A DNA stretch of 64,000 nt from Bacteroidota bacterium (lineage in GTDB: Bacteria; Bacteroidota; Ignavibacteria; UBA10030; UBA6906): NCBI GenBank assembly GCA_019637975.1, contig JAHBUR010000017.1, positions 1-64,000 of the forward strand. Reading direction: 5' to 3'. Of the stretch, positions 1-64,000 are shown in pieces. How positions within the stretch are numbered: the first letter of the stretch is position 1; every line of letters starts with the position of its first letter. The position numbers and the translations under genes are program-made. Below the pieces are notes generated by a model that saw only the letters and a program-made list of their open reading frames with translations, searched no databases and was not told the origin of the DNA.

Positions 1-261
1 GCAGCAGCCCCGATATGGGGTCGCTTCATGAAATACGTCAATGCAGACAAAACCATCAACATGCCACTTGAGTACTTTGTACAGCCGCCAACCGTGACGA
101 AGGATTCGGTGTGTATTGAGACAAAACAGCTTGCAACACAATTCTGTCCCGGAAAGTACGCCGAGTATTTTGTGGATAGAATGCGGCCGGACAGTTGCGC
201 AGTTCACACACATGCGCATTGGAGGGATTTCGAGGAGAGACGGGGAACTATCAACTACTAA
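1..261 (+). CDS. mrcA: C-terminal end of a class A penicillin-binding protein (PBP1A type), cut by the window edge
   Basis: The reading frame is open from base 1 and ends in TAA at 259-261. The visible residues include AAAPIWGRFMKYV, then PLEYFVQPPTVTKDSVCIETKQ and a Cys-containing tail. This matches the end of the transpeptidase domain and the short extension of bifunctional PBP1A proteins, in which the A-A-P-[IV]-[WF] motif follows the last active-site strand. Such proteins polymerise and cross-link peptidoglycan in the periplasm from an inner-membrane anchor. The KTG box and catalytic serine lie outside the window, so activity cannot be judged. Two cysteines near the end (LATQFCP and PDSCAVH) are a common feature of this tail. 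The family call rests on this short piece only. Confidence 0.8.
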   Translation, partial: AAAPIWGRFMKYVNADKTINMPLEYFVQPPTVTKDSVCIETKQLATQFCPGKYAEYFVDRMRPDSCAVHTHAHWRDFEERRGTINY

Positions 262-321
262 AACAGAAAATGCCCCTCGGGGCACTCCTGCTCACAACAA
301 AGTCCAGCACCAAGCTACAGG

Positions 322-462
322 TTATTCCACCCGCAAATCGCGCTCAAAGATATCGTCATCATCGGGGTCGGCTGCGCGAATCGGCTCTCGCCTCGTCTTC
401 TCGATCAGCAACAGCGGCACCGATGCCAGCGCAAGCAAAGCAAAAAACTTGAAAAATTTCAT
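322..462 (-). CDS. 46-residue single-pass membrane protein, unknown function
   Basis: A short ORF with a good ribosome site: GGGAG lies seven bases before the ATG on the minus strand. It begins MKFFKFFALLALASVPLLLI, one hydrophobic segment, then EKTRREP and a very acidic stretch with DPDDDD, ending RDLRVE. It has no lipobox and no clear cleavage site, so it probably stays anchored. The layout resembles the 55-residue protein at 6343-6510: membrane segment, Pro-aromatic/Leu-Leu, an RR pair, then an acidic tail. I recognise no family. It lies about 330 bases downstream of the TPR gene on the same strand and probably has its own promoter. The start, the SD site and the charge layout support a real gene; the function is unknown. 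Confidence 0.5.
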   Translation of the reverse strand: MKFFKFFALLALASVPLLLIEKTRREPIRAADPDDDDIFERDLRVE

Positions 463-793
463 GTTGTTTCTCCCACCATGAGAAAATTGTTGTTGTTGTT
501 ATCGCGCTGAATCAATGTAACAGGACATCAAGGGTGTTATCGTGACTCTAGACACAAGGCGTTGAGATAGTCACGACTGCCGTGTGCCTTCGGATTTATC
601 TGACATCCGGAAATGCCTCCAAATTGTCACTTTTCCCTGCAACTCAAGCCTTTGCCGAAAACGGCACAATACACTGTGAGCGGGAAGCGTTGCGGATGTT
701 CCTGATCGAGTCTTGCTTGTCAATACCAAGACTTCGAAAATATACAAAAGGAAGAGAGGATTGCAAACACGCGGCGAACAACTTAACCCACAC
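463..793. other. Intergenic stretch with no convincing gene
   Basis: About 330 bases between the small membrane protein and the end of the TPR gene. I see no ORF with a credible start and no strong hairpin with a T-run. It should hold the promoter of the small gene and the 3' end of the TPR transcript, but I cannot point to clear -35 and -10 boxes. Confidence 0.4.
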
Positions 794-2998
794 TTAATAC
801 GAAGTATCCTGCTGCATCAACAAATCACGAAAGCCTGAATTGTTGCGAAATCTGGCCAGATCGAGATCAAGCACACTCGCCGTAAAGAATCTTTTGTTCA
901 TCGCCTTAACGAGATACCGTGCGGCATCGGGAGATTGATTCCGCTGCAAGGCGTGGAGGCGTGCCGAATCATAGAGAATATGAACATCCGACGGTGAAAG
1001 AGCGAGGGCATTTGCGTTGCTCGCCAATCCATCGCCAAAACGGCCAAGCCGTGTGAACACAAGTCCGCTATAGGAATGCGCAGCGGCAGAATTGGGACGC
1101 ACTTTGAGCGTATCATCGATCAGTTGGAGTGCCTGAAGAAATACCTTCTCCCACTCGGTTCTGGATTTTCCGGCAAGTTGATACATACGTCCGAGATCGT
1201 AATGAGCAATGAAACTCCCCGGTGCTTCCAAGGTCCGGCTTTTGAGAATATCAATTGCGCGTTCGTGTTGGTTCGTGGCAACCAACGCAACGAGGTATTC
1301 ATCAGAATATGAATTGGACTTGCGATCGGAATGAAACTCGAGTTCGCGAAGAGCATTTACCGCATCGTTGTTCATCAGATGGATTGTTGCAAGCATCAAG
1401 CGTGAAGAGTGCGTACGCGGATCCCTTTCTACCAGTGTCTGTCCAGCTTTTACCGCTTCCTCGTTTCTGCCTGTCCGAAGATATGCAAGGGCGAGCCATC
1501 GTTGTGTCTCAATATCACTTGCGGCGATTTGCGCAGCCTGTTCAAGCCGGTTGACCGCTTGCTGAAAATCCGACTTGAAGAAATCAATCACACCCCACAG
1601 GCGATACACCTCGGATGATCCTCCTCCCAAATTCACAGCCCTGTGCAGACTTTGCTGTGCCGAATCAAGATACGGGGAGATCGTCTCTTGTTGAGATGCG
1701 TGAACGAGAATGTGTGTCCACCCTAATGACGTTTCGGCATAAGGAAACGTCGGATCAAGGCTCCGGGCACGGGAGAAAGCCGAGATAATCGAATCGAGCG
1801 GCACGTTGCCGGACTCACGCAGCATCGCACGTCCAAGCAAGTAACTTTCGTACGCTTCGGCGTTTACCGACGAGGTCATGAACGCAGCCTGCATTTCCTT
1901 TGCATCGACATTCATCGCGTTGGCCATTCTCGATGCTACGTCACTGCACCACACAGGTAATTCATCATGCATGCTGCCGGATGAGTATTCCAACACGGGT
2001 TTCCTTTGTTCCGTCTGAATCAATGTCACGTCAATGTTTGTACTTCCGCCGGTTCCGGCTATACTCCATTGCACAACATAGTCAGCACCTAACAGGCGCG
2101 CAGTAGCGATATCATCGCCGCTTCGTATTGCCCGTGAGGTGTTGGAGGAATATGCTCTCACAGCGCGTAAGTGAGAGAGGTGGAGAAGGAGTTCTTCGGT
2201 AAGGCCGTCGGCGATATATGCCTCGCTATGCGATACACTGGGCGGAAGAACGAGCACCCCGACCGTCGGTGGAAAATATGCAACCCGAACTTGATTGAGA
2301 ACGATAAACACAGTAGCAACGCCGAACAAGGCAACCAGCGAAATCCCGAAAAATGACAGAATGCGCAAGCTGAAGGAACGCTTCTCCTTCCTGGCTTCCT
2401 CCGACTCGGTTGAGACGGGCACTTCCGCCTCGATCTTCCTATCCCCCATGATTTGAGATTCGACGGATTCCCGTGCAACCCTCACGATGTTTAGCGGTAG
2501 GAGTTCTTCCTTATTCTTCTCTTCTTCTCTTCGGCGTTGCTCTTCGTGGAGAAGTCGTTCAGACAGGTTCTTGGCCTTTTGGATTTCATGTTGCAATGCA
2601 CCAGCTTCTGCATGGTTCGGTGCCAGCGTTGCAACGCGATCGAGATCGCGAAGCGCGTGCTCGTATTCTTCACGTTCATACTTCGATCGAGCTGAAAGGA
2701 GGAGGCCTGCTATACGTTCATACTTTGCGGATTCGTCTTCTCGAGTCGGAGGGATGTTCTCCTGGCTGAAGGCAACTTCGTCCATCACCTGCAGTTCAGG
2801 ATACGCGTCAAACTCTGATTCTTCAATCGTGGATACAGGGTCGGAGCAGGAGAATGTCTCTTCTGCGGCGGAGAGGCTCTGGGATAGTCTCGCTTCCTCG
2901 GCTTCAATCCTTGCAAGTTCCGCGGCTTCCGCCCGCTGCCGGATTTCCTCGAGCAGCGTTGTCCTATCCTGAATATCATTGCTTTTGTTGAAACCCAT
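794..2998 (-). CDS. Membrane-anchored TPR protein with a FlgO/TolB-like domain
   Basis: 734 residues. The first 60 or so form an acidic, Ala/Glu-rich coiled coil. A TPR-like pair (YEHALRDLDRVATLAPNHAEA) follows at about 100-150, then one membrane segment near 213-235 (FFGISLVALFGVATVFIVL). Residues about 240-360 read VGVLVLPPSVSHSEAYIADGLTEELLLHLS, then VRAYSSNTSRA and GADYVVQWSI. This is the FlgO/TolB-N-like fold that often sits between a kinase or cyclase domain and TPRs. From about 370 to the end are six or more TPRs (for example EVYRLWGVIDFFKSDFQQAVNRLEQA). There is no catalytic domain, so it is probably a scaffold or sensor with its TPR arm in the periplasm. The substrate is unknown. It is separated by 89 bases from the thioredoxin-like lipoprotein on the same strand. 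Confidence 0.75.
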   Translation of the reverse strand: MGFNKSNDIQDRTTLLEEIRQRAEAAELARIEAEEARLSQSLSAAEETFSCSDPVSTIEESEFDAYPELQVMDEVAFSQENIPPTREDESAKYERIAGLLLSARSKYEREEYEHALRDLDRVATLAPNHAEAGALQHEIQKAKNLSERLLHEEQRRREEEKNKEELLPLNIVRVARESVESQIMGDRKIEAEVPVSTESEEARKEKRSFSLRILSFFGISLVALFGVATVFIVLNQVRVAYFPPTVGVLVLPPSVSHSEAYIADGLTEELLLHLSHLRAVRAYSSNTSRAIRSGDDIATARLLGADYVVQWSIAGTGGSTNIDVTLIQTEQRKPVLEYSSGSMHDELPVWCSDVASRMANAMNVDAKEMQAAFMTSSVNAEAYESYLLGRAMLRESGNVPLDSIISAFSRARSLDPTFPYAETSLGWTHILVHASQQETISPYLDSAQQSLHRAVNLGGGSSEVYRLWGVIDFFKSDFQQAVNRLEQAAQIAASDIETQRWLALAYLRTGRNEEAVKAGQTLVERDPRTHSSRLMLATIHLMNNDAVNALRELEFHSDRKSNSYSDEYLVALVATNQHERAIDILKSRTLEAPGSFIAHYDLGRMYQLAGKSRTEWEKVFLQALQLIDDTLKVRPNSAAAHSYSGLVFTRLGRFGDGLASNANALALSPSDVHILYDSARLHALQRNQSPDAARYLVKAMNKRFFTASVLDLDLARFRNNSGFRDLLMQQDTSY

Positions 2999-3087
2999 TC
3001 CCTCTACACCGGAGCGCGATTCTTCAATGATTCTCGAACATATGCCATCGTATGGATTATCGGCAAAAGCCCCGGGACTCTTCAGGT

Positions 3088-3618
3088 CTATCTACCCTGC
3101 GAATCGGCGAGAATAACGAGGAGGTCTTCTTCCATTGAGGTTTTGGGGGATTCCACAACCCGTCCAATTTCAACGCCGTGTTTCAGGAAAATGAAGGTAG
3201 GCACCAATCTGATGTCATATCGCTCTGTAACGCCGTCGTCGCTCGCTTTTGTGCGGTCAACGCCATAGAATTTTATGTGAGAAGGAGGAATGGTGGCAAG
3301 GTCGGCGATCTTGAGGAACCGGGCTACCTCACGCTTGCTGTCACCGCACCACGTACCGAGTACGACAACAACCTCGACTCCCTCGTGCAGCGTCTGAATC
3401 ATCTGAACAAAATTCTCATCTACCTGATATGAATCGTAGTTCTCCTGAAATCTCGGATATTCGGGCTGCATGAAATCTTCGCGCACAACCCATCCTATCA
3501 CCATTTTCTCCGACGCCGTTTGCGTCTTTTCCGCTTCTTTCGTCGAACAACCTGCCAGCAGCAGCACGAAGAGCATTACGGACAATCGACCCATTTGTAT
3601 TCTGTGATTTATTTTCAT
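3088..3618 (-). CDS. Thioredoxin-fold lipoprotein with a single-cysteine WCGDS motif
   Basis: 176 residues with a lipoprotein signal (VMLFVLLLAGC). The start could instead be the Met at codon 9 (base 3594), which gives a tighter signal peptide; neither start has a clear SD. The core shows EVVVVLGTWCGDSKREVARFLKIAD, then PPSHIKFYGVDR and, after a cis-Pro-like VPTFIFLKHG, a last helix. This is the thioredoxin fold, but the usual CxxC is CGDS, with only the first cysteine. Such proteins occur in Bacteroidota and relatives. They could act as thiol reductants using one cysteine, or have lost redox activity. It is expected to be attached to a membrane and face the periplasm. It is divergent from queF and shares a short AT-rich promoter region with it. 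Confidence 0.7.
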   Translation of the reverse strand: MKINHRIQMGRLSVMLFVLLLAGCSTKEAEKTQTASEKMVIGWVVREDFMQPEYPRFQENYDSYQVDENFVQMIQTLHEGVEVVVVLGTWCGDSKREVARFLKIADLATIPPSHIKFYGVDRTKASDDGVTERYDIRLVPTFIFLKHGVEIGRVVESPKTSMEEDLLVILADSQGR

Positions 3619-3697
3619 TGGTGAATCAAGTATATTATGTGCCCATTAAAGGTACCAACTCACGTACTGAAACACAATGCAAGGAAAGGGTCACGCA

Positions 3698-4105
3698 ATG
3701 CCTGAAGCATTGGACAGACGTTACGATGTCCAGGATAGTTCCTCTATTGATGTACATGCCCTCGAGACGTTTCCCTACGAGTATCCCGGAAAGGACATCA
3801 TCGTCAATATAGACACGGATGAATTCACCGCTGTTTGTCCCTGGTCGGGACTTCCCGATTTCGCCACAATAAGGATTGAGTACATCCCCAGCAGGTCGCT
3901 GATCGAACTGCGTTCCCTGAAGTATTATCTTCTTTCCTACAGAAATGTCGGGATCTACCAGGAACACCTCGTCAACCGGATTTTGGAGGATCTTGTGCAA
4001 TGCTGCCACCCAAAATGGATGAAGGTGGCAGCCGACTACAAAGTTCGGGGCGGAATTCATACGATTGCGAGCCGTGAATTTTCGGCAAAGAAGAAACGTT
4101 CGTAA
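3698..4105 (+). CDS. queF: NADPH-dependent 7-cyano-7-deazaguanine reductase, short (type I) QueF
   Basis: QueF reduces preQ0 to preQ1 in queuosine biosynthesis. I chose the ATG at 3698, which has GGAAAGGG seven bases upstream. An in-frame ATG at 3677 adds seven residues but lacks an SD. The 135-residue protein carries the nucleophile Cys47 in TAVCPWSGLPD, with the conserved Asp54, the substrate-binding LIELRSLKYYLLSYRN and a C-terminal motif close to VRGGI. Length and motifs fit the unimodular FolE-like family. The next gene, a VUT-family transporter of a queuosine precursor, starts five bases after the stop, so they form an operon. A TATATT at about 3631-3636 may be the -10. I see no preQ1 riboswitch in the short leader. 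Confidence 0.95.
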   Translation: MPEALDRRYDVQDSSSIDVHALETFPYEYPGKDIIVNIDTDEFTAVCPWSGLPDFATIRIEYIPSRSLIELRSLKYYLLSYRNVGIYQEHLVNRILEDLVQCCHPKWMKVAADYKVRGGIHTIASREFSAKKKRS

Positions 4106-4110
4106 CGTGC

Positions 4111-4710
4111 ATGTTCAACACGTTCCTCATAGCCCTGTATGTGTCCTGCGACCTGATTGCCAACGTCACCGCCTCAAAACCTGTCACGGTGTTGGGTTTC
4201 TCGGCACCTGCCGGAGTGTTCATCTATGCGGTGACATTCACTCTTGTTGATCTCATCAACGAACGCCTTGGGAAAAAGGGGGCGCGGCAGGTTGTGTATG
4301 CGGCGTTCGCGGCAAACATACTACTTGCAGCGTACACGTTGCTTGTCGTTCATCTCCCCTCGCCCGACTTCTATACACATCAAACGGCGTTTGCGGCAAC
4401 CCTCGGATCAACGCCACGCATTGTTGTTGCGAGCCTTGTTGCATTTATTGTCAGTTCGCTCATTGACGTCGAGATTTTTGCGTGGTGGAAGGAGAAGATT
4501 GGACGGTACAAATGGGCGAGAGTAATTGTTAGCAATGCGGTTTCTACATTTGTCGATAGTCTTGTTTTTGTTGGGATAGCGTTTACCGGGGTAATGCCGC
4601 TTGTTCCCCTGATTGCGGGCCAATATGTGCTGAAGATGGGAATAACGGTGGTAAGCGTTCCGCTTATTTACCTCATCCGTCAAGAAGCAGCGAAGGCAAG
4701 AAACGACTAA
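4111..4710 (+). CDS. Queuosine precursor transporter, VUT (YhhQ/DUF165) family
   Basis: 199 residues with about six membrane segments. The family signature is clear: N-terminal ALYVSCDLIANVTASKP, then FTLVDLINERLGKKGARQVVYAAF, FIVSSLIDVEIFAWWKEKIG and SNAVSTFVDSLVFVGIAF. Members of this family import preQ0, preQ1 or related bases through the inner membrane. Direct coupling to queF, with a five-base gap, supports that role. With only queF and the transporter visible here, the cell may salvage preQ0, or the remaining que genes may lie elsewhere. The gene runs into the end of the convergent nitrilase gene, overlapping it by four bases. Confidence 0.9.
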   Translation: MFNTFLIALYVSCDLIANVTASKPVTVLGFSAPAGVFIYAVTFTLVDLINERLGKKGARQVVYAAFAANILLAAYTLLVVHLPSPDFYTHQTAFAATLGSTPRIVVASLVAFIVSSLIDVEIFAWWKEKIGRYKWARVIVSNAVSTFVDSLVFVGIAFTGVMPLVPLIAGQYVLKMGITVVSVPLIYLIRQEAAKARND

Positions 4711-5477
4711 CGAAGGCTCGATTTCAGGAACACTGCATCCGCCAAATTCCTGTGCAACCGCCTTGAAGAATCGAGACGGGAGATGTCAACCCGAAACGTA
4801 TGCAGGCCTTTCCCTTTTGATGTTCTGCTCGAGAAGATCAATTTGCCCGAGGGATCGAACGCATAGGAATATCCGCCTTCTGTATCGCTGGCATTGCATC
4901 CGACAACAAAAATCTGGTTTTCAATCGCCCGTGCTTTCAGCAATGTCTGCCACGCGTCGTCCCGCACTCTCGGCCAACGGGCCGGAACAAACAGAATCTG
5001 CAAACCTCTAAGTGCCAACGCTCGGATCAATTCCGGGAAGCGCAGGTCATAGCAGATCACTACACCGGCACGCAACCATCCGTGTCGGGTTGAGATTCGA
5101 AACGTGGATGTATCAGACCTTCCGGGTCTGAAGAATTTCCTGTCGCCCGCCGGCTTGAACAGATGAATCTTGTCGTAGCGGTGAATGACTCTGCCGCGAT
5201 GGAATACGAGAGAGGTATTTGTGGGAAGTAACGTTCCTTCGCCGAGGAACAGACTGCCGGCAACAACGGTGCAGTGCGTTTGTTTCGACAGGTTCCTCAG
5301 TGAAGAAATCAGTTGGTCCGCAAAATGATGCGGAGGCGTGCCCTGCCGGAGGGCACGATATCCTCCATCCATCAATTCCGGAAAGAGAAGAACATCTACC
5401 GATGTAAGGCGTGCAGCGAAGCGGGCATCATGAAGCGCATCGGCGTCAAAACAAAGACCCGCACGCAATATGCTCAT
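4707..5477 (-). CDS. Carbon-nitrogen hydrolase (nitrilase superfamily, omega-amidase-like)
   Basis: 256 residues with the full catalytic triad: Glu34 in LLFPELMDGG, Lys103 in HRYDKIHLF and Cys142 in VVICYDLRFPEL. Conserved regions such as TNTSLVFHRGRV and WQTLLKARAIENQIFVVGCNASD follow. The length and the YDLRFPEL context are closest to the Nit2/YafV omega-amidase branch, which hydrolyses alpha-ketoglutaramate or related amides in the cytoplasm. Substrate is inferred from similarity only. It starts seven bases after the downstream cold-shock gene on the same strand, so it is probably co-transcribed with it. A GC-rich hairpin (GTGCCC/GGGCAC arms near 5337-5360) lies inside the coding region and does not disturb the frame. 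Confidence 0.85.
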   Translation of the reverse strand: MSILRAGLCFDADALHDARFAARLTSVDVLLFPELMDGGYRALRQGTPPHHFADQLISSLRNLSKQTHCTVVAGSLFLGEGTLLPTNTSLVFHRGRVIHRYDKIHLFKPAGDRKFFRPGRSDTSTFRISTRHGWLRAGVVICYDLRFPELIRALALRGLQILFVPARWPRVRDDAWQTLLKARAIENQIFVVGCNASDTEGGYSYAFDPSGKLIFSSRTSKGKGLHTFRVDISRLDSSRRLHRNLADAVFLKSSLR

Positions 5478-5483
5478 CCGATC

Positions 5484-5684
5484 TTACTTGCGGGCAATAT
5501 TGATAGCGCGTTTTCCTTTTTGCTCATTCTTCACATCGAACTCGACCAGGTCTCCCTGTCGCAGTTGATCCCGGAAGCCGGTTTCTTTCACATTGCTTTG
5601 GTGAAAGAAAATATCCTCGCCTCCGTTAACCGTGATGAAACCAAACCCCTTTGTTGCGTTAAAAAACTTTACAGTGCCTTCCAT
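5484..5684 (-). CDS. Cold shock protein (second of two)
   Basis: 66 residues: MEGTVKFFNATKGFGFI, then GGEDIFFHQSNV and GDLVEFDVKNEQKGKRAINI. This is a single CSD/OB-fold with both RNP motifs (KGFGFI and DIFFH). The ORF is open further upstream, but the ATG at 5684 is chosen because AAGGAAGG lies seven bases before it and cold-shock proteins begin there. It binds single-stranded RNA and DNA as a chaperone in the cytoplasm. The start lies only about 25 bases after an intrinsic terminator of the upstream cold-shock gene, so its mRNA must come from read-through or from a promoter within or before that terminator. The nitrilase gene follows after seven bases. Confidence 0.93.
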   Translation of the reverse strand: MEGTVKFFNATKGFGFITVNGGEDIFFHQSNVKETGFRDQLRQGDLVEFDVKNEQKGKRAINIARK

Positions 5685-5709
5685 GCGAAATCCTTCCTTG
5701 TGTACTAAA

Positions 5710-5754
5710 AGAAAAAAACAGAAAGCCCCAATCCCGATGGTTCGGGACCAGGGC
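5710..5754 (-). terminator. Intrinsic terminator between the two cold-shock genes, possible attenuator
   Basis: On the minus strand a stem of TCCCGA/TCGGGA with loop ACCA is extended by GCCC/GGGC and three wobble pairs, then followed by a T-rich tract containing seven T residues. It ends about 25 bases before the start codon of the second cold-shock gene, so there is little room for a promoter between them. Confidence 0.75.
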
Positions 5755-5778
5755 CGCAAATTACAGATGGTAACGAAG

Positions 5779-5979
5779 TCAGACCTTGCTCACGTTGGAT
5801 GCCTGCAATCCTTTCGGCCCCTTTTCAACATCGAACTGAACCTTATCCCCCTCGTTCAGCGTTTTGTAGCCATCGCCAACGATGGCTTTGTAATGGACGA
5901 ACACATCTTCGCCCGTTTCGCGTTGAATGAAGCCGAAGCCCTTGGCTCCGTTGAACCACTTAACTGTTCCTTTTTCCAT
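5779..5979 (-). CDS. Cold shock protein CspA family (first of two)
   Basis: 66 residues: [19 protein letters not shown], then [19 protein letters not shown] and a closing [11 protein letters not shown]1 (KGFGFI) and RNP2 (DVFVHY) are intact. AAAGGA lies eight bases before the ATG. It is a cytoplasmic nucleic-acid chaperone. The upstream minus-strand leader is long and contains small hairpins near 6010-6030, as is usual for cold-regulated csp mRNAs. The gene is followed by a strong terminator, then by a second csp gene and a nitrilase gene. CspA-type proteins are known antiterminators, which makes the terminator between the two csp genes noteworthy. Confidence 0.95.
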
Positions 5980-6250
5980 CGGAACAATCCTTTCAGAAAA
6001 GTCCTACAAGCGTACGGCTGAGCCGCCCAGATAGGGCACCAGAATAATTTGCCTCTTAATAGCCAACAGCTCTGGTAGCGGGTGTCCACACTCAACTATC
6101 ACCGCTGTTACGTCCTCTGCCGAACATTCGTACGAACTTCGCTGCAGCAACGGAACCATTAAAAGTGCAATAACGGTGTACTGTTGTTTGCGCTACCAAG
6201 ATAGGATTTTGAAAGCCGAATTGCAAGCCCATTTTTGCGGTTTTTCTCAA
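5980..6250 (-). promoter_or_regulatory. Promoter and long 5' leader region of the cold-shock gene
   Basis: No gene is credible here. On the minus strand two short hairpins (GCCC/GGGC and CGGCT/AGCCG arms, about 6016-6040) lie upstream of the csp ribosome site. A long structured leader is typical for cold-shock mRNAs. I cannot identify a convincing -35/-10 pair. Confidence 0.35.
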
Positions 6251-6287
6251 AGAAAAAGGGTGGAACGTATCGCCTCGTTCCACCCTT
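6251..6287 (-). terminator. Intrinsic terminator of the small-protein operon
   Basis: A perfect 12-bp stem, arms 6256-6267 and 6276-6287 (AAGGGTGGAACG and its complement), has an eight-base loop. On the minus strand it is followed by TTTTTCTTT. It ends the transcript of the two small genes at 6343-6714. Confidence 0.8.
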
Positions 6288-6342
6288 GTGTCTTGACGGT
6301 TCTCCCCATCCCACCAGGGGAGAGCCTCAACCACCCGGCATC

Positions 6343-6510
6343 TCATTCCGTGAAAAAGTCATCAACATCGTAACGAAAATCCGTGTCCAGTAGTTGCGGG
6401 TTTGATGGCGGTTGCACCGAACCTGTGACTACAGTTGTTCTTCTACTGCTCAGGAGGAAGGGTATCGCAACCAACACACCAAGGAATGCTGATATAGCTA
6501 CTGCTTTCAT
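6343..6510 (-). CDS. 55-residue single-pass membrane protein, unknown function
   Basis: Begins MKAVAISAFLGVLVAIPFLL, one membrane segment, then SSRRTTVV, a Pro/Gln-rich linker and an acidic aromatic tail (DTDFRYDVDDFFTE). No lipobox. It shares its plan with the 46-residue protein at 322-462: short hydrophobic segment ending Pro-X-Leu-Leu, an arginine pair soon after, an acidic C-terminus. An AAGG lies about ten bases before the ATG. The previous small gene ends 15 bases upstream, and a strong terminator follows, which supports a real two-gene transcript. No family recognised. Confidence 0.5.
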   Translation of the reverse strand: MKAVAISAFLGVLVAIPFLLSSRRTTVVTGSVQPPSNPQLLDTDFRYDVDDFFTE

Positions 6511-6525
6511 CGCTGTCGCGCCTTG

Positions 6526-6714
6526 CTATTGAATGCACATGAACACTTCATCACTTAGAATGCAGCTGTACGTTAGTGCGTACCAAGCCTGCACGTCAAT
6601 TTCTTCCATCAGGATCATCTCCAGAAACTCCCGTTCCCCTTTGGAGAGTTGCCCGAACCGATATGACTTTTTCATGGCGTACCCCGCTCTGCTATGTTGT
6701 GATTTCTCTGCCAT
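6526..6714 (-). CDS. Small charged protein of about 62 residues, unknown function
   Basis: From the ATG at 6714 it reads MAEKSQHSRAGYAMKKSYRF, then GQLSKGEREFLEMILMEEID and a Cys-containing end DEVFMCIQ. A GTG at 6717 and an internal ATG at 6675 (MKKSYRF) are other possible starts. The internal one has GGGG upstream and may be the true start, giving about 49 residues. It looks like a soluble helical protein. It is followed after 15 bases by the 55-residue membrane protein and then by a terminator, so the two are likely co-expressed. I recognise no family; coding status is moderately supported by position. Confidence 0.4.
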   Translation of the reverse strand: MAEKSQHSRAGYAMKKSYRFGQLSKGEREFLEMILMEEIDVQAWYALTYSCILSDEVFMCIQ

Positions 6715-7016
6715 CACTTTTTAGTACGAAAGGTGTGCCAGAAAAGATTCCCCCCTATTTCAACACATCTTGTTTGACTTGCGAGCACATCCATGGATAG
6801 AGGAGGTATTTTTTGCCTATTCTTGTGGACAAAGAGAGGAAAAAAGTACATTCTGGTTCTTAGCCATGACCATCACATGGACGATATTTCTTCTTTCAAA
6901 TCTATGAGATTTTGCCTATTATTGTTCCCGAAGCGACAACGTTTCCTCCCCTGTTCATTACCAAAATCGAACTCGACAGATTCTTACTTATCAATTCAAC
7001 GTAGGAGAACTATCCC

Positions 7017-8087
7017 ATGATGAAAAATATTGAACAGCTTTTGGGGGCAGATGCGAAAGGCCTGCTGGAACACCAATGCAAGACGATTCCCAAAGAATCA
7101 CTTCACCTGCCCGGGCCGGACTTCATCGACCGCGTATGGATTCCAAGCGACAGGAAGTCGGGTGTGTTGCGCAGTATTCAACAACTGTACAGCCACGGAC
7201 GGCTGGGCGGGACAGGCTACCTCTCGATTCTTCCTGTGGATCAGGGTATTGAACATTCGGCCGGGGCTTCGTTCGCTCCAAACCCGATCTACTTCGATCC
7301 CGAGAATATTGTAAGACTTGCAATCGAGGGTGGTTGCAACGCTGTTGCCTCAACCTTCGGAGTGCTCGGTTCGGTTTCGCGCAAATACGCCCACAAGATT
7401 CCGTTCATAGCGAAGATCAATCATAACGAATTTCTTTCCTACCCGAACTCCTACGACCAGATCATGTTCGGGGATGTTGATATGGCATTCGAAATGGGCT
7501 GCGTTGCCGTAGGGGCTACCATCTACTTCGGATCTGATGAGTCGAAGCGCCAGATTCAGGAAGTCAGTGCAGCGTTCAAGTACGCCCACGAGCTCGGAAT
7601 GGCGACAATCCTGTGGTGCTATCTTCGCAATCCCGCCTTTAAGACGAAGGAAAAGGACTATCACGTATCGGCCGATTTGACGGGCCAAGCGAACCATCTC
7701 GGCGTAACAATCGAAGCCGACATTATCAAACAGAAACTGCCCGAGAACACAGGCGGCTACAATGCGCTGAACACAAAAGAAAATCCTTACGGCAAAACGC
7801 ACAAGAAAGTCTACAGCGATTTGAGCAGCGACCACCCGATTGATTTGACGAGGTATCAAGTTGCCAATTGTTATATGGGACGATCCGGCCTGATTAACTC
7901 CGGCGGCGCTTCGTCCGGCGAAAGCGACATCGCGGAAGCCGCAAAGACTGCCGTCATCAACAAGCGGGCGGGCGGCATGGGGCTGATTTCGGGCCGCAAG
8001 GCATTCCAGCGCCCGATGGCCGAAGGCGTGACAATCCTGAACACGATTCAGGACGTGTATCTCGCCAAAGAAATCACCATCGCATAA
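7017..8087 (+). CDS. fbaB: Class I fructose-bisphosphate aldolase, DhnA/FbaB family
   Basis: 356 residues. It interconverts fructose 1,6-bisphosphate with DHAP and glyceraldehyde 3-phosphate through a Schiff-base lysine. Seen: [23 protein letters not shown] near the start of the barrel, [12 protein letters not shown], and [14 protein letters not shown] with [26 protein letters not shown]. The length matches FbaB (about 350). AGGAG is nine bases before the ATG, with a second ATG directly after it. Cytoplasmic glycolysis/gluconeogenesis. The 290 bases upstream hold no gene; a TATTAT at 6917-6922 is a possible -10 without a good -35. It is followed by an 8-bp-stem hairpin at 8109-8136. Confidence 0.95.
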
Positions 8088-8108
8088 CGGGTAGAATATT
8101 TGCGGAAA

Positions 8109-8136
8109 AGGCGCCTTGGTTTTCAACGAGGCGCCT
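8109..8136. terminator. GC-rich hairpin after fbaB, possible terminator
   Basis: Two copies of the self-complementary octamer AGGCGCCT are 12 bases apart and can pair as an 8-bp stem. There is no T-run on the plus side; AAAA precedes it, so it would be better placed as a minus-strand terminator. Its use is uncertain. Confidence 0.35.
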
Positions 8137-8230
8137 CGACGGCACGCTGACTTGCATTCCTGTTCAAATTCAAGTATCCTTCTGTCACACATTCCGGCTG
8201 TACTCAATTATCACACTCCGGGGAGTTCGT

Positions 8231-9340
8231 ATGGCAAAGCCCTCACCTGCTGCACACTCGAAATCAGCGAAACCCTCATCCCTCGACCCCCTTATTGAAA
8301 AGCTGAATTCATTCTCTGCGGATAACTATTGGGATCTCGGAAAGTTTCTTGTTGAGAAGGTGATACCCGCTGCGTTGAAAGAAGGAATTTTCGGAGAACA
8401 GATTCTCAAGCGCATGGCGGACGTTCCGGGCTTCAAGTTCCCCTATCATATGTTGAAGCAATGTCAGATGTTCTATACGTACTACCCTGACGTTGAGAAG
8501 CGCCCTCTGCCTGAAATATTCTACTTCGAGCTTGCGACAAAAGTCGACGAAAGCCGCAAGAGAAGCGAATATGAAAAGACGGCAATAAGTCACAAATGGA
8601 CGATTTCCGACCTACAGAAGAAAATTCGTGAAGACGAACTTGTCCGGCGGGAAGATGAAAAGACACGCTTCGGTTTTGACTTGAAGGAACGGAACATCTG
8701 GTCGTTCGACACACCCGATCCGCGTTTCGGTAAAGCCGGCTTCAAGGGTCGTCTGCCCGGGCAGGTGATTGCCAACGCGCTGTTCTACTACACAGAACCG
8801 GGCTGGTTCGTTGTCGACCCGATGGCCGGAAGCGGCACAACAGGCGATGTTATCGGATCGGTTCCGTACTTTGCGAATCGTACGATGAAGATGTACGATA
8901 TCGAGCCATCGGATGAACGCATTCAGCGGGCGAATATTTTGCAAACGGGAATTCCCGAGCAATCCGGCACAGTTGACTATGTCTTCCTCGATCCGCCGTC
9001 GGATTTCTATCCAAAGGCCGGGGATTCTGATTTTTCCGCCGGCGCCGCGAAAGCGGATACGATGATGAAGCTGAAGTCGATTGCCCGCGAAGGCGTTCGC
9101 ATATTAAAATCAAAGGGCAGGCTCTCCATAGTTGTCGAACCGACAGTCGGGAATTTCGGCTTCATTGATTTTCCGTTTGAAGTCGCTTCCGTTATGAAGG
9201 AACTTGCGATGAAACCGGTGGGGAAAGTGTACCTGCCGCGGCGCGGAGACTCTGCAAAAGTGCGTGCGCACACATCAACTGAAGGGCCGAAGCCGATGAG
9301 CAGTGAGTGCCGAGAGTTGCTTACGTTTGAGAAGCCTTAA
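8231..9340 (+). CDS. Orphan DNA methyltransferase-like protein with a DPPS motif
   Basis: 369 residues, start supported by GGGGAG five bases upstream. Residues about 30-150 are helical (NYWDLGKFLVEKVIPAALKE, ISHKWTISDLQKKIREDELV) and recall the N-terminal helical part of DUF1016/YhcG proteins. Residues 184-206 (LFYYTEPGWFVVDPMAGSGT) carry methylase motifs X and I. Motif IV is VDYVFLDPPSDFY at 249-260. The S in place of the usual Y/F/W of [DNS]PP[YFW] is uncommon. The order X-I-IV fits a gamma-like arrangement. No restriction enzyme or specificity subunit is adjacent; the neighbours are aldolase and pterin dehydratase. It could be a solitary DNA methylase or a nucleic-acid methylase of unknown target. 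Confidence 0.65.
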   Translation: MAKPSPAAHSKSAKPSSLDPLIEKLNSFSADNYWDLGKFLVEKVIPAALKEGIFGEQILKRMADVPGFKFPYHMLKQCQMFYTYYPDVEKRPLPEIFYFELATKVDESRKRSEYEKTAISHKWTISDLQKKIREDELVRREDEKTRFGFDLKERNIWSFDTPDPRFGKAGFKGRLPGQVIANALFYYTEPGWFVVDPMAGSGTTGDVIGSVPYFANRTMKMYDIEPSDERIQRANILQTGIPEQSGTVDYVFLDPPSDFYPKAGDSDFSAGAAKADTMMKLKSIAREGVRILKSKGRLSIVVEPTVGNFGFIDFPFEVASVMKELAMKPVGKVYLPRRGDSAKVRAHTSTEGPKPMSSECRELLTFEKP

Positions 9341-9358
9341 GAACAAAGAAGGATCACT

Positions 9359-9649
9359 ATGGCCGAGCGAAAGAAACTATCCGACGAGGAAATTCAGGCT
9401 TCTGTTTCTGCTTTGACGGGTTGGAGTATTCAGAATGCAAAACTGCATAAAGAGTTCATTTTCAAGAACTTTGTTGAAGCGTTCGGCTTCATGTCACGTG
9501 TTGCGCTGATTGCGGAAGGTATGAACCATCATCCCGAATGGTTCAATGTGTACAATAAAGTTGTGATGGATTTGACGACGCACGATGCAAGCGGCATCAG
9601 CAATCTGGATTTCCAATTTGCAGGAAAAGTGGAAAGGTTGCTGCAATAA
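9359..9649 (+). CDS. phhB: Pterin-4a-carbinolamine dehydratase
   Basis: 96 residues, the usual size. Dehydrates 4a-hydroxytetrahydrobiopterin so that the pterin cofactor of aromatic amino-acid hydroxylases can be recycled. Seen: [22 protein letters not shown], then [20 protein letters not shown] with the catalytic histidines, and [15 protein letters not shown]. No hydroxylase lies in this window, and many bacteria carry the gene without one. It starts 19 bases after the methylase-like gene, so the two are probably in one transcript. A bidirectional terminator follows. Confidence 0.95.
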
Positions 9650-9653
9650 CACA

Positions 9654-9675
9654 AAGGGGGAATTTCTTCCCCCTT
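9654..9675. terminator. Bidirectional terminator between phhB and a lipoprotein gene
   Basis: Perfect 9-bp stem AAGGGGGAA/TTCCCCCTT with loop TTTC between two convergent genes. The T-runs on both sides are weak. Confidence 0.6.
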
Positions 9676-9703
9676 ACTGATTTTGAGAATCCGTGGATGT
9701 TCT

Positions 9704-10300
9704 CTATTTCTTCAGTGACTGAACAAGGGAGTTGAAGTCACTCTCCGCCTCTGCGATGGTCTTTGCCGGTCCTGTTAGCTTGAAGAACACGGATCCTTCC
9801 GGTCCGGCCACAATCGCGCCAAGGAGCCTGTACTTCTCGAACTTCCCGCTTGATTGCATCATCGGGCCGCCCGGCGCAAGATACGTTCCGTCGATCTGCA
9901 CCAATTCCACCTTCATGCCGTTCACCTCTTTCGAGGATTGCTTCGGCTTGCCGTTCTCAAACTGATTCACCCAACGGTCGATGTTCATCTGGACGTCGCC
10001 ACCTTGTCCGCTACCGAAATAAAACACCCCGCACTCGCCGCCTTCCTTATCTCCGGCCGCGGCCGGAGTAGTGTACGTTGCAACTCTCATGGGCTTCTGT
10101 GATCCCTCACTCCATCGCTCCGGAACAGTCCAACTCACACCGGCGACCGAAGTTGCGCCTGTTACGCCAATATCGGGGTGGCCGCTGGGCAGTTGCTGCT
10201 GTATTTGCAGGTCACGCGGGGCTTCGGTTTGCGGTTTCTTGTCGTTGCAGCCGGCGAGCAGAATACCTGCGGCGGCAAAAAGGATGAAGAAGCGGCTCAT
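9704..10300 (-). CDS. Lipoprotein of unknown function
   Basis: 198 residues from the ATG at 10300, chosen because AAGGG lies seven bases before it and because the lipoprotein signal MSRFFILFAAAGILLAGC begins there. The ORF is open 27 codons further upstream without sense. After the lipidated cysteine come a Pro/Gln-rich linker and a compact domain (VSWTVPERWSEGSQKPMRVA, GECGVFYFGSGQGGDVQMNI, VNQFENGKP). It ends KTIAEAESDFNSLVQSLKK. Similar proteins in Bacteroidota and Planctomycetota have no known role. It is anchored in a membrane and convergent with phhB. Confidence 0.75.
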   Translation of the reverse strand: MSRFFILFAAAGILLAGCNDKKPQTEAPRDLQIQQQLPSGHPDIGVTGATSVAGVSWTVPERWSEGSQKPMRVATYTTPAAAGDKEGGECGVFYFGSGQGGDVQMNIDRWVNQFENGKPKQSSKEVNGMKVELVQIDGTYLAPGGPMMQSSGKFEKYRLLGAIVAGPEGSVFFKLTGPAKTIAEAESDFNSLVQSLKK

Positions 10301-10560
10301 AATACAACCCTTTGAAGATAGTGTTGGGGAAATGTGAATACGAAGTGTAGCTATGATAGCGGATTTCGCGTTTGCAAGCAAGCATATGAAGAGAATTTCA
10401 GAAAGGCGCGTGAAGTGAAGTACATCACCCTCCTGATCATGCCTGTTGAAAGGACGGGTCGATTTTTCTACATTCGAACTGCACTCGATTTCCGACCCGC
10501 GCTAATCACCGGGTCGTGTCAACCTCTACTCTGTTTCATCACCACGCGAGAGGAACTTCC

Positions 10561-13500
10561 ATGCAAAACTCCGGGCTGCGCAAGCGTTCACTCGTCGCTG
10601 TTGGATACGTGATCATCATTACCTGTATTTTCCTCGTCGATCTTCGTGAGCCGCTTGCCTTCGCAATCTGGCCCCTATATGTTCTTCCTTTGTTTCTTGC
10701 CCGGTTTCACCTGGGGAGAAGACTCTCCATGTTGTTCGCGCTTCTTTCCACCCTCTTCATCGCAATTGCATTTTTCGTTTCGCCGATGCAGGAATTGGCC
10801 TCCTACGATTCCGTGAACCGCGTGCTTGGTTGTGCCATTCTCTGGTTCATTGCAGGTTCCGGAGTGGGGCTGAACACGCGTGAAAAGTCGGGAGACGGAA
10901 CTCTGCCTGATTCGCATGATTGGACAGTCGTTCGCATTGTTGCCGCATACTTGATCGTCGCCGGAATCTGGATTCTCGCCTCCGACCACATGCTGGGCTC
11001 GCTCGTTTCAGACCCGGAAAAGCTCATCGAATTCTCCCAGGCAAAGGGATGGATCTTTGTGCTTTTCACGGGCACGCTTCTTTACGTACTGCTGCAGCGG
11101 TACGTCTCATCCCGCAAGCGCGTCGAGAACGACCTCCGCCGAAACCAGGAACGATTGAATCAGATCACCGGTGCAACGCCATCTCTCATTCTGGAAATTG
11201 ACCGGCAAGGCCGGATTCTGTTCGCAAATCGAATGCATGATGAAACCACTCCATTCCGTCACATCAACAGCCAGTTTGCCTCTTGGTTTCCCGAACGCCG
11301 GCAGCCGTTTTTCAGGAACCTGATTGAGGAGGTTTTCGCAACGGGGGCTTCGCAATCGGCTGACTTGGAAATTTTGCTTCCCAAAGCAACCGTGCAGACA
11401 TACGCCGCCGCTTTCACTCCTCTCCACACGGCGGACGGCATTTCAAGCGTTCTCGTGACGGCAACCGATATCACACGTAGAAAGCAGGCCGAAGATGCAT
11501 TGAAGGAAAGCGAGGAACGCTACAGGTCGCTGTTTGCCAACAGTCTCGATGCTGTGCTCCTGTCATCCCCCGATGGCCGCATTCACGCGGCAAACGCCGC
11601 CGCATGCGCCATGTTCGGATATACGGAAGATGAACTCCAGCATGTGGGAAGGCAGGGCATTCTCGATGAATCAGACGTTCTTGTAATCGACGCATTACAC
11701 CAACGCAATACCACGGGCAAATTCAAGGGTGAACTGACATTCACGGCGAAGGACGGAAGGCGCATCCCCTGTGAAGTCTCCTCCACCATATTCCCGGCAG
11801 CGAAAGGTGAAGATCGTACCAGCTGGATTATCAGGGATATCGTTGAACGCCGACGGCTGGAGGATGCCGTACGGCAAAGCGAAGAACGACTGCGCCTCGC
11901 ACTTTCAGCTGCAAACCAGGGCTTGTTTGATTTGAATATCGTAACGGGTGATGCCATCGTCAATGAGAATTACGCCTCAATGCTCGGCTACGATCTTAGT
12001 GAATTTCATGAGACAAATGCAAGCTGGATCAGCAGGCTTCATCCCGACGATTTCGAACGCGTGACGGCAACCTACAAGGCGTACGTTGCAGGCGAAATAC
12101 CGGAGTACAGTGTTGATTTCCGCCAGCGGACGAAGACCGGTAAATGGAAGTGGATTCTTTCCGTCGGGAGAATTGTCGAATATGACGTTGAAGGCAGGCC
12201 GTTGCGCATGCTCGGCACGCATGTGGACATCACGGACCGGAAAGCCAACGAAGAAAACCTTCTCAAGCTGAATCGCCTCTACTCCTTCATCAGTCAGGTC
12301 AACCAAGCCATTGTCAAGGCACCGACACGGCAGAAGGTGTTTGAAGATGTATGCAGAATTGCAGTTCAGTTCGGCAAGTTCCGAATGGCATGGCTCGGAG
12401 CCGTCGATGAACAGAACAATGTTGTTCCTGTAGCGCACGACGGCGCGGAGGATGGTTATCTTGCTGCTATCAAGAAGGTCACCGTCGACGAGACCCCCGA
12501 GGGAAGAGGACCCACGGGCAGGGCACTCAGGCTGGGAAAGCCCCAATTCTCCAACGATATTGCCGCTGATCCTCTCATGTCACCCTGGCGTGATGAGGCT
12601 TTGCGTCGTGGATATCGTTCGTCGATCGCATTGCCGCTTCATGTAAACGATCAGCTTATCGGATCTCTGAATTTGTATGCCGGAGAAACGAATTTCTTCA
12701 CACCTGACGAAATCAGTTTGCTTGAAACCGTCGCGAACGACATCTCTACTGCAATCGAAAAGTTGCAACAAGAGGAAGTCCGCAAACAAACAGAGGAACA
12801 AATCCTGTTTCAGGCACGCTTGCTTAACACTGTCGGGCAAGCAGTTATTGCAACGACTTTGGACGGGACAATCACCTACTGGAACAAGGCTGCCGAACTA
12901 CTTTACGGCTGGCCTGCTGCGGAAGCTACAGGGCGAAATATTCTGCAGACTATAATACCGGAATCATCCGGACATAATGCTGAAGATATTCTGAACGCGT
13001 TGGCGCAAGGAGCCACCTGGTCGGGCGAGTTTCTTGTCAGACGCCGCGATGGAACTACCTTTCCCGCAATGGTCAGCGACTCTCCTATCTATGATCAAAG
13101 CGGAAACCTTGTCGGTGTCATCGGCATCTCGACGGATATTACGGAACGGAAGCAAGTCATCGAGGATTTGCGAAAATCACATGAACGGTTCCAGATCCTC
13201 TCGAACGCCACAAACGATGCGATTTGGGATTGGGATATTCAAGCAGACAGAATATGGTGGAATGAAGCCTTCTACAAATTGTACAGCTACGAGCGTGATG
13301 CAATCTCCAACATCGCAAGCTGGGAACGTGCCGTACATCCGGACGATCGTGAACGCGTGACGGCGACATTCAGAGCGGCGCTGGAATATCGGGTCGACAC
13401 GTGGTCGGAGGAGTACCGCTTTCTTCACGCAGACGGAACCTACGGATATGTTGTTGATCGCGGATTTCTCGTTCGAAACGACGAAGGCAAGCCCGTCCGC

Positions 13501-14661
13501 ATGATTGGTTCAATGCTGGATATCACATCACTGAAACTGGCCGAGTTGGATCAACGGTTCCTCGCGGAAGAACGGAGCCGGCTCGTCAAACAGCTTCAGC
13601 TTCAATTCGACAGGATGCCGATCGGGTACGTACTCCTGAATGAACAACTTAGGATTACCGAATGGAATCCGAGTTGCGAGCGCATCTTCGGATATTCCCG
13701 GGAGGAGGTTATCGGCAAGCACCCGTATGATCTTGTTGTCCCCCCTTCGGCAAGGAATTTTGTCCAAAACTTTGTCGAGGAGTTGAAGCAATCCAATCAG
13801 ACTCTGAGCGCAATCAACGAAAACATGACAAAAGACGGCAGAACAATCCTGTGCGAGTGGTTTGACACGCCGCTGAAAGACGATCATGGCAACTACATCG
13901 GCCTCATGGCAATGGTGCAAGATGTGACGGAGAGAAAGAAAGCCGAAGTGGAACTGATCCGTTCCAATGAGCAGTTGCGCCAACTGTCCAGGCATCTCCG
14001 GTCCGTACGCGAAGAGGAACAGAAAAGGATCTCCCTTGAAATCCATGATGAACTTGGCCAACAACTGACGGCACTGAAATTCGAGGCGGCAATGATCGAG
14101 AAGGCCGCTCTCCGCATCGACAAGCAAATTAACAGCGGGCCTATTCTGGACCACGTGCACGGACTGGAGAGCATCATCGACACAGCCATTTCGACAGTCA
14201 GGCGGATTGCAACCGAACTGCGGCCCGGCGTGCTTGACAGACTTGGCCCTATGGAGGCGCTTGAGTGGCAAGCTCAGGAATTTCAGAAGCGAACAGGGAT
14301 TGTGTGCACATTCCATTCAGATGCCTCCCCCGACAATGTTGACGAGGACACTGCCACAACACTGTTCCGGGTGTTCCAGGAAACGCTTACCAATGTTGCA
14401 CGCCATGCAGAAGCGTCGAACGTGCGGTCGCTGCTCACCGAGCGTGATGGTTTTCTGGAGCTTCAGGTTATCGACAACGGACGCGGAATCAGTGCCGAAG
14501 AAATTGCCAACACAACTTCCCTTGGCCTTCTTGGAATATCGGAACGGGCACGCATGGCGGGCGGAACCGCATCCATACACGGTACTGCGGGTCAAGGAAC
14601 CACGGTAATCCTACGGTTGCCTCTTGTCGGATCTCCTCATCATCATAAGACACGCGCATGA
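10561..14661 (+). CDS. Membrane sensor histidine kinase with six PAS domains and a GAF domain (HisKA_3 type)
   Basis: 1366 residues from the ATG at 10561 (AGAGGAA five bases upstream); an in-frame ATG at 10516 adds 15 residues without an SD. About six membrane segments occupy residues 9-180. PAS or PAC modules lie near 196-300, 314-435, 439-565, 748-870, 874-1000 and 1012-1135, with a GAF domain near 565-735. The dimerisation/phosphoacceptor part is HisKA_3 (KRISLEIHDELGQQLTALKF), with His about 1162. The ATPase shows FQETLTNVARHAEASNV and GLLGISERARMAGG. This is the NarX/DegS class, whose partner is the overlapping NarL-type regulator. Ligands are unknown; stacked PAS and GAF suggest several cytoplasmic inputs. 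Confidence 0.92.
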   Translation: MQNSGLRKRSLVAVGYVIIITCIFLVDLREPLAFAIWPLYVLPLFLARFHLGRRLSMLFALLSTLFIAIAFFVSPMQELASYDSVNRVLGCAILWFIAGSGVGLNTREKSGDGTLPDSHDWTVVRIVAAYLIVAGIWILASDHMLGSLVSDPEKLIEFSQAKGWIFVLFTGTLLYVLLQRYVSSRKRVENDLRRNQERLNQITGATPSLILEIDRQGRILFANRMHDETTPFRHINSQFASWFPERRQPFFRNLIEEVFATGASQSADLEILLPKATVQTYAAAFTPLHTADGISSVLVTATDITRRKQAEDALKESEERYRSLFANSLDAVLLSSPDGRIHAANAAACAMFGYTEDELQHVGRQGILDESDVLVIDALHQRNTTGKFKGELTFTAKDGRRIPCEVSSTIFPAAKGEDRTSWIIRDIVERRRLEDAVRQSEERLRLALSAANQGLFDLNIVTGDAIVNENYASMLGYDLSEFHETNASWISRLHPDDFERVTATYKAYVAGEIPEYSVDFRQRTKTGKWKWILSVGRIVEYDVEGRPLRMLGTHVDITDRKANEENLLKLNRLYSFISQVNQAIVKAPTRQKVFEDVCRIAVQFGKFRMAWLGAVDEQNNVVPVAHDGAEDGYLAAIKKVTVDETPEGRGPTGRALRLGKPQFSNDIAADPLMSPWRDEALRRGYRSSIALPLHVNDQLIGSLNLYAGETNFFTPDEISLLETVANDISTAIEKLQQEEVRKQTEEQILFQARLLNTVGQAVIATTLDGTITYWNKAAELLYGWPAAEATGRNILQTIIPESSGHNAEDILNALAQGATWSGEFLVRRRDGTTFPAMVSDSPIYDQSGNLVGVIGISTDITERKQVIEDLRKSHERFQILSNATNDAIWDWDIQADRIWWNEAFYKLYSYERDAISNIASWERAVHPDDRERVTATFRAALEYRVDTWSEEYRFLHADGTYGYVVDRGFLVRNDEGKPVRMIGSMLDITSLKLAELDQRFLAEERSRLVKQLQLQFDRMPIGYVLLNEQLRITEWNPSCERIFGYSREEVIGKHPYDLVVPPSARNFVQNFVEELKQSNQTLSAINENMTKDGRTILCEWFDTPLKDDHGNYIGLMAMVQDVTERKKAEVELIRSNEQLRQLSRHLRSVREEEQKRISLEIHDELGQQLTALKFEAAMIEKAALRIDKQINSGPILDHVHGLESIIDTAISTVRRIATELRPGVLDRLGPMEALEWQAQEFQKRTGIVCTFHSDASPDNVDEDTATTLFRVFQETLTNVARHAEASNVRSLLTERDGFLELQVIDNGRGISAEEIANTTSLGLLGISERARMAGGTASIHGTAGQGTTVILRLPLVGSPHHHKTRA

Positions 14662-15290
14662 TTCGCATACTTGTAGCCGACGACCACGCCATGGTGCGTG
14701 AAGGACTCAAAAAGACGCTTGGCGACGAACCCGACATGCGTGTTGTTGGAGAGGCGAAAGACGCACGCGAAGTTCTCTCGCTTGCCCGTGACGTTCCCGC
14801 CGATGTTCTTGTTCTTGATATTTCCATGCCGGGCGAAAGCGGACTCTCGATCTTGCACGAACTCTCAAAAACTGCAAAACACCTGCGCGTTCTCATTCTC
14901 AGTATGCACCCCGAGGAACGATTCGCCGTCCGCGCATTGAAGGAGGGCGCATCCGGGTATCTGACGAAAGAATCTGCCCCTCACGAGCTTGCAATGGCAA
15001 TCAGAAAAATTGCCTCAGGCCGGAAATATATCAGCACAGGAATGGCGGAAAAGCTGGCCGACGGATTGCAGAGCGGTAACACTGCGTTACCACACGAACT
15101 TCTGTCAGAACGCGAATATGAGGTGTTTTTGCAGCTTGCTTCAGGCAGGTCCGTAGGCGATGTTGCAAAAGTCCTTTCATTGAGCATTCCTACCATCAGT
15201 ACACATCGCAGACGTATTCTGGAGAAGATGCACCTCCGCACGAATGCCGAGATTATTCAGTACGCGTATGCCAACAAATTGATTCATTAA
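14658..15290 (+). CDS. NarL/FixJ-family response regulator
   Basis: 210 residues. An N-terminal receiver domain (MIRILVADDHAMVREGLKKT, acceptor Asp54 in VLVLDISMPGESG, Lys near 105 in YLTKESAP) joins a LuxR-type HTH (LLSEREYEVFLQLASGRSVG, then LSLSIPTISTHRRRILEKMH). The start ATG overlaps the kinase stop as ATGA, so the pair is translationally coupled and very likely cognate. It should bind DNA as a dimer when phosphorylated. Targets are unknown; the 220-base gap downstream leads to the second kinase gene. Confidence 0.95.
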   Translation: MIRILVADDHAMVREGLKKTLGDEPDMRVVGEAKDAREVLSLARDVPADVLVLDISMPGESGLSILHELSKTAKHLRVLILSMHPEERFAVRALKEGASGYLTKESAPHELAMAIRKIASGRKYISTGMAEKLADGLQSGNTALPHELLSEREYEVFLQLASGRSVGDVAKVLSLSIPTISTHRRRILEKMHLRTNAEIIQYAYANKLIH

Positions 15291-15508
15291 CGGAAGGCAC
15301 GCCTTGACTCGCCATTAAACCGGTGTTTGTTCACACCGCTTCGGGCAAGTCCATCCTGCCAAATCGTCATCAGCGATATTGCTGTCAGCGGTATGATGAT
15401 TTGTAAATCATACTCCTGACTACGCCTGCCGCCTCTCCCGGTCACTATCTTTCCGGTACACCTTTCTGACATGTGGCAGAAAGTCAAAGTCGTAACGGGG
15501 GAAACGCG

Positions 15509-18379
15509 ATGTCAATAACAATTCTGAATACTCATGCTGCGCCGCAGGGCGAGGCAAGACGTTCTGTGTCCCTCGACATCATGAGCAAGGATCGGCTCGA
15601 GCGTATCCTGCAATACATGCATGATATTGTCGGCGAAGCGGACCTTGCCGGAATGTTCTTATACGCAAGTCCGTCATACAAAACCGTGCTGGGATACGAG
15701 CCGGAGGAACTTCTTGGCCGTTCGATCTTCGAGTTTGTCCACGGTGATGATGTGTGTGCTGTTCTGATTACGTTTGACAACGCCATCAAGACCAAATCCT
15801 CCGGGAGAGTGCAGTTCCGTTGCCGCAAAGCCGACGGCGAGTACATCTGGATGGAAGCCACCGGCAATGCAATCGTGAATGACGGTGAGGTCACAGGGGC
15901 GGTATTCAGTGCCCGCGACATTACGGAGCGTGTTGTTGCAGAGAAGAGTGTAGCCCACAATCATGCCCTGCTCCATGCCATCCTTGAGAGCAGCGATTCG
16001 GCAGTGTTTTCGGTCGACGGCAACCATTGTTACACCTCCTTCAACAAGGTTCACGCAACGTTCATGCGCGAGCTGTATGGCGTAGATATCCGCCCCGGCA
16101 CGAGCATATTTGATTTTATGCCGGATGATTCTCTCACGTCCCAATTTAAAAAGCATCTGGAAAGAGCGTTGCGAGGGGAGTGTTCTTCGATTGACCTGCT
16201 GCATCGAAAAGAGGGCAGGTACTTTCAATGCACGTTCACGCCCATCCGAATGACTGCGGGAGATGTCTCAGGAGCCGCCATATTCGCGCGGGATATTACG
16301 CAACAACAACAGAATCTACGAGAGACCCTTGAACAAAAGCAGTTTCTGGAGGCGCTACTCGACGTCATTCCTCTTCCGGTATTTTATAAGAATCTCGAAG
16401 GCACATACCTCGGTGTCAACAGGGCATTCCAACAAATGGCGGGGAAAACCCGCGAACAACTTCTTGTAAGTACCGTTACCGATTTTACGACAGAGGATGA
16501 AAGCAAGATTCATCTTCAAGAAGATCAAGAAGTACACACGAATCGCCAACTCAGCGTCTATCATATCCCTTTTAAGGATAATGCAGGCAAAGTGCATCAA
16601 CTGATCGTGCACAAGGCGCCCTATTTCGACATCAGCGGAAATCTCGCAGGGGTCGTCGGCGTCTCGATGGACGTAACAGAACTGAAAAGTACCTACGACA
16701 AGTTGAACGCCGTCGTGTCGCAAAAGGATCTTCTTCTGAAGGAAACCACGCGACAGCGTGCTTACTTCCAGCAACTGTTCGAGGCATCTCCCGACGCTAT
16801 TGCAATTGTGGGACGGGAGGGTTTCCTGGTCGATATCAACCGGGCATTCACGGATATGTTTCACTACCGTCCCGATGAGGTTCGCGGCAGAAGACTTGAA
16901 GACTTGGTGGTTCCTCCCGGACTTCCTAAAGACTCCATCAAGCAGGCGGCGCTGAAAGGCGAGGTGGTTCGCAGCGAAACGCAGCGGATGCGAAAAGACG
17001 GCTCGAAGTTCACTGCATCTGTAGTTGTCTCGCCCATTCTGTTAAATGAGAGCACTGTCGGCCTTTATGCGGTGTACAGAGATATCTCTGCACGGAAAGC
17101 TGCCGAGGCCCGGCTTCAGCAACTCTCCGTCGCGGTGGAGCAAAGTCCCGCCTCTATTGTCATTACAGACACATCCGGTGCAATACAGTATGTGAACAAG
17201 AAGTTCACTGATGTAACCGGCTACACACTTGAGGAAGTTGTTGGCAAAAATCCCCGCATACTCAAATCGGGTGAAACTGGTGCTGAGGTATACCGGAAGT
17301 TGTGGGAAACCATCACGGCGGGGGGTGAATGGATCGGTGAGCTTCATAACAAAACCAAGTTCGGTGAGTTGTACTGGGAGATGGCTCATATTAGCGGCAT
17401 CAAAAACGAGAACGGCGTTGTGACAAGCTTTCTTGCAGTCAAGGAAGATATCACCAGGCAGAAGCATGTCGAACAACTCCGCGTTCACCTTGAAAGCGAA
17501 CTCCGCTCGCGCAACGTGGAGTTGGAGAAAACACTTGCCGAAATGAAGCGAATTCAGGAAGGCCTCATCCAATCGGAGAAGATGGCATCCATTGGCTTGT
17601 TGACCGCGGGCATCGCGCACGAGATTAATAACCCGCTTGCATTTGTTTCGAGCAACCTGAATCGTTTCAAAGAATATTTCGAGGATGTCATCACCCTGTT
17701 GGATGCGTGGCGGGAACTCGGCAAAATCCTCCCCGCCGACGGGACTGCCGCACAGCCTCTTGCCGAATTGCGTTCGAAGGAAGAACAGATCGATCTCGCA
17801 TTCGTAAAAGAAGATTTCGGCACATTGATGCAGCACTCGCGTGTGGGCGCCGATCGGATCAAGTCAATTGTCGAGCAACTTCGCGGTTTCTCGCACATGA
17901 GCGATGCCGTTGACAGTGCCGCCGATATCAACAAGGCGCTTGAAGATTCCGTGACGTTGTCATGGAACGAAATCAAATACAAGGCAACAGTGAATAGGGA
18001 ATACGGGGAAATTCCGCCGGTGTCGTGCAACCTTGGCGAGTTGAAGCAGGTATTTGTAAATCTACTCGTCAACGCAGCGCATGCTGTTGAGCCGATGGGG
18101 TTGATCACGCTGCGAACGTCGGTGTGTGATGATTATGCGGTGGTTGAAATTACCGACACAGGATGCGGCATACCGGCGGAGAATCTCCCTAAAATTTTCG
18201 ACCCCTTCTTTACGACTAAACCGGTCGGGAAGGGAACGGGGTTAGGCCTGTGGATTTCAGCCACCATCATACAAAAACACGCCGGAACGATATCCGTGAA
18301 GAGCACGGTCGGGACCGGATCTACATTTGCCATCCGTCTGCCGTATCGGGAGAAGGGAAAAGGAGAGATAGCGGAATGA
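15509..18379 (+). CDS. Soluble hybrid-free sensor histidine kinase with five PAS domains (NtrB-like)
   Basis: 956 residues from the ATG at 15509, which has GGGGGAAA at the right distance; the upstream in-frame ATG at 15473 lacks an SD. No membrane segment is visible, so it is cytoplasmic. PAS modules lie near 29-150, 151-272, 278-395, 415-530 and 534-655, a short coiled coil follows, and HisKA has SIGLLTAGIAHEINNPLAFV with the phosphoacceptor His704. The ATPase has LKQVFVNLLVNAAHAVEPMG, DTGCGIPAEN, FDPFFTTKPVGKGTGLGL. It has no receiver of its own. Its stop overlaps the start of the REC-HDOD gene, which is the likely phosphate recipient together with the next REC gene. Confidence 0.92.
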   Translation: MSITILNTHAAPQGEARRSVSLDIMSKDRLERILQYMHDIVGEADLAGMFLYASPSYKTVLGYEPEELLGRSIFEFVHGDDVCAVLITFDNAIKTKSSGRVQFRCRKADGEYIWMEATGNAIVNDGEVTGAVFSARDITERVVAEKSVAHNHALLHAILESSDSAVFSVDGNHCYTSFNKVHATFMRELYGVDIRPGTSIFDFMPDDSLTSQFKKHLERALRGECSSIDLLHRKEGRYFQCTFTPIRMTAGDVSGAAIFARDITQQQQNLRETLEQKQFLEALLDVIPLPVFYKNLEGTYLGVNRAFQQMAGKTREQLLVSTVTDFTTEDESKIHLQEDQEVHTNRQLSVYHIPFKDNAGKVHQLIVHKAPYFDISGNLAGVVGVSMDVTELKSTYDKLNAVVSQKDLLLKETTRQRAYFQQLFEASPDAIAIVGREGFLVDINRAFTDMFHYRPDEVRGRRLEDLVVPPGLPKDSIKQAALKGEVVRSETQRMRKDGSKFTASVVVSPILLNESTVGLYAVYRDISARKAAEARLQQLSVAVEQSPASIVITDTSGAIQYVNKKFTDVTGYTLEEVVGKNPRILKSGETGAEVYRKLWETITAGGEWIGELHNKTKFGELYWEMAHISGIKNENGVVTSFLAVKEDITRQKHVEQLRVHLESELRSRNVELEKTLAEMKRIQEGLIQSEKMASIGLLTAGIAHEINNPLAFVSSNLNRFKEYFEDVITLLDAWRELGKILPADGTAAQPLAELRSKEEQIDLAFVKEDFGTLMQHSRVGADRIKSIVEQLRGFSHMSDAVDSAADINKALEDSVTLSWNEIKYKATVNREYGEIPPVSCNLGELKQVFVNLLVNAAHAVEPMGLITLRTSVCDDYAVVEITDTGCGIPAENLPKIFDPFFTTKPVGKGTGLGLWISATIIQKHAGTISVKSTVGTGSTFAIRLPYREKGKGEIAE

Positions 18380-19554
18380 GTGAAGCGCTGACAGCCGGAA
18401 CTTCCGGATGCACGCCACCGTCGGTGGTAGTGATTGATGATGAACCGGCTATTCTTGCAGCCGTAACAAGTTTGCTGCGCCGCCAGAAGCTTGCGGTTCG
18501 AACGTTTGATTCCGCGGCTGAAGCGCTTAACTATCTCAACCTGAACCCGACGAACATTATCATGTCGGATATGCGAATGCCCGACATGACCGGAAGCGAC
18601 TTGTTGACAAAGGCGGCAACCATCAACCCTGACAGCATTCGTATTGCGATGACCGGATACGAAGACAAGGATGTCATTTTCGATGCCATCAACAACGGCA
18701 TTGCCCAGTACTATATTTTCAAACCATGGGACGACGACGCGCTTCGCGAAACCATTACCGACGCAATTCGCGTACAAAACGAACTCGTCAGCCTTCGGCT
18801 TAAAGAGGGATTGAAGTCGCTTACCGCGCTTCCGTCACCTACAAAGTTCCAGACCGGGTTGTGGGAAGTGCTGTCAAACCCGGATTCAACTGCGCATGAC
18901 CTTGCACAACAGATTGAAGGGAGCCCGGCTCTCGTCGCACGATTACTGCGTTCGGCTAACTCGGTGTATTTCGGGTCCCGACACAAGATCAGTTCAGTGC
19001 TTGATGCAATTCGGATCATCGGGACAGCCAACGTCGCGGCAATGGCACTCGCCGTGGAGTCGTTCGGTTCGATCTGTCAATGCTCCAAAATCGAACTGAC
19101 TGCAGAGATTGATCACATTTGGGATCAGGCATTGCGCCGCGCCGGGCTTGCCAAAACCATCGCGGCCTCATGGAATGGGTTCGAGCAATCGCATGCCATC
19201 AATATCGCTGCACTCCTTCAGGAGATAGGCATGGTTGTTCAACTCTGCACAAAGCCGGAGAAGTATGCCCGTTACCGCGCTTCGATAGCCGACGGTACTG
19301 CGCCCCGGCATGTTGTCGAGCGTGAGATCTTCGGCGTAACACATGACGTTGTTGGCGAGGCTGTTCTCGAGTTCTGGAACTTCCCGAAATTCATCAGCTC
19401 TGCCGTTGGCCGTCATCACGGGAATGTACAGGGCGATAGTGTGGCAACAATTCTGCAAATAGCAAATGTTCTCGACAACGAATACGACGCGTCCCCCTAC
19501 GATCCGTCCCTCAACGGTCTGATCGATAAATGGAGAACACGAATCTACAACTAA
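18376..19554 (+). CDS. REC-HDOD response regulator
   Basis: 392 residues starting at the ATG that overlaps the kinase stop (ATGA); the longer open frame upstream lies inside the kinase gene. The receiver holds VVVIDDEPAILAAV, acceptor Asp65 in IIMSDMRMPDM and the FKPWDDD signature seen in RpfG/CheY-like regulators. Residues about 140-390 form an HDOD domain: LAQQIEGSPALVARLLRSAN, SVLDAIRIIGTANVAAMALA, NIAALLQEIGMVV. HDOD proteins are non-enzymatic relatives of HD hydrolases and act as output adaptors. Tight coupling with a PAS kinase and a second REC protein suggests one pathway, perhaps linked to c-di-GMP or motility, but no effector is shown. Confidence 0.92.
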   Translation: MSEALTAGTSGCTPPSVVVIDDEPAILAAVTSLLRRQKLAVRTFDSAAEALNYLNLNPTNIIMSDMRMPDMTGSDLLTKAATINPDSIRIAMTGYEDKDVIFDAINNGIAQYYIFKPWDDDALRETITDAIRVQNELVSLRLKEGLKSLTALPSPTKFQTGLWEVLSNPDSTAHDLAQQIEGSPALVARLLRSANSVYFGSRHKISSVLDAIRIIGTANVAAMALAVESFGSICQCSKIELTAEIDHIWDQALRRAGLAKTIAASWNGFEQSHAINIAALLQEIGMVVQLCTKPEKYARYRASIADGTAPRHVVEREIFGVTHDVVGEAVLEFWNFPKFISSAVGRHHGNVQGDSVATILQIANVLDNEYDASPYDPSLNGLIDKWRTRIYN

Positions 19555-19572
19555 ACACATGGCGCGAAACGT

Positions 19573-20790
19573 ATGACCGAATCAACAACAACATCATTCA
19601 CCCCCAATCGCAAAGTACTGTATGTGGATGACGAGGCCCACCTGCTCTCGTCGTTTGCCTCGCTTCTTAAAAAGAAACGGGTCGAGACTCTCGTGCTGCA
19701 GGATTCGCAGAAGATCGAGAGCGTTCTCTTTGAACACGGGCCGTTCGCAGCCGTGTTTTCAGACCAACGCATGCCCGTTGTGGATGGGGTTGCGGTGTTG
19801 GAAAAAGTGGCAAGATTTCACCCCGATACAATCCGTATTCTCGTAACAGGGTATGCGGACTATGCTGACACCATCCGCGCAATCAACGTGGGTGGCATCA
19901 GTCATTTCATCGCAAAGCCGTGGAAGGATGATGAACTGCGCAAATTGGTCGGCGATACGATTAGCAGATTCAATCTTGCAAAAGAAAATGCATTCCTTCT
20001 CGATGAGATCAAAAGAGCCAACGCAGACCTTCAGGAATTGCTGGACGGCACGGTAACCGGCACGGTTCAAATCCTCCGCGATATGCTCACGTACGGGCAT
20101 CCGTCGGCTTCGTCGCAAGTCGAACGTATACGCAAACTCGGCCTGGCGTTTCTGGAGATGAGTCCGGACATTTCTGCACTGGAACAATGGGAAATACGGC
20201 AAGCCCTCAACCTCTTTAATTTCGGCCTCGCGTTGCTTCCGCCGTCTCCCGCAAAAAGGGAAACAACGCCGTTAACTCCCGAAGCGCGAAACCACACAAC
20301 GGTTGCCGCCGAACTTCTCAAAGACATTCCGCGCTTTGAAGGCGTTGCCCGCATTGTTCTTTTGCAACACAAGAATTTCGATGGCACCGGGTCTCCTGCC
20401 AACGTTGCTGTTGCCGGAAAAACCATTCCCCTCGGATCCCGTTTGCTTCGTATTCTGCTTGATCTGGATGTTGCCCTGATTGCACGCAAGAACGGACGCT
20501 CAGCACTGGAAACCATGAGCCATCTGCCTTCCAAGTACGATACTGATATCATTGCGCGCATGTTGGGTGTCGCACCTTCATACCAGGATTCCGAGTTGCC
20601 GCAAGAAACGACATGTAATGTTCACGAATTTCGCCCCGGCATGGTTGTCTTGGAGGATATTGTCACGCAAAGCGGAAAACTTCTCCTCAAGTCGGGATTC
20701 AGTTTAACGGAAACAAGCCTGAAAATACTCCTGCAATGGCACAACGGCGACCCCGTTTCAGGAGAATTCCGGGTACGGCTGAGCGCGTAG
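19573..20790 (+). CDS. REC protein with a degenerate HD-GYP domain
   Basis: 405 residues, 18 bases after the REC-HDOD gene. The receiver has VLYVDDEAHLLSSF, acceptor Asp64 in VFSDQRMPVVDG and FIAKPWKDDE. The second domain follows HD-GYP architecture, but the metal-binding HDxGK is replaced by FNFGL (215-219) and the GYP motif by DGTGSP (270-275). One later His (QH at 265-266) and His241 remain. It therefore probably cannot hydrolyse c-di-GMP and may act as a binding or adaptor module. The last 70 residues (HEFRPGMVVLEDIVTQSGKL) resemble the C-terminal segment found after other REC-HD-GYP domains. It ends the signalling operon. Confidence 0.88.
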   Translation: MTESTTTSFTPNRKVLYVDDEAHLLSSFASLLKKKRVETLVLQDSQKIESVLFEHGPFAAVFSDQRMPVVDGVAVLEKVARFHPDTIRILVTGYADYADTIRAINVGGISHFIAKPWKDDELRKLVGDTISRFNLAKENAFLLDEIKRANADLQELLDGTVTGTVQILRDMLTYGHPSASSQVERIRKLGLAFLEMSPDISALEQWEIRQALNLFNFGLALLPPSPAKRETTPLTPEARNHTTVAAELLKDIPRFEGVARIVLLQHKNFDGTGSPANVAVAGKTIPLGSRLLRILLDLDVALIARKNGRSALETMSHLPSKYDTDIIARMLGVAPSYQDSELPQETTCNVHEFRPGMVVLEDIVTQSGKLLLKSGFSLTETSLKILLQWHNGDPVSGEFRVRLSA

Positions 20791-21025
20791 TGCCTTCTGA
20801 AATTTGTTCGACATCACTATTCTGAATCGGCGCGGGATTTCGGCTTGCAATCCCTCATGAAAGCGCGTATCTTGAAACAGAGGTAACGCTCTCTCTTTCC
20901 TTTCGTTCTTTACATTCCCAACGCATCACGACTCCCGTTTCGTTTTTTCGCATTGCGCCGGTATGGCGTCGGAGTGTCTTCTTGCGTCCGAACATGAAGA
21001 ATATCCGGAAGGAGATGATCACAAC

Positions 21026-21055
21026 ATGGTCACATTCAACAAGCCAAATCTATGA
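21026..21055 (+). CDS. Nine-residue leader ORF overlapping the PLP enzyme start
   Basis: ATG at 21026 encodes MVTFNKPNL and stops at TGA 21053-21055, which overlaps the ATG of the next gene (ATGA). AAGGAG lies 11 bases before the leader ATG, whereas the main gene has no SD of its own. The layout suggests that ribosomes load at the leader and reinitiate on the enzyme gene. No run of a single amino acid marks it as a classic attenuator. Confidence 0.45.
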   Translation: MVTFNKPNL

Positions 21056-22290
21056 AGAAGTCCACGAAAGCAATTCACGCAGGATTACCGCACAAATCCC
21101 GCTATGGTGAAGTGTCGGTGCCGATCTATCAGAGTTCAACATTCTCCTTTCCATCCGCTGAAGATGGGGCCGCACGCTTTTCCGGAAACCAGTCCGGCTA
21201 CATCTATACGCGCATGGGAAATCCGACGATCAACGCCCTTGAGGAGAACGTTGCTGTACTTGAAAATGGCTACAAGGGAATGGCAACCGCGACGGGAATG
21301 GCGGCAATCAGCACGGTGTTTCTTGCCCTTCTTGAGAAGGGATCACACATTATCAGCAGTGATTGCGTGTACGGCCCGACGCGAGTGATTCTTGAGACCG
21401 CGTTTGCAAAATTCGGCGTCGAATCCACATTTGTCGATTCATCAGATTTGACGCAGGTCGAGAAGGCAATCCGCCCCAATACGCGCATTGTGTTCATCGA
21501 AACGCCGGCGAACCCGACGATGAAAATTTCCGATCTTGCCGGAGCAGCACGTATCGCCCACAAGAACGGATGCGTACTTGTCGTTGACAACACCTTTGCC
21601 AGTCCGTACCTTCAACGCCCGTTTGAGCACGGAGCTGACGTTATCGTTCACAGCCTGACGAAGTTCATCAACGGCCACAGCGATGTTGTCGGCGGGATGA
21701 TCGTCACGAGAGATGAATCAACGTACAAGCAGATAAAGCCGGTGTTGAACCAGTTCGGCGGAACGATGGATCCTCATCAGGCGTGGTTGGTGTTACGCGG
21801 TGTCCGGACGTTGCATCTGCGTGTTGAACGTGCACAGGAAAACGCAATGGCACTTGCACGCTTCCTCGAAATTCATCCCATGGTGGATTGGATTCTCTAT
21901 CCCGGTCTGCCGAATCATCCCCAGCACGACATCGCGGCAAAACAGATGGACGGATTCGGCAGCATGATCGCCATTGGGGTGAAGGGTGGATTGGATGGTG
22001 GAAGGATTGTAATGAACAGCGTGCGACTATTCACTCTTGCCGTTTCACTCGGCGGCGTCGAATCTCTGATTGAGCATCCGGCATCAATGACGCATGCATC
22101 TGTATCCAAAGCGGAGCGGGAACTTGCAGGCATCTCCGACGAATTGGTGCGCATCTCCGTCGGATGTGAGGATGTGGGGGATTTGCAGGAAGATTTGGAT
22201 ACTGCTCTGAATGCCATCTCCGGAATGCTCAATCCGTTCCCGCTGGAAAGAGCAGACGAGAGACATCCGTTATTGGAGGAAGATAGGTAG
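21052..22290 (+). CDS. PLP-dependent Cys/Met metabolism enzyme (cystathionine gamma-synthase/lyase or methionine gamma-lyase type)
   Basis: 412 residues, fold type I. MKKSTKAIHAG is the usual start of the family. YTRMGNPT, SSDCVYGPT, FIETPANPTMKISDL, VVDNTFASPYLQRP and the PLP lysine in VIVHSLTKFINGHSDVVGG are present. EHPASMTHASV near the end is also typical. Methionine gamma-lyases usually have Cys right after Tyr-Gly in the YGCT motif; here it is YGPT, so I do not assign a precise reaction. It acts in the cytoplasm on homocysteine, cystathionine or methionine. Translation is probably coupled to a nine-codon leader ORF. No SAM riboswitch is visible in the 260 bases upstream. A good terminator follows. 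Confidence 0.85.
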   Translation: MKKSTKAIHAGLPHKSRYGEVSVPIYQSSTFSFPSAEDGAARFSGNQSGYIYTRMGNPTINALEENVAVLENGYKGMATATGMAAISTVFLALLEKGSHIISSDCVYGPTRVILETAFAKFGVESTFVDSSDLTQVEKAIRPNTRIVFIETPANPTMKISDLAGAARIAHKNGCVLVVDNTFASPYLQRPFEHGADVIVHSLTKFINGHSDVVGGMIVTRDESTYKQIKPVLNQFGGTMDPHQAWLVLRGVRTLHLRVERAQENAMALARFLEIHPMVDWILYPGLPNHPQHDIAAKQMDGFGSMIAIGVKGGLDGGRIVMNSVRLFTLAVSLGGVESLIEHPASMTHASVSKAERELAGISDELVRISVGCEDVGDLQEDLDTALNAISGMLNPFPLERADERHPLLEEDR

Positions 22291-22344
22291 AGGGTCGGCA
22301 GCGTGCCGAGAAATGCTTTTCGCCCCACAGCAGTCATTTGACGC

Positions 22345-22380
22345 ACGAGAGAGCCTCATGAGCTCTCTCGTGTTTTTTGT
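22345..22380 (+). terminator. Intrinsic terminator
   Basis: Nine-bp stem ACGAGAGAG/CTCTCTCGT with a nine-base loop, followed by GTTTTTTG. It ends the PLP-enzyme transcript. Confidence 0.85.
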
Positions 22381-22403
22381 ACGACAACGTATTTCATACC
22401 ACC

Positions 22404-23558
22404 TCAGAAAGCGCTGACAAATCCAGCGCTTATCTTGTTTGCTTTCGCCACAAAATCATACGTATACTCGCCGACAAGACGGATGTTGCGTGCAGGCAGG
22501 AAGCTGAAATGACCGGTTGCAGAATGGTACTTGTACGTTCCGGGGAGTATCTCCATCCAGTTATACAACGCAGCGGCATACCAGCGACTCTTGTCCCCGT
22601 CAGGTGAGTATATCATTTCACCAAATGCGCCGCGGGTTTTCGTTTTTCGTCCCGAGTTCATGAACGCGGGATCCGTGTCCTGACGTTCCACGTACTGCAC
22701 ATTCAACTCGAGTTGTTCTGTCGCAAGTGTCACGTCGGGACCGACCATCCAAAGAGAATTCACTTCGCCGAATCGTTCTTCCTTCCCAACATAGCCGAAT
22801 CCGCCAATCCGGACATGCTCTGATACATCTTGCGACACACGGAGGAAGAAATTCTTATACTTGTCCGAATCAAAGCTGTACGGCGCATCCATTCGGCCAA
22901 TGCCGCTGCCGTTCAATATCTCCAGCGTAATATCGGTTTTCGTGGGGAATCCGTATGTGAACATAATCCCTCGATCATAGGCAAGATTCACCCGCGAAAA
23001 GCCGGGCGCTGTTTTGTAGATCTGGTAGTCATCAAGTGTCAGGCGAAGCTCGCGCTTGAACAGCGGATCGGAAACTTGGAACTGTCCGAGATAGATATCC
23101 AGTTCGCTGCCGAAAAGGTTGTTGAACATGATGAACGCGTCTTCAATGCCGGCAACTTCTCCCCGCTCTGAAAAGAAGAAGTAGAAGTAGTAAGAAATAT
23201 CCTTTGCAATGATCCCTCCTGAAAGAATCTTAAGCAGATACGGTGCCTGAAAGTCGAACCGGCGCGCGGTTTGAGGTTGCCAACGCATGTAGCCCTCAAG
23301 ACGAAGAGCAAACGGAAGCTCTCGCATCAGCAGAAGTTCATCATCACCTGTATCGCGGAAGAATCGCGGCGATTCCTTGTCTGCAAGCTGGAATCCGTTT
23401 CCCGCAAACTCGTCGCCGTATGGTTTCAGCTTGGGAAACGGTGCGTGACATGTAGTGCAGCTCATATCGTATTTGCGGGCAAACGCAGGAATGGCGAAGC
23501 TCTGACCAACAAACAGTAGAATGCTGAGAAGAACGATCACATTTCTAAACGTGTTCAT
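22404..23558 (-). CDS. Outer-membrane porin-like beta-barrel with one c-type haem site
   Basis: 384 residues. A Sec signal (MNTFRNVIVLLSILLFVGQS, then FA) precedes a short segment with one haem motif, Cys34-Thr-Thr-Cys37-His38, in KYDMSCTTCHAPFPKLKPYG. The rest alternates hydrophobic and polar residues with many aromatic strand ends (YYFYFFFSERG, IRLVGEYTYDFVAKANKISA), as in outer-membrane porins. It ends SAGFVSAF with a C-terminal Phe, the usual barrel-assembly signal. It is 66 bases downstream of a multihaem cytochrome gene on the same strand. Together they look like a small porin-cytochrome module that could move electrons across the outer membrane; that role is inference. A comparable haem-porin is known in several iron- and sulfur-cycling bacteria. 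Confidence 0.75.
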   Translation of the reverse strand: MNTFRNVIVLLSILLFVGQSFAIPAFARKYDMSCTTCHAPFPKLKPYGDEFAGNGFQLADKESPRFFRDTGDDELLLMRELPFALRLEGYMRWQPQTARRFDFQAPYLLKILSGGIIAKDISYYFYFFFSERGEVAGIEDAFIMFNNLFGSELDIYLGQFQVSDPLFKRELRLTLDDYQIYKTAPGFSRVNLAYDRGIMFTYGFPTKTDITLEILNGSGIGRMDAPYSFDSDKYKNFFLRVSQDVSEHVRIGGFGYVGKEERFGEVNSLWMVGPDVTLATEQLELNVQYVERQDTDPAFMNSGRKTKTRGAFGEMIYSPDGDKSRWYAAALYNWMEILPGTYKYHSATGHFSFLPARNIRLVGEYTYDFVAKANKISAGFVSAF

Positions 23559-23624
23559 AATTGTGCCTTTGATTGGAAGAATGAAGCGCAGAAAACGGTG
23601 TTACTCTCGTGTGCCGGACTCCAC

Positions 23625-24977
23625 TCATGGCAGAACGGTCACGGTTGTTGTGTGTGAGTTCACTTCTATGATTTCGGCTTCCTCAAGAGGAACACCTAAG
23701 AACTCGGCAATAGGTAACGGCAATTTCTGGTAGTTTAGCGTTGCTTTCACCGCCATAGAACCGGGCGGCGCTTTTGCCGGCAACGTCCATGTATATGTTT
23801 CCAATTTGGTTTCCCGCGGCCCGAATCGATAATCGGTTCCGAGAGATGCGGTGTTCCACTGCATGATGGTCATTCGCCCCTGCGGGTCAAAGTACGGCAG
23901 ACGGAAAATCCGATCTCCGACCGGAACGCCATCACGTTGGATGCCTTTGAAGTCGGGGATGTCGAGCGGAATTCCGAAATCCTGATACGCGAGCGTATTC
24001 GCCGCAATCATATACTCTTCCCCCTCAAATCCCTTTTTGTCAACGGGGAGATGGTAAACATTGCCCTTTGCATCTGTTGCTTCAACATGCAACCAGACCA
24101 GCCTTTCTTCTGCCGAGCCGGTCGGGAATTTATGACCTGTTTTTTGGTTGAACAACGCAACGGTGAATCTGATACGCTCACCCGGTTCTAACTCACGAAT
24201 GTCGGGGTGGATGCGTACTTCAATCGTTCCGCGAACTTTGCCGGGGTCATGCGCACCGTGAAAGAGATGCTGCCGCGCATCGGCGACTTGCGGCGCCAGT
24301 TGAGCAACCTGTCCTTGCGCCTTTGTCATGTGGCAATCCTGGCATCGCACGCCTTCCTTTGCGTACGGGCCTTCCTTCCACTCAAGATGTGTGGATTTCA
24401 CCCAAACGCCATACGGATCCTTTTCGTTGTGGCATGTTCCGCAGAATTCCGCCGTCTGGATGAACTCTGATGGTTGTGTCTTATGTGCCGGTGAAACGAC
24501 TCCCTCGCGCGGACCGTACTTTGTCTTCCCCGGCTCCGAGATGTAGTTGAAGTTGTACGGAACATCTCCCTTGAAACCGGTAATCGTGTGGCACACATCG
24601 CATGATACTGATTCGTTAGCTCTGCTGTTGAACTCCGGTTTCGGCGGAGGAACATCATTCGCAAGAAATGCCATCGGCGAATGACAACCGTTGCAGCCGG
24701 CTTTGACTTCGGCAACTTTGGGATCCTTTTCCGCATGCGGCACAGCCAACTTGAAATACTCGATCTCATCCCAATGATGCGTGTAGGCTTGCGACATCAT
24801 GGCCTGAGTCCACTGCTGGTAGAAATCCACGTGGCATGATTTGCCGCAGGAAGCTGGCTTCTCAAATTCGTCATACGATCTGCTTCCAAGCGCTTCGTCC
24901 CCTGCTTTCTTCTCTTGAGCGTTGAGTGACATCAGCAGGATGATACTGGAGACCATCAGTGTGAAGGTTGTCTTCAT
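23625..24977 (-). CDS. Secreted multihaem cytochrome c with four CxxCH and one CxxxCH site
   Basis: 450 residues from the ATG at 24977, with GAGG six bases upstream; an in-frame start eight codons earlier is less likely. The signal peptide is MKTTFTLMVSSIILLMSLNA. Haem motifs: Cys44-x3-Cys48-His49 (CGKSCH), then CNGCH at 95-99, CDVCH at 126-130, CGTCH at 179-183 and CQDCH at 212-216. The spacing and HW/QQW context resemble the cytochrome c554 family. Residues about 240-450 have no haem and look like a beta-sandwich (VRIHPDIRELEPGERIRFTV, QKTGHKFPTGSAEERLVWLH). It should be periplasmic or outer-membrane associated and work with the haem-porin encoded next. Confidence 0.85.
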   Translation of the reverse strand: MKTTFTLMVSSIILLMSLNAQEKKAGDEALGSRSYDEFEKPASCGKSCHVDFYQQWTQAMMSQAYTHHWDEIEYFKLAVPHAEKDPKVAEVKAGCNGCHSPMAFLANDVPPPKPEFNSRANESVSCDVCHTITGFKGDVPYNFNYISEPGKTKYGPREGVVSPAHKTQPSEFIQTAEFCGTCHNEKDPYGVWVKSTHLEWKEGPYAKEGVRCQDCHMTKAQGQVAQLAPQVADARQHLFHGAHDPGKVRGTIEVRIHPDIRELEPGERIRFTVALFNQKTGHKFPTGSAEERLVWLHVEATDAKGNVYHLPVDKKGFEGEEYMIAANTLAYQDFGIPLDIPDFKGIQRDGVPVGDRIFRLPYFDPQGRMTIMQWNTASLGTDYRFGPRETKLETYTWTLPAKAPPGSMAVKATLNYQKLPLPIAEFLGVPLEEAEIIEVNSHTTTVTVLP

Positions 24978-25164
24978 GGGGAACCTCAGTCGTCGTGGCA
25001 ATAATAATGGAAAGATTCATGTAGAGTATTCGGGGATGTGCAAAGAATGCACGTCGCAAAGTAAGTGCCACCACAAAATGCTGTAGAATCTGGTAATTCG
25101 GGAACTTTCGTTTAGGGGCGGAAGAGAACTTCGCAGATTTAGGAATGAAGCAGGAGCGGTAGGA

Positions 25165-26181
25165 TTACGTTCTCTTCAGTAGATATACAAACAGCGGCGC
25201 CCCGATTGCGGCAGTAACGGCGCCTACGGGTATTTCGGTCGGGGCAAGGAGTGTTCGCGAGATGAGATCCGCAACAATCATGAAACTCCCGCCGAGCAGG
25301 ATCGATGCGGGCATCAGCAAACGGTGGTCGGGGCCGAACATCATCCGGCACATATGCGGAATAATCAGCCCGACAAATCCAATCACGCCGCTCACGGAAA
25401 CAACCACTCCCGTAATCAACGACGCGAGAATGTATGACAGACGCTTGATATGACGAACATCAACACCGAGCTGCATCGCAGTCTCGTCGCCTGTGGCAAT
25501 GAGATTGTACTTCCTTGATTGCATCAGGAGAAAGGCGGAGGCAACAAGCACAAGCGGCGCCACAATCGTAAGTGATTCCATGTTTGCGTTGCTCAGGTTG
25601 CCCATCAGCCACAAGAATGAGTTGCGCAACTCCTGATTGAACAGGGCGATAATGAGGAGAACAGCGGCGTTGAAGAACGCGCCGATCATAACTCCCGCAA
25701 GAAGAAGTGTGTTGGTGTCAAGCTGGCCTCTCCGATGAGCAATAGTGTACACCAGCAACATCACAAGGGCCGATCCGAGAAACGACGCTAACGGAGTCGT
25801 CACTGCGCTGAACCCCAAACCTAACCCGATGGCAAGGATGGCTCCAACCGTTCCTCCGCTCGAAATGCCTAAAATATACGGTTCGGCAAGCGGATTCCTC
25901 AACAACGCCTGAAACACAGCGCCCGAAATCGAAAGGCTCGCTCCGACAAGCATCGCGAGGAACAATCGCGGCAACCGGATATCAACCACGATCGTCCTGA
26001 GCGATTGGTCAACTGACGCATCTCCGAAAAGCGAAGGTAAGATTGCAGCAAACGGAATATCAACGCTGCCGACAGACAATCCAACGATACAGACTGCAAC
26101 CAGCAAGAGTGAAAGCAAAACGAGAATACTGATTGTCCGTTTCAGGTCAAGCGGTTTACGTTCGATGTGTGCGGCGGCCAC
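25165..26181 (-). CDS. FecCD/BtuC-family ABC transporter permease
   Basis: 338 residues with about ten membrane segments. Family landmarks: VDIRLPRLFLAMLVGASLSISGAVFQALLRNPLAEPYILG, LLLAGVMIGAFFNA, QLGVDVRHIKRLSYILASLI, GFVGLIIPHMCRM and TEIPVGAVTAAIGAPLFVYLL. These permeases import siderophores, haem or cobalamin with a binding protein and an ATPase. Neither partner lies next to it here: obg precedes it by three bases and a cytochrome follows after a gap. The substrate cannot be told. The ATPase and binding protein are presumably encoded elsewhere. Confidence 0.9.
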   Translation of the reverse strand: MAAAHIERKPLDLKRTISILVLLSLLLVAVCIVGLSVGSVDIPFAAILPSLFGDASVDQSLRTIVVDIRLPRLFLAMLVGASLSISGAVFQALLRNPLAEPYILGISSGGTVGAILAIGLGLGFSAVTTPLASFLGSALVMLLVYTIAHRRGQLDTNTLLLAGVMIGAFFNAAVLLIIALFNQELRNSFLWLMGNLSNANMESLTIVAPLVLVASAFLLMQSRKYNLIATGDETAMQLGVDVRHIKRLSYILASLITGVVVSVSGVIGFVGLIIPHMCRMMFGPDHRLLMPASILLGGSFMIVADLISRTLLAPTEIPVGAVTAAIGAPLFVYLLKRT

Positions 26182-26184
26182 GGT

Positions 26185-27285
26185 TCACTCCCAATCGCGT
26201 CGCCGGTTCCGGGTTGGTGTACGGCGGCGGGCTTTTTCGCGTGCAGCACGGCGCTCTTTGGGCGTCGGGTTGGTTGGTGCAGGCCTCATATCGTCTCTTT
26301 TGAACACAGCAACGTGTTTCCACATTTCGTCGACAAGTTCCCGAACGCCGGTGTTGGCAACAGCCGAAATGGGGAACGCCTTCACTCCCTTGAACTTCTT
26401 CTTCTTCAACTCCTTGAGCCCGTCATCGCCCACCGCATCGATTTTTGTTATTGCAACGAGCACCGGTTTTCTAAGAAGATCCTTGCTGAACAACCTCAGT
26501 TCCTTCTTGAGAACGGCAAAGTCCGACTCAATGTCGTCACGGGTCCCGTCGAGCAGAAAGACGAGCATCTTCGTCCGCTCGATGTGCCGGAGAAACTGAA
26601 TGCCGAGTCCTTTCCCTTGATGCGCCCCTTCAATCAGGCCGGGAATGTCGGCAACAACGAAGCTTGCGCCCTCCGCAACGCGTACGATTCCCAAATTTGG
26701 AACAAGTGTTGTAAACGGATAGTCGGCAATCTTTGGTTTCGCCGCCGAGATCACGGAGATGAGTGTTGACTTACCGGCGTTCGGGAATCCCACAAGCCCG
26801 ACATCGGCAAGCAGTTTCAGTTCCAATTCAATGTCCCGCTCTTCTCCCGGCTCGCCGACTTCATATTGTCGCGGCGCCTGATTTGTTGACGTCGCAAACT
26901 CCGCGTTGCCGCGGCCGCCCAACCCGCCACGCGCGACAATCAGTTGCTGGTCCGCTTCCGTCAAATCTCCGATCACTTCACCGGAAGAACCATCCCGCAC
27001 AAGCGTACCAACCGGAACATCAATCACGAGATGCTCACCGCTCTTTCCTGTCTTGTTTGAGCCGAGGCCGTGAGCGCCGCGTTGCGCCTTAAACTGCATC
27101 TTGAACTGAAAATCGAGAAGGGTGTTGAGATGGGAATTTGCCCGGAGTATGATGCTCCCCCCTCGTCCGCCATTGCCGCCATCGGGCCCCCCTTTCGGAA
27201 CAAACTTCTCGCGTCTGAAGCTTACTGTCCCGGCACCGCCATCACCGGCTTTGACATGAATGGGGGCGAAATCGATGAACTTCAT
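26185..27285 (-). CDS. obgE: Obg/CgtA GTPase
   Basis: 366 residues. The glycine-rich Obg fold at 1-155 (VKAGDGGAGTVSFRREKFVP, GGPDGGNGGRGGSIIL) precedes a G domain with G1 GFPNAGKST, switch I YPFTTLVPNLG, G3 DIPGLIEGA and G4 TKID. The C-tail is short and very basic (RREKARRRTPTRNRRRDWE), so it lacks the longer OCT/TGS-type extension of some Obg proteins. It acts in 50S ribosome maturation and stress control. It overlaps the end of the preceding 474-residue gene by four bases and is followed three bases later by the ABC permease, so all three are likely in one transcript. Confidence 0.96.
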   Translation of the reverse strand: MKFIDFAPIHVKAGDGGAGTVSFRREKFVPKGGPDGGNGGRGGSIILRANSHLNTLLDFQFKMQFKAQRGAHGLGSNKTGKSGEHLVIDVPVGTLVRDGSSGEVIGDLTEADQQLIVARGGLGGRGNAEFATSTNQAPRQYEVGEPGEERDIELELKLLADVGLVGFPNAGKSTLISVISAAKPKIADYPFTTLVPNLGIVRVAEGASFVVADIPGLIEGAHQGKGLGIQFLRHIERTKMLVFLLDGTRDDIESDFAVLKKELRLFSKDLLRKPVLVAITKIDAVGDDGLKELKKKKFKGVKAFPISAVANTGVRELVDEMWKHVAVFKRDDMRPAPTNPTPKERRAAREKARRRTPTRNRRRDWE

Positions 27286-28706
27286 TCAGTCTTTCGCAGT
27301 TCGGGCTGGTAACGCGCCTGCATCGCATCGGTGAACTCGACGACTTCGGGCGACAGCATGTCGAGTTTGTTCATCTCAAAAAGGTCGCGCAGATACGGTT
27401 GCGCTTCGCGCCAGGTCTTTGCCGTATTGAGAGATGTGAAGAATACGAAGCTCGAGTTTGCGTCATCATGAAAGATGGTGGAAATGAATCGTGCGCGCTG
27501 CCCGGTTGTCAGCATCTCGTGAATATCCGGCAACTCCTCCGGTACTTTTTCTTCAGCAGGACGTTGAGGGAATGTGAGCATCGTTTTGTATTGTTGTGTT
27601 TCGCGCTCTTTGGCGTATGCAACAAGCTCATCGGCGCTGACAACTGGCTGTACCGGCAATGGCGGTTCGGGAAGATCCTTCTCCAGTTCCGTCGTATCCA
27701 ATTGTGTAACATCAATCGCAGCCGCTTCATCCGCGTGTTCTTCCACAGCGGGTGGCTCGCTGATGCCCGGCGAAACCGGCACAGATTCCTCTGCGGGTAG
27801 TTCGGCAACCTCGCGTGATTCAAGTCCGGGCGGTTCCGGCGAAGGTTCGGATTCAACGGCCTTTTCCGTGGCCTCAATGGTGTGTTCGATGGGTTTAAGA
27901 ATCTCCTGTTCCGATTCCTGAACTTCTTCTTTCACTGTTGTTTCGACGTTGTAGAGGTCTTCGAGAATCCCCGTCAACTCTGCAATGGAAATCTGCGTGC
28001 GTGAGCGGACGTGACAAATACGCTCGATGTACTCCTTCACGCCCATCATCTTCTTATCATCAAAGAAGAGAAGAATCGACTCGACAGGAACGGGCCTTGT
28101 CGGGGTAGAGTCGCCATACAGCAGGAAATCGAATATCGGCTTTGTCAGATAGGCAAGCTCGCGGGGAGAATGCTGGCGGGCAATCTCTTCGTCGATCCTT
28201 GCAATCAACGTCGCAAAGGAGTGCTTGTCCATCTCATGCATATTTCTGCGTCGGGCATGCCGCTCGACAAGTGTTCCGTAATATGCGTAATCGACGACAC
28301 GCTCGAATTTGCGAACGAGCGTTTCAAACGGAATCCGTTCCTCCTTCTCAAACATCATCTGAACCAACGTCCACTGCGGGCGACAAAGATAGTTTTCCAG
28401 AAAGTGAACCGTGTCCTCGACGAGCTTTTCAAACTCACTCCGCTGCAACACGTATTGCGTTGCGAGTGATCGAAGCACCGTTCGTTCGGCAACCACCGTG
28501 GAACCGATGCGTTTCGTTATGCCCGACAGCGTATGCGATTGTTTGAACTCATCTTCCAGACGATCCATCACGGCGGCAAGCATGTATGATTTCACCCCAC
28601 GGGGAATTTGCGCCCCGACAACCTCGCTCAGAGGAAGCGCCTCCCGGCCGTTGATCGTCGACTCGATGATAATTTGCTTGATGAGTTCTGTTTCCCGTTC
28701 CAACAT
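27282..28706 (-). CDS. Protein of unknown function with a long acidic Pro/Glu linker, coupled to obg
   Basis: 474 residues. Residues 1-250 are helical and charged (ERETELIKQIIIESTINGRE, SYMLAAVMDRLEDEFKQSHT, VERHARRRNMHEMDKHSFAT). About 255-365 is low-complexity acidic sequence rich in Pro, Glu and Ser (ESEPSPEPPGLESREVAELP). The last 100 residues form a second compact part (LTTGQRARFISTIFHDDANS, TAKTWREAQPYLRDLFEMNK). There is no signal peptide, membrane segment or catalytic motif. The stop overlaps the obg start by four bases, so production of the two is coupled. I do not recognise the family. A cytoplasmic adaptor role linked with Obg or ribosomes is only a guess from position. Confidence 0.75.
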   Translation of the reverse strand: MLERETELIKQIIIESTINGREALPLSEVVGAQIPRGVKSYMLAAVMDRLEDEFKQSHTLSGITKRIGSTVVAERTVLRSLATQYVLQRSEFEKLVEDTVHFLENYLCRPQWTLVQMMFEKEERIPFETLVRKFERVVDYAYYGTLVERHARRRNMHEMDKHSFATLIARIDEEIARQHSPRELAYLTKPIFDFLLYGDSTPTRPVPVESILLFFDDKKMMGVKEYIERICHVRSRTQISIAELTGILEDLYNVETTVKEEVQESEQEILKPIEHTIEATEKAVESEPSPEPPGLESREVAELPAEESVPVSPGISEPPAVEEHADEAAAIDVTQLDTTELEKDLPEPPLPVQPVVSADELVAYAKERETQQYKTMLTFPQRPAEEKVPEELPDIHEMLTTGQRARFISTIFHDDANSSFVFFTSLNTAKTWREAQPYLRDLFEMNKLDMLSPEVVEFTDAMQARYQPELRKTE

Positions 28707-28828
28707 GATAGCGGATTCCCCTCTTGAAAAACTTCAACGGATAGTTGCGAAACTCTCTTATGCGTCTAAACTTACGATTTATTCTTCTGTGTGGCAAGGA
28801 GCGCATGAGATAAGGAATGAGAAGGGCA

Positions 28829-30265
28829 TTATTGCTCTAAAACGGAGATGGACATACTGTCAATAGCATATCCGGTTACATGCTCCACGTGTTGTTTTGC
28901 CCTCGCGAGGCAGTAGACTTGATAGCCAGCCTCACGGACGAGGGCAACTTCGTGTTGTTTGAGGTACGCAACGAAGAGAAGTCCGGGATTTCCCGCTTTT
29001 TGAGTCAGGAGGAAGTGCCCCTGACTATAGGATAGCGAGTGTATAAGACTTGAATCGCCTGCTGGCTCGACATGTGGATTCTCAAACCAGAACGACGGGC
29101 CGTCGCTTGTCATGACAATGGCTTTCTCGGGCAGCGAATACGATCCGACAGCCTCGCGCTCGCGCAACATCTGAGTTCTATTGTGAAGCTCCTCGAAGAC
29201 CATTCCTTCGTGTACATTTACGCCGAATGCGCGCCGGTTGCCGACCTGTATAACGTCAACTGTTACGAGCCCGGAAAGAACGAGCAGAACGGTGAACACG
29301 GAAAAGGCTCTTCGGGGAGAACATCTGTCCATCAGGAGCAGCAGAAAGGGGAGCGCCGGAAGCAAATATGCGCGCTCGAGCGGCAGCCACAGAAACAAAA
29401 GAAGAAACGTGACAACACCAATAATTGATGCCAGAATGATCGGATCGCGAACTCGAATTGATCGTACAGCCACTACCCGGTTCACAAAGAGAACATACCC
29501 CGCAACGGCCGCAGTAAGCGGACCGATGAAGTAAATTGAACGGTAGAGAAAAGCGGCCACGCGCATTACAGGTTCAAGATGCACGTCGCTCATTTGTTCA
29601 CGCGTTGCAGTAAACCAGCCGGTAATCCCATATTTGATGACAAGAGGGAGAAATACAGCCGTTGTTGTCGCACATGTCACGAAAGCAAGTTTCAGCAATT
29701 GTCTTCTATCCATCCTCTGAGCAATGATCAGGCTCAATAGCGGCACCACGGCAACAAGATTTGCCGGGCGAAATCCGGCGGCGATCCCGAGCGCAATTCC
29801 CGCCAGCACAATGCGCTGTTTCAAGATAGCATGAAGTGACAGCAAGATTGCAAGAAGCGACCACATGTAATCGAGCGTGACAGCAGAATGCTGCCAAATA
29901 ACAGGCGAGAACGCAAATGCGATGACCAGCATTTTCTGATGTCGCGCGAGCCGCTGGACTATACTGTTCCAAATATACACCGCAATGAGGGTTGCAACCA
30001 AGGTAGCCGCGTTGGAGAGCGGCGCTCCACCTGAAGGGACAAACAGCGCTGAAACGATTTCATGCAACGGGTAGCCGGGTAATCGGGATTCGAGGTACGT
30101 TCCCGTGTTCCGCAATGTCGAAGCCGAGTTGGCAACCAGCCACGCATCGGCATCCGCTCCATAACCTGTCCACAAGAAAGGAACTCGTGTGAAGACGACA
30201 GCGGAAAGTACAAGATAAAGCCAATACCGTGAAAGGAATGTGTCGTTGGAGGATAGACGATGCAT
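28829..30265 (-). CDS. Polytopic membrane glycosyltransferase-like protein (GT-C type)
   Basis: 478 residues with about ten membrane segments. After a first segment, an acidic loop YGADADAWLVANSASTLRNT holds the paired Asp expected of GT-C enzymes, which use polyprenyl-phosphate sugars. TYLESRLPGYPLHEI follows, then many hydrophobic segments (ILASIIGVVTFLLLFLWLPL, AYLLPALPFLLLLMDR) and a soluble C-terminal part from about 355. It may modify lipids or proteins on the periplasmic side. The precise reaction cannot be told from sequence. No cell-wall or O-antigen genes sit beside it; obg-group genes lie downstream and sdh genes upstream. Confidence 0.6.
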   Translation of the reverse strand: MHRLSSNDTFLSRYWLYLVLSAVVFTRVPFLWTGYGADADAWLVANSASTLRNTGTYLESRLPGYPLHEIVSALFVPSGGAPLSNAATLVATLIAVYIWNSIVQRLARHQKMLVIAFAFSPVIWQHSAVTLDYMWSLLAILLSLHAILKQRIVLAGIALGIAAGFRPANLVAVVPLLSLIIAQRMDRRQLLKLAFVTCATTTAVFLPLVIKYGITGWFTATREQMSDVHLEPVMRVAAFLYRSIYFIGPLTAAVAGYVLFVNRVVAVRSIRVRDPIILASIIGVVTFLLLFLWLPLERAYLLPALPFLLLLMDRCSPRRAFSVFTVLLVLSGLVTVDVIQVGNRRAFGVNVHEGMVFEELHNRTQMLREREAVGSYSLPEKAIVMTSDGPSFWFENPHVEPAGDSSLIHSLSYSQGHFLLTQKAGNPGLLFVAYLKQHEVALVREAGYQVYCLARAKQHVEHVTGYAIDSMSISVLEQ

Positions 30266-30282
30266 ACGGGCTCAAAACAACA

Positions 30283-30310
30283 GTAGGGACACAGCCACTT
30301 GTGTCCCTAC
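30283..30310. repeat. Palindromic element with GTAGGGAC...GTCCCTAC ends
   Basis: Eleven-bp perfect stem GTAGGGACACA/TGTGTCCCTAC with a six-base loop, between the glycosyltransferase-like gene and sdhB. Its outer eight bases match the palindrome at 61676-61699, so both belong to one short inverted-repeat family. Confidence 0.7.
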
Positions 30311-30345
30311 GACTTTGATGAGATACAGCAAGGAAAACGCCGCGG

Positions 30346-31107
30346 TTACTCCTGGATGAACTTCGCTCTCATGTACTCGCGATTCAGTCGCGCAATATGT
30401 TCCACGGAAATGTTTTTCGGGCACTCGGCTTCGCATGCATACGTGTTTGAACAATTTCCAAAACCCTCCTCGTCCATTTGCGCAACCATTGCCTCGACAC
30501 GCGCTTTGCGTTCGGCATGTCCTTGAGGAAGCAAGGCAAGTTGGGAAACCTTTGCACTCACAAACAGCATCGCCGAGCCGTTTTTGCATGCGGCAACACA
30601 TGCGCCGCATCCGATGCATGCGGCGGCATCCATTGCTTCTTCGGCAACGGGCTTTGCAATCGGGATGGCGTTTCCATCGGGCGCACCGCCGGTTCTCACA
30701 GAAACGAAACCGCCCACGGCCATGATTCGGTCGAACGCCGAACGGTCAACAACAAGATCCTTGATAATGGGAAAGGGTTTTGCGCGCCACGGCTCGATCA
30801 CAATCGTCTCGCCGTCGTGAAATGTACGCATATGCAACTGACAGGCGGTGACACCACGGAGCGGCCCGTGCGCCCGTCCGTTGATGTACAGGCTGCATGT
30901 TCCGCAGATTCCTTCGCGGCAATCGTGATCGAATGCAACCGCATCTTCGCCTTTACGGACAAGATCAAGATTCAGCAAATCCAGCATTTCGAGAAACGAC
31001 ATGTCGGGTGAAACGCCGGGCATGGTGTACGTAACGAACTGGCCGTCGGAGTTTCTGTCCTTCTGGCGCCAGATTTTCAGCTTGATGGTCATTGTGTTCT
31101 CGGACAT
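30346..31107 (-). CDS. sdhB: Succinate dehydrogenase/fumarate reductase iron-sulfur subunit
   Basis: 253 residues from the ATG at 31107 (AAGGAG nine bases upstream); the ORF is open 15 codons further without a good start. The 2Fe-2S ligands are Cys63, Cys68, Cys71 and Cys89 in [11 protein letters not shown] and GVTACQ. The ferredoxin part has [14 protein letters not shown] followed by [20 protein letters not shown]. It passes electrons from the flavoprotein to the membrane quinone site. Last gene of sdhCAB. Its Lys-rich segment after the second cluster and overall length fit the enzyme of Bacteroidota/Chlorobiota and Gram-positives with a single membrane subunit. Confidence 0.95.
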
Positions 31108-31164
31108 TCGGTAATGCTCCTTGTTGTGTGGAAGCGGCCTTGGCCTCTTCAAAATTTCAGATCA

Positions 31165-33078
31165 CTATTTGTAACTTCGCTGGCTCGGTTTCACGTATTC
31201 GAATGTCAGCGGCTCTTTGTGCAGCGTCTCCTTGCTGCCGACTCCCTTGAACTCCCACGCGGCAACGTACGAAAACTTCTCGTCGTCACGCTTTGCTTCA
31301 CCGTCATCTGTTTGAGACTCCTCACGGAAATGTCCGCCACACGATTCTTCCCGATGCAAAGCATCGGTGCACATGAGTTCGCTTAACTCAAGAAAATCCG
31401 CCAGTCGGTGGGCCTTCTCCAATTCCTGATTGAATGAATCCGAGCTGCCCGGAATCAACGCATTGTTCCAGAATTCCTCACGCAGCTTCGGAATCTCCTG
31501 CAACGCCTCCTTCAATCTGCCCTCGGTGCGCCCCATACCGCATTTATCCCACATGATTTTGCCGAGTTGCTTGTGAAGCACATCCACCGGCTTCTTGCCT
31601 TTAATGGACATCAACCTGGAGGTCATTTCCGAAAGATCCCGTTCAGCATCCTTGAATGCGGCATGACTCGCATCCACTTTCGGGAATTTGCCTGTGGCAA
31701 GATAATCGCCGATCGTATACGGGATAACGAAGTACCCGTCTGCCAAGCCTTGCATTAACGCGCTGGCACCGAGTCGGTTGGCCCCGTGATCGGAGAAGTT
31801 GGCTTCGCCGAGAACGAACAAGCCGGGAATTGTACTCATCAGATTGTAGTCAACCCACAAACCGCCCATCGTATAGTGAACGGCGGGATAGATACGCATC
31901 GGCTGTTCATAGCCGTTTTCACCGGTGATCTGCTGATACATGTCGAAGAGATTGCCGTACTGTTCCTCCACCCACCCTTTGCCAAGTCGTTGAATGGTTG
32001 AAGAGAAATCAAGATACACGGCAAGGCCTGTTGCCCCGACACCGTGTCCCTTGTCGCACATTTCTTTTGCACGACGTGAGGCGACATCACGAGGAACAAG
32101 ATTGCCGAACGATGGATAGAGCCGTTCGAGATAATAATCACGTTCATCTTCCGGAATATCGTTGGGATGCCGCTTGTCTCCTTTAGCCTTCGGCACCCAG
32201 ATGCGGCCGCTGTTGCGCAGGCTTTCACTCATCAGCGTGAGCTTGGACTGATGGTCGCTTGATACCGGGATACAGGTCGGATGAATTTGCGTGAAACACG
32301 GGTTGCCGAAGAACGCTCCGCGTTTATGCGCACGCCACGTTGCCGTAGCGTTGCACATCATTGCATTCGTAGAAAGGAAGAACACGTTGCCGTATCCACC
32401 CGTAGCCAATATCACCGCATCACCAACGTATGATTCGAATTTACCGGTAATCATGTTGCGGGCAACAATGCCGCGTGCCTGACCGTCAATCACCACTAAA
32501 TCAAGCATCTCTCTTCGTTCATAAAACTTCACGGTTCCCAAACCCATTTGGCGGCTGAGCGCGGAATACGCGCCGAGCAGAAGCTGTTGACCGGTTTGCC
32601 CGCGGGCGTAGAATGTGCGGGAAACCTGTGCCCCGCCGAACGACCGGTTATCCAGCAATCCGCCATACTCTCGTGCAAACGGAACTCCCTGGGCAACACA
32701 TTGGTCAATGATGCTGTTGCTTACCTGTGCAAGACGGTAGACATTTGCCTCGCGTGCACGGTAGTCGCCTCCCTTTACTGTGTCGTAGAAGAGGCGCCAG
32801 ATGCTGTCACCATCGTTGGGGTAGTTCTTCGGCGCGTTGATGCCCCCTTGCGCCGCAATGCTGTGGGCACGACGCGGTGATTCGTGATAGCACAGTGCCG
32901 TCACGTTGTATCCCAATTCGGCAAGCGAAGCTGCCGCGGAGGAACCCGCGAGTCCCGTACCCACGACAATGATGTGATACTTGCGCTTGTTTGCGGGGTT
33001 CACCAGCTTCATGGTGAAGCGGTGGTTATCCCACTTCTGTTGTACGGGTCCGTCAGGAATTTTCGAATTCAGTGTCAT
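31165..33078 (-). CDS. sdhA: Succinate dehydrogenase/fumarate reductase flavoprotein
   Basis: 637 residues. FAD-binding motif [20 protein letters not shown], substrate-loop sequence [24 protein letters not shown]-link histidine region near [13 protein letters not shown], and catalytic [34 protein letters not shown] and the later [20 protein letters not shown] are also typical. The reaction is succinate to fumarate with electrons to quinone, or the reverse. It sits 15 bases downstream of sdhC and is followed after 57 bases by sdhB. The long form (about 640) is the class that pairs with a single five-helix cytochrome b. Confidence 0.96.
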
Positions 33079-33093
33079 GGCGACTCTTATCGT

Positions 33094-33768
33094 TTAGTAT
33101 GCAAAGAGAAAATACAATGGGATGATGGCGAAACCGACCGGGATCAACAACCAGAACACAATACCGATGGCATGCACAAGCTTCTCAAGCTTTCCGGAAC
33201 GCACGCCGAATGTCTGAAAGGCCGATTGAAATCCATGCTTCAGGTGATACGCAAGAAATACAAGTGCAACAATGTAAAACGCCACATACGCGGGACTGCT
33301 GAAGGCATCAATCATAAGCTGGATCATCGGGCCTTTGCCGAGGAAGCGCGACTCCACAAAGAACGTATTGACATGAACGACGAGAAACACACCGACGAGT
33401 ATTCCGGTAAGCCACCCGAAGCGCGAACTCCATGTACTGTTCTCGCTCGCTTTGTTCACTTCGTACTGAATGGGCCGCGCCTTGCGATTGAGAAGATACA
33501 GATAGATGCCCAGGATGGCATGAAGCAGAAAGCCCGCAAACAGACCCCACTCCAACGGACGGATAATGGGATGGGTCGCCATGAAATGTCCGTATATTTC
33601 GAACATCTCGGCTCCCCGGAACTCGGCGGTGTTGCCGCTGCTCGCTTGAAGAGCAAAGAGATTTATGGTGAGATGCACAACCAGAAAACTGCACAGGAAC
33701 AATCCCGAGAGTGCCATCGTGATCTTCCTGCCGACAGATGAGCTAAGAAACGTTGCGGTTTTTCCCAT
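33094..33768 (-). CDS. sdhC: Succinate dehydrogenase cytochrome b subunit (type B, one membrane subunit)
   Basis: 224 residues with five membrane helices, the length of the Wolinella/Bacillus class that binds two haems in one subunit. Likely haem ligands are histidines in VVHLTINL, FLLHAILGIYLY, VFLVVHVNTFF and YHLKHGFQSAFQT. It anchors SdhAB to the inner membrane and reduces the quinone. First gene of sdhCAB; the 142 bases upstream hold the promoter and the end of ftsX, without a clear motif. Confidence 0.93.
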   Translation of the reverse strand: MGKTATFLSSSVGRKITMALSGLFLCSFLVVHLTINLFALQASSGNTAEFRGAEMFEIYGHFMATHPIIRPLEWGLFAGFLLHAILGIYLYLLNRKARPIQYEVNKASENSTWSSRFGWLTGILVGVFLVVHVNTFFVESRFLGKGPMIQLMIDAFSSPAYVAFYIVALVFLAYHLKHGFQSAFQTFGVRSGKLEKLVHAIGIVFWLLIPVGFAIIPLYFLFAY

Positions 33769-33910
33769 TGAGAGTACTTTCTAAATTGTTGGAACCTCCT
33801 GAGGAGTCCATCGGACCTGGAAATGAGGCTTGAAGAACATGGTAAGCTGAAACCGGGAAGCAAAAGCCCGAAAAAATGTAAGAAGGATTCTGAACTTTAG
33901 CAAGGCTCAA

Positions 33911-34783
33911 TCAGGTCGCGACGCGCATAAACCGGACAATTGAAATTACTGCGCCAAGCAATCCCAATGCAAGGCCTGTTGCTATTACAACTGCATAGAA
34001 CACCGACGGCATGTGAATGTATGCCGAGAAATCGCTTGCAACCAGACGGGCGGCATATTCCAGCACAATGTACAGTACACCCGCAGCAATCATTCCACCG
34101 ACAACTCCCTGTACCATTCCCTCGATGAGGAACGGGAGTCGGATGAATGTCCATGTCGCGCCCACAAGCTCCATCGTTCGAATCAGCTTTCGTTTCGCGT
34201 AGATAGCAAGCCGGATGGTATTGGAGACAAGCAGGATTGCCGAAATGCTGATCAGCAACCCGAGGCCGAGAGTCACATTATTGATGGTGGTAGTTCTTTT
34301 GTCAATCAACTCAAGCAGCTCTTTCCGATAGATGATCTGATCTATTCCTCGAAGGGCAACAAGCTCGCGATAGATACCATCGACGGCGGCGGTTGTCCGG
34401 AAATCGGGCTTGATATAGATCTTGAACGACGGCGGAAGCGGATTGAAATCAAGAACCTTCTTGATATCCTCGCCGAACTCTTCCTTGAAGATCTTTGCCG
34501 CCTCATCTTTTGAAATGTAGATGAGACTGTCAACGCCCTTTACAGCCAGCACACGGTTGATCAACGTGTTGATTTGATCGCGGGTTACCGGCTCCTGCAG
34601 AAACGCCTCCAGTTCAACCTTTGCCCTCAACATCTCGATGAAGCGCGACGTGTTGATGCTGATAACGGCAAACACGCCTAACAATACCAGCGAAATGCCG
34701 ATAGTGATAATCGAAATAGCCGTCGAGAGTTTGGTTCGCGTAAAGCCGGAAAGGCTTTCTTTAACGGTATAGGAAAGACTCAT
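33911..34783 (-). CDS. ftsX: Cell-division protein FtsX
   Basis: 290 residues. Four membrane segments with a large periplasmic loop between the first two (VELEAFLQEPVTRDQINTLI, YISKDEAAKIFKEEFGED, LPPSFKIYIKP). The last three helices have LLISISAILLVSNTIRLAIYAKRKLIRTMELVGA, the conserved family signature. With FtsE, FtsX controls peptidoglycan hydrolases at division. No ftsE adjoins it here; instead two small lipoprotein genes lie immediately upstream on the same strand, the nearest ending nine bases before it. Confidence 0.93.
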   Translation of the reverse strand: MSLSYTVKESLSGFTRTKLSTAISIITIGISLVLLGVFAVISINTSRFIEMLRAKVELEAFLQEPVTRDQINTLINRVLAVKGVDSLIYISKDEAAKIFKEEFGEDIKKVLDFNPLPPSFKIYIKPDFRTTAAVDGIYRELVALRGIDQIIYRKELLELIDKRTTTINNVTLGLGLLISISAILLVSNTIRLAIYAKRKLIRTMELVGATWTFIRLPFLIEGMVQGVVGGMIAAGVLYIVLEYAARLVASDFSAYIHMPSVFYAVVIATGLALGLLGAVISIVRFMRVAT

Positions 34784-34792
34784 GTTGTTGCT

Positions 34793-35323
34793 TTAGAAAT
34801 TCGATTCGTCGCGCCATCGAACAATTTTCCAGGGCGAGGTGGTTGTTGTCTGTTCGAATGTGAGATTGGCATATCCCCCGATGCGCTCGATGGAACTTGG
34901 ATTAAACGTGATTGTCAGATTAAACCCGCGGACAAAGTTGATCCGCTTTGCAGTGGTTGATGTATCAACAGAACTTGAAACAATGTTATTCCATATCAAG
35001 TCAAGTCGTTGCGCGTTCTGGAACAGGCCGTATGTCGTACGCAATTCTGTATCCCGTCCCCACGTCACGTCGATTCCCCCGTTTTCATAATCACGGTACA
35101 CAAACACAAACGATTCATCGAGCAAGGGCGCATACACCGACGTATCGCGGAATGTGTACGCAACACGCAAACATTGAAAAATCCCCTCCGGCGACGATGG
35201 ATCGCATGACGATGAAGCGGGCGACGTATCGAGTCCGGGCGCGAACGGGTTCTTGCATGTGAGACTCACGAGAACAAGCAGGGCACAGCCCGGCAACAAC
35301 ACCGATTGAGCTGAAAGCTTCAT
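34793..35323 (-). CDS. Exported protein, paralogue of the next lipoprotein gene, unknown function
   Basis: 176 residues from the ATG at 35323, which overlaps the stop of the preceding gene by one base (TGATG). The signal is [20 protein letters not shown], then LTCKNPF; the cysteine could be lipidated, though T before it is unusual. The mature domain of about 130 residues (PEGIFQCLRVAYTFRDTSVY, ESFVFVYRDYENGG) ends in TSPWKIVRWRDESNF. The upstream gene shares the closing W-x-I-x-R-W-x-D motif and a similar size, so they look like tandem copies of an NTF2-like domain. No function is known. Confidence 0.65.
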   Translation of the reverse strand: MKLSAQSVLLPGCALLVLVSLTCKNPFAPGLDTSPASSSCDPSSPEGIFQCLRVAYTFRDTSVYAPLLDESFVFVYRDYENGGIDVTWGRDTELRTTYGLFQNAQRLDLIWNNIVSSSVDTSTTAKRINFVRGFNLTITFNPSSIERIGGYANLTFEQTTTTSPWKIVRWRDESNF

Positions 35324-35907
35324 CAGTTGCTGAATTTGCCTTTGAAACTGCTCCAGGTCAAATCGTTTGTGGTCTTCAAATCTACCCACCGTGAAATCGT
35401 CCACTCACTGTTGTCATTCACCAGAGTAAATTGCGTCGTTCCCCGCGCAGTTTGCGTGAAGCCCGGCTCGATATGTTCGAATGTCAACGTATAGTCGAAA
35501 CTGTACGTGCGGGAATCCCCGCTGATGAGTGAATCTTTCGGAATCAACGTGAGATTGGAAAAACTTTGCGGCTGCCTTCTTTTCGCAACAAGATTTTGAA
35601 AGTAGGATTGTTCCTGCTGTAGTGTCCAATTCCGAAGAACGCTTGCGTAAATCTCCGCCGCATCACCCGACGGAATGAATGTGAAACTATGTTGCGAACG
35701 GGTCGAGTCGGTGAAGTTGGCAACATAGCCCGCAACATCCTGCTGCCCGATGGAGTTCTGCAGATTCAGAATGACGTTCGAGGGAAATGTCCGCGGAAGA
35801 TACTGAAAGCCGGATTGCGACGGGGGCTCTGCTTCACGCGGCTCGAACACGTTGCATCCGGCAGCGAGAAGCAAACACCAAGTGATATGAATTCCCAACT
35901 TGTTCAC
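35323..35907 (-). CDS. Lipoprotein, probable NTF2-like domain, unknown function
   Basis: 194 residues with lipobox CLLLAAGC. The mature part includes [20 protein letters not shown], a middle section with [10 protein letters not shown], and the end [13 protein letters not shown]. The recurring pattern of a helix followed by curved strands that finish with W-x-I-x-R-W suggests the NTF2/SnoaL-like fold. It lies between recR (four-base overlap) and its paralogue, inside the ybaB-recR-lipoprotein-ftsX transcript. It is anchored in a membrane facing the periplasm. It might have an envelope role linked to ftsX, but there is no direct evidence. Confidence 0.7.
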
Positions 35908-36500
35908 AATTCAACCCGTCCTTCAAGCGCACGAGAGAGGGTCGCTTCATCGGCAAATTCGAGATCGCCACCGACGGGAATGCCGCGTGCGATACGGCTC
36001 ACCTTCACACCCAACGGCTTCAGCAATTTGGTCAGATACAACGTTGTTGCTTCACCTTCCACGTTAGGATTGAGGGCAAGAATCACTTCGCTTACTTCCC
36101 CGTTCATTCGTTGAATCAACTCGCGTACTTTCAAATCGTCCGGCCCGATGCCGTCAAGCGGAGACAGCGAGCCTCCGAGAACGTGATACAACCCTTTGAA
36201 CTCGTTTGTTTTTTCCACTGCCATCACGTCGTTCGGCTCCTCGACCACGCAGACAATGCTCCGCTCGCGTTTGGGGCTTGAGCAAATGGGGCACGGATCG
36301 ATCTCAGTGATGTTCCAGCACGTAGAACAGTAGCGAATCTTATCCTTCACATTCACCAATGCCCTCGCCATCTGCACAATCTCGTCGCGGGGCTGCTTCA
36401 GAATATGCAGGGCAAGACGTTGCGCCGTTTTTCTGCCAATGCCCGGCAGAGCCGCAAATTCCTCGATGAGTTGTTGTAGCGCTTCTGATGTATAAAGCAT
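35904..36500 (-). CDS. recR: Recombination protein RecR
   Basis: 198 residues. HhH motif ([20 protein letters not shown]), a zinc finger with four Cys in [19 protein letters not shown], and a Toprim domain ([53 protein letters not shown]). It loads RecA with RecO at single-strand gaps. It is eleven bases downstream of ybaB in the usual ybaB-recR order; dnaX, which often precedes them, is not present here. Confidence 0.97.
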
Positions 36501-36511
36501 ACAATTGTTGG

Positions 36512-36850
36512 TTACATTCCCGGCAAATTCAGTCCGGGGATGTTGGGCATCATGCCGCTCGTGACTTTTGCCATCTCTTCTTGTGCCATCCGCGACGAGT
36601 CTTCGAGTGCCTTGTTCGTTGCCGCGAGAACAAGATCTTCCAACATCTCAACATCGTCCGGGTTCACGACTTCCTTGTCGATTTGAATCTTCACAACCTG
36701 CTGCCTTCCGTTTGCGGTCACTTTTACCATGCCTCCGCCTGAATCTGCCGTAATGGTTTTCTGCTCAAGTTCCTGCTGTACTTGGGCCATCCTTTCCTGC
36801 ATCTTCTGAACCTGCTTCATCATTCCGGCCATGTTCGGCATGCCCTTCAT
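36512..36850 (-). CDS. ybaB: YbaB/EbfC nucleoid-associated protein
   Basis: 112 residues. An N-terminal coiled helix ([20 protein letters not shown]) is followed by [20 protein letters not shown] and a helix ending with a Met/Pro/Gly-rich tail ([15 protein letters not shown]). The fold forms a tweezer-like DNA-binding dimer. The operon with recR is the standard arrangement. Confidence 0.96.
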
Positions 36851-36947
36851 TGCGTCCCTTTCGATATTGAGTTTTGATGTGTTCGTTTCTGAAAAAATAT
36901 ACCCTTATACGCAAGGAAAGTCAACGAGATGGGTGGCTGCCAAACCT

Positions 36948-38783
36948 ATGGTTTCATTGGATAAATTCCGGCTTGCAAATCTGACGCAACTTGTTACTTT
37001 TAGAGCGAGTACTATCACAGGGGCCTGCTTGCCACAAAAGTCCGCACTCGGTTTTCTCGCAGCGATTGTCATTCTTGCCTGCACGTTCGTCTTGTTCAGC
37101 CCGACGATGGGATTCGATTTCGTGAATTGGGACGACGACATGTACGTGTACGAGAATGATCGTGTTCAGGCGTTCACCGTCGAAAACGTGACGTGGTTTT
37201 TCTCGCATTCCTACTATCATTCGTACATTCCCCTCACCATGCTCTCCCATATGATTGATTTCGCTATCTGGCGGTTCAATCCTTCAGGACATCACCTTAC
37301 GAATGTCATTTTGCATGCGTTGAATGCAGTTTGGGTATTTCTGTTAAGCCTCCAACTCTTTGCCATCCTCAAACACGGAACGGCAGTCCGCGGGTTTCGT
37401 GAACTGCTGTTTCGGGAAGTGGACCGTGCAATTCTCTTCCCTGCCGCATTTACCGCCTGCCTCTTTGCGTGGCATCCGTTGCGGGTTGAATCGGTTGCAT
37501 GGATTTCGGACCGGAAGGATCTTCTATGCTTTTTCTTCCTCCTCCCCGCGACCATTTATTACATCAACTACATTGCGACAAGAGGCACGCCGAATGCCCG
37601 ACGTTGGTATGTGACAGCTTTTGTCCTGTTCGTTCTTGCTTGCTTTGCAAAGTCTGTCGCAGTGGTTGTACCGGTTGTGTTTTTATTGATAGATGGAGCC
37701 TTTCTTCACAGAAAGAAACGGGGTATATCTCTCAAGAGTCTTGTTCTTGAGATAACGCCTTTCGTTCTTGTCGCTGTCGTTGTTGGTGTTCTCGCCATCA
37801 GGAGTATGCCGGAGCTTTCAACAAGCGATATATACGAAATCCTCGCTCCGGTGCAGAGAATGCTTCTCCCCTTCCACAATCTCGTGTTGTATATCGGAAG
37901 AACTCTGTTCCCCTCCGATCTCTCGCCGATGTATCCGCTTGCAGGAGAGGGGGAAATGATGGCATCAGTTGCGCTGTTCGCCGCCGTTTCGGCTGCATGT
38001 CTTTTTCTTTTCAAGAAAGAAGTAAGAATGCCGTTGTTTGTCCTCGGGGCGTACATTGTACTCGCTGCGCCTTCGGCCGGATTTGCATCCGCTGTCGTGC
38101 AAACAACAGCAGACAGGTATTCCTATTTGTCGACAGTACCGCTGTACTTGCCGGCCGGTTGGATTCTGGGAACATTGATCGAGAAGTTTCAGTTTCGGAA
38201 TACGAACGTCTATGCGATTACGGGAGTTGCCGTGCTTGCAGCGGGATTTTTCGGCTATCTGAGTCTCCGCCAGTTGCCGATGTGGATGAATTCGGAAACC
38301 CTTTGGGGACGAACGATAGCGTTGTATCCGACTATGCCGCTGCCGCACAACAACTACGGATTGGCGTTACAGGGACGGGGGGCTTTGGACAAGGCCGAGG
38401 AATCATTCCGGCGTGCCATTCAACTCAAGCCCGATTATCTTGAAGCACATTTGAATCTTGGCAACATCATGTTTACGAAGGGAAATTGGGATGAAGCGGA
38501 ACGGCTGTTCTTGCGCGCTTCCGAGCTGCAGCCGAACCAAGCCGAAGTGTACAACAATCTTGGTGTGGTAGCGAACACCAAGGGGAATACGCTGGATGCC
38601 CTTCACTGGTTCCGGCGCAGCGTTGAAGTCAATCCCGAATACGCGCACGGATATTTCAATCTCGGCGTGCTGTACGAGAAGATGGGAAACGCGACCGCCG
38701 CCACAGAGGCATTAACGAAGGCGGCCCGTCTCGGACATCTTGCTGCCCAACATTCGCTGACGAAAGCCGGAGTTGTGTGGTAG
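36948..38783 (+). CDS. TMTC-like membrane glycosyltransferase with C-terminal TPRs
   Basis: About 611 residues from the ATG at 36948; the frame is open to 36831, inside the ybaB start, so the exact start is uncertain and no SD is seen. About eleven membrane segments precede three or four TPRs (KAEESFRRAIQLKPDYLEAH, AERLFLRASELQPNQAEVYN, ALHWFRRSVEVNPEYAHGYF). The first loop has FVNWDDDMYVYEND, then YIPLTMLSHMIDFAIWRFNP and GHHLTNVILHALNA, which is the signature of TMTC/GT-C proteins that use lipid-linked sugars. TADRYSYLSTVPLYL is also conserved. It may O-glycosylate exported proteins. Enzymatic activity is unproven in bacteria. Confidence 0.8.
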   Translation: MVSLDKFRLANLTQLVTFRASTITGACLPQKSALGFLAAIVILACTFVLFSPTMGFDFVNWDDDMYVYENDRVQAFTVENVTWFFSHSYYHSYIPLTMLSHMIDFAIWRFNPSGHHLTNVILHALNAVWVFLLSLQLFAILKHGTAVRGFRELLFREVDRAILFPAAFTACLFAWHPLRVESVAWISDRKDLLCFFFLLPATIYYINYIATRGTPNARRWYVTAFVLFVLACFAKSVAVVVPVVFLLIDGAFLHRKKRGISLKSLVLEITPFVLVAVVVGVLAIRSMPELSTSDIYEILAPVQRMLLPFHNLVLYIGRTLFPSDLSPMYPLAGEGEMMASVALFAAVSAACLFLFKKEVRMPLFVLGAYIVLAAPSAGFASAVVQTTADRYSYLSTVPLYLPAGWILGTLIEKFQFRNTNVYAITGVAVLAAGFFGYLSLRQLPMWMNSETLWGRTIALYPTMPLPHNNYGLALQGRGALDKAEESFRRAIQLKPDYLEAHLNLGNIMFTKGNWDEAERLFLRASELQPNQAEVYNNLGVVANTKGNTLDALHWFRRSVEVNPEYAHGYFNLGVLYEKMGNATAATEALTKAARLGHLAAQHSLTKAGVVW

Positions 38784-38838
38784 TTTCTTGCCTTCACTTC
38801 CTTACTTTTGTATCTTGATACGCAGATTTTGCAGCATT

Positions 38839-38975
38839 CGGGGCGTAGCTCAGCCCGGCTAGTTCCATTCCGACCGAACTTACCGCTTCCCAGGTAAGTT
38901 CGTCTTGTCGGAATGCGAATCCCGCCGGAGGCGGAAAGCGCGCCCGCTGGCAGACAAAGAGAACTGTGTTTCACA
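38839..38975. repeat. tRNA-Pro-hairpin spacer, copy 1 (A)
   Basis: 137 bp. The first 24 bases equal the 5' acceptor strand and D-arm of tRNA-Pro (39423-39446). A hairpin follows at 38866-38915: outer stem CATTCCGAC/GTCGGAATG and inner stem CGAACTTAC/GTAAGTTCG, with loop CGCTTCCCAG and bulge TCTT. A small palindrome CCGCCGGAGGCGG lies at 38922-38934. The whole segment recurs at 39286-39422, exactly 447 bases later. Confidence 0.85.
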
Positions 38976-39039
38976 CGGGGCGTAGCTCAGCCCGGCTAGA
39001 GCGTGGCGCCTTCGGCGCCAAAGTCGCAGGCTCGAACTC
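38976..39039 (+). pseudogene. Damaged tRNA-Pro copy with a palindromic anticodon arm (B)
   Basis: The first 28 bases match the intact tRNA-Pro exactly (acceptor strand, D-arm, base 26). The 17-base anticodon arm is replaced by the perfect palindrome TGGCGCCTTCGGCGCCA. The variable loop (AAGTC) and GCAGG of the T-stem remain, the T-loop is CTCGAAC, and the copy then stops where the nuclease ORF begins. The 3' T-strand and acceptor strand are absent, so it cannot form a standard tRNA. Confidence 0.8.
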
Positions 39040-39309
39040 ATGGTGGCATACATACTGCGTAGCCAAAAAACAGGAAGATACTACACCGGTGTAACGGAGG
39101 ACCTTGCAGCTCGTCTGCAACAACACAATGCCGGTCGGACTTCCTCGACACGACACGGGGTACCGTGGGAAGTCGTCTATTCACGCAGCTGCGAGAACCG
39201 TTCGCTGGCTGTGCAATTGGAACGTGAAATCAAATCTCGCGGAGCAAAAAGGTTCCTTGAGAGTCAGGAGTATTTCAAAATCCTACGGGGCGTAGCTCAG
39301 CCCGGCTAG
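39040..39309 (+). CDS. GIY-YIG nuclease-domain protein embedded in tRNA-Pro repeats
   Basis: 89 residues. MVAYILRSQKTGRYYTGVTE holds the GIY-YIG-like motif as YIL and YTG. Next comes DLAARLQQHNAGRTSSTRHG with the conserved Arg and His, then VPWEVVYSRSCENRSLAVQLE, a Glu-containing helix REIKSRGAKRFLESQEYF and a tail ILRGVAQPG. The family (UvrC-N-like, standalone UPF0213 proteins) includes DNA nucleases and homing enzymes. The ATG comes right after a damaged tRNA T-loop, without an SD. The last seven codons and the stop are the start of the next tRNA-Pro fragment (39286 on), so the ORF spans the repeat junction. It may drive spread of the repeat, but this is inference. Confidence 0.75.
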   Translation: MVAYILRSQKTGRYYTGVTEDLAARLQQHNAGRTSSTRHGVPWEVVYSRSCENRSLAVQLEREIKSRGAKRFLESQEYFKILRGVAQPG

Positions 39310-39422
39310 TTCCATTCCGACCGAACTTACCGCTTCTCAGGTAAGTTCGTTTTGTCGGAATGCGAATCCCGCCGGAGGCGGGAAGCGCCCGTTGGCAGAA
39401 CAAAAGAGAACAGTGTTTCATA
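39286..39422. repeat. tRNA-Pro-hairpin spacer, copy 2 (A')
   Basis: 137 bp, same build as 38839-38975: tRNA 5' fragment, 9+9-bp hairpin at 39313-39362 and palindrome CCGCCGGAGGCGG at 39369-39381. Within the hairpin the copies differ only in the loop (one base) and the bulge (one base). It leads directly into the intact tRNA-Pro. Confidence 0.85.
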
Positions 39423-39497
39423 CGGGGCGTAGCTCAGCCCGGCTAGAGCGCTTGCTTTGGGAGCAAGAAGTCGCAGGTTCGAATCCTGTCGCCCCGA
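39423..39497 (+). tRNA. tRNA-Pro(UGG)
   Basis: 75 bases. Acceptor CGGGGCG/CGCCCCG, D-arm GCTC/GAGC, anticodon stem CTTGC/GCAAG with loop TTTGGGA (anticodon TGG), variable loop AAGTC, T-arm GCAGG-TTCGAAT-CCTGT, discriminator A. CCA is not encoded. All stems pair. It is the only complete tRNA in the array. Confidence 0.97.
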
Positions 39498-39513
39498 CTA
39501 CAATAAGACAACG

Positions 39514-39572
39514 GTCGCAGGTTCTCAGCCGAAGGCTGATCCGCCTCCGGCGGAGAATCCTGTCGCCCCGAC
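39514..39572 (+). pseudogene. tRNA-Pro 3' half split in the T-loop by two palindromes (C)
   Basis: Bases 39514-39524 and 39555-39572 match the tRNA-Pro 3' end. Between them, inside the T-loop, are 30 extra bases made of two hairpins, TCAGCCGAAGGCTGA (39525-39539) and TCCGCCTCCGGCGGA (39540-39554). The second contains the exact reverse complement of the small palindrome in A and A'. Confidence 0.85.
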
Positions 39573-39717
39573 GAACATCTTTTTGTGAGAAAACAGGTTG
39601 AGTTTTGTGCAGAGAGGATTCACCCGCCCGCGGTAACCATCAACAACCCTCGCCGCAACAGTTCCGCACACACTCTCTCCATCAGCATATATTCCCCAAT
39701 GTGCAAGGAGGCACTCC

Positions 39718-41589
39718 ATGTGTAAGCAACACTCTTCACTTGTAACCGCAGTAATGTTCATTCTGCTCAAGCTTTCGGCGTTTCAGATCGTCTTTGCCGC
39801 AAACGTGACAAACGCCATCGTCGTCGGCGGTGTTACAGAGAGTTCCGCGCGATTTTGGGTGAGAATATCGGGACCGGGAACAGTTCAGATGCAGCTTTCG
39901 CAAACAACTGATTTTTCTTCTCCCATCCTCAGTTCACAGGAGAGTGCATTGGAAGTGCGTAACTATGCGGCTATCGTCTCCGCCCAAGGATTGCAGGCAG
40001 ACAGGAAGTACTACTACCGGGCGTTAGTGGATGGAGTCCCCCACACACGCATCGGCTCCTTCTACACATTTCCATCACCGGGAACCGCTTCCAACTTTAC
40101 GTTTGCATTTGGTTCTTGCCAACAAGGCTCGCCATTTGTCCCCAGCTCCGGCAGAGGCGGCGTATTTCGAGAAGTCGTGAGGGCACATCCCAAGTTCTTT
40201 CTCCAGATCGGCGATTGGGGGTATCCTGACACAACGGATAACATCCCTGAAGACAGTACATTCTTTTCCTATGATTACAGCCGTGTTCAATCGAGTTATC
40301 TTGAACGAACAATACCCGGCTACCCGATGGATTCCCTGATGCTCATCTCACCTGTAAACTACGTGTATGACGATCATGACTTTCTGAACAACAACTCCTC
40401 GGCAACAACGGCAAGTTTTTCCATTCCCGTTCGACCCAGTCCGTACGGCGATGACTTCATTGCACGGGAGATTCTTGCCTTTCCGGAGGGCCGCCTGAAC
40501 AGCATCCGCGGCTACAAGGAGAACATGCCGACCTACCCGCTTGTGAACGAATCACGCGGCATCTATCATAAATTCACGTACGGCAATGTCGATGTCTTCA
40601 TGCTCGATTTGCGTGCGCAGCGCTCGCCGAATCAAGAGAGCCTGAGAAAGAATTCCGCAACGCAACGCTGGGAGTTTGTTCCACCGGCGGGACATTCCAT
40701 CATCGGCAGAACCGGCGCACCCGGCTCCGGCCAAAGTCAACTTGATTGGTTTTTAGGTGAGCTTCAGGCTTCGACTGCAACGTGGAAGTTCGTTACCAGC
40801 ACGGTTCCGTTTAATGTTTCCCAGATAGGGGCATTGCTTGCGGGAATATTTCTTCAGGATTCCCTTATCACTCTGCCGGGTGTGCCCATTCCGGTGAGCG
40901 CCATTTTTGCGGCAATGGAATTGACAGACAAGTGGTGCGGCTTTCCGCAGGATGCGCAGGCGGTTCTCGATTTCGTCAACACGAATAACATCAAGAACGT
41001 CATCGTCCTGAGCGGCGATCAGCATACCGCTGCCATTGATGACGGGGCAAATGCAGGCTTCCCCGAAATCATGGCGGGCGGGCTCGACATCACCAACTCA
41101 CGAATCGTTGCCCTCTTCGAGGCGTTCGGACTTCACATCTGGAACAAAGGCGGACAGGGAATCACGACAAACGAATTCAATAACGCGTACGGGAAGATCA
41201 ATGTCTTTGGCGAGGACTCCGTCCAACTGCAACTCATCGATGAATTCGGGACGATGTTCGCCACTCACACTGTTCTGAATCAACTGACAACCGGGGCGGA
41301 AGAAGCTTCCGGGCCGTCAGCTTTTGCATTACTGCAGAACTTTCCGAACCCGTTCAATTCGACGACAACAATCCGCTTCAACATTCCTCACGTGCAGACA
41401 CGTAGTCTTGTAACCCTCAAGGTCTATGATGTTTTGGGGCGGGATATTGCCACGCTGGTAAACGAGGTTAAGGAGCCGGGCACACATACCGCCTTCCTTG
41501 ATGCCACGAACCTTGCAAGCGGCGTGTACTACTATCGCCTGAAAGCAGGGGAAAACGTCCTGACGAAGAAGATGGTACTTTTACGATAG
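39718..41589 (+). CDS. phoD: PhoD-like alkaline phosphatase with a T9SS sorting domain
   Basis: 623 residues; AAGGAGG lies six bases before the ATG. After the signal (about 1-27, ending in FQIVFAA) comes the N-terminal PhoD beta domain (IVVGGVTESSARFWVRISGP, YYYRALVDGVPHTRIGSFYT). The metallophosphatase core shows FAFGSCQQGSPF, QIGDWGYPDTT, VYDDHDFLNNN and VLSGDQHTAAIDDG. Residues from about 535 are the T9SS type A domain (LLQNFPNPFNSTTTIRFNIP, ending KKMVLLR). It should release phosphate from phosphodiesters or monoesters at the cell surface. It stands alone, next to the tRNA array. Confidence 0.9.
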   Translation: MCKQHSSLVTAVMFILLKLSAFQIVFAANVTNAIVVGGVTESSARFWVRISGPGTVQMQLSQTTDFSSPILSSQESALEVRNYAAIVSAQGLQADRKYYYRALVDGVPHTRIGSFYTFPSPGTASNFTFAFGSCQQGSPFVPSSGRGGVFREVVRAHPKFFLQIGDWGYPDTTDNIPEDSTFFSYDYSRVQSSYLERTIPGYPMDSLMLISPVNYVYDDHDFLNNNSSATTASFSIPVRPSPYGDDFIAREILAFPEGRLNSIRGYKENMPTYPLVNESRGIYHKFTYGNVDVFMLDLRAQRSPNQESLRKNSATQRWEFVPPAGHSIIGRTGAPGSGQSQLDWFLGELQASTATWKFVTSTVPFNVSQIGALLAGIFLQDSLITLPGVPIPVSAIFAAMELTDKWCGFPQDAQAVLDFVNTNNIKNVIVLSGDQHTAAIDDGANAGFPEIMAGGLDITNSRIVALFEAFGLHIWNKGGQGITTNEFNNAYGKINVFGEDSVQLQLIDEFGTMFATHTVLNQLTTGAEEASGPSAFALLQNFPNPFNSTTTIRFNIPHVQTRSLVTLKVYDVLGRDIATLVNEVKEPGTHTAFLDATNLASGVYYYRLKAGENVLTKKMVLLR

Positions 41590-41593
41590 TGCC

Positions 41594-41629
41594 AAATGAC
41601 CGGCGGAGGAGATCCGCTGCCCGTCATTT
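41594..41629. terminator. Bidirectional terminator after phoD and the TonB-C gene
   Basis: Hairpin with outer stem AAATGAC/GTCATTT and inner GGCGG/CCGCT pairing. A short T-run follows on the plus strand. It lies between convergent genes and overlaps the last codons of the TonB-C gene. Confidence 0.55.
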
Positions 41630-42325
41630 TGACGGCAGCACAAATTGCACAACTACGGGGACCGTCTCACTTTGTTTCTTGTCTGTCCCCCCTTCGCTTT
41701 TCTCCTCATAGAACTTGTATGCCGTAATCGCCTTCAGCACTTCTTCGTCGCAGCCGCCGCCCAAGCGCTTGGTGATTTTCACTTCGGAGATGCGTTTCTC
41801 TTCATTCAACGCAACGCTTGCGAAGACGGCTCCCTCAATTCTTTTGCTCACTGCCTCCGGGGGGTAAGCGATTTTCGCCTCGAGCGATGCAGGACCCTCG
41901 ACGATAAGTACCGTCGGGGATTTGATTTTCTTCGGCAACTCTTCCGAGTTCTTTTTGATGATATCCGATTTCGGGCTGAGTTTGAATTTGAAGGGGATGC
42001 TGACCCAGCAAGCAACGGGTTTCTCCTTGATTGTTCCGGGCGAAAACCGGAATTGCCGCGCTGCATCAATTGCCGATTGTTCGAACGCTTTCTCGGACGA
42101 TTTCAACACTTCGATCTTCACAGGAACGCCTTTGTCCGATACAAGAACCTTTAGCCAAACCAAGCCTTCAAGATTGTTTTCCATTGCTTCCTTTGGGTAA
42201 ACGGGATGTACGCGGGAGGTGATTGCCGGTTCTTTGTCAACCATTTCGAAGGCACCGTCTTTCTCCTGCGCGTTCAACCATGTTCCAACAAAGAACAGAA
42301 GAAAGACAACGAGATGTCGTTTCAT
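41624..42325 (-). CDS. Periplasmic protein with two TonB C-terminal domains
   Basis: 233 residues. A cleavable signal (MKRHLVVFLLFFVGTWLNAQ) replaces the membrane anchor of true TonB. Two TonB_C-like units follow: about 35-115 (HPVYPKEAMENNLEGLVWLK, AARQFRFSPGTIKEKPVACW) and about 140-233 (IAYPPEAVSKRIEGAVFASV, KAITAYKFYEEK). Such tandem proteins occur in FCB bacteria and may serve in the envelope without energising transport. It is ten bases downstream of the anti-sigma gene, so it is part of the sigma/anti-sigma operon and is probably under its control. Confidence 0.8.
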   Translation of the reverse strand: MKRHLVVFLLFFVGTWLNAQEKDGAFEMVDKEPAITSRVHPVYPKEAMENNLEGLVWLKVLVSDKGVPVKIEVLKSSEKAFEQSAIDAARQFRFSPGTIKEKPVACWVSIPFKFKLSPKSDIIKKNSEELPKKIKSPTVLIVEGPASLEAKIAYPPEAVSKRIEGAVFASVALNEEKRISEVKITKRLGGGCDEEVLKAITAYKFYEEKSEGGTDKKQSETVPVVVQFVLPSK

Positions 42326-42335
42326 TTTTTTTCTC

Positions 42336-42788
42336 CTATTGAATGTCGTGATGAGTCTGATTGTGTGTTCCCTGCACTTCTACGGGCTGCAGGCCGATAA
42401 CGTACACTACCTTTTGCGGTTCACCTTTCTTCGTTTGACGTTCTGACAGGAACAGCATCGAGGTTGCAAGCGAAGCAATGAGCAGGAGGAATGCAGCGGC
42501 GAGAGCGGGGGCCGGAACGGCAAACTTCTCTTTCCAGAATTCTGAGAACCTGGATCTGTGCGACGTTGCAGTGTGAAGCGGCATCGACAGAACCTTCTCG
42601 TCCAGCGTTGCAGGAACCGCCACTTCCTTGCTTGCCGTAAGAGCAGACCGCAACTGCAGCAGGGTTCGCATGTAGTTCCTGCACCGTTTACACTCCCCCA
42701 AATGATGGAAGGTCGTTGCGGACTCCGGCTCCTGTAACTCGTTGTCCATCAATGCGCTGACGAGCTCCTGATATTCGTTGCAGTTCAT
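42336..42788 (-). CDS. Zinc-finger anti-sigma factor
   Basis: 150 residues. N-terminal ZAS domain with Cys3, His29, Cys33 and Cys36 (H-x3-C-x2-C in FHHLGECKRCRN), a linker, one membrane segment near 92-115 (ALAAAFLLLIASLATSMLFL) and a short periplasmic tail. It holds the ECF sigma factor at the membrane until a signal releases it. The start overlaps the end of the sigma gene by four bases. Confidence 0.9.
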   Translation of the reverse strand: MNCNEYQELVSALMDNELQEPESATTFHHLGECKRCRNYMRTLLQLRSALTASKEVAVPATLDEKVLSMPLHTATSHRSRFSEFWKEKFAVPAPALAAAFLLLIASLATSMLFLSERQTKKGEPQKVVYVIGLQPVEVQGTHNQTHHDIQ

Positions 42789-43381
42789 GACTTCGCCCTT
42801 TCTCTCATCATTGGCTCAAGGTTCTTTGCGAGCGCCTGCCGCGCTTTGAAAAGCCGGGACTTCACCGCACTCTCCGTCGCGCCCGTGATGCGGGCAATCT
42901 CGGTGTACGAAAGCTGCTCATATTCCCGCAACATCAATACTTCACGGTACTCGATTCTCAGACGGCTCATCATCTGATGGACAATGCCGCTGATGTCTTT
43001 GTCAACAAGAAGCGTTAGCGGCGTCTCTTCGTCCCACACATCATCCAGCCCGTCATCTGATGATGCTTTGCGTTGGCGTAAGTTCATCAGAGCCTCGTTG
43101 CGCGCAATCTGAAATATCCAGCCGCGAAACGAGCCGGGATTGCCGACTGTGTGTGCGCCGTTACATATCTTCACGAATGTATCATGCACAGCATCTTCCG
43201 CCTGCGCTTCGTTCTTGAGCAGATGCAGGCAGAAGCGGAAGAGATGCACCTTGTAGCGACTGTACAGGTGTGCAAGCGCTGTACGCTCGCCACGGCGAAT
43301 GCGCTCAAGCAGTTCTTCGTCCGAATCGGGATGCATGGCCTGTTCAGTTGCTTCGGTAGTCTCTGTAGAGAAGATGCACAA
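42785..43381 (-). CDS. ECF-family RNA polymerase sigma factor
   Basis: 198 residues; an internal ATG at 43336 (MHPDSDEE) may be the true start, giving 183 residues. Region 2 has LYSRYKVHLFRFCLHLLKNE, AEDAVHDTFVKI and FRGWIFQIARNEALMNLRQR. Region 4 has MMSRLRIEYREVLMLREYEQLSYTEIARITGATESAVKSRLFKARQAL. It directs transcription of an envelope-stress or surface set; the downstream anti-sigma and TonB-C genes are the likely regulators and targets. Divergent from the T9SS gene at 43651. Confidence 0.93.
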   Translation of the reverse strand: MCIFSTETTEATEQAMHPDSDEELLERIRRGERTALAHLYSRYKVHLFRFCLHLLKNEAQAEDAVHDTFVKICNGAHTVGNPGSFRGWIFQIARNEALMNLRQRKASSDDGLDDVWDEETPLTLLVDKDISGIVHQMMSRLRIEYREVLMLREYEQLSYTEIARITGATESAVKSRLFKARQALAKNLEPMMRERAKS

Positions 43382-43444
43382 AGGGGAGAAAAGTTGCTGG
43401 GAGGCTGTTGGGCAAAGAGACTCTGCGCTTCTCCGCCACTTTTC

Positions 43445-43473
43445 TTGACATTACAGAGAAAACCGGGTATCTT
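43445..43473 (+). promoter_or_regulatory. Sigma70-type promoter upstream of the (CCTTA)12 repeat
   Basis: TTGACA at 43445-43450, a 17-base spacer and TATCTT at 43468-43473. The predicted start near 43480 puts the pentamer repeat inside the 5' leader of the gene at 43651. Confidence 0.65.
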
Positions 43474-43545
43474 GCTGCTGTTGGAAAAACCTTGGTTCCC
43501 GTTCTCTCAATTGCCGACGCCGTGGGGACAAGGCAGGGTGGATGA

Positions 43546-43605
43546 CCTTACCTTACCTTACCTTACCTTACCTTACCTTACCTTACCTTACCTTACCTTA
43601 CCTTA
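43546..43605. repeat. Simple sequence repeat (CCTTA)12
   Basis: Twelve perfect copies of the pentamer CCTTA, 45 bases upstream of a T9SS-secreted protein gene and downstream of a good promoter. Copy number of such tracts changes easily by slippage. Confidence 0.97.
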
Positions 43606-43650
43606 CTGCGCTCGCGCATTCATCGTGACACTTTTGGTGGAGGAATCACC

Positions 43651-45360
43651 ATGAACAAACGCATTGTGTTCATTCTCGGTTTCACAACTCTTCTCCTCGG
43701 CGGACAAGTGTCCTCGCCGCTGTACCGCTCGCCCCTCTACCCACAGCTTGAAGCGCTGAAGGAGCGTGGGATGACATACCGCCTGCTGGACAACGATCTT
43801 GTTGAAGTGAAACAAGAGTGGAGCGGCATGTCACGAGTATTCTCCCTCCGCATGCCGAGTGACCAAGAGATACGCGCATGGGCACAAGCACGGGGCATTC
43901 CAATAATTGAAATAGATCCCAACGCGATTGATACGAGCAGGTTTACAGGGTGGTACAGATACTGGACGCAGGTGCCGTTGTCGAATGATGTGCTTCTGCC
44001 TCTTGTTGTTGCTGACATAAACCGCAATGGGAAACCAGAAGTGTACGGGTCATTTCGAAACTTTGCCTCCACGGATTTTGAAACTCGCACATATGAGGTT
44101 GATAGTGCTGGCGAAGTAATGTTGGTTCACAATTATGGTCAGCCAAGACCGGGAGTATCACGACTCGCAGTGGACGCTGATTCCGATTCCCTACTGGAAG
44201 TAGTATTCACGCTTGGCGGCATACTCAAAGATTACGAACAAAGCACAATGTCACACTTTCCTACTGAACTAAGATTCTCTTATCAACGCTACCAAAGTCC
44301 TGCCGTGGGGCCGGGCCTTACTGGGATCTTCATGGGCTCCTTGGACGGGGATGGCTTCGTTGATTTCCTCTATATGGGTTCCGAACCTGACTCGGCTGAC
44401 ACAACACGAGGAATAGTGAAGCAGTACGTCGCAGAGTTTGATCCAGTGCTTGGCAATTTTCGTCGAGTGTGGAGTCAAGCATTGCATCCCAATCTTGGTG
44501 GCTTTGCGGTCGGTGATTTTGATTCAGACGAAAAGATGGATTTTGTATCGTCAAGCCTGTTCGGTAATGTGTATTTGGTTGCAAATACCGGGAATGACCA
44601 ATATCAATTAGTGTGGCAGGATAGTTTGCCTTTTGTGAATGCGTACTATCAAACAGCAGGTGATGTGAACGGAAACGGCACACCAGAGTTCTTTGTCGGC
44701 GCCGTGATGAACGGATACTATCTGATGATGTACGAAGCGGACTCTGTTCATCACTACTCGCCGAGACTTCTCCTCCACTTTCTTGCCGGGGACCTGTACC
44801 CGAACAACTATTGCGTTGACGTGGACGGAGACGGAAGAGTGGAATTAGTGACAATGGTTGGGACGAATCTAATCATTCTCAAGGCAGATGCAAACAATCA
44901 CTATTTCGTTTGGTATCTCAAGAGAGAGGACAGGAAGGATGCATTTGGTATCTGCGATTTTGACAGAGATGGCAAATTAGATTTCATCATAAGCAAGTCA
45001 GAGGTAAACAGTCAAGGTCGGCTCCGACTCTATGCAGACGCGTATCTCTCCTCCGGCCCTGTAGACGTTTCAGAACCACGAGTCCAAAGAAGGACAAGTT
45101 CTTTCCAAGTCGACACCTATCCCAATCCATTCAATCCTGTCATTACAATCAGGTATCAATTGCCAACTACAGACATGGTTTCAATTGTTGTGCTGGACAT
45201 TGGCGGAAGGGTTGTTGCCAGCGCGTTGAATAAGAGAATGCAAGAAGCCGGTCAGCATTCATTACAATGGAACGCGGATGGCTTGCCGTCAGGTGTGTAT
45301 TTTGTTCAATTGAGAAGCAGGATGGATGTCTTAACAAGGAAGACCCTTCTTATTCGGTAA
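43651..45360 (+). CDS. Secreted FG-GAP/VCBS-like propeller protein with T9SS sorting domain
   Basis: 569 residues; GGAGG lies seven bases before the ATG. The signal is MNKRIVFILGFTTLLLGGQV. The middle has repeated FG-GAP-like Ca-binding blades with D-x-[DN]-x-[DN]-G motifs (VADINRNGKPEVYG, MGSLDGDGFVDFLYMG, VGDFDSDEKMDFVSS, AGDVNGNGTPEFFVG, VDVDGDGRVELVT, ICDFDRDGKLDFIISK). The C-terminal T9SS domain has YPNPFNPVITIRYQ and ends RKTLLIR. It is exported to and held at the cell surface, with a likely binding or structural role. A (CCTTA)12 repeat in the leader may switch its expression. Confidence 0.88.
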   Translation: MNKRIVFILGFTTLLLGGQVSSPLYRSPLYPQLEALKERGMTYRLLDNDLVEVKQEWSGMSRVFSLRMPSDQEIRAWAQARGIPIIEIDPNAIDTSRFTGWYRYWTQVPLSNDVLLPLVVADINRNGKPEVYGSFRNFASTDFETRTYEVDSAGEVMLVHNYGQPRPGVSRLAVDADSDSLLEVVFTLGGILKDYEQSTMSHFPTELRFSYQRYQSPAVGPGLTGIFMGSLDGDGFVDFLYMGSEPDSADTTRGIVKQYVAEFDPVLGNFRRVWSQALHPNLGGFAVGDFDSDEKMDFVSSSLFGNVYLVANTGNDQYQLVWQDSLPFVNAYYQTAGDVNGNGTPEFFVGAVMNGYYLMMYEADSVHHYSPRLLLHFLAGDLYPNNYCVDVDGDGRVELVTMVGTNLIILKADANNHYFVWYLKREDRKDAFGICDFDRDGKLDFIISKSEVNSQGRLRLYADAYLSSGPVDVSEPRVQRRTSSFQVDTYPNPFNPVITIRYQLPTTDMVSIVVLDIGGRVVASALNKRMQEAGQHSLQWNADGLPSGVYFVQLRSRMDVLTRKTLLIR

Positions 45361-45563
45361 CCCAAAGGAGGTTGGGAACTGCCGGATGAGGAAGTAATAA
45401 AAACCGGGCGGCAGTGCGTTCTCACCGCCGCCCGTCTAACGGCAAACGGTTGTCCCGGGACAGCTTGGCTTCGGATGCACTCGGCTGTTCCGGAGGTTTG
45501 CCGTTGGTAAAGTGCATAACAAAGAATCAACAATCAACACCAACTTTACCAACGGAGGTACTT
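45361..45563 (+). promoter_or_regulatory. Structured leader with mutually exclusive hairpins and a sequestered SD
   Basis: Three elements. H0: GGGCGGC/GCCGCCC, about 45408-45434. H1: AACGGCAAAC (45438-45447) pairs perfectly with GTTTGCCGTT (45496-45505). H2: CCGTTGGTAAAGT (45501-45513) pairs perfectly with ACTTTACCAACGG (45543-45555). H1 and H2 share 45501-45505, so they cannot both form. H2 includes the first two bases of the SD (GGAGG, 45554-45558) of the gene at 45564. Confidence 0.6.
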
Positions 45564-48500
45564 ATGTGTTCTCCACGATGTATTCTCGCTCTTTACTTCC
45601 TCGTTTGGTCATACGCGGCAATTGCCCAGCCAAGCTTGGAAGACACACGCTCGCTTTCTGTCACTGCTCACAGTATGGCATCGGATGGTTACGGCCTGCA
45701 TTCGGTTAGCGTGGATGGGAATGGGTATGTAAATCACCATTTGCTGGATAACAATGGCGTTATTATTTCCGGCTACTCCAGCACCATTGCAGCCGGTCAA
45801 TATCCCGTAGTTACGTCTTTTGGCGGTAAGCTTCGCGTTGCATTGAAAACTGGTCAGCAATCAACCACACTCTACCAGAGCAGCAACGGCGGAGCGTCTT
45901 GGTCTGCGATTCCAAATATGCCGACAATTACATCGGATGTTTTCGATCTTGATTCCTACACTGATGATTACGGTACGCATATCGTATGGTCTACGGGAAC
46001 TTTCGGAGATGTCGAAGTGTGGCATATGAGTTTCCGAGATAACACAAGCGAATGGTCTACTCCCTTCAACGTCACCAACCTTGCGTCACCGGAGTACGGG
46101 TACCGTCCGAAGGTTACGGCAAGCGAGACAAAGGCGAATGTGTTGTTCTTATGGAGCGGCCAGTTGCACTCCCGTGATCTCACCCTCAGCACAAACCAGT
46201 GGGATAACAGCTACGCAACAGTACCAAACACCAATGCTGCCCTTGCGGTGAACGCCGTAACCTTGGGAGATTCTGTTTATGCTCTTTTCGCACTGATGCC
46301 GACAGTACAGGAAAGTCATCAGTATCAAGATTTCTTTTTCACTCAGCGACACAAGAATACGACGACTTGGCTGAACCCGACCTATGTATCCACAACGACA
46401 TACGGCCTCGCCTATAGCTATTTGCGCAATCGCATGGTAACGGCGGGCGACGCGGTCTACTTTCTTATCAACTGTAATTACAATTTTCTGATACCTCCGC
46501 CAGAGCAGATGTGCTATATCCCCGTGTTGTATCTATGGAGGTATTCTTCCGCTTCCGGTCTTGGCCCTGAGGCGTTGTTTGTCGGCGAGACAAACTTGGA
46601 GGCAACAGATGGCTCTTCGCTGCTTCTCAGCAAATGGAATAATGGCGTGTACGCGTTTTGGTCGGGCGATCCAAACGGCTACAACATGCGCCGCAAACCA
46701 TTCGCGCTAAACGGAACCGTTTCGGAGAGGACACTTCTCACGGGAAACAATTGGGTGAGCTACGTTAGCGGGATAGCAGACGGTGCTACGTTCGACACAA
46801 GTGTTGCGGTTGATGCCATGCCCGGTTCCGAAACGTTTGTGCTTGCAAGTGGTACAGCATCTCCTACGAAATTGATCGCTTTAGGAACCTTGAACGCACA
46901 GCAGAACTCGCGCTTCACGTGCGGCGAAAACACGAAAATCGAAGTATACGGCCAACTGAATGCGCTCGGAACAAGTTCGGAGCCCGTTGTCTTCGATGCA
47001 GCAAACCCGGCACAGAAATGGGACCGTCTCGCAGTTTCAACCGGGTTGGCCGTTTCAACAATCAGTTACTGCACAATTCTCAATGCAAACATTGGAGTGG
47101 ATTGCGCGTACTCGCGGCTCATTATGAGCAACGCAACAATTTCGGAATGTCTCACGGGGTTATCCGTCATCAATCCACATCCGAAATACTATTGCATAGT
47201 GTCGCAGTCCACGATCAGTAGCTGCGAGTACTATGGCGCGAGCGTGTTTGATTCCTACGGTGTATTGTTGGATGGCAATCTCATCGCGGACAATGATTGG
47301 GGTGCAATGATCAGCGGTGGAACGGCGTTGCTCACAAAGAATGCCTTTGCCGGAAACAATGTTGGCTTTGCTGCATCATACGGGTCCTACCCGCGCTTGG
47401 GCGAAATGGCATTAGACAGTCCGGGCGAGAATAGTTTCGACAACGCAACCATTGAGATAGCCGCCTTTCTTACCTCGGCGCCCTTTATGGGCCTCGCATC
47501 TCAATACGGAGACATGGGTGGATACAACTGCGTGATTAGTGACGCTCCTGTATTTGTTGACGCATACGACGAGTCGTATGTACTTGCGCAAAGGAATTCG
47601 TGGAACGCCGATCCACCGGACGATTGGCGTTTCCGCGTGTGGGATCATGCAGTGATTGATTACGACAAACATCTCCCCGAATGCTCTTTTCTGGAAGCAA
47701 AACCGGTCGCGGGTCAACCCTCGCTTCCTTCATTGATGCGAGTGACTCCAGAAAACCGAATGTTGTCCGAGGGAATGATCCATCTTGGCCGAAGAAGATT
47801 CGGAGACGCTATACAGACACTAAGGTCCCTCGTTGCGGACTACAGCACGTCTGCCGAGGCGCGGGCTGCTCTGGTACACCTTGCGCACGCATACCGTGCA
47901 TACGCCGCGGAACGGGGCAATGATAGCTCGCTGCAAGTGATGAGGCTCTATTTGAGAAACCAGGTGCTGCACAATGAGAACAGCAGTATGCGGAGAATCG
48001 CCAGGATTTTGCATGCCGGCGAATTGTCAAAGGCGGGCGATTTTACGGGCGCCCAGCAGCAATATAGCACGTTGATTAACGAGTCACGCTCATCGAACGA
48101 GAGGCTTCATCATGTATTTGCTGCCTTCATGCTCCAGGCAATAGCGATGGAAAGCAAGAGCAGCGCACTGCCGTATCTTACACGCTTGAGAGCCGAATGG
48201 CCCAACGAACATTTGTCGAAGTTGGCTCAACTCCACTTCGATGGAATTTCTCCGATCTCACGCAGAACTCATCTTGAGAAGAATGGTGCGACACACAATC
48301 CCCAAGCAGTACCGCAATCGTACGCACTGTTCCAGAATTATCCGAACCCGTTCAATCCGTCAACAACCGTCCGGTTCCAAACCCCACATGACGGGTTCGT
48401 TTCAGTCAAAGTGTACAACATGCTCGGGCAGGAGGTGGCAACTCTTGTCAATGAGCAGCGAGTGGCGGGCGTGCATGAAGTGATATTCGACGCGTCGAGG

Positions 48501-48578
48501 TTCTCCTCCGGCGTGTACATTTACAAACTTACGGCGGGCGGTTTCACAGCAGCGAAGAAGCTTGTGCTGGTGAAGTAA
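45564..48578 (+). CDS. Large secreted beta-helix and helical-repeat protein with T9SS sorting domain
   Basis: 1004 residues from the ATG at 45564, with GGAGG five bases upstream; the ORF is open 50 codons further but that part is leader. The signal is CILALYFLVWSYAAIAQ. Residues about 30-420 look like a beta-propeller (SASLYQSSNGG-type repeats, LDSYTDDYGTHIVWSTGTFG). About 450-650 contain right-handed beta-helix turns (DRLAVSTGLAVSTISYCTIL, SRLIMSNATISECLTGLSVI, VLLDGNLIADNDWGAMISGG). About 760-900 are helical TPR-like repeats (SEGMIHLGRRRFGDAIQTLR). The T9SS domain has LFQNYPNPFNPSTTVRFQTP and ends KKLVLVK. Cell-surface protein of unknown ligand. Confidence 0.85.
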   Translation: MCSPRCILALYFLVWSYAAIAQPSLEDTRSLSVTAHSMASDGYGLHSVSVDGNGYVNHHLLDNNGVIISGYSSTIAAGQYPVVTSFGGKLRVALKTGQQSTTLYQSSNGGASWSAIPNMPTITSDVFDLDSYTDDYGTHIVWSTGTFGDVEVWHMSFRDNTSEWSTPFNVTNLASPEYGYRPKVTASETKANVLFLWSGQLHSRDLTLSTNQWDNSYATVPNTNAALAVNAVTLGDSVYALFALMPTVQESHQYQDFFFTQRHKNTTTWLNPTYVSTTTYGLAYSYLRNRMVTAGDAVYFLINCNYNFLIPPPEQMCYIPVLYLWRYSSASGLGPEALFVGETNLEATDGSSLLLSKWNNGVYAFWSGDPNGYNMRRKPFALNGTVSERTLLTGNNWVSYVSGIADGATFDTSVAVDAMPGSETFVLASGTASPTKLIALGTLNAQQNSRFTCGENTKIEVYGQLNALGTSSEPVVFDAANPAQKWDRLAVSTGLAVSTISYCTILNANIGVDCAYSRLIMSNATISECLTGLSVINPHPKYYCIVSQSTISSCEYYGASVFDSYGVLLDGNLIADNDWGAMISGGTALLTKNAFAGNNVGFAASYGSYPRLGEMALDSPGENSFDNATIEIAAFLTSAPFMGLASQYGDMGGYNCVISDAPVFVDAYDESYVLAQRNSWNADPPDDWRFRVWDHAVIDYDKHLPECSFLEAKPVAGQPSLPSLMRVTPENRMLSEGMIHLGRRRFGDAIQTLRSLVADYSTSAEARAALVHLAHAYRAYAAERGNDSSLQVMRLYLRNQVLHNENSSMRRIARILHAGELSKAGDFTGAQQQYSTLINESRSSNERLHHVFAAFMLQAIAMESKSSALPYLTRLRAEWPNEHLSKLAQLHFDGISPISRRTHLEKNGATHNPQAVPQSYALFQNYPNPFNPSTTVRFQTPHDGFVSVKVYNMLGQEVATLVNEQRVAGVHEVIFDASRFSSGVYIYKLTAGGFTAAKKLVLVK

Positions 48579-48607
48579 ACTCCGTGTGCAATGCCAGATC
48601 ACCAACA

Positions 48608-48640
48608 AAGGGCGAGTCACTTGACTCGCCCTTCTCATTT
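48608..48640 (+). terminator. Intrinsic terminator after the beta-helix protein
   Basis: Eleven-bp stem AAGGGCGAGTC/GACTCGCCCTT with loop ACTT, followed by a moderately T-rich stretch. Confidence 0.75.
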
Positions 48641-48671
48641 CATGGCGACAGTACAAACCTTTTGCACAGTT

Positions 48672-48712
48672 GTCGTCACGGCACCGAGGTCGCGCACGTC
48701 TGCCGTGACGAC
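48672..48712. repeat. 12-bp inverted repeat between convergent genes
   Basis: Arms GTCGTCACGGCA (48672-48683) and TGCCGTGACGAC (48701-48712) pair perfectly around a 17-base GC-rich loop. No T-run follows on either strand, so it is not a standard terminator. It ends 13 bases before the glgP stop codon. Confidence 0.7.
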
Positions 48713-48724
48713 CCAGTGGAGGTT

Positions 48725-50863
48725 CTACCGCTTCTTCGGCAAATAATACTTCTTCGTATACTCCACCACCATCCTATCCGTATTGTACTGCGGAATGAGT
48801 GACGCCATCGAGTGGCGAACACGCTTGAGCCACGCATGCGGGATGCCGTCCTTGCCGCGGTCGTAGAACAACGGGAGGACTTCTGTTTCAAGAACGGTGC
48901 GGAGCGAGTACGCGTCCTTGTCGTCTTGTTCGTGATCGGTCGGGGCGGTGGCATCTTCGCCGACAGCCCAGCCGTTTTTGCCGTCGAACGCTTCACGCCA
49001 CCATCCGTCCATCGTGCTCACGTTCAATCCGCCGTGCAGGATTGTCTTTTCGCCGCTTGTGCCGCATGCCTCCATCGGGCGCCGGGGCGTGTTCAGCCAC
49101 ACGTCGGAGCCGGAGACGAGGTAGCGCGCAACGTTGATGTCGTAGTTCTCAACAAAGACGACCTTGCCGAACATGTCGAGCCGTTTCGTCATGTTGATGA
49201 TTTCCTGGATGAAGTGCTTGCCGGCATCGTCCCGCGGGTGAGCTTTCCCCGCAAAAATAATCTGTACAGGTTTCTCTTTATTGTTCAACATGCGGATGGC
49301 CCATTCCATGTCGCGGAAGAAAAGCGGGGCACGCTTGTACGTGGCAAACCGGCGTGCAAAACCGATCGTCAGAACGTCGGGAGAAAGAAGATTCTCGTAG
49401 ACGCCAAGGCCGTCGCCGCCGTGGCGGAGGTGTTGTTCGCGCAGCCGCTTGCGGGCAAATTCAATCAGCTCGCGGCGGAGTGAAGTACGCAGCGCCCAGA
49501 GTTCGGCGTCGGAAATCTTCTTCGACTCGATGGATTTCTGCCAATACTTCGCATCGCGGATGCGTTCATGCCATTTCGTTCCGAGCGTGCGGCTGAAAAA
49601 CTGTGACGCCGTCGGCGACGCCCAGCCGTTGATGTGAACACCGTTGGTTATGGCTCCGATCGGATCTTCGTCTTTGTTCCAATCGGGGTACAAATCCTTC
49701 CACATCTGTACGCTCGTTCTGCCGTGCAGTTCGCTTACGCCGTTCGCGGCGCGTGACATCTTCAGAGCGAGTACCGTCATGCAGAACGTCTCGTTGATAT
49801 CATCGGGGCGGATGCGGCCGTAGCCCATCAAGTGATCGATAGTCAGTCCCGATACCTCGGAGAATTTGTGGAACGCCGTATTCATCAGGTCGCGGCTGAA
49901 GCGATCGTGGCCCGCAGGGACAGGTGTATGCGTTGTAAACACACAATGATCTTTCACAAACGCTTCTGCTTTTTCGAGAGGCTTCTTCGCATTCAGTTGT
50001 TCTCTCAACAATTCCAAGGTCAGGAATGCCGAATGTCCCTCATTCATATGAAAGACGGAAGGATTGATGCCGATGGCCCGCAACAACCGCACGCCGCCGA
50101 TGCCGAGTACAATTTCCTGAGCGATGCGCGTCGTCTGATCGCCGCCGTACACATGCGCTGTGATCTCGCGGGAACGGTCGTCGTTTTGCGGCAGCTTGGT
50201 GTCCAGAAGATACACGGTGACTCGGCCAACATGAACTGCCCACGCTTGAAACGCAACGAACGTGCCGTTGATTTCAATCGTGCAGACAACGGGATTTCCT
50301 TTCTTATCCTTGACGAGAGTGAGAGGAAGTTTCAGCGGGTCATAAACAGGATAGAGTTCTTGCTGCCACCCATCGTTGGAGATTTGCTGGTTGAAGTATC
50401 CCTGACGGTAGAACAGACTGATGCCGACAAACGGCAGGCCGAGATCACTGGCGCTTTTGGCATGATCGCCGGAGAGGATGCCGAGGCCGCCGGAGTAGAT
50501 GCGGAGACTTTCATGCAAACCGAACTCGGCACTGAAATATGCAACGGGGGCCTTCTTTAACGACGATGCATTCTTCGATCCCCACGTTCCCTTCTGACTC
50601 ATGTACAATCGGAAATCATTGCACACTGCACTCGCATGCTTGAAGAAATCGGGATCCTGTAATTTTCCGCGTAATTCTGGGCCGGAAATCCAGTTCATCA
50701 CCTCGACAGGATTATGATTGCTGTGTTCCCAGAAGAACGGAGAGAGTTGTTGGAAAATAGACTGTGCCGATGGATTCCACGACCACCACAGGTTACGGGC
50801 AAGCTCGTGCAACTCTGTTACAACCTTATCGATGTGTGTTTCCGAGATTCGTTTGATTGCCAC
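48725..50863 (-). CDS. glgP: Alpha-glucan (glycogen) phosphorylase
   Basis: 712 residues, the short alpha-glucan phosphorylase class (GT35) with a DUF3417-like start (ELARNLWWSWNPSAQSIFQQ). Conserved blocks: VAYFSAEFGLHESLRIYSGGLGILSGDHAKSASDLG, VFHMNEGHSAF, THTPVPAGHDRF, GAITNGVHINGWASP, TIGFARRFATYKRAPLFFRD and MEACGTSGEKTILHGGLNVSTMDGWW, which contains the PLP lysine (SGEKT). It releases glucose 1-phosphate from glycogen or maltodextrin using phosphate, in the cytoplasm. It stands alone, without glgA or glgB here. An SD was not obvious. Confidence 0.94.
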   Translation of the reverse strand: MAIKRISETHIDKVVTELHELARNLWWSWNPSAQSIFQQLSPFFWEHSNHNPVEVMNWISGPELRGKLQDPDFFKHASAVCNDFRLYMSQKGTWGSKNASSLKKAPVAYFSAEFGLHESLRIYSGGLGILSGDHAKSASDLGLPFVGISLFYRQGYFNQQISNDGWQQELYPVYDPLKLPLTLVKDKKGNPVVCTIEINGTFVAFQAWAVHVGRVTVYLLDTKLPQNDDRSREITAHVYGGDQTTRIAQEIVLGIGGVRLLRAIGINPSVFHMNEGHSAFLTLELLREQLNAKKPLEKAEAFVKDHCVFTTHTPVPAGHDRFSRDLMNTAFHKFSEVSGLTIDHLMGYGRIRPDDINETFCMTVLALKMSRAANGVSELHGRTSVQMWKDLYPDWNKDEDPIGAITNGVHINGWASPTASQFFSRTLGTKWHERIRDAKYWQKSIESKKISDAELWALRTSLRRELIEFARKRLREQHLRHGGDGLGVYENLLSPDVLTIGFARRFATYKRAPLFFRDMEWAIRMLNNKEKPVQIIFAGKAHPRDDAGKHFIQEIINMTKRLDMFGKVVFVENYDINVARYLVSGSDVWLNTPRRPMEACGTSGEKTILHGGLNVSTMDGWWREAFDGKNGWAVGEDATAPTDHEQDDKDAYSLRTVLETEVLPLFYDRGKDGIPHAWLKRVRHSMASLIPQYNTDRMVVEYTKKYYLPKKR

Positions 50864-50993
50864 GATGATGAAGTCTCCTAGTAAAGATGAAACATAGTCC
50901 TTGCCGCACGCTTACGTGCCGGGCGGTGGTGGATCTTCCGCTACCGTATGTATCGGCATGGAATACACTCCTGTGCAGATGCCCCTTGTGATG

Positions 50994-52841
50994 TCACGCC
51001 TGCTGCGCGACAAGAGAGTCCGCTTTCTTCTTGGTCATGCGGTTTCGTTCGTTGGCATCGAGATACCGTTTCCTGATGCGGATGGAGTTTGGCGTGACTT
51101 CCACGTATTCGTCGTCACTGATCCACTCGACGGCTTGCTCGAGTGTGTGAATATGCGGCGGCTCAAGCCTGATTGCCTCATCAGCCCCTGAGGCGCGCAT
51201 GTTGGTAAGCTGCTTCGTTTTGCAGACGTTCACAAGCATATCCTGCTCGCGCGAATTTTCGCCGACAACCATTCCCGCATACACCCGTGTTCCGGGTTCA
51301 ATAAAGAAGGTGGAACGTTCGGCAAGCTTCCACATTGCATAGGCTGTTGCATCCCCCGTTTCCATGGCAACGAGGGCCCCTTTGGTACGATGGGCGATGT
51401 CGCCTTTGTAGGGCTCATACCCGGCAAAGTTGTGATGAAGAATGCCCGTGCCTTTCGTCTGCGTCAGGAACTCGCCGCGGAATCCTATCAGGCCGCGGGC
51501 CGGGACGTAGAACTCAAGACGCGTGTTGCCGCTGGCAGAAATCATATTCTTCATTTCGCCCTTGCGGCGTCCGAGATTCTCAATCACCACGCCGATGTGT
51601 TCTTCGGGCACATCAATAATAACATGTTCAATCGGTTCGGCAAGGACGTCGTCTATCCGCTTGTAAATGACTTCGGGACGCGAGACCTGCAATTCATATC
51701 CCTCCCGCCTCATATTCTCAATAAGAATCGCAAGATGAAGTTCTCCGCGGCCACTCACCTTGAACACATCGGGTGAATCCGTCAACTCAATACGCAGACT
51801 GACATTCGAGCGAAGCTCACGCGTCAACCGCTCGGCCAGATTGCGCGTCGTAACGTACTTGCCGTCCAATCCTGCAAACGGCGAGTTGTTGACGATAAAG
51901 TTCATCGATAGTGTCGGCTCTTCGATGGCAACGAACGGCAGCGGCGTCGGATCGGCGGCATCGGCAATCGTTTCGCCGATATCGACATCTTCCATTCCTG
52001 CAAGCGCGATAATATCGCCGGCACTTGCTTCATGCACTTCAATACGCTTGAGCCCGTCAAACGTGTACACTTTGGTTACTTTGGCGTCTTCAACGACCTT
52101 GTCGCGATGGATGATCTTCATCGGCGAACCTAACTTGATGGTCCCGCGGTGCACACGTCCTATCCCCAGGCGTCCGAGATATTCACTGTAATCTATTGTG
52201 GTGACGAGCATCTGGAACGGGGAAGCAGTATCGCCGGGCGGCGGCGGAACGGTGTGAACGATGGCATCAAGAAGAGGCTCGAGCGTTGTACTCTCGTCGT
52301 CCAATTCCCGTTTTGCAATTCCTTGTTTTGCAATGGCATAGATGGTCGGGAAATCGAGCTGATGATCGTTGGCGCCGAGCGAGAGGAACAACTCGAATAC
52401 CATATCGAGAACTTCGTGCGCCCTCGCATCTTTCCGATCTATCTTGTTGATGACCACAATCGGTTTGAGATTGAGGTCGAGGGATTTTTTGAGAACGAAC
52501 TTCGTTCCCGGCAAGGGGCCTTCCGCCGCATCAACCAGCAGAAGAACGCCGTCCACCATCGTGAGCGTGCGCTCGACTTCGCCGCCGAAATCGGCGTGAC
52601 CCGGTGTGTCAACGATATTGATCTTTGTTCCTTTGTAATGGATGGAAGTATTCTTCGCGAGAATCGTGATACCGCGTTCCCGTTCAAGGTCGTTCGAATC
52701 CATTACCCGCGTTACCATTTGCTGGTTTGAGCGGAATGTACCGGTTTGCCGAAGCATGTGATCCACCAGCGTCGTCTTGCCGTGATCAACATGCGCAATA
52801 ATGGCGATGTTGCGTATATCTTCCCTGCGTGCCGTTGACAA
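50994..52841 (-). CDS. typA: Ribosome-associated GTPase TypA/BipA
   Basis: 615 residues starting at a TTG (52841): GAGAGG lies six bases upstream, and family proteins begin just before this point ([20 protein letters not shown]). The open frame continues another 28 codons to an ATG with no SD, so TTG is preferred. G domain: [61 protein letters not shown]. Domains II and III are followed by the BipA C-terminal domain ([39 protein letters not shown]-like, [13 protein letters not shown]). It assists ribosome assembly and stress response. Confidence 0.94.
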
Positions 52842-53100
52842 TCTGTACCTCTCTCCTTCAAAAAAAGTCGTGGAGAATAGCGTTCGTGCGAACCTTCCCC
52901 CAAGAACAAAAAACGCTTCAAGCACTCAACCGCCTGCTCGAAGCGGCATCAATATAGGGATTGACGGGCAGAATTCCAATCACGAAATCTTAATGCTTCT
53001 TAATGGGAAATGGAACAGGAGAGTTGGAAACAGAAAGATGTTTGCAGATTCGCCGTGAAGACGTATCTTATGCTGTTTTTAATTCCCGAATGAGGGTAGA

Positions 53101-53859
53101 ATGAACATTTCGTTGTCAAACAAAGTCAGCCTGATAACGGGCGGCTCGCGCGGCATTGGTGCAGCAACAGCGCTGATGCTCGCCGAAGCAGGCTCGGAGA
53201 TCATCCTCAACTACGCTCGCAACACCGAACGGGCTGGCGCGATTGCAAGCGCGATCCGTGAACTCGGGCGCAAGGTTCTTGTACAAAAGGCGAATGTCGG
53301 AAACGCAGCCGAGGCTCGCTCGCTGGTCGAAGCGGGCATCACATCATTCGGCAAGATCGACATCGTCGTGAATAACGCAGGCATCTGGACGTACGGCGAG
53401 ATTGGGGCGATGGACGAAAAAGTGTGGGATGAGACGATGGATGCCAATCTCAAAAGCATTTTCAATATCTGCAACGCTGTCGTCCCTCACATGAAGCGCA
53501 ATGGCGGCGGACGAATTATCAATGTCGCTTCAACTGCCGGACAGCGAGGGGAGGCGTTTCACTCGCATTATGCCGCGTCGAAGGGGGGAGTGATTGCTTT
53601 CACGAAATCCATCGCCGTCGAGCTTGCGCCGTTCAACATCCTCGTCAACACCGTTGCGCCGGGTTGGGTTGATACGGAGATGACGGAAGCTGCTCTGGGC
53701 GATGAAATGTCCAGGAAGGAGATTGCCGCGACCATTCCGCTCAATCGGATCGCAACGCCCGAAGATATTGCCGGACCGGTTCTCTTTCTCGCATCCGATC
53801 TTGCGCGGCACATCACGGGCAGCACGATCAGCGTCAATGGCGGCAGCGTGCTTCTGTAA
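53101..53859 (+). CDS. Short-chain dehydrogenase/reductase (FabG-like)
   Basis: 252 residues. The cofactor motif is VSLITGGSRGIGAATALMLA; NNAGIWTYGEIGAMDEKVWD contains the NNAG motif; the catalytic triad sits in IINVASTAGQRGEAFHSHYA (Ser, Tyr) followed by ASKGG (Lys). DEMSRKEIAATIPLNRIATPEDIAGPVLFLASDLARHITGSTISVNGG closes the fold. NADP(H) use is likely. It could be a 3-ketoacyl-ACP reductase or another SDR. It is followed 18 bases later by lysC, so the two share a transcript, but the pathway link is unclear. Divergent from typA; GAGGG is at a suitable distance from the ATG. Confidence 0.88.
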   Translation: MNISLSNKVSLITGGSRGIGAATALMLAEAGSEIILNYARNTERAGAIASAIRELGRKVLVQKANVGNAAEARSLVEAGITSFGKIDIVVNNAGIWTYGEIGAMDEKVWDETMDANLKSIFNICNAVVPHMKRNGGGRIINVASTAGQRGEAFHSHYAASKGGVIAFTKSIAVELAPFNILVNTVAPGWVDTEMTEAALGDEMSRKEIAATIPLNRIATPEDIAGPVLFLASDLARHITGSTISVNGGSVLL

Positions 53860-53877
53860 CATCGTCAGGATTGTGCT

Positions 53878-55290
53878 ATGATCGTCATGAAATTCGGGGG
53901 AACATCCGTTGAGGATGCCTCCGCGTTGCGGAATGTCGCGCAGATTGTTGATGCGCGTCGACGCCTCAAACCGCTTGTCGTCCTTTCCGCCTGCGCGGGA
54001 GTAACAAACGCCCTCATCAAAACGGCACACGACGCGGCGGCAGGAAACAAAAAAGAGGCGCTGAAGGGATTTGCGGCGATGCACGAGCGACACAATATGA
54101 TTGCCGACGAACTGCTCGGCTCCGACGCGCATTCCGCAAAAGAAGTTTTTGAATCGGATTTCGCCGAGCTGCGGCAGCTTGTGCACGGACTTTCCATTTT
54201 GAACGAACTGACGCCGCGGGCGCTGGATCAGATTGTTGCACACGGCGAACGCTGGTCGTCAAGGCTTCTCAGTCTATTTCTTCAGAAAGAGAAAATCCCT
54301 GCCCTGTTCGTTGACGCGCGAACGGTGATGATTACGGGAAACGAATTCACCAAAGCCGCTCCGCTGTTCGACATCATCGAAGAGAAAGCGAACGAAATCC
54401 TTCAGCCTCCGCTCGAAGCCGGAAATATTGTCGTGACGCAAGGATTTATCGGCTCTACAAAAGAAGGCATTACCACGACAATCGGCCGGGGCGGTTCCGA
54501 TTATTCCGCTGCGATTTTGGGCGCAGTATTGAATGCCGATGAAATCCAAATCTGGACCGACGTTGACGGCTTCCTGACTGCCGACCCGAAGATCGTTTCA
54601 GATGCCCGCAAGATTCGTGAGATGACGTTCACCGAAGCGGCAGAGCTAGCCTACTTCGGCGCGAAGGTGCTGCATCCGAGCACGATTCTGCCCGCCGTTC
54701 AGAAGAACATTCCCGTCCGTGTACTCAACTCAAGGCGGCCCGAGGGAGAGGGAACCCTCATCACCAACACGGCCCCGGGATATCCGGGCTGCATCGTGAA
54801 ATCGGTGGCGTACAAAAAGGGAATCACCGTCATAGGCATTCAAAGCACGCGCATGCTCATGGCGCACGGCTTTCTTGCCCGTGTATTTGAAGTGTTCGAG
54901 CGCCACAAGAAAAGCGTGGATGTTGTTGTCACATCGGAAGTTGGCGTGTCGCTCACGGTTGACAACGATTCCGATGTAGAGAAGATTGAAGAAGAACTTG
55001 CCCGCTTCGCGGATGTGAAAGTCGAGCGAAACAAGGTCGTCTTCTGCGTTGTCGGCGAGCGGATGAAGCTGACAAAAGGCGTAGCCGCTCGGGTCTTCAG
55101 CGCGCTTGCCGATGCAAAAGTGAACATCGAGCTGATCTCGCAAGGAGGATCGGAAATCAATCTTACATTCGTTGTTGATGAGGCAGACGTGGACAGGACC
55201 GTGCGTGCCCTGCATATCGAGTTCTTTTCGGATAATGCGGAAGAGGCGGGGTTGTTTGATGAGATCCCTGATAACAGTAACAGAGTGTGA
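53878..55290 (+). CDS. lysC: Aspartate kinase (monofunctional, LysC class)
   Basis: 470 residues. The kinase domain (MKFGGTSVEDASALRNVAQI, VVLSACAGVTNALIKTAHDA, VTQGFIGSTKEGITTTIGRG, TDVDGFLTADPKIVSDARKI) is followed by two ACT domains from about 300 (VIGIQSTRMLMAHGFLARVF, VTSEVGVSLTVDNDSDV, MKLTKGVAARVFSALADA, INLTFVVDEADVDRTVRAL). Length and layout match lysine-sensitive aspartokinase III rather than the dimeric form with overlapping subunits. It phosphorylates aspartate, the first step to Lys, Thr and Met. No other pathway gene is adjacent. A 15-codon ORF with a strong SD follows. Confidence 0.93.
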   Translation: MIVMKFGGTSVEDASALRNVAQIVDARRRLKPLVVLSACAGVTNALIKTAHDAAAGNKKEALKGFAAMHERHNMIADELLGSDAHSAKEVFESDFAELRQLVHGLSILNELTPRALDQIVAHGERWSSRLLSLFLQKEKIPALFVDARTVMITGNEFTKAAPLFDIIEEKANEILQPPLEAGNIVVTQGFIGSTKEGITTTIGRGGSDYSAAILGAVLNADEIQIWTDVDGFLTADPKIVSDARKIREMTFTEAAELAYFGAKVLHPSTILPAVQKNIPVRVLNSRRPEGEGTLITNTAPGYPGCIVKSVAYKKGITVIGIQSTRMLMAHGFLARVFEVFERHKKSVDVVVTSEVGVSLTVDNDSDVEKIEEELARFADVKVERNKVVFCVVGERMKLTKGVAARVFSALADAKVNIELISQGGSEINLTFVVDEADVDRTVRALHIEFFSDNAEEAGLFDEIPDNSNRV

Positions 55291-55304
55291 CACGAGGAGG
55301 AAGC

Positions 55305-55352
55305 ATGGCATTCACAACCATCTTGATGAAGAAGTGGAAGGAGATTGCATAA
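55305..55352 (+). CDS. 15-residue ORF after lysC, uncertain
   Basis: ATG at 55305 with a strong SD (GGAGGAAGC immediately before it) encodes MAFTTILMKKWKEIA and stops at TAA. It could be a real micropeptide, a remnant of a lost gene, or chance. It is 14 bases after the lysC stop. No larger frame continues it. Confidence 0.3.
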   Translation: MAFTTILMKKWKEIA

Positions 55353-55415
55353 GAAAACATGACCAATCTTGTCACATTTTCCGTTAAGAATTTTCTCTTC
55401 CCGCAGATTTTTTTC

Positions 55416-55444
55416 TTGACACTACTGTATTTCTGACGTACATT
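55416..55444 (+). promoter_or_regulatory. Sigma70-type promoter upstream of the (CT)13 repeat
   Basis: TTGACA at 55416-55421, a 17-base spacer and TACATT at 55439-55444. The predicted start is near 55451, so the CT tract falls in the 5' leader of the gene at 55660. Confidence 0.7.
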
Positions 55445-55471
55445 TCTCCCGTGATGGGAGAGAGAAACAGA

Positions 55472-55503
<32 letters not shown>

Positions 55504-55567
55504 TAATATAGCAATGATCTGAAGTTCGATACTCGAATCCTCCTCCCGAACCGCTGAAAGGACGAAC

Positions 55568-55663
55568 ATGAGAAGAGAGAAGCTGATTGCGGCGAGGGCC
55601 TTCCTGCATACCATTTCCACATCTACTCACTGCCATATCCATACGCTCAAGGGTGAACTATGA
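55568..55663 (+). CDS. 31-residue upstream ORF overlapping the T9SS gene start
   Basis: ATG at 55568 with AAAGGA five bases upstream. It encodes MRREKLIAARAFLHTISTST, then HCHIHTLKGEL, and its TGA (55661-55663) overlaps the ATG of the downstream gene (ATGA). The downstream gene has its own weaker SD (AAGGG). Translational coupling is likely; whether the peptide has a role is unknown. Confidence 0.45.
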   Translation: MRREKLIAARAFLHTISTSTHCHIHTLKGEL

Positions 55664-57606
55664 CTTCGCGCGGAGCTTTCCGTCTGTTCAGCATGTTCAT
55701 TGCTCTCATGTTTGCTCTGCCGCCGGCGAGAGCCGACGAGCCCCTGAGAACTCTTCAATCGTTCGGCGTTGCCGTTCAGCACGGCCAGCCCGTCTATCCC
55801 CTCCCTGCCAATGTTGCCCTTGGCCTGTTCAATCCCGACCCACTCCCAGATTTGTTGTATCATGTTGAAAACACAGTCCAACTCTGGCAGAATAACGGCG
55901 ATGGTACTTTTGGAATAAGGCCGGTCTTTGAGCGACGAGCGCAGGGAACCATCCTAAAAATGGAGATCCGAAAGAGCAAGATGATGGGGGACAACATTCA
56001 AAACCCCGCGAGTTGGGGAGAAATTGTCCTAGCATATGCGAACGGGTCCGAAGAAGTAATTTCGCATACGCGTATTCTGCAGAGTAGGACACCCTTTGCA
56101 TCACTTCCCCAACACTCCAACGGTCCGCAATTGTGTTTTCGCGAGGTATGGAAGAGTGAACCTAATGCTGGGTTGTGTGACCAAGTTTCCATAGGCGATA
56201 TCGATAATGACGGCCGGTTAGAAATGGCATACTGGTTCTACTCACCACCCGGACAGCCCGACGTAAACCGGCTTGCCATCTACGAGGTCGTAGGAAACGA
56301 TTCAATCCGTCTGGACTGGGATACCTTGTTCTACGGTGCAGCGGGAGGTCCGTTTGGCCTGTCGGACATCGATAAAAACGGCCGTAAAGAGATTCTGATT
56401 TTTCGTAACGGATGCGCATTTGTTGAATGTTTTGGGCCGGGACAATACCGCTACTATTCCACAAACCTCTACCCTCCCATCACTGGTGCAACATTCCGCA
56501 TGATGGAAACGGATATTGATCATGACGGCACAAAAGAAATAACAATGCTTACAAGTGATCTCAATGCAGTAGGAGAACAGACGATATTCTCAATTGGTCG
56601 ATACTCAGGGAAAGGACAGGCCTCGGATGGCACTTGGTCTATATCGTTCAGCACAGTTCAACTTGCCCGCTTCCCATGGTACTCATTTGATATGGCAATT
56701 GGACAAATTGATGGTACAGGCCGAGACGAAATTGTCCCGGCAGGAGGATCGTTTGGGGTTAACCAACCTGTCCCAATAAACTATCTTTGGTACAGCGGCA
56801 TCCCGGGCTTACAACTGTGGCAAAGGCGACAAATCCACACCGGCTTGAAATCGGGAACGGGCGCAGTAATGTTTGCGAATTTGGATAGCGACACGGTCAA
56901 AGAGTTCATCAGCGGTGCGCCCGGGCCTATCGGACATGGTTCCATGTTTGCGCTGAAGTATATCTCCGATACAACCTGGACTGTGTTATGGGCCGATTCT
57001 TCACTGCGGAACGCACCGCTGTGGGTGAACGCAGGAATGCTTTCCGGCACACCCGTCGTCGCCGGGGCGAATACATTCAGTCCGAACTTCGACACCATTT
57101 GGAGCAAACTGAATACGTATGCCGCCAACGGCGCGAGCAATGGGGTTTGGTTGCGAGATTCCGGATCGATTCAACAATTTCATTTCGTCGATATCAATCA
57201 CAATGAGAAAACAAACCTTGTCTTTGCCCAGTTGTCGCATCAGTTGAACCACAGGCTGGCAGTTTTTGAGGCCGAGGAGCCAACTCGTGTTCCCAACGCG
57301 GAGCACTCCCCGGCATCAATCTCATTGCATCAGAATTACCCAAACCCGTTCAACCCGACTACAACGATACGCTTCGAAATTCCTCTTGCCGGCTTGGTTA
57401 GCATAGCAGTATTTGACATTGTTGGCAGGGAGGTGAAAACGCTCATCAACGATAACCTGCAAGCAGGGGTGCATAAGGTCACCTGGAATGGAACGAATAG
57501 CAAAGGAGGTGATGTGAGCAGCGGCGTGTACCTGTACCGGCTTGTCGTATCCGACCGCAACGGTAATGTGCACAGCGCAATAAAGAGAATGGTTCTCATA
57601 AAGTAA
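55660..57606 (+). CDS. Secreted FG-GAP/VCBS-like propeller protein with T9SS sorting domain
   Basis: 648 residues. Signal MTSRGAFRLFSMFIALMFAL with cleavage after ADARADE-like PPARADE. The core has FG-GAP-like blades with Asp-rich loops (IGDIDNDGRLEMAYW, LSDIDKNGRKEILIF, ETDIDHDGTKEITML, FVDINHNEKTNLVF). The T9SS domain starts near 560 with LHQNYPNPFNPTTTIRFEIP and ends KRMVLIK. It resembles the protein at 43651, and each has its own promoter and an SSR in its leader. It is probably exposed at the surface and may vary in phase. Confidence 0.88.
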   Translation: MTSRGAFRLFSMFIALMFALPPARADEPLRTLQSFGVAVQHGQPVYPLPANVALGLFNPDPLPDLLYHVENTVQLWQNNGDGTFGIRPVFERRAQGTILKMEIRKSKMMGDNIQNPASWGEIVLAYANGSEEVISHTRILQSRTPFASLPQHSNGPQLCFREVWKSEPNAGLCDQVSIGDIDNDGRLEMAYWFYSPPGQPDVNRLAIYEVVGNDSIRLDWDTLFYGAAGGPFGLSDIDKNGRKEILIFRNGCAFVECFGPGQYRYYSTNLYPPITGATFRMMETDIDHDGTKEITMLTSDLNAVGEQTIFSIGRYSGKGQASDGTWSISFSTVQLARFPWYSFDMAIGQIDGTGRDEIVPAGGSFGVNQPVPINYLWYSGIPGLQLWQRRQIHTGLKSGTGAVMFANLDSDTVKEFISGAPGPIGHGSMFALKYISDTTWTVLWADSSLRNAPLWVNAGMLSGTPVVAGANTFSPNFDTIWSKLNTYAANGASNGVWLRDSGSIQQFHFVDINHNEKTNLVFAQLSHQLNHRLAVFEAEEPTRVPNAEHSPASISLHQNYPNPFNPTTTIRFEIPLAGLVSIAVFDIVGREVKTLINDNLQAGVHKVTWNGTNSKGGDVSSGVYLYRLVVSDRNGNVHSAIKRMVLIK

Positions 57607-57649
57607 TCGCATCGACCGGCAGTCAGCCGGCAGAAGAAAGCACGACATA

Positions 57650-58843
57650 TCAGGCTTTTCGCAAGGTAAAAAGAGTCAACTCCGGCACTGTTCCCAACCT
57701 AATCGGCGGACCCCAATAGCCGACTCCGCGGTTCACGTACACCCACATGCTGCCGTGTTTGTGCAATCCTTCGATGTACGGTTGGTTGAGCCGTGCAAGA
57801 TAGTTGCCGGGAAAATACTGTCCGCCGTGCGTATGCCCCGAAAGCTGGAGGTCGAATCCTGCTTTCGCGGCTTCTGCAATGCTGCGCGGTTGGTGGGCAA
57901 GGAGAATTTTTGTCAATCCCTCCGGGGCTCCGGCAATTGACGATGAGGGATTCGACCTGTGTGCGCTTCCGAAATCCCCGCCGCCGTAGTCCGTCACGCC
58001 CGCGAGAACAATCTTCCCTTCTCCTTTTTCAACGATACGATGCTCATTCACCAGCACGTCGAACCCGAGGTGCGACGCCTCACGCATCCACGAATCAACT
58101 CCCGAATAATACTCATGATTCCCGGTGGAGAAGTATGTCCCGAACGGCGCCTTCAGTTCCTTCAGCGGAGCGACATCATCCCGGAGCCACGCAACCGAGC
58201 CGTCAACCAAATCTCCCGTAAAGACAATCATGTCCGCTTTCTGATCCAGAATCTGCGCGACAACCTCCTCCACATACTCCCGCTTGATCGTCGGGCCGAC
58301 ATGCAGATCGGAGAATTGGAGAATGCGAAAGCCCTCGAACTCCGGCGGAAGAGTGCCGAGAGGAATATCCACCGATTCGACAGTCGGGCGGCGGTGTGCC
58401 TGCATGAATCCGTACCCGCTTGCCGCGGCGGCAAGGCCGATGATGCTGATGTTTGTTGCGTGCACAAGAAATCTGCGGCGATCGTCGTTCACCGGCGCCG
58501 GCACTGGATTTTTTGTGAAGATCTTCTTCCCCTTTTCGATGAGTCTGCTTGCCAACACCACAAGATCACGCAAGACAAAGAAGGTCAGCACGAGCGTGAA
58601 GAACCCCATGACGATGTAGCCGAGATAGGAAAGAATGTCCAGCACGCTGCTTTGAACGCCCGCAAGGAAGAAGGCAAACGGGACCTGGGGAATGAGAAAC
58701 AGGAGAATCACCACAGCCCGGGCAATGCGCGCCTGTTCGCGAGTGAATTGCGCCGCCTTGATAACCCGCCTGCCGACATACCAATGCGCCAGCCCGATGA
58801 CGCCGAACCATATAGAGAAGAAGATGAGAAATTGAAGTCGCAT
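57650..58843 (-). CDS. Membrane-anchored metallophosphoesterase (YkuE-like)
   Basis: 397 residues from the ATG at 58843; the track open to 58897 begins at a TTG with no SD. Four N-terminal membrane segments (about 1-110) precede a Tat-like RRRFLVHATNISIIGLAAAASG segment. The phosphoesterase has ILQFSDLHVGPTIKR, FTGDLVDGSVAWLRDD, YFSTGNHEYYSGVDS and LQLSGHTHGGQYFPGNY, the metal-binding motifs of the calcineurin-like family. ILLAHQPRS is also conserved. The domain likely faces the periplasm. The substrate is unknown; in other bacteria such proteins act on undecaprenyl lipids or UDP-lipid sugars. Confidence 0.85.
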   Translation of the reverse strand: MRLQFLIFFSIWFGVIGLAHWYVGRRVIKAAQFTREQARIARAVVILLFLIPQVPFAFFLAGVQSSVLDILSYLGYIVMGFFTLVLTFFVLRDLVVLASRLIEKGKKIFTKNPVPAPVNDDRRRFLVHATNISIIGLAAAASGYGFMQAHRRPTVESVDIPLGTLPPEFEGFRILQFSDLHVGPTIKREYVEEVVAQILDQKADMIVFTGDLVDGSVAWLRDDVAPLKELKAPFGTYFSTGNHEYYSGVDSWMREASHLGFDVLVNEHRIVEKGEGKIVLAGVTDYGGGDFGSAHRSNPSSSIAGAPEGLTKILLAHQPRSIAEAAKAGFDLQLSGHTHGGQYFPGNYLARLNQPYIEGLHKHGSMWVYVNRGVGYWGPPIRLGTVPELTLFTLRKA

Positions 58844-59020
58844 GTACTCTGTTACAGATTTGTTTGTTGGAGAACTCGTTGCACAGTCAAACGGCAAAAC
58901 GCGTTCGATAGTTTCAATCTATGCAATTCCCTGATTTTTCCATCGCGAGATGCCTGCTGCGACGCTGTGGTTGCATTGCCATTCGGAACCCTTTTCTCTA
59001 TATTTTTCCTTAAGAATAAT

Positions 59021-59109
59021 GCCACAAAGGAACCAAGAACTCGAAGGATTCACAAAGGATTGGAGGAGACTGGGATTTGTGAATTCTTCGTTACTTGAGT
59101 CTTTGTGGC
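59021..59109. repeat. 89-bp imperfect palindrome (MITE-like)
   Basis: Outer arms GCCACAAAG/CTTTGTGGC (59021-59029, 59101-59109) and inner arms 59042-59056/59076-59090, 15 bp with one G-T wobble. The linkers between the two stems also pair in part. It lies between the metallophosphoesterase and the AsmA-like gene and carries no gene. Confidence 0.7.
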
Positions 59110-59158
59110 TTCATCCGTACATAAAGTACAGACATCTGAACTGAGGAAAGGTGGCGTT

Positions 59159-61663
59159 ATGGCTCTCTCAAAGAAAGCAAAAATCTGGATCATAATTCTA
59201 GGTATCCCCGTTGTGTTGATTCTCGGCGCAATCGGCGTTCTGAAATTCTACTTTACAAACGAGCGACTGAAAGCCCTTCTGATTCCGCAAATCGAATCGG
59301 CCACCGGACGGCAAGTCACCATCAACGATATCAGTCTGAACATCTTCCCCGCCATTGCTTTGGACGTCCGCGGTCTCACGATTGCCAACAAGGCGGGCTT
59401 TTCCGAGAAGCCGATGCTAGCCCTCGACAGAATGTTGGTTGATGTGAAGCTGCGTCCCTTGTTTGACAAACGAGTTGAGATTTCATCCCTCCTCCTCGAA
59501 AAGCCGAGCTTGATCCTTGAGACAAATGCTGACGGGTCGGTGAATTACAGGGAGAAAGCCGCTCCGGGCGCTGACGAGCCTGCGCCGACGGGCGAACCTG
59601 CAAGCATAGCCGGAGTCCTCCTCTCCGACCTTCGCATCATCAACGGATATATCGAGCTGGTTGACCGCCGCTACAATTCGAAGCAGGTGTACGGTGGTTT
59701 CCACGAGCAGGCGAGCGTTGATTTCAATCCCTCCACCAACATTGCACGCATCGAAAGCAAAACCGCCATTGATTCGTGGAACTACGGTTCTCTAACCTCG
59801 ATGCTTATCACCGATTGGCGCATCACCGCTGACGCAACGCTTCTCTTCGATGTAGCGAAAAACCATCTCACCATCGAAAACGGCAAGGGTTTTTTGAACG
59901 GCATTCCGATGGATGTTTCGGGAATGGTGGATATGATGGACAAGCCGACGATGGATCTGGCGATTGAAGCAAAGAATGTGAATGTTGCACAGCTTCTGAA
60001 TCTGACTCCGCGGGAGTATGTGGAGAAGATCAAAGGCGTGAAAGGAAACGGCGAGGTAGAGGCGAAGTTCCTCATCAAAGGAATGTACGACAGCGAAACA
60101 CAGACGCTGCCCGACATTACAGGCAACATCAACTCGACGAACGCGTCCATTCAGTATCCCGATATCCCGAAGCCGATCACGAATATCAACATCGTTTCTG
60201 ATTTTGTCAGAACAAAAACAACGCAGGAATTCCACATCCGAAAACTCTCCGCCAATCTCGGGCAGAATCCCATTTCGGCGACTGTTGATGTGGTGAACTT
60301 CGATGATCCCTCGCTGACCATGGCAATCAATGCGGCATTGAATCTTGCCGAGGTGAAAGACTACTATCCCGTTGAGGCGGGCACGACACTCAGCGGCAAC
60401 ATGAAAGCCAACGTTAACATTGCCGGGAAAACAAGCAACCCAGACGCGATGAAGGCGTCCGGCAATATGGAATTCCAAAGCGTCACGATTGCGACAGCAA
60501 CAAGCAAGAATCCGGTAAAGGATATGAACGGCACGATTACGTTCAACAACCAGATTCTTGAATCGAAGAAACTTTCGATGACGATCGGCAAATCGGATCT
60601 GGCGCTGGCGTTCACCGTCAGAAATTATCTTTCGATGATGTCGGATAAAAAAGATGCGCCGAAAGCGACGGCGAATGCGTCGCTCACCTCCAATCGGCTC
60701 TTTACTTCCGACATCATGAGTGATGACGAGACGAAGCCTGCGGGTGGCACAGCTCAACCGAAACAGGCAAAAGCGGCAATGCCTCTGCCAAATGTTGACA
60801 TGGACATTGCAGCAAACATCGGCACGTTGACCATGCAGAAGTTTGAGATGAAAGATGTACGCGGCACGATGAAAATCGCCAACGGCATCATCAATATGCA
60901 GAACCTGACGATGAAGATGTTCGACGGCGCGATTGCGAGCAAGGGCTCGATCAATCTGCAGAATCCGGAACGTCCAACGTTCAACCTGAATCTTGACATG
61001 AGCAGCCTCAACGCGAACACGGCATTGTCCTCGTTTACATCGTTCGGGCAAAGACTGCTGGGCGATCTGAATATGAACATCCAGATCAACGGAGCGCTGG
61101 ATGATACGCTTGGGCTTATACCATCCTCGCTGAATGCGAGCGGCAAAGCCGGTGTCAACAACGGCAAGGTGCAAGGCGTGAAAGTGAATCAGCAAATTGC
61201 GAGTCTGCTCAGTGTTCCGGATGTAGCGGAAATCAATTTCAAGGATTGGGTGAATGCGTTCAGCATCAAAGACGGGCGGGTTAACATCCCCGACTTGAAT
61301 ATTGCAGCCCTCGGTGCCGACTACACAATCGCCGGCTCACAAGGATTGGACGGGTCGATGGATTTCAAGATGGCGATGCTGCTTTCCGAGGCAACGTCGG
61401 CAAAGGCGAGTGTTCCGGGATTTGCAGGCGAAGCGCTGAATGCGTTGAAGGAACCTAACGGCAGATTGAAGCTCGATTTCCTCGTTGGTGGAAGCGCCGA
61501 TAACCCGAAAGTCCAGCTTGACACACAATCGCTGCAGGCCCGTGCCGCCGAGTTCGCAAAATCAAAGCTCGACGCCGAGAAGCAAAAACTGCAACAGAAA
61601 CTTGAGGATGAGGCGAAGAAAAAAGGGGGGGATCTTCTCAAGGATTTGCTCAAGAAGAAATGA
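59159..61663 (+). CDS. AsmA-family protein
   Basis: 834 residues from the ATG at 59159 (AAGGTGG a few bases upstream). One N-terminal membrane segment (KAKIWIIILGIPVVLILGAI) is followed by the AsmA N-terminal domain (YFTNERLKALLIPQIESATG, ITINDISLNIFPAIALDVRGLTI) and long beta-rich repeats. A Pro/Lys-rich gap near 515-545 separates the C-terminal AsmA domain (MSSLNANTALSSFTSFGQRL, PSSLNASGKAGVNNGKVQGV), and a Lys-rich coiled tail closes it. AsmA proteins form periplasmic bridges that move lipid or lipopolysaccharide to the outer membrane. Substrate is unknown here. rsmA follows 24 to 45 bases later, depending on its start. Confidence 0.88.
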   Translation: MALSKKAKIWIIILGIPVVLILGAIGVLKFYFTNERLKALLIPQIESATGRQVTINDISLNIFPAIALDVRGLTIANKAGFSEKPMLALDRMLVDVKLRPLFDKRVEISSLLLEKPSLILETNADGSVNYREKAAPGADEPAPTGEPASIAGVLLSDLRIINGYIELVDRRYNSKQVYGGFHEQASVDFNPSTNIARIESKTAIDSWNYGSLTSMLITDWRITADATLLFDVAKNHLTIENGKGFLNGIPMDVSGMVDMMDKPTMDLAIEAKNVNVAQLLNLTPREYVEKIKGVKGNGEVEAKFLIKGMYDSETQTLPDITGNINSTNASIQYPDIPKPITNINIVSDFVRTKTTQEFHIRKLSANLGQNPISATVDVVNFDDPSLTMAINAALNLAEVKDYYPVEAGTTLSGNMKANVNIAGKTSNPDAMKASGNMEFQSVTIATATSKNPVKDMNGTITFNNQILESKKLSMTIGKSDLALAFTVRNYLSMMSDKKDAPKATANASLTSNRLFTSDIMSDDETKPAGGTAQPKQAKAAMPLPNVDMDIAANIGTLTMQKFEMKDVRGTMKIANGIINMQNLTMKMFDGAIASKGSINLQNPERPTFNLNLDMSSLNANTALSSFTSFGQRLLGDLNMNIQINGALDDTLGLIPSSLNASGKAGVNNGKVQGVKVNQQIASLLSVPDVAEINFKDWVNAFSIKDGRVNIPDLNIAALGADYTIAGSQGLDGSMDFKMAMLLSEATSAKASVPGFAGEALNALKEPNGRLKLDFLVGGSADNPKVQLDTQSLQARAAEFAKSKLDAEKQKLQQKLEDEAKKKGGDLLKDLLKKK

Positions 61664-61675
61664 GGACATATCCGT

Positions 61676-61699
61676 AGGGACGTTCAATTGAACGTCCCT
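61676..61699. repeat. 24-bp perfect palindrome just upstream of rsmA
   Basis: Arms AGGGACGTTCAA and TTGAACGTCCCT are adjacent, with no loop; the flanking base pairs extend it (GT ... GC). It shares its GTAGGGAC/GTCCCT ends with the element at 30283-30310. It lies nine bases before the chosen GTG start of rsmA, and a possible earlier TTG start is inside it. Confidence 0.85.
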
Positions 61700-61708
61700 G
61701 CACCTACC

Positions 61709-62503
61709 GTGAAGACCATCCGCCCTAAACAATCCCTCGGACAGAATTTCTTGCGCGATGAGAACATCGCCCGGAAGATCGTAGGCTCGATGAACATTCA
61801 GCCCGGCGATCTCGTTCTCGAAATCGGACCCGGAGAAGGGGCACTCACCAAGTATCTCGCACAACAAACCAACGGACTGATAGCAGTTGATTTAGACCGG
61901 CGAGCCGTTGATCATATGCACGGGTTGTTTCCCGGCGGAGAAGTGGAAATTCTCCATCAGGATTTTCTGGAATCAGATTTCGGGGGGATTCTCAGGAAGC
62001 GTACAGCAGCACAACTTCGCATCATCGGCAACATTCCGTACAACATTACCAGCCCGATTCTCTTTCATATCCTGGATCATCGTCAGCACGTGGGGGATGC
62101 AACGCTGATGATGCAGAAGGAAGTAGCGAAGCGGTTGGTGGCGAAGCCGGGCACGAAAGACTACGGTATTCTCGCCGTGTTCTGCCAACTGTTTGCCGAT
62201 GTCGAGCTATTGTTCGATGTTTCGGCAAAGTGTTTCTTCCCTCCTCCCAAAGTCACATCGTCGGTCGTTCGCATGAAGATGCTCGGGGCGCCCCGCTATC
62301 CGGTCAACGACGAGGTATTCTTCCGGAAGATGGTCCGCTCCATTTTCGGGAAGCGACGGAAGACGCTGCGCAATTCGCTGGGGTATTTCCTCGACCCTCT
62401 CCCTCACTTGCCGGAACGTTTCGATTTAACGAGACGGCCGGAAAACTTGTCGCTTCGTGAATTGGCAGAGTTGGGAAACATGCTTGCAACACAGAGAGAA
62501 TAG
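61709..62503 (+). CDS. rsmA: 16S rRNA dimethyladenosine transferase
   Basis: 264 residues from GTG 61709 (V/MKTIRPKQSLGQNFLRDENI), the usual family start. An earlier in-frame TTG at 61688 lies inside a perfect palindrome and would add seven residues. Motifs: VLEIGPGEGALTKYLAQQ, AVDLDRRAVDHM, RIIGNIPYNITSPILFHILD (motif IV NIPY), ATLMMQKEVAKRLVAKPGTK, KCFFPPPKVTSSVVRMK. It dimethylates two adenines of 16S helix 45. No SD precedes either start; the palindrome may have displaced the original leader. It follows the AsmA-like gene. Confidence 0.93.
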   Translation: MKTIRPKQSLGQNFLRDENIARKIVGSMNIQPGDLVLEIGPGEGALTKYLAQQTNGLIAVDLDRRAVDHMHGLFPGGEVEILHQDFLESDFGGILRKRTAAQLRIIGNIPYNITSPILFHILDHRQHVGDATLMMQKEVAKRLVAKPGTKDYGILAVFCQLFADVELLFDVSAKCFFPPPKVTSSVVRMKMLGAPRYPVNDEVFFRKMVRSIFGKRRKTLRNSLGYFLDPLPHLPERFDLTRRPENLSLRELAELGNMLATQRE

Positions 62504-62510
62504 AAGGCGA

Positions 62511-62540
62511 CGTGTCCGGCCTCAAACACCGGCGTTTTTT
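62511..62540 (+). terminator. Probable terminator after rsmA
   Basis: A short CCGG/CCGG stem with a bulge is followed by GTTTTTTC. Stem strength is modest. Confidence 0.5.
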
Positions 62541-62636
62541 CGGTTGCTTCTCGCTGCCTCATCGGCTATATTTTTCTAATAGAACCACGCCTGTTTCGCG
62601 ACAGGGGATTCATTGACCGTTACAAGGAAAGTGACG

Positions 62637-64000
62637 ATGAAAAATGTGTTTGCGATTGCAGCAATGTGCTGCCTCATTTCGGTTTTGCAGAACAACACGG
62701 CTGCCCAGTACGCCGACGGTTTCTGGCAGGACGTTGCCGAGTCAGCGATCTCGCCTTCGGGTGAGCGACTGATTATTCCGGTCGCATACAGAACCGTAAC
62801 GTTAAATTTGCCAGGACTGACTGGTCTTCTGTCTCAGGTTCCCTGGGAGGAGAACGTGCGGGCTTACCATTCACAGGTTCTGCTCAGCCTTCCGCTTCCC
62901 GATGGATCGTTCGGACGCTTCCGCATTGTTGAGTCTCCGATCATGGCACCGGAACTTGCCGTACGCTATCCCGAAATCAGAACCTATCTCGGTCAAGGAA
63001 TCGACGATCCGACGGCAACCGTCCGTTTCGATGTAACACCGCGGGGATTTCACGCAATGATACTCTCCGCCGGGCCGACCGTCTACATTGACCCGTACAG
63101 TCGCGGCACTACGCAGCACTACATCAGCTATTATAAACATGCAGTACTTTATGAAGAAGCACGCCGGTTTGAAGAGATCGGGGTTGAAGATCCGGACGGG
63201 CACATGGCGGCAGAGATTGCTTCGCTCGTAGCGGCAAATCGCTTTACATCAATCGGCGAACAGTTGCGGACATACCGGCTGGCGTTGGCGTGTACCGGTG
63301 AGTACGCGACATTTCACGGAGGCACGAAGCCGCTCGTACTTGCGGAAATGGTTACCGCAATGAACCGCGTGAGCGGCATCTACGAACGCGAGGTGGCAGT
63401 CCGCATGGTCTTGATTCCGAACAACGATACATTGATCTATCTGAACGCGGCAACGGATCCTTACACCAATAACAGCGGCTCGACGATGTTGGGCCAGAAT
63501 CAAACAACCCTTGACAACATCATCGGGAATGCGAACTACGACATCGGCCATGTGTTCAGCACAGGAGGAGGAGGCATTGCGGGACTCGGCGTTGTCTGCC
63601 GTACAGGCAACAAGGCTCGCGGTGTTACGGGGCTCCCCTCACCTATCGGCGATCCGTTTTACGTTGACTATGTTGCCCATGAAATGGGGCATCAGTTCGG
63701 GGCAAATCATACGTTTAACGGCAGCTCCGGATCGTGCAGCGGCGGAAACCGGAATGCCTCGACGGCGTACGAACCCGGAAGCGGCTCCACGGTTATGGCA
63801 TACGCGGGTATTTGCAGTCCGCAGAACATTCAAAACGCCAGCGACGATTACTTCCACGCCGTCAGCATCGACGAGATTGTCGCTTACACAACAACTGGCT
63901 CGGGCGGAGGCTGTCCTGCGGTTACATCAACGGGGAACAATGCCCCGACCGTTGATGTCCCGGGACTCGGGATAACAATTCCGTTGGGAACGCCGTTCTT
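62637..64000 (+). CDS. Secreted reprolysin-like zinc metalloprotease, 5' part (runs off the window)
   Basis: At least 454 residues with no stop before base 64000. AAGGAAA lies six bases before the ATG. The signal is MKNVFAIAAMCCLISVLQNN. A propeptide-like region follows (PTATVRFDVTPRGFHAMILS), then the catalytic motif HEMGHQFGANHTF (HExxHxxGxxH) with a Met-turn candidate STVMAYAG. NAATDPYTNNSGSTMLGQNQ and NIIGNANYDIGHVFSTGGGG are typical of the reprolysin-type (M12) enzymes found in FCB bacteria. A T9SS domain is expected beyond the window edge but cannot be seen. It probably acts outside the cell. Confidence 0.85.
   Translation, partial: MKNVFAIAAMCCLISVLQNNTAAQYADGFWQDVAESAISPSGERLIIPVAYRTVTLNLPGLTGLLSQVPWEENVRAYHSQVLLSLPLPDGSFGRFRIVESPIMAPELAVRYPEIRTYLGQGIDDPTATVRFDVTPRGFHAMILSAGPTVYIDPYSRGTTQHYISYYKHAVLYEEARRFEEIGVEDPDGHMAAEIASLVAANRFTSIGEQLRTYRLALACTGEYATFHGGTKPLVLAEMVTAMNRVSGIYEREVAVRMVLIPNNDTLIYLNAATDPYTNNSGSTMLGQNQTTLDNIIGNANYDIGHVFSTGGGGIAGLGVVCRTGNKARGVTGLPSPIGDPFYVDYVAHEMGHQFGANHTFNGSSGSCSGGNRNASTAYEPGSGSTVMAYAGICSPQNIQNASDDYFHAVSIDEIVAYTTTGSGGGCPAVTSTGNNAPTVDVPGLGITIPLGTPF

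Follow-up and report, generated by a model that had tools for sequence, protein, structure and literature searches.

Small GIY-YIG nuclease genes lying within bacterial tRNA genes, each with a duplicated part of its host tRNA

The tRNA-Pro locus described here is best explained as a small mobile element, made up of a GIY-YIG nuclease gene and a duplicated part of its host tRNA gene. The nuclease gene is inserted in the tRNA gene, the original ends of which remain outside as remnants, and a complete tRNA has been rebuilt to one side of the insertion (downstream of the nuclease where the remnants are 5′, upstream where they are 3′). Element-free alleles occur in relatives, nuclease lineages are tied to tRNA isotypes, and both tandem re-duplication and purifying selection were observed. 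We put the probability that such loci are tRNA-gene-targeting, self-restoring elements resembling homing endonucleases at roughly 0.7; DNA cutting and homing are inferred.

The locus lies in the genome of a Bacteroidota bacterium (assembly GCA_019637975.1; GTDB lineage Bacteria; Bacteroidota; Ignavibacteria; UBA10030; UBA6906). The window analysed is a stretch of 64,000 nucleotides, positions 1–64,000 of the forward strand of contig JAHBUR010000017.1. The genome of the window (4.25 Mb) is referred to as G000 and a relative from the same genus as G002.

The tRNA-Pro locus and its nuclease

From left to right, the locus starts at the native upstream flank. Next come tRNA-Pro positions 1–24, followed by a nested long hairpin, a palindrome of small size, a linker, an altered tRNA copy (positions 1–61) and the nuclease ORF. 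After the ORF come tRNA positions 1–24, hairpin, palindrome and linker again, then an intact tRNA-Pro(TGG), a 3′ remnant with a 30-nt double hairpin, and the native downstream flank. The features are as follows.

38839–38862, + strand: tRNA-Pro 5′ remnant, tRNA positions 1–24; 100% match to the intact tRNA; adjoins the native upstream flank
38863–38915, + strand: long nested hairpin that follows tRNA position 24, in the D loop; seen in the sequence itself, with arms CATTCCGAC/GTCGGAATG and GAACTTACC/GGTAAGTTC; copy at 39310–39362
38922–38934, no strand: small GC-rich palindrome CCGCCGGAGGCGG; copy at 39369–39381
38976–39036, + strand: disarmed tRNA-Pro copy, positions 1–61; 83.9% match to the intact tRNA over 1–61
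39004–39020, + strand: anticodon-arm replacement within the disarmed copy, a 17-nt hairpin TGGCGCCTTCGGCGCCA in place of CTTGCTTTGGGAGCAAG
39040–39309, + strand: GIY-YIG nuclease ORF, 89 aa (PF01541)
39286–39309, + strand: second tRNA-Pro 5′ remnant, positions 1–24, 447 bp after the first
39310–39362, + strand: second copy of the long hairpin (D2, 97% over 103 nt)
39369–39381, no strand: second copy of the small palindrome
39423–39498, + strand: intact tRNA-Pro(TGG) (ARAGORN; RF00005, 67.6 bits; the empty-site tRNA of G002 is the same at 76/76 positions)
39513–39524, + strand: tRNA 3′ remnant, 5′ side of the T arm up to TTC
39525–39554, + strand: 30-nt double hairpin (15+15) at the T-loop site TTC^GAA; the same type is found in protein genes elsewhere
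39555–39572, + strand: tRNA 3′ remnant, positions 59–76; 100% over 18 nt; adjoins the native downstream flank, which matches G002

An earlier sequence-only reading had placed tRNA-Pro 5′ pieces at 38839 and 39286, with longer copies at 38976 and 39423; the spacing is indeed exactly 447 bp in both cases. A 165-bp block (38839–39003) is repeated at 39286–39450 with 148/165 positions identical in register; the repeat is a partial tandem repeat, because the nuclease is absent from the second unit. Reading 38839–39572 bore out the proposed unit order of tRNA 5′ piece, hairpin, palindrome and tRNA copy, and ARAGORN agreed that the locus holds one intact tRNA. The "split 3′ half" that had been placed after this tRNA does contain the tRNA 3′ part; more precisely, its T loop (TTC^GAA) is interrupted by the 30-nt double hairpin, which had not been separated out and whose type occurs elsewhere too. 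The sequence upstream of the first 5′ remnant corresponds to that beside the empty tRNA-Pro of G002, and the disarmed copy ends in the T loop, where it is cut off by the nuclease gene. The palindrome CCGCCGGAGGCGG has six sites in the 4.25-Mb genome, three of them in the tRNA-Pro locus and one in a tRNA-Ser element.

The nuclease ORF is bounded on both sides by tRNA-Pro pieces, as had been claimed, and its last codons and stop (TAG) are supplied by the second piece. It matched PF01541 at 53.1 bits (cut-off 22.6; E = 3.9e-14). The catalytic-type residues Y4, Y15, G17, R25, H29 and E61 are conserved; among 22 relatives, Y15, G17, R25 and E61 are invariant and Y4 is kept in >90%. By these two sequence criteria, domain score and active-site residues, both of which are met, the predicted protein belongs to the GIY-YIG nuclease superfamily. 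In sequence-profile comparison, the nearest solved structures were those of UPF0213 (1zg2 and 1ywl; E = 3e-15 and 8e-13) and SLX1 (6e-7), and not I-TevI. Between G000 and G002, the Leu and Ser-gga nucleases are under purifying selection, with dN/dS values of 0.14 and 0.15, respectively, by NG86 and of 0.21 and 0.31 by YN00.

With regard to a group I intron as a possible setting of the ORF, the inserts examined have an intact tRNA next to the ORF and tRNA remnants on its flanks; the window element itself was not covered by an intron search. In an Rfam search of 20 other loci, a group I intron was found only at L095, about 1.4 kb from the ORF. On this Parcubacteria contig, the intron (4553–4830) lies downstream of the GIY-YIG ORF and LSU rRNA matches lie upstream of it.

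Empty sites, isotype specificity and spread

PF01541 occurs at seven places in the 4.25-Mb genome. Two of these are a uvrC-type gene (L006) and another long ORF (L007); the remaining five are small and free-standing. All five free-standing genes (5/5) abut a tRNA gene (Cys, Ser-gct, Leu-caa, Ser-gga and Pro-tgg). Each of the 43 tRNA genes was compared by BLAST with its own surroundings for partial copies. Such copies were detected at four of the five nuclease-linked tRNAs, and inspection of the Cys locus revealed a 5′ piece broken by a palindrome. BLAST detected no tRNA pieces beside the other 38 tRNA genes of the genome (0/38); for two of them (Leu-cag and Gly-ccc), the scan was limited to a short stretch to one side of the gene. 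The difference between 5/5 with a GIY-YIG gene and 0/38 without one is significant (Fisher, 1e-6). The co-occurrence of the nuclease and tRNA-Pro pieces is not a chance mosaic, and fragments common without any nuclease, which would have refuted the link, were not met in this genome.

We looked for empty tRNA-Pro sites in close relatives, a check proposed from the sequence alone. At the syntenic site, G002 has a plain single tRNA-Pro, which is followed by the orthologous neighbour gene (87% identity). Because the G002 flanks align on both sides, everything between the outermost tRNA pieces of the window is extra in G000. The reverse case was found at Asp, Gly and Val, where G002 carries elements and G000 has plain tRNAs with homologous flanks. 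At the Gly site, 18 bp of the tRNA 3′ end are shared by both flank alignments; this stretch is the duplicated part. Judged from these alignments, the four occupied/empty pairs (Pro, Asp, Gly and Val) show insertion or loss within the genus, and at all four the homing-gene criterion of a specific insertion site with empty alleles in relatives was met. The intact tRNA of the occupied allele was identical to the empty allele for both Pro (76/76) and Gly (74/74), which gives no support to protection of the restored tRNA by point changes. As for the criterion that insertion destroys the recognition site, the remnants are altered, yet the intact tRNA can equal the empty allele.

Target specificity of nuclease lineages, another homing-gene criterion, was met, as the nuclease tree clusters by tRNA isotype. 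In a tree of 109 nucleases, 31 isotype changes were counted, compared with 77.5 when labels were shuffled, and none of 200 shuffles gave a value as low. The tree rests on few columns and has many weak forks, and the clustering is partly due to vertical descent. The window protein groups, with support, with six others, and every member of this set lies at tRNA-Pro; one member is mislabelled Cys because ARAGORN takes the disarmed remnant for a tRNA. At L205, a disarmed tRNA-Pro remnant (1734–1804) is called tRNA-Cys(aca) by ARAGORN, and false genes of this kind can enter tRNA annotations.

A search of GTDB genomes with the single protein returned 46 loci from Ignavibacteria, Flavobacteria, Verrucomicrobia, Planctomycetes, Chloroflexi, Patescibacteria and others. 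A same-strand tRNA lay within 250 bp at 21/46, and 17 of these 21 had remnants. Rfam searches of 20 loci without a nearby ARAGORN tRNA mostly gave no match, and direct repeats at several ARAGORN-negative loci (L060, L066 and L075) are tRNA pieces. A profile search found relatives in 87 of 119 class-level genomes, with up to 15 in each. After deduplication, this class set comprised 85 loci, 71 of them within 250 bp of a tRNA and 70 of these 71 with nuclease and tRNA on the same strand. Remnants were present at 65/85 loci (0 in a reversed-tRNA control), and nine of the 14 exceptions were near contig ends. The class-set figure of 84% is biased upward, because the profile was built from tRNA-linked nucleases. 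Nucleases of the class set alone occur at 24 tRNA/anticodon classes. Overall, the proposed search for GIY-YIG ORFs near tRNA genes with flanking fragments, run at 250 bp, gave about 90 loci in relatives and other phyla. Relatives with the gene and no tRNA fragments, named as a refuting case, were not seen, the subfamily being rarely away from tRNAs.

The remnants follow a side rule. Where the intact tRNA is downstream, a tRNA 5′ part lies upstream of the ORF; where it is upstream, a tRNA 3′ part lies downstream. In the class set, opposite-side remnants reaching the tRNA end obeyed this rule with almost no exceptions, and it also holds in Verrucomicrobia, Planctomycetes, Patescibacteria, Chloroflexi and Flavobacteria. 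The ORF therefore sits inside a tRNA gene, one part of which is present twice.

Tandem arrays of remnant and nuclease were also found, with three 316-bp units in the named isolate genome of Zunongwangia atlantica, three units in each of the one-contig genomes G050 (427 bp) and G130 (323 bp), and units spaced by about 312 bp in G046. The present unit at the Ser-gga locus is preceded by an older remnant together with a nuclease tail, which we read as repeated rounds. Repeats of this kind can be mis-assembled, and many element copies lie at contig ends; however, the same architecture recurs in independent genomes, including G050, G130 and Z. atlantica. An assembly artefact or chance repeat, the former having been named as a refuting case, is hardly credible given this recurrence.

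A rival explanation is passive tandem duplication, in which a GIY-YIG gene resident in the host is merely copied along with tRNA genes as these multiply and degenerate, without mobility. Fixed spacing within arrays fits this explanation, as does the window itself, a 447-bp partial tandem repeat. It does not account well for the range of nuclease sites, which comprises 24 tRNA/anticodon classes in the class set alone and extends to several phyla, almost invariably with pieces of the matching tRNA, or for the lack of duplicated pieces at all 38 nuclease-free tRNAs of G000. Moreover, in the occupied/empty pairs the nuclease is absent, not merely single-copy. We consider passive duplication largely refuted and quite improbable.

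Hairpins in the tRNA remnants

Of the 58 remnant intervals in which both sides are preserved, 51 had a non-native anticodon arm. The outer stem was perfect over at least 4 in 34 of these 51, compared with 0.66 expected by shuffling; intervals from tandem copies are not independent. In the clade of the window nuclease, 6/7 members carry TGGCGC-N5-GCGCCA, compared with 2/150 other loci (Fisher, 1e-8), and the anticodon-arm hairpin tracks the nuclease lineage in this clade. A GTCGCCGCGGCGAC hairpin occurs in a Verrucomicrobia/Planctomycetes Pro clade and a few others, and at L065 this type shows a paired change from T-A to C-G within one locus.

Between G000 and G002, the Leu and Ser-gga remnants are 95–98% identical, while the ORFs are 84% and 73% identical and the spacers about 55–57%. 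Hairpin differences are confined to the loops and the stems are kept (L003/L139 and L004/L140). As far as two genomes' alignments can tell, stem conservation amid loop and spacer divergence suggests constraint or selection, or else repair that keeps palindromes.

The whole arrangement can also be read at the RNA level. The nuclease might act on tRNA, with the co-transcribed disarmed remnant serving as a decoy or antitoxin RNA in which an inert hairpin has taken the place of the cleavable anticodon arm. Perfect hairpins do replace the anticodon arm in most measurable remnants, and the Leu and Ser-gga hairpins of G000 and G002 differ in their loops while ORF and spacer diverge. Some remnants are near-complete tRNA copies (L141 and L211), the nuclease is on the same strand as the tRNA, and its lineages are isotype-specific. 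However, many remnants comprise only tRNA positions 1–32 or the 3′ third and could not fold as a tRNA mimic, and T loops are often interrupted by inserts. The nearest solved relatives are UPF0213 and the DNA structure-specific SLX1, and the presence or absence of whole elements at tRNA sites better fits insertion. An RNA-level function is thus unlikely, though it retains some weight.

Double hairpins of 22 and 30 nt for the most part interrupt T loops at TTC^GA. Those of the 30-nt type additionally occur in intergenic DNA and, in similar TTC/GAA contexts, within protein genes. The 30-nt type therefore looks like a separate mini-element for which remnants are landing sites, and we no longer count the 22- and 30-nt double hairpins, unlike the other hairpins, as belonging to the nuclease element. 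At L253, L254, L263, L268 and L274 (~1501), TCCGCC..GGCGGA occurs twice inside coding sequence, apparently in frame and spanning ten codons. Some of these coding 30-nt hairpins are in secretion-tail domains, and their target context is TTC/TTT^GAA/AAA. Double-hairpin elements are known from Allomyces mtDNA, and protein-coding palindromic elements from Rickettsia. The 22- and 30-nt T-loop inserts resemble them in consisting of two adjacent palindromes and, for the 30-nt type, in also lying inside protein genes; they differ in sequence and in the preference for TTC^GAA-like targets noticed here.

Proposed mechanism and comparison with known systems

In the homing reading, the nuclease would cut an element-free tRNA gene of its own isotype, and repair from the element-bearing copy would install the nuclease together with the duplicated tRNA half. 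In this way the element would spread without depriving the host of an essential tRNA. The leftover copy may be shielded from cutting by its hairpins, among them the one in place of the anticodon arm, or these hairpins may serve as a binding site for the cognate nuclease. The sequence-only reading had proposed an element that spreads at tRNA-Pro genes by breaking and repairing them; recurrence and empty sites support a spreading element, whereas breaking and repairing remain inference, as no cleavage has been shown.

Cleavage and mobility are unobserved, and the main difficulty for homing is that the restored tRNA of a carrier can match the empty allele. Where the two are the same, as for Pro and Gly, an enzyme that needed only the tRNA for recognition would cleave the locus that encodes it; its target would have to extend into the flank or involve some further feature. 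A target reaching from the tRNA into the flank could resolve the difficulty, although there are no cleavage data: on one side the restored tRNA adjoins foreign sequence, and the remnant next to the native flank is interrupted by hairpins. A fuller proposal can be made only tentatively, at somewhat less than even odds. It holds that these elements form a widespread bacterial selfish class, in which a GIY-YIG nuclease (UPF0213/SLX1-like, possibly structure-selective) is directed to tRNA genes of particular isotypes and the interrupted tRNA is rebuilt; a lineage-specific palindrome, standing in for the anticodon arm of the disarmed copy, would act as protection, operator or amplification site.

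tRNA genes are docking sites for large integrase-borne islands. An element that integrates site-specifically, with the tRNA as its attachment site, and then restores that tRNA would be alike in form, as the tRNA is the target and a duplicated part restores it. However, the inserts examined, a few hundred bp long, hold just the small GIY-YIG ORF with no recombinase, and thus do not meet the criterion for tRNA-integrated islands (Tyr/Ser recombinase plus att repeats). Insertion points and duplicated lengths also vary by isotype and locus, and either tRNA half can be involved. We regard such an origin as very unlikely. No relatives of the nuclease were found among viral contigs, and plasmid and phage searches gave two weak matches each, so that no phage or plasmid vector was found.

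Fungal mitochondrial mORFs duplicate the 3′ end of their host gene, as in atp6 of Allomyces macrogynus and atp6, atp9, cox2 and nad3 of Glomus; one Glomus case involves a GIY-YIG nuclease (PMC3630166). In both systems, an endonuclease lies in an essential gene, a duplicated part restores the gene, and the leftover native part remains outside (PMC3630166). The side rule and the restored tRNA meet the mORF criterion of an endonuclease with a restoring duplicated part of the host gene. By contrast, the hosts here are bacterial tRNA genes and not mitochondrial protein genes, so that the second mORF criterion, which also includes common descent, is not fulfilled; without evidence of common descent, we do not file the tRNA elements as mORF members. 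Furthermore, the inserted end of mORFs is divergent, whereas the restored tRNA can be identical; in the tRNA elements either gene half is duplicated, and remnants have replaced anticodon arms.

A GIY-YIG gene of another subfamily (LKGW type) lies in an apparent murG at L132 (G001:C159, ~2740–3400, reversed locus). A 66-bp direct repeat, apparently the murG start, lies on either side of it, as if duplicated to restore the gene. From this case, gene-restoring duplication may not be limited to tRNAs. At L138 (G002:C11:50987–51202), a GIY-YIG ORF apparently lies between cas4-like and cas1-like genes, with short repeats flanking it.

T4-type phages carry free-standing GIY-YIG homing endonucleases, including SegB at the phage tRNA region (PMC10448857, PMC13096335), and SegB promotes segmental amplification (PMC13096335); both points rest on the portions of these papers available to us. 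As far as those portions go, the likeness lies in small GIY-YIG genes tied to tRNA genes, and the amplification recalls the tandem arrays; unlike the present elements, these are phage genes beside tRNAs, and duplicated tRNA halves are not described for SegB there. The proteins of the tRNA-linked elements are 80–100 aa long, and among solved structures UPF0213 and SLX1 come nearest to them. To our knowledge, UPF0213 and SLX1 nucleases are not known as tRNA-gene-borne mobile genes. In the accessible part of a phylogenomic survey of the GIY-YIG superfamily, no such link is made where tRNA is mentioned (PMC1564403). We found no account of tRNA-embedded GIY-YIG elements with duplicated tRNA halves in the literature covered; this is weak evidence of novelty, because coverage was partial (most subscription journals and bioRxiv were outside it).

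A nuclease of ~90 residues thus seems to inhabit tRNA genes without recombinase, intron or intein, rebuilding the tRNA that it interrupts. Present in 87 of 119 class-level genomes, at up to 15 copies and in several phyla, these elements would therefore rank, in both small size and frequency, near the top of the selfish elements of bacteria. They would be a source of tRNA pseudogenes and annotation errors, and a ready test system for how homing elements spread in essential RNA genes. The evidence points to a widespread, apparently undescribed kind of selfish DNA.
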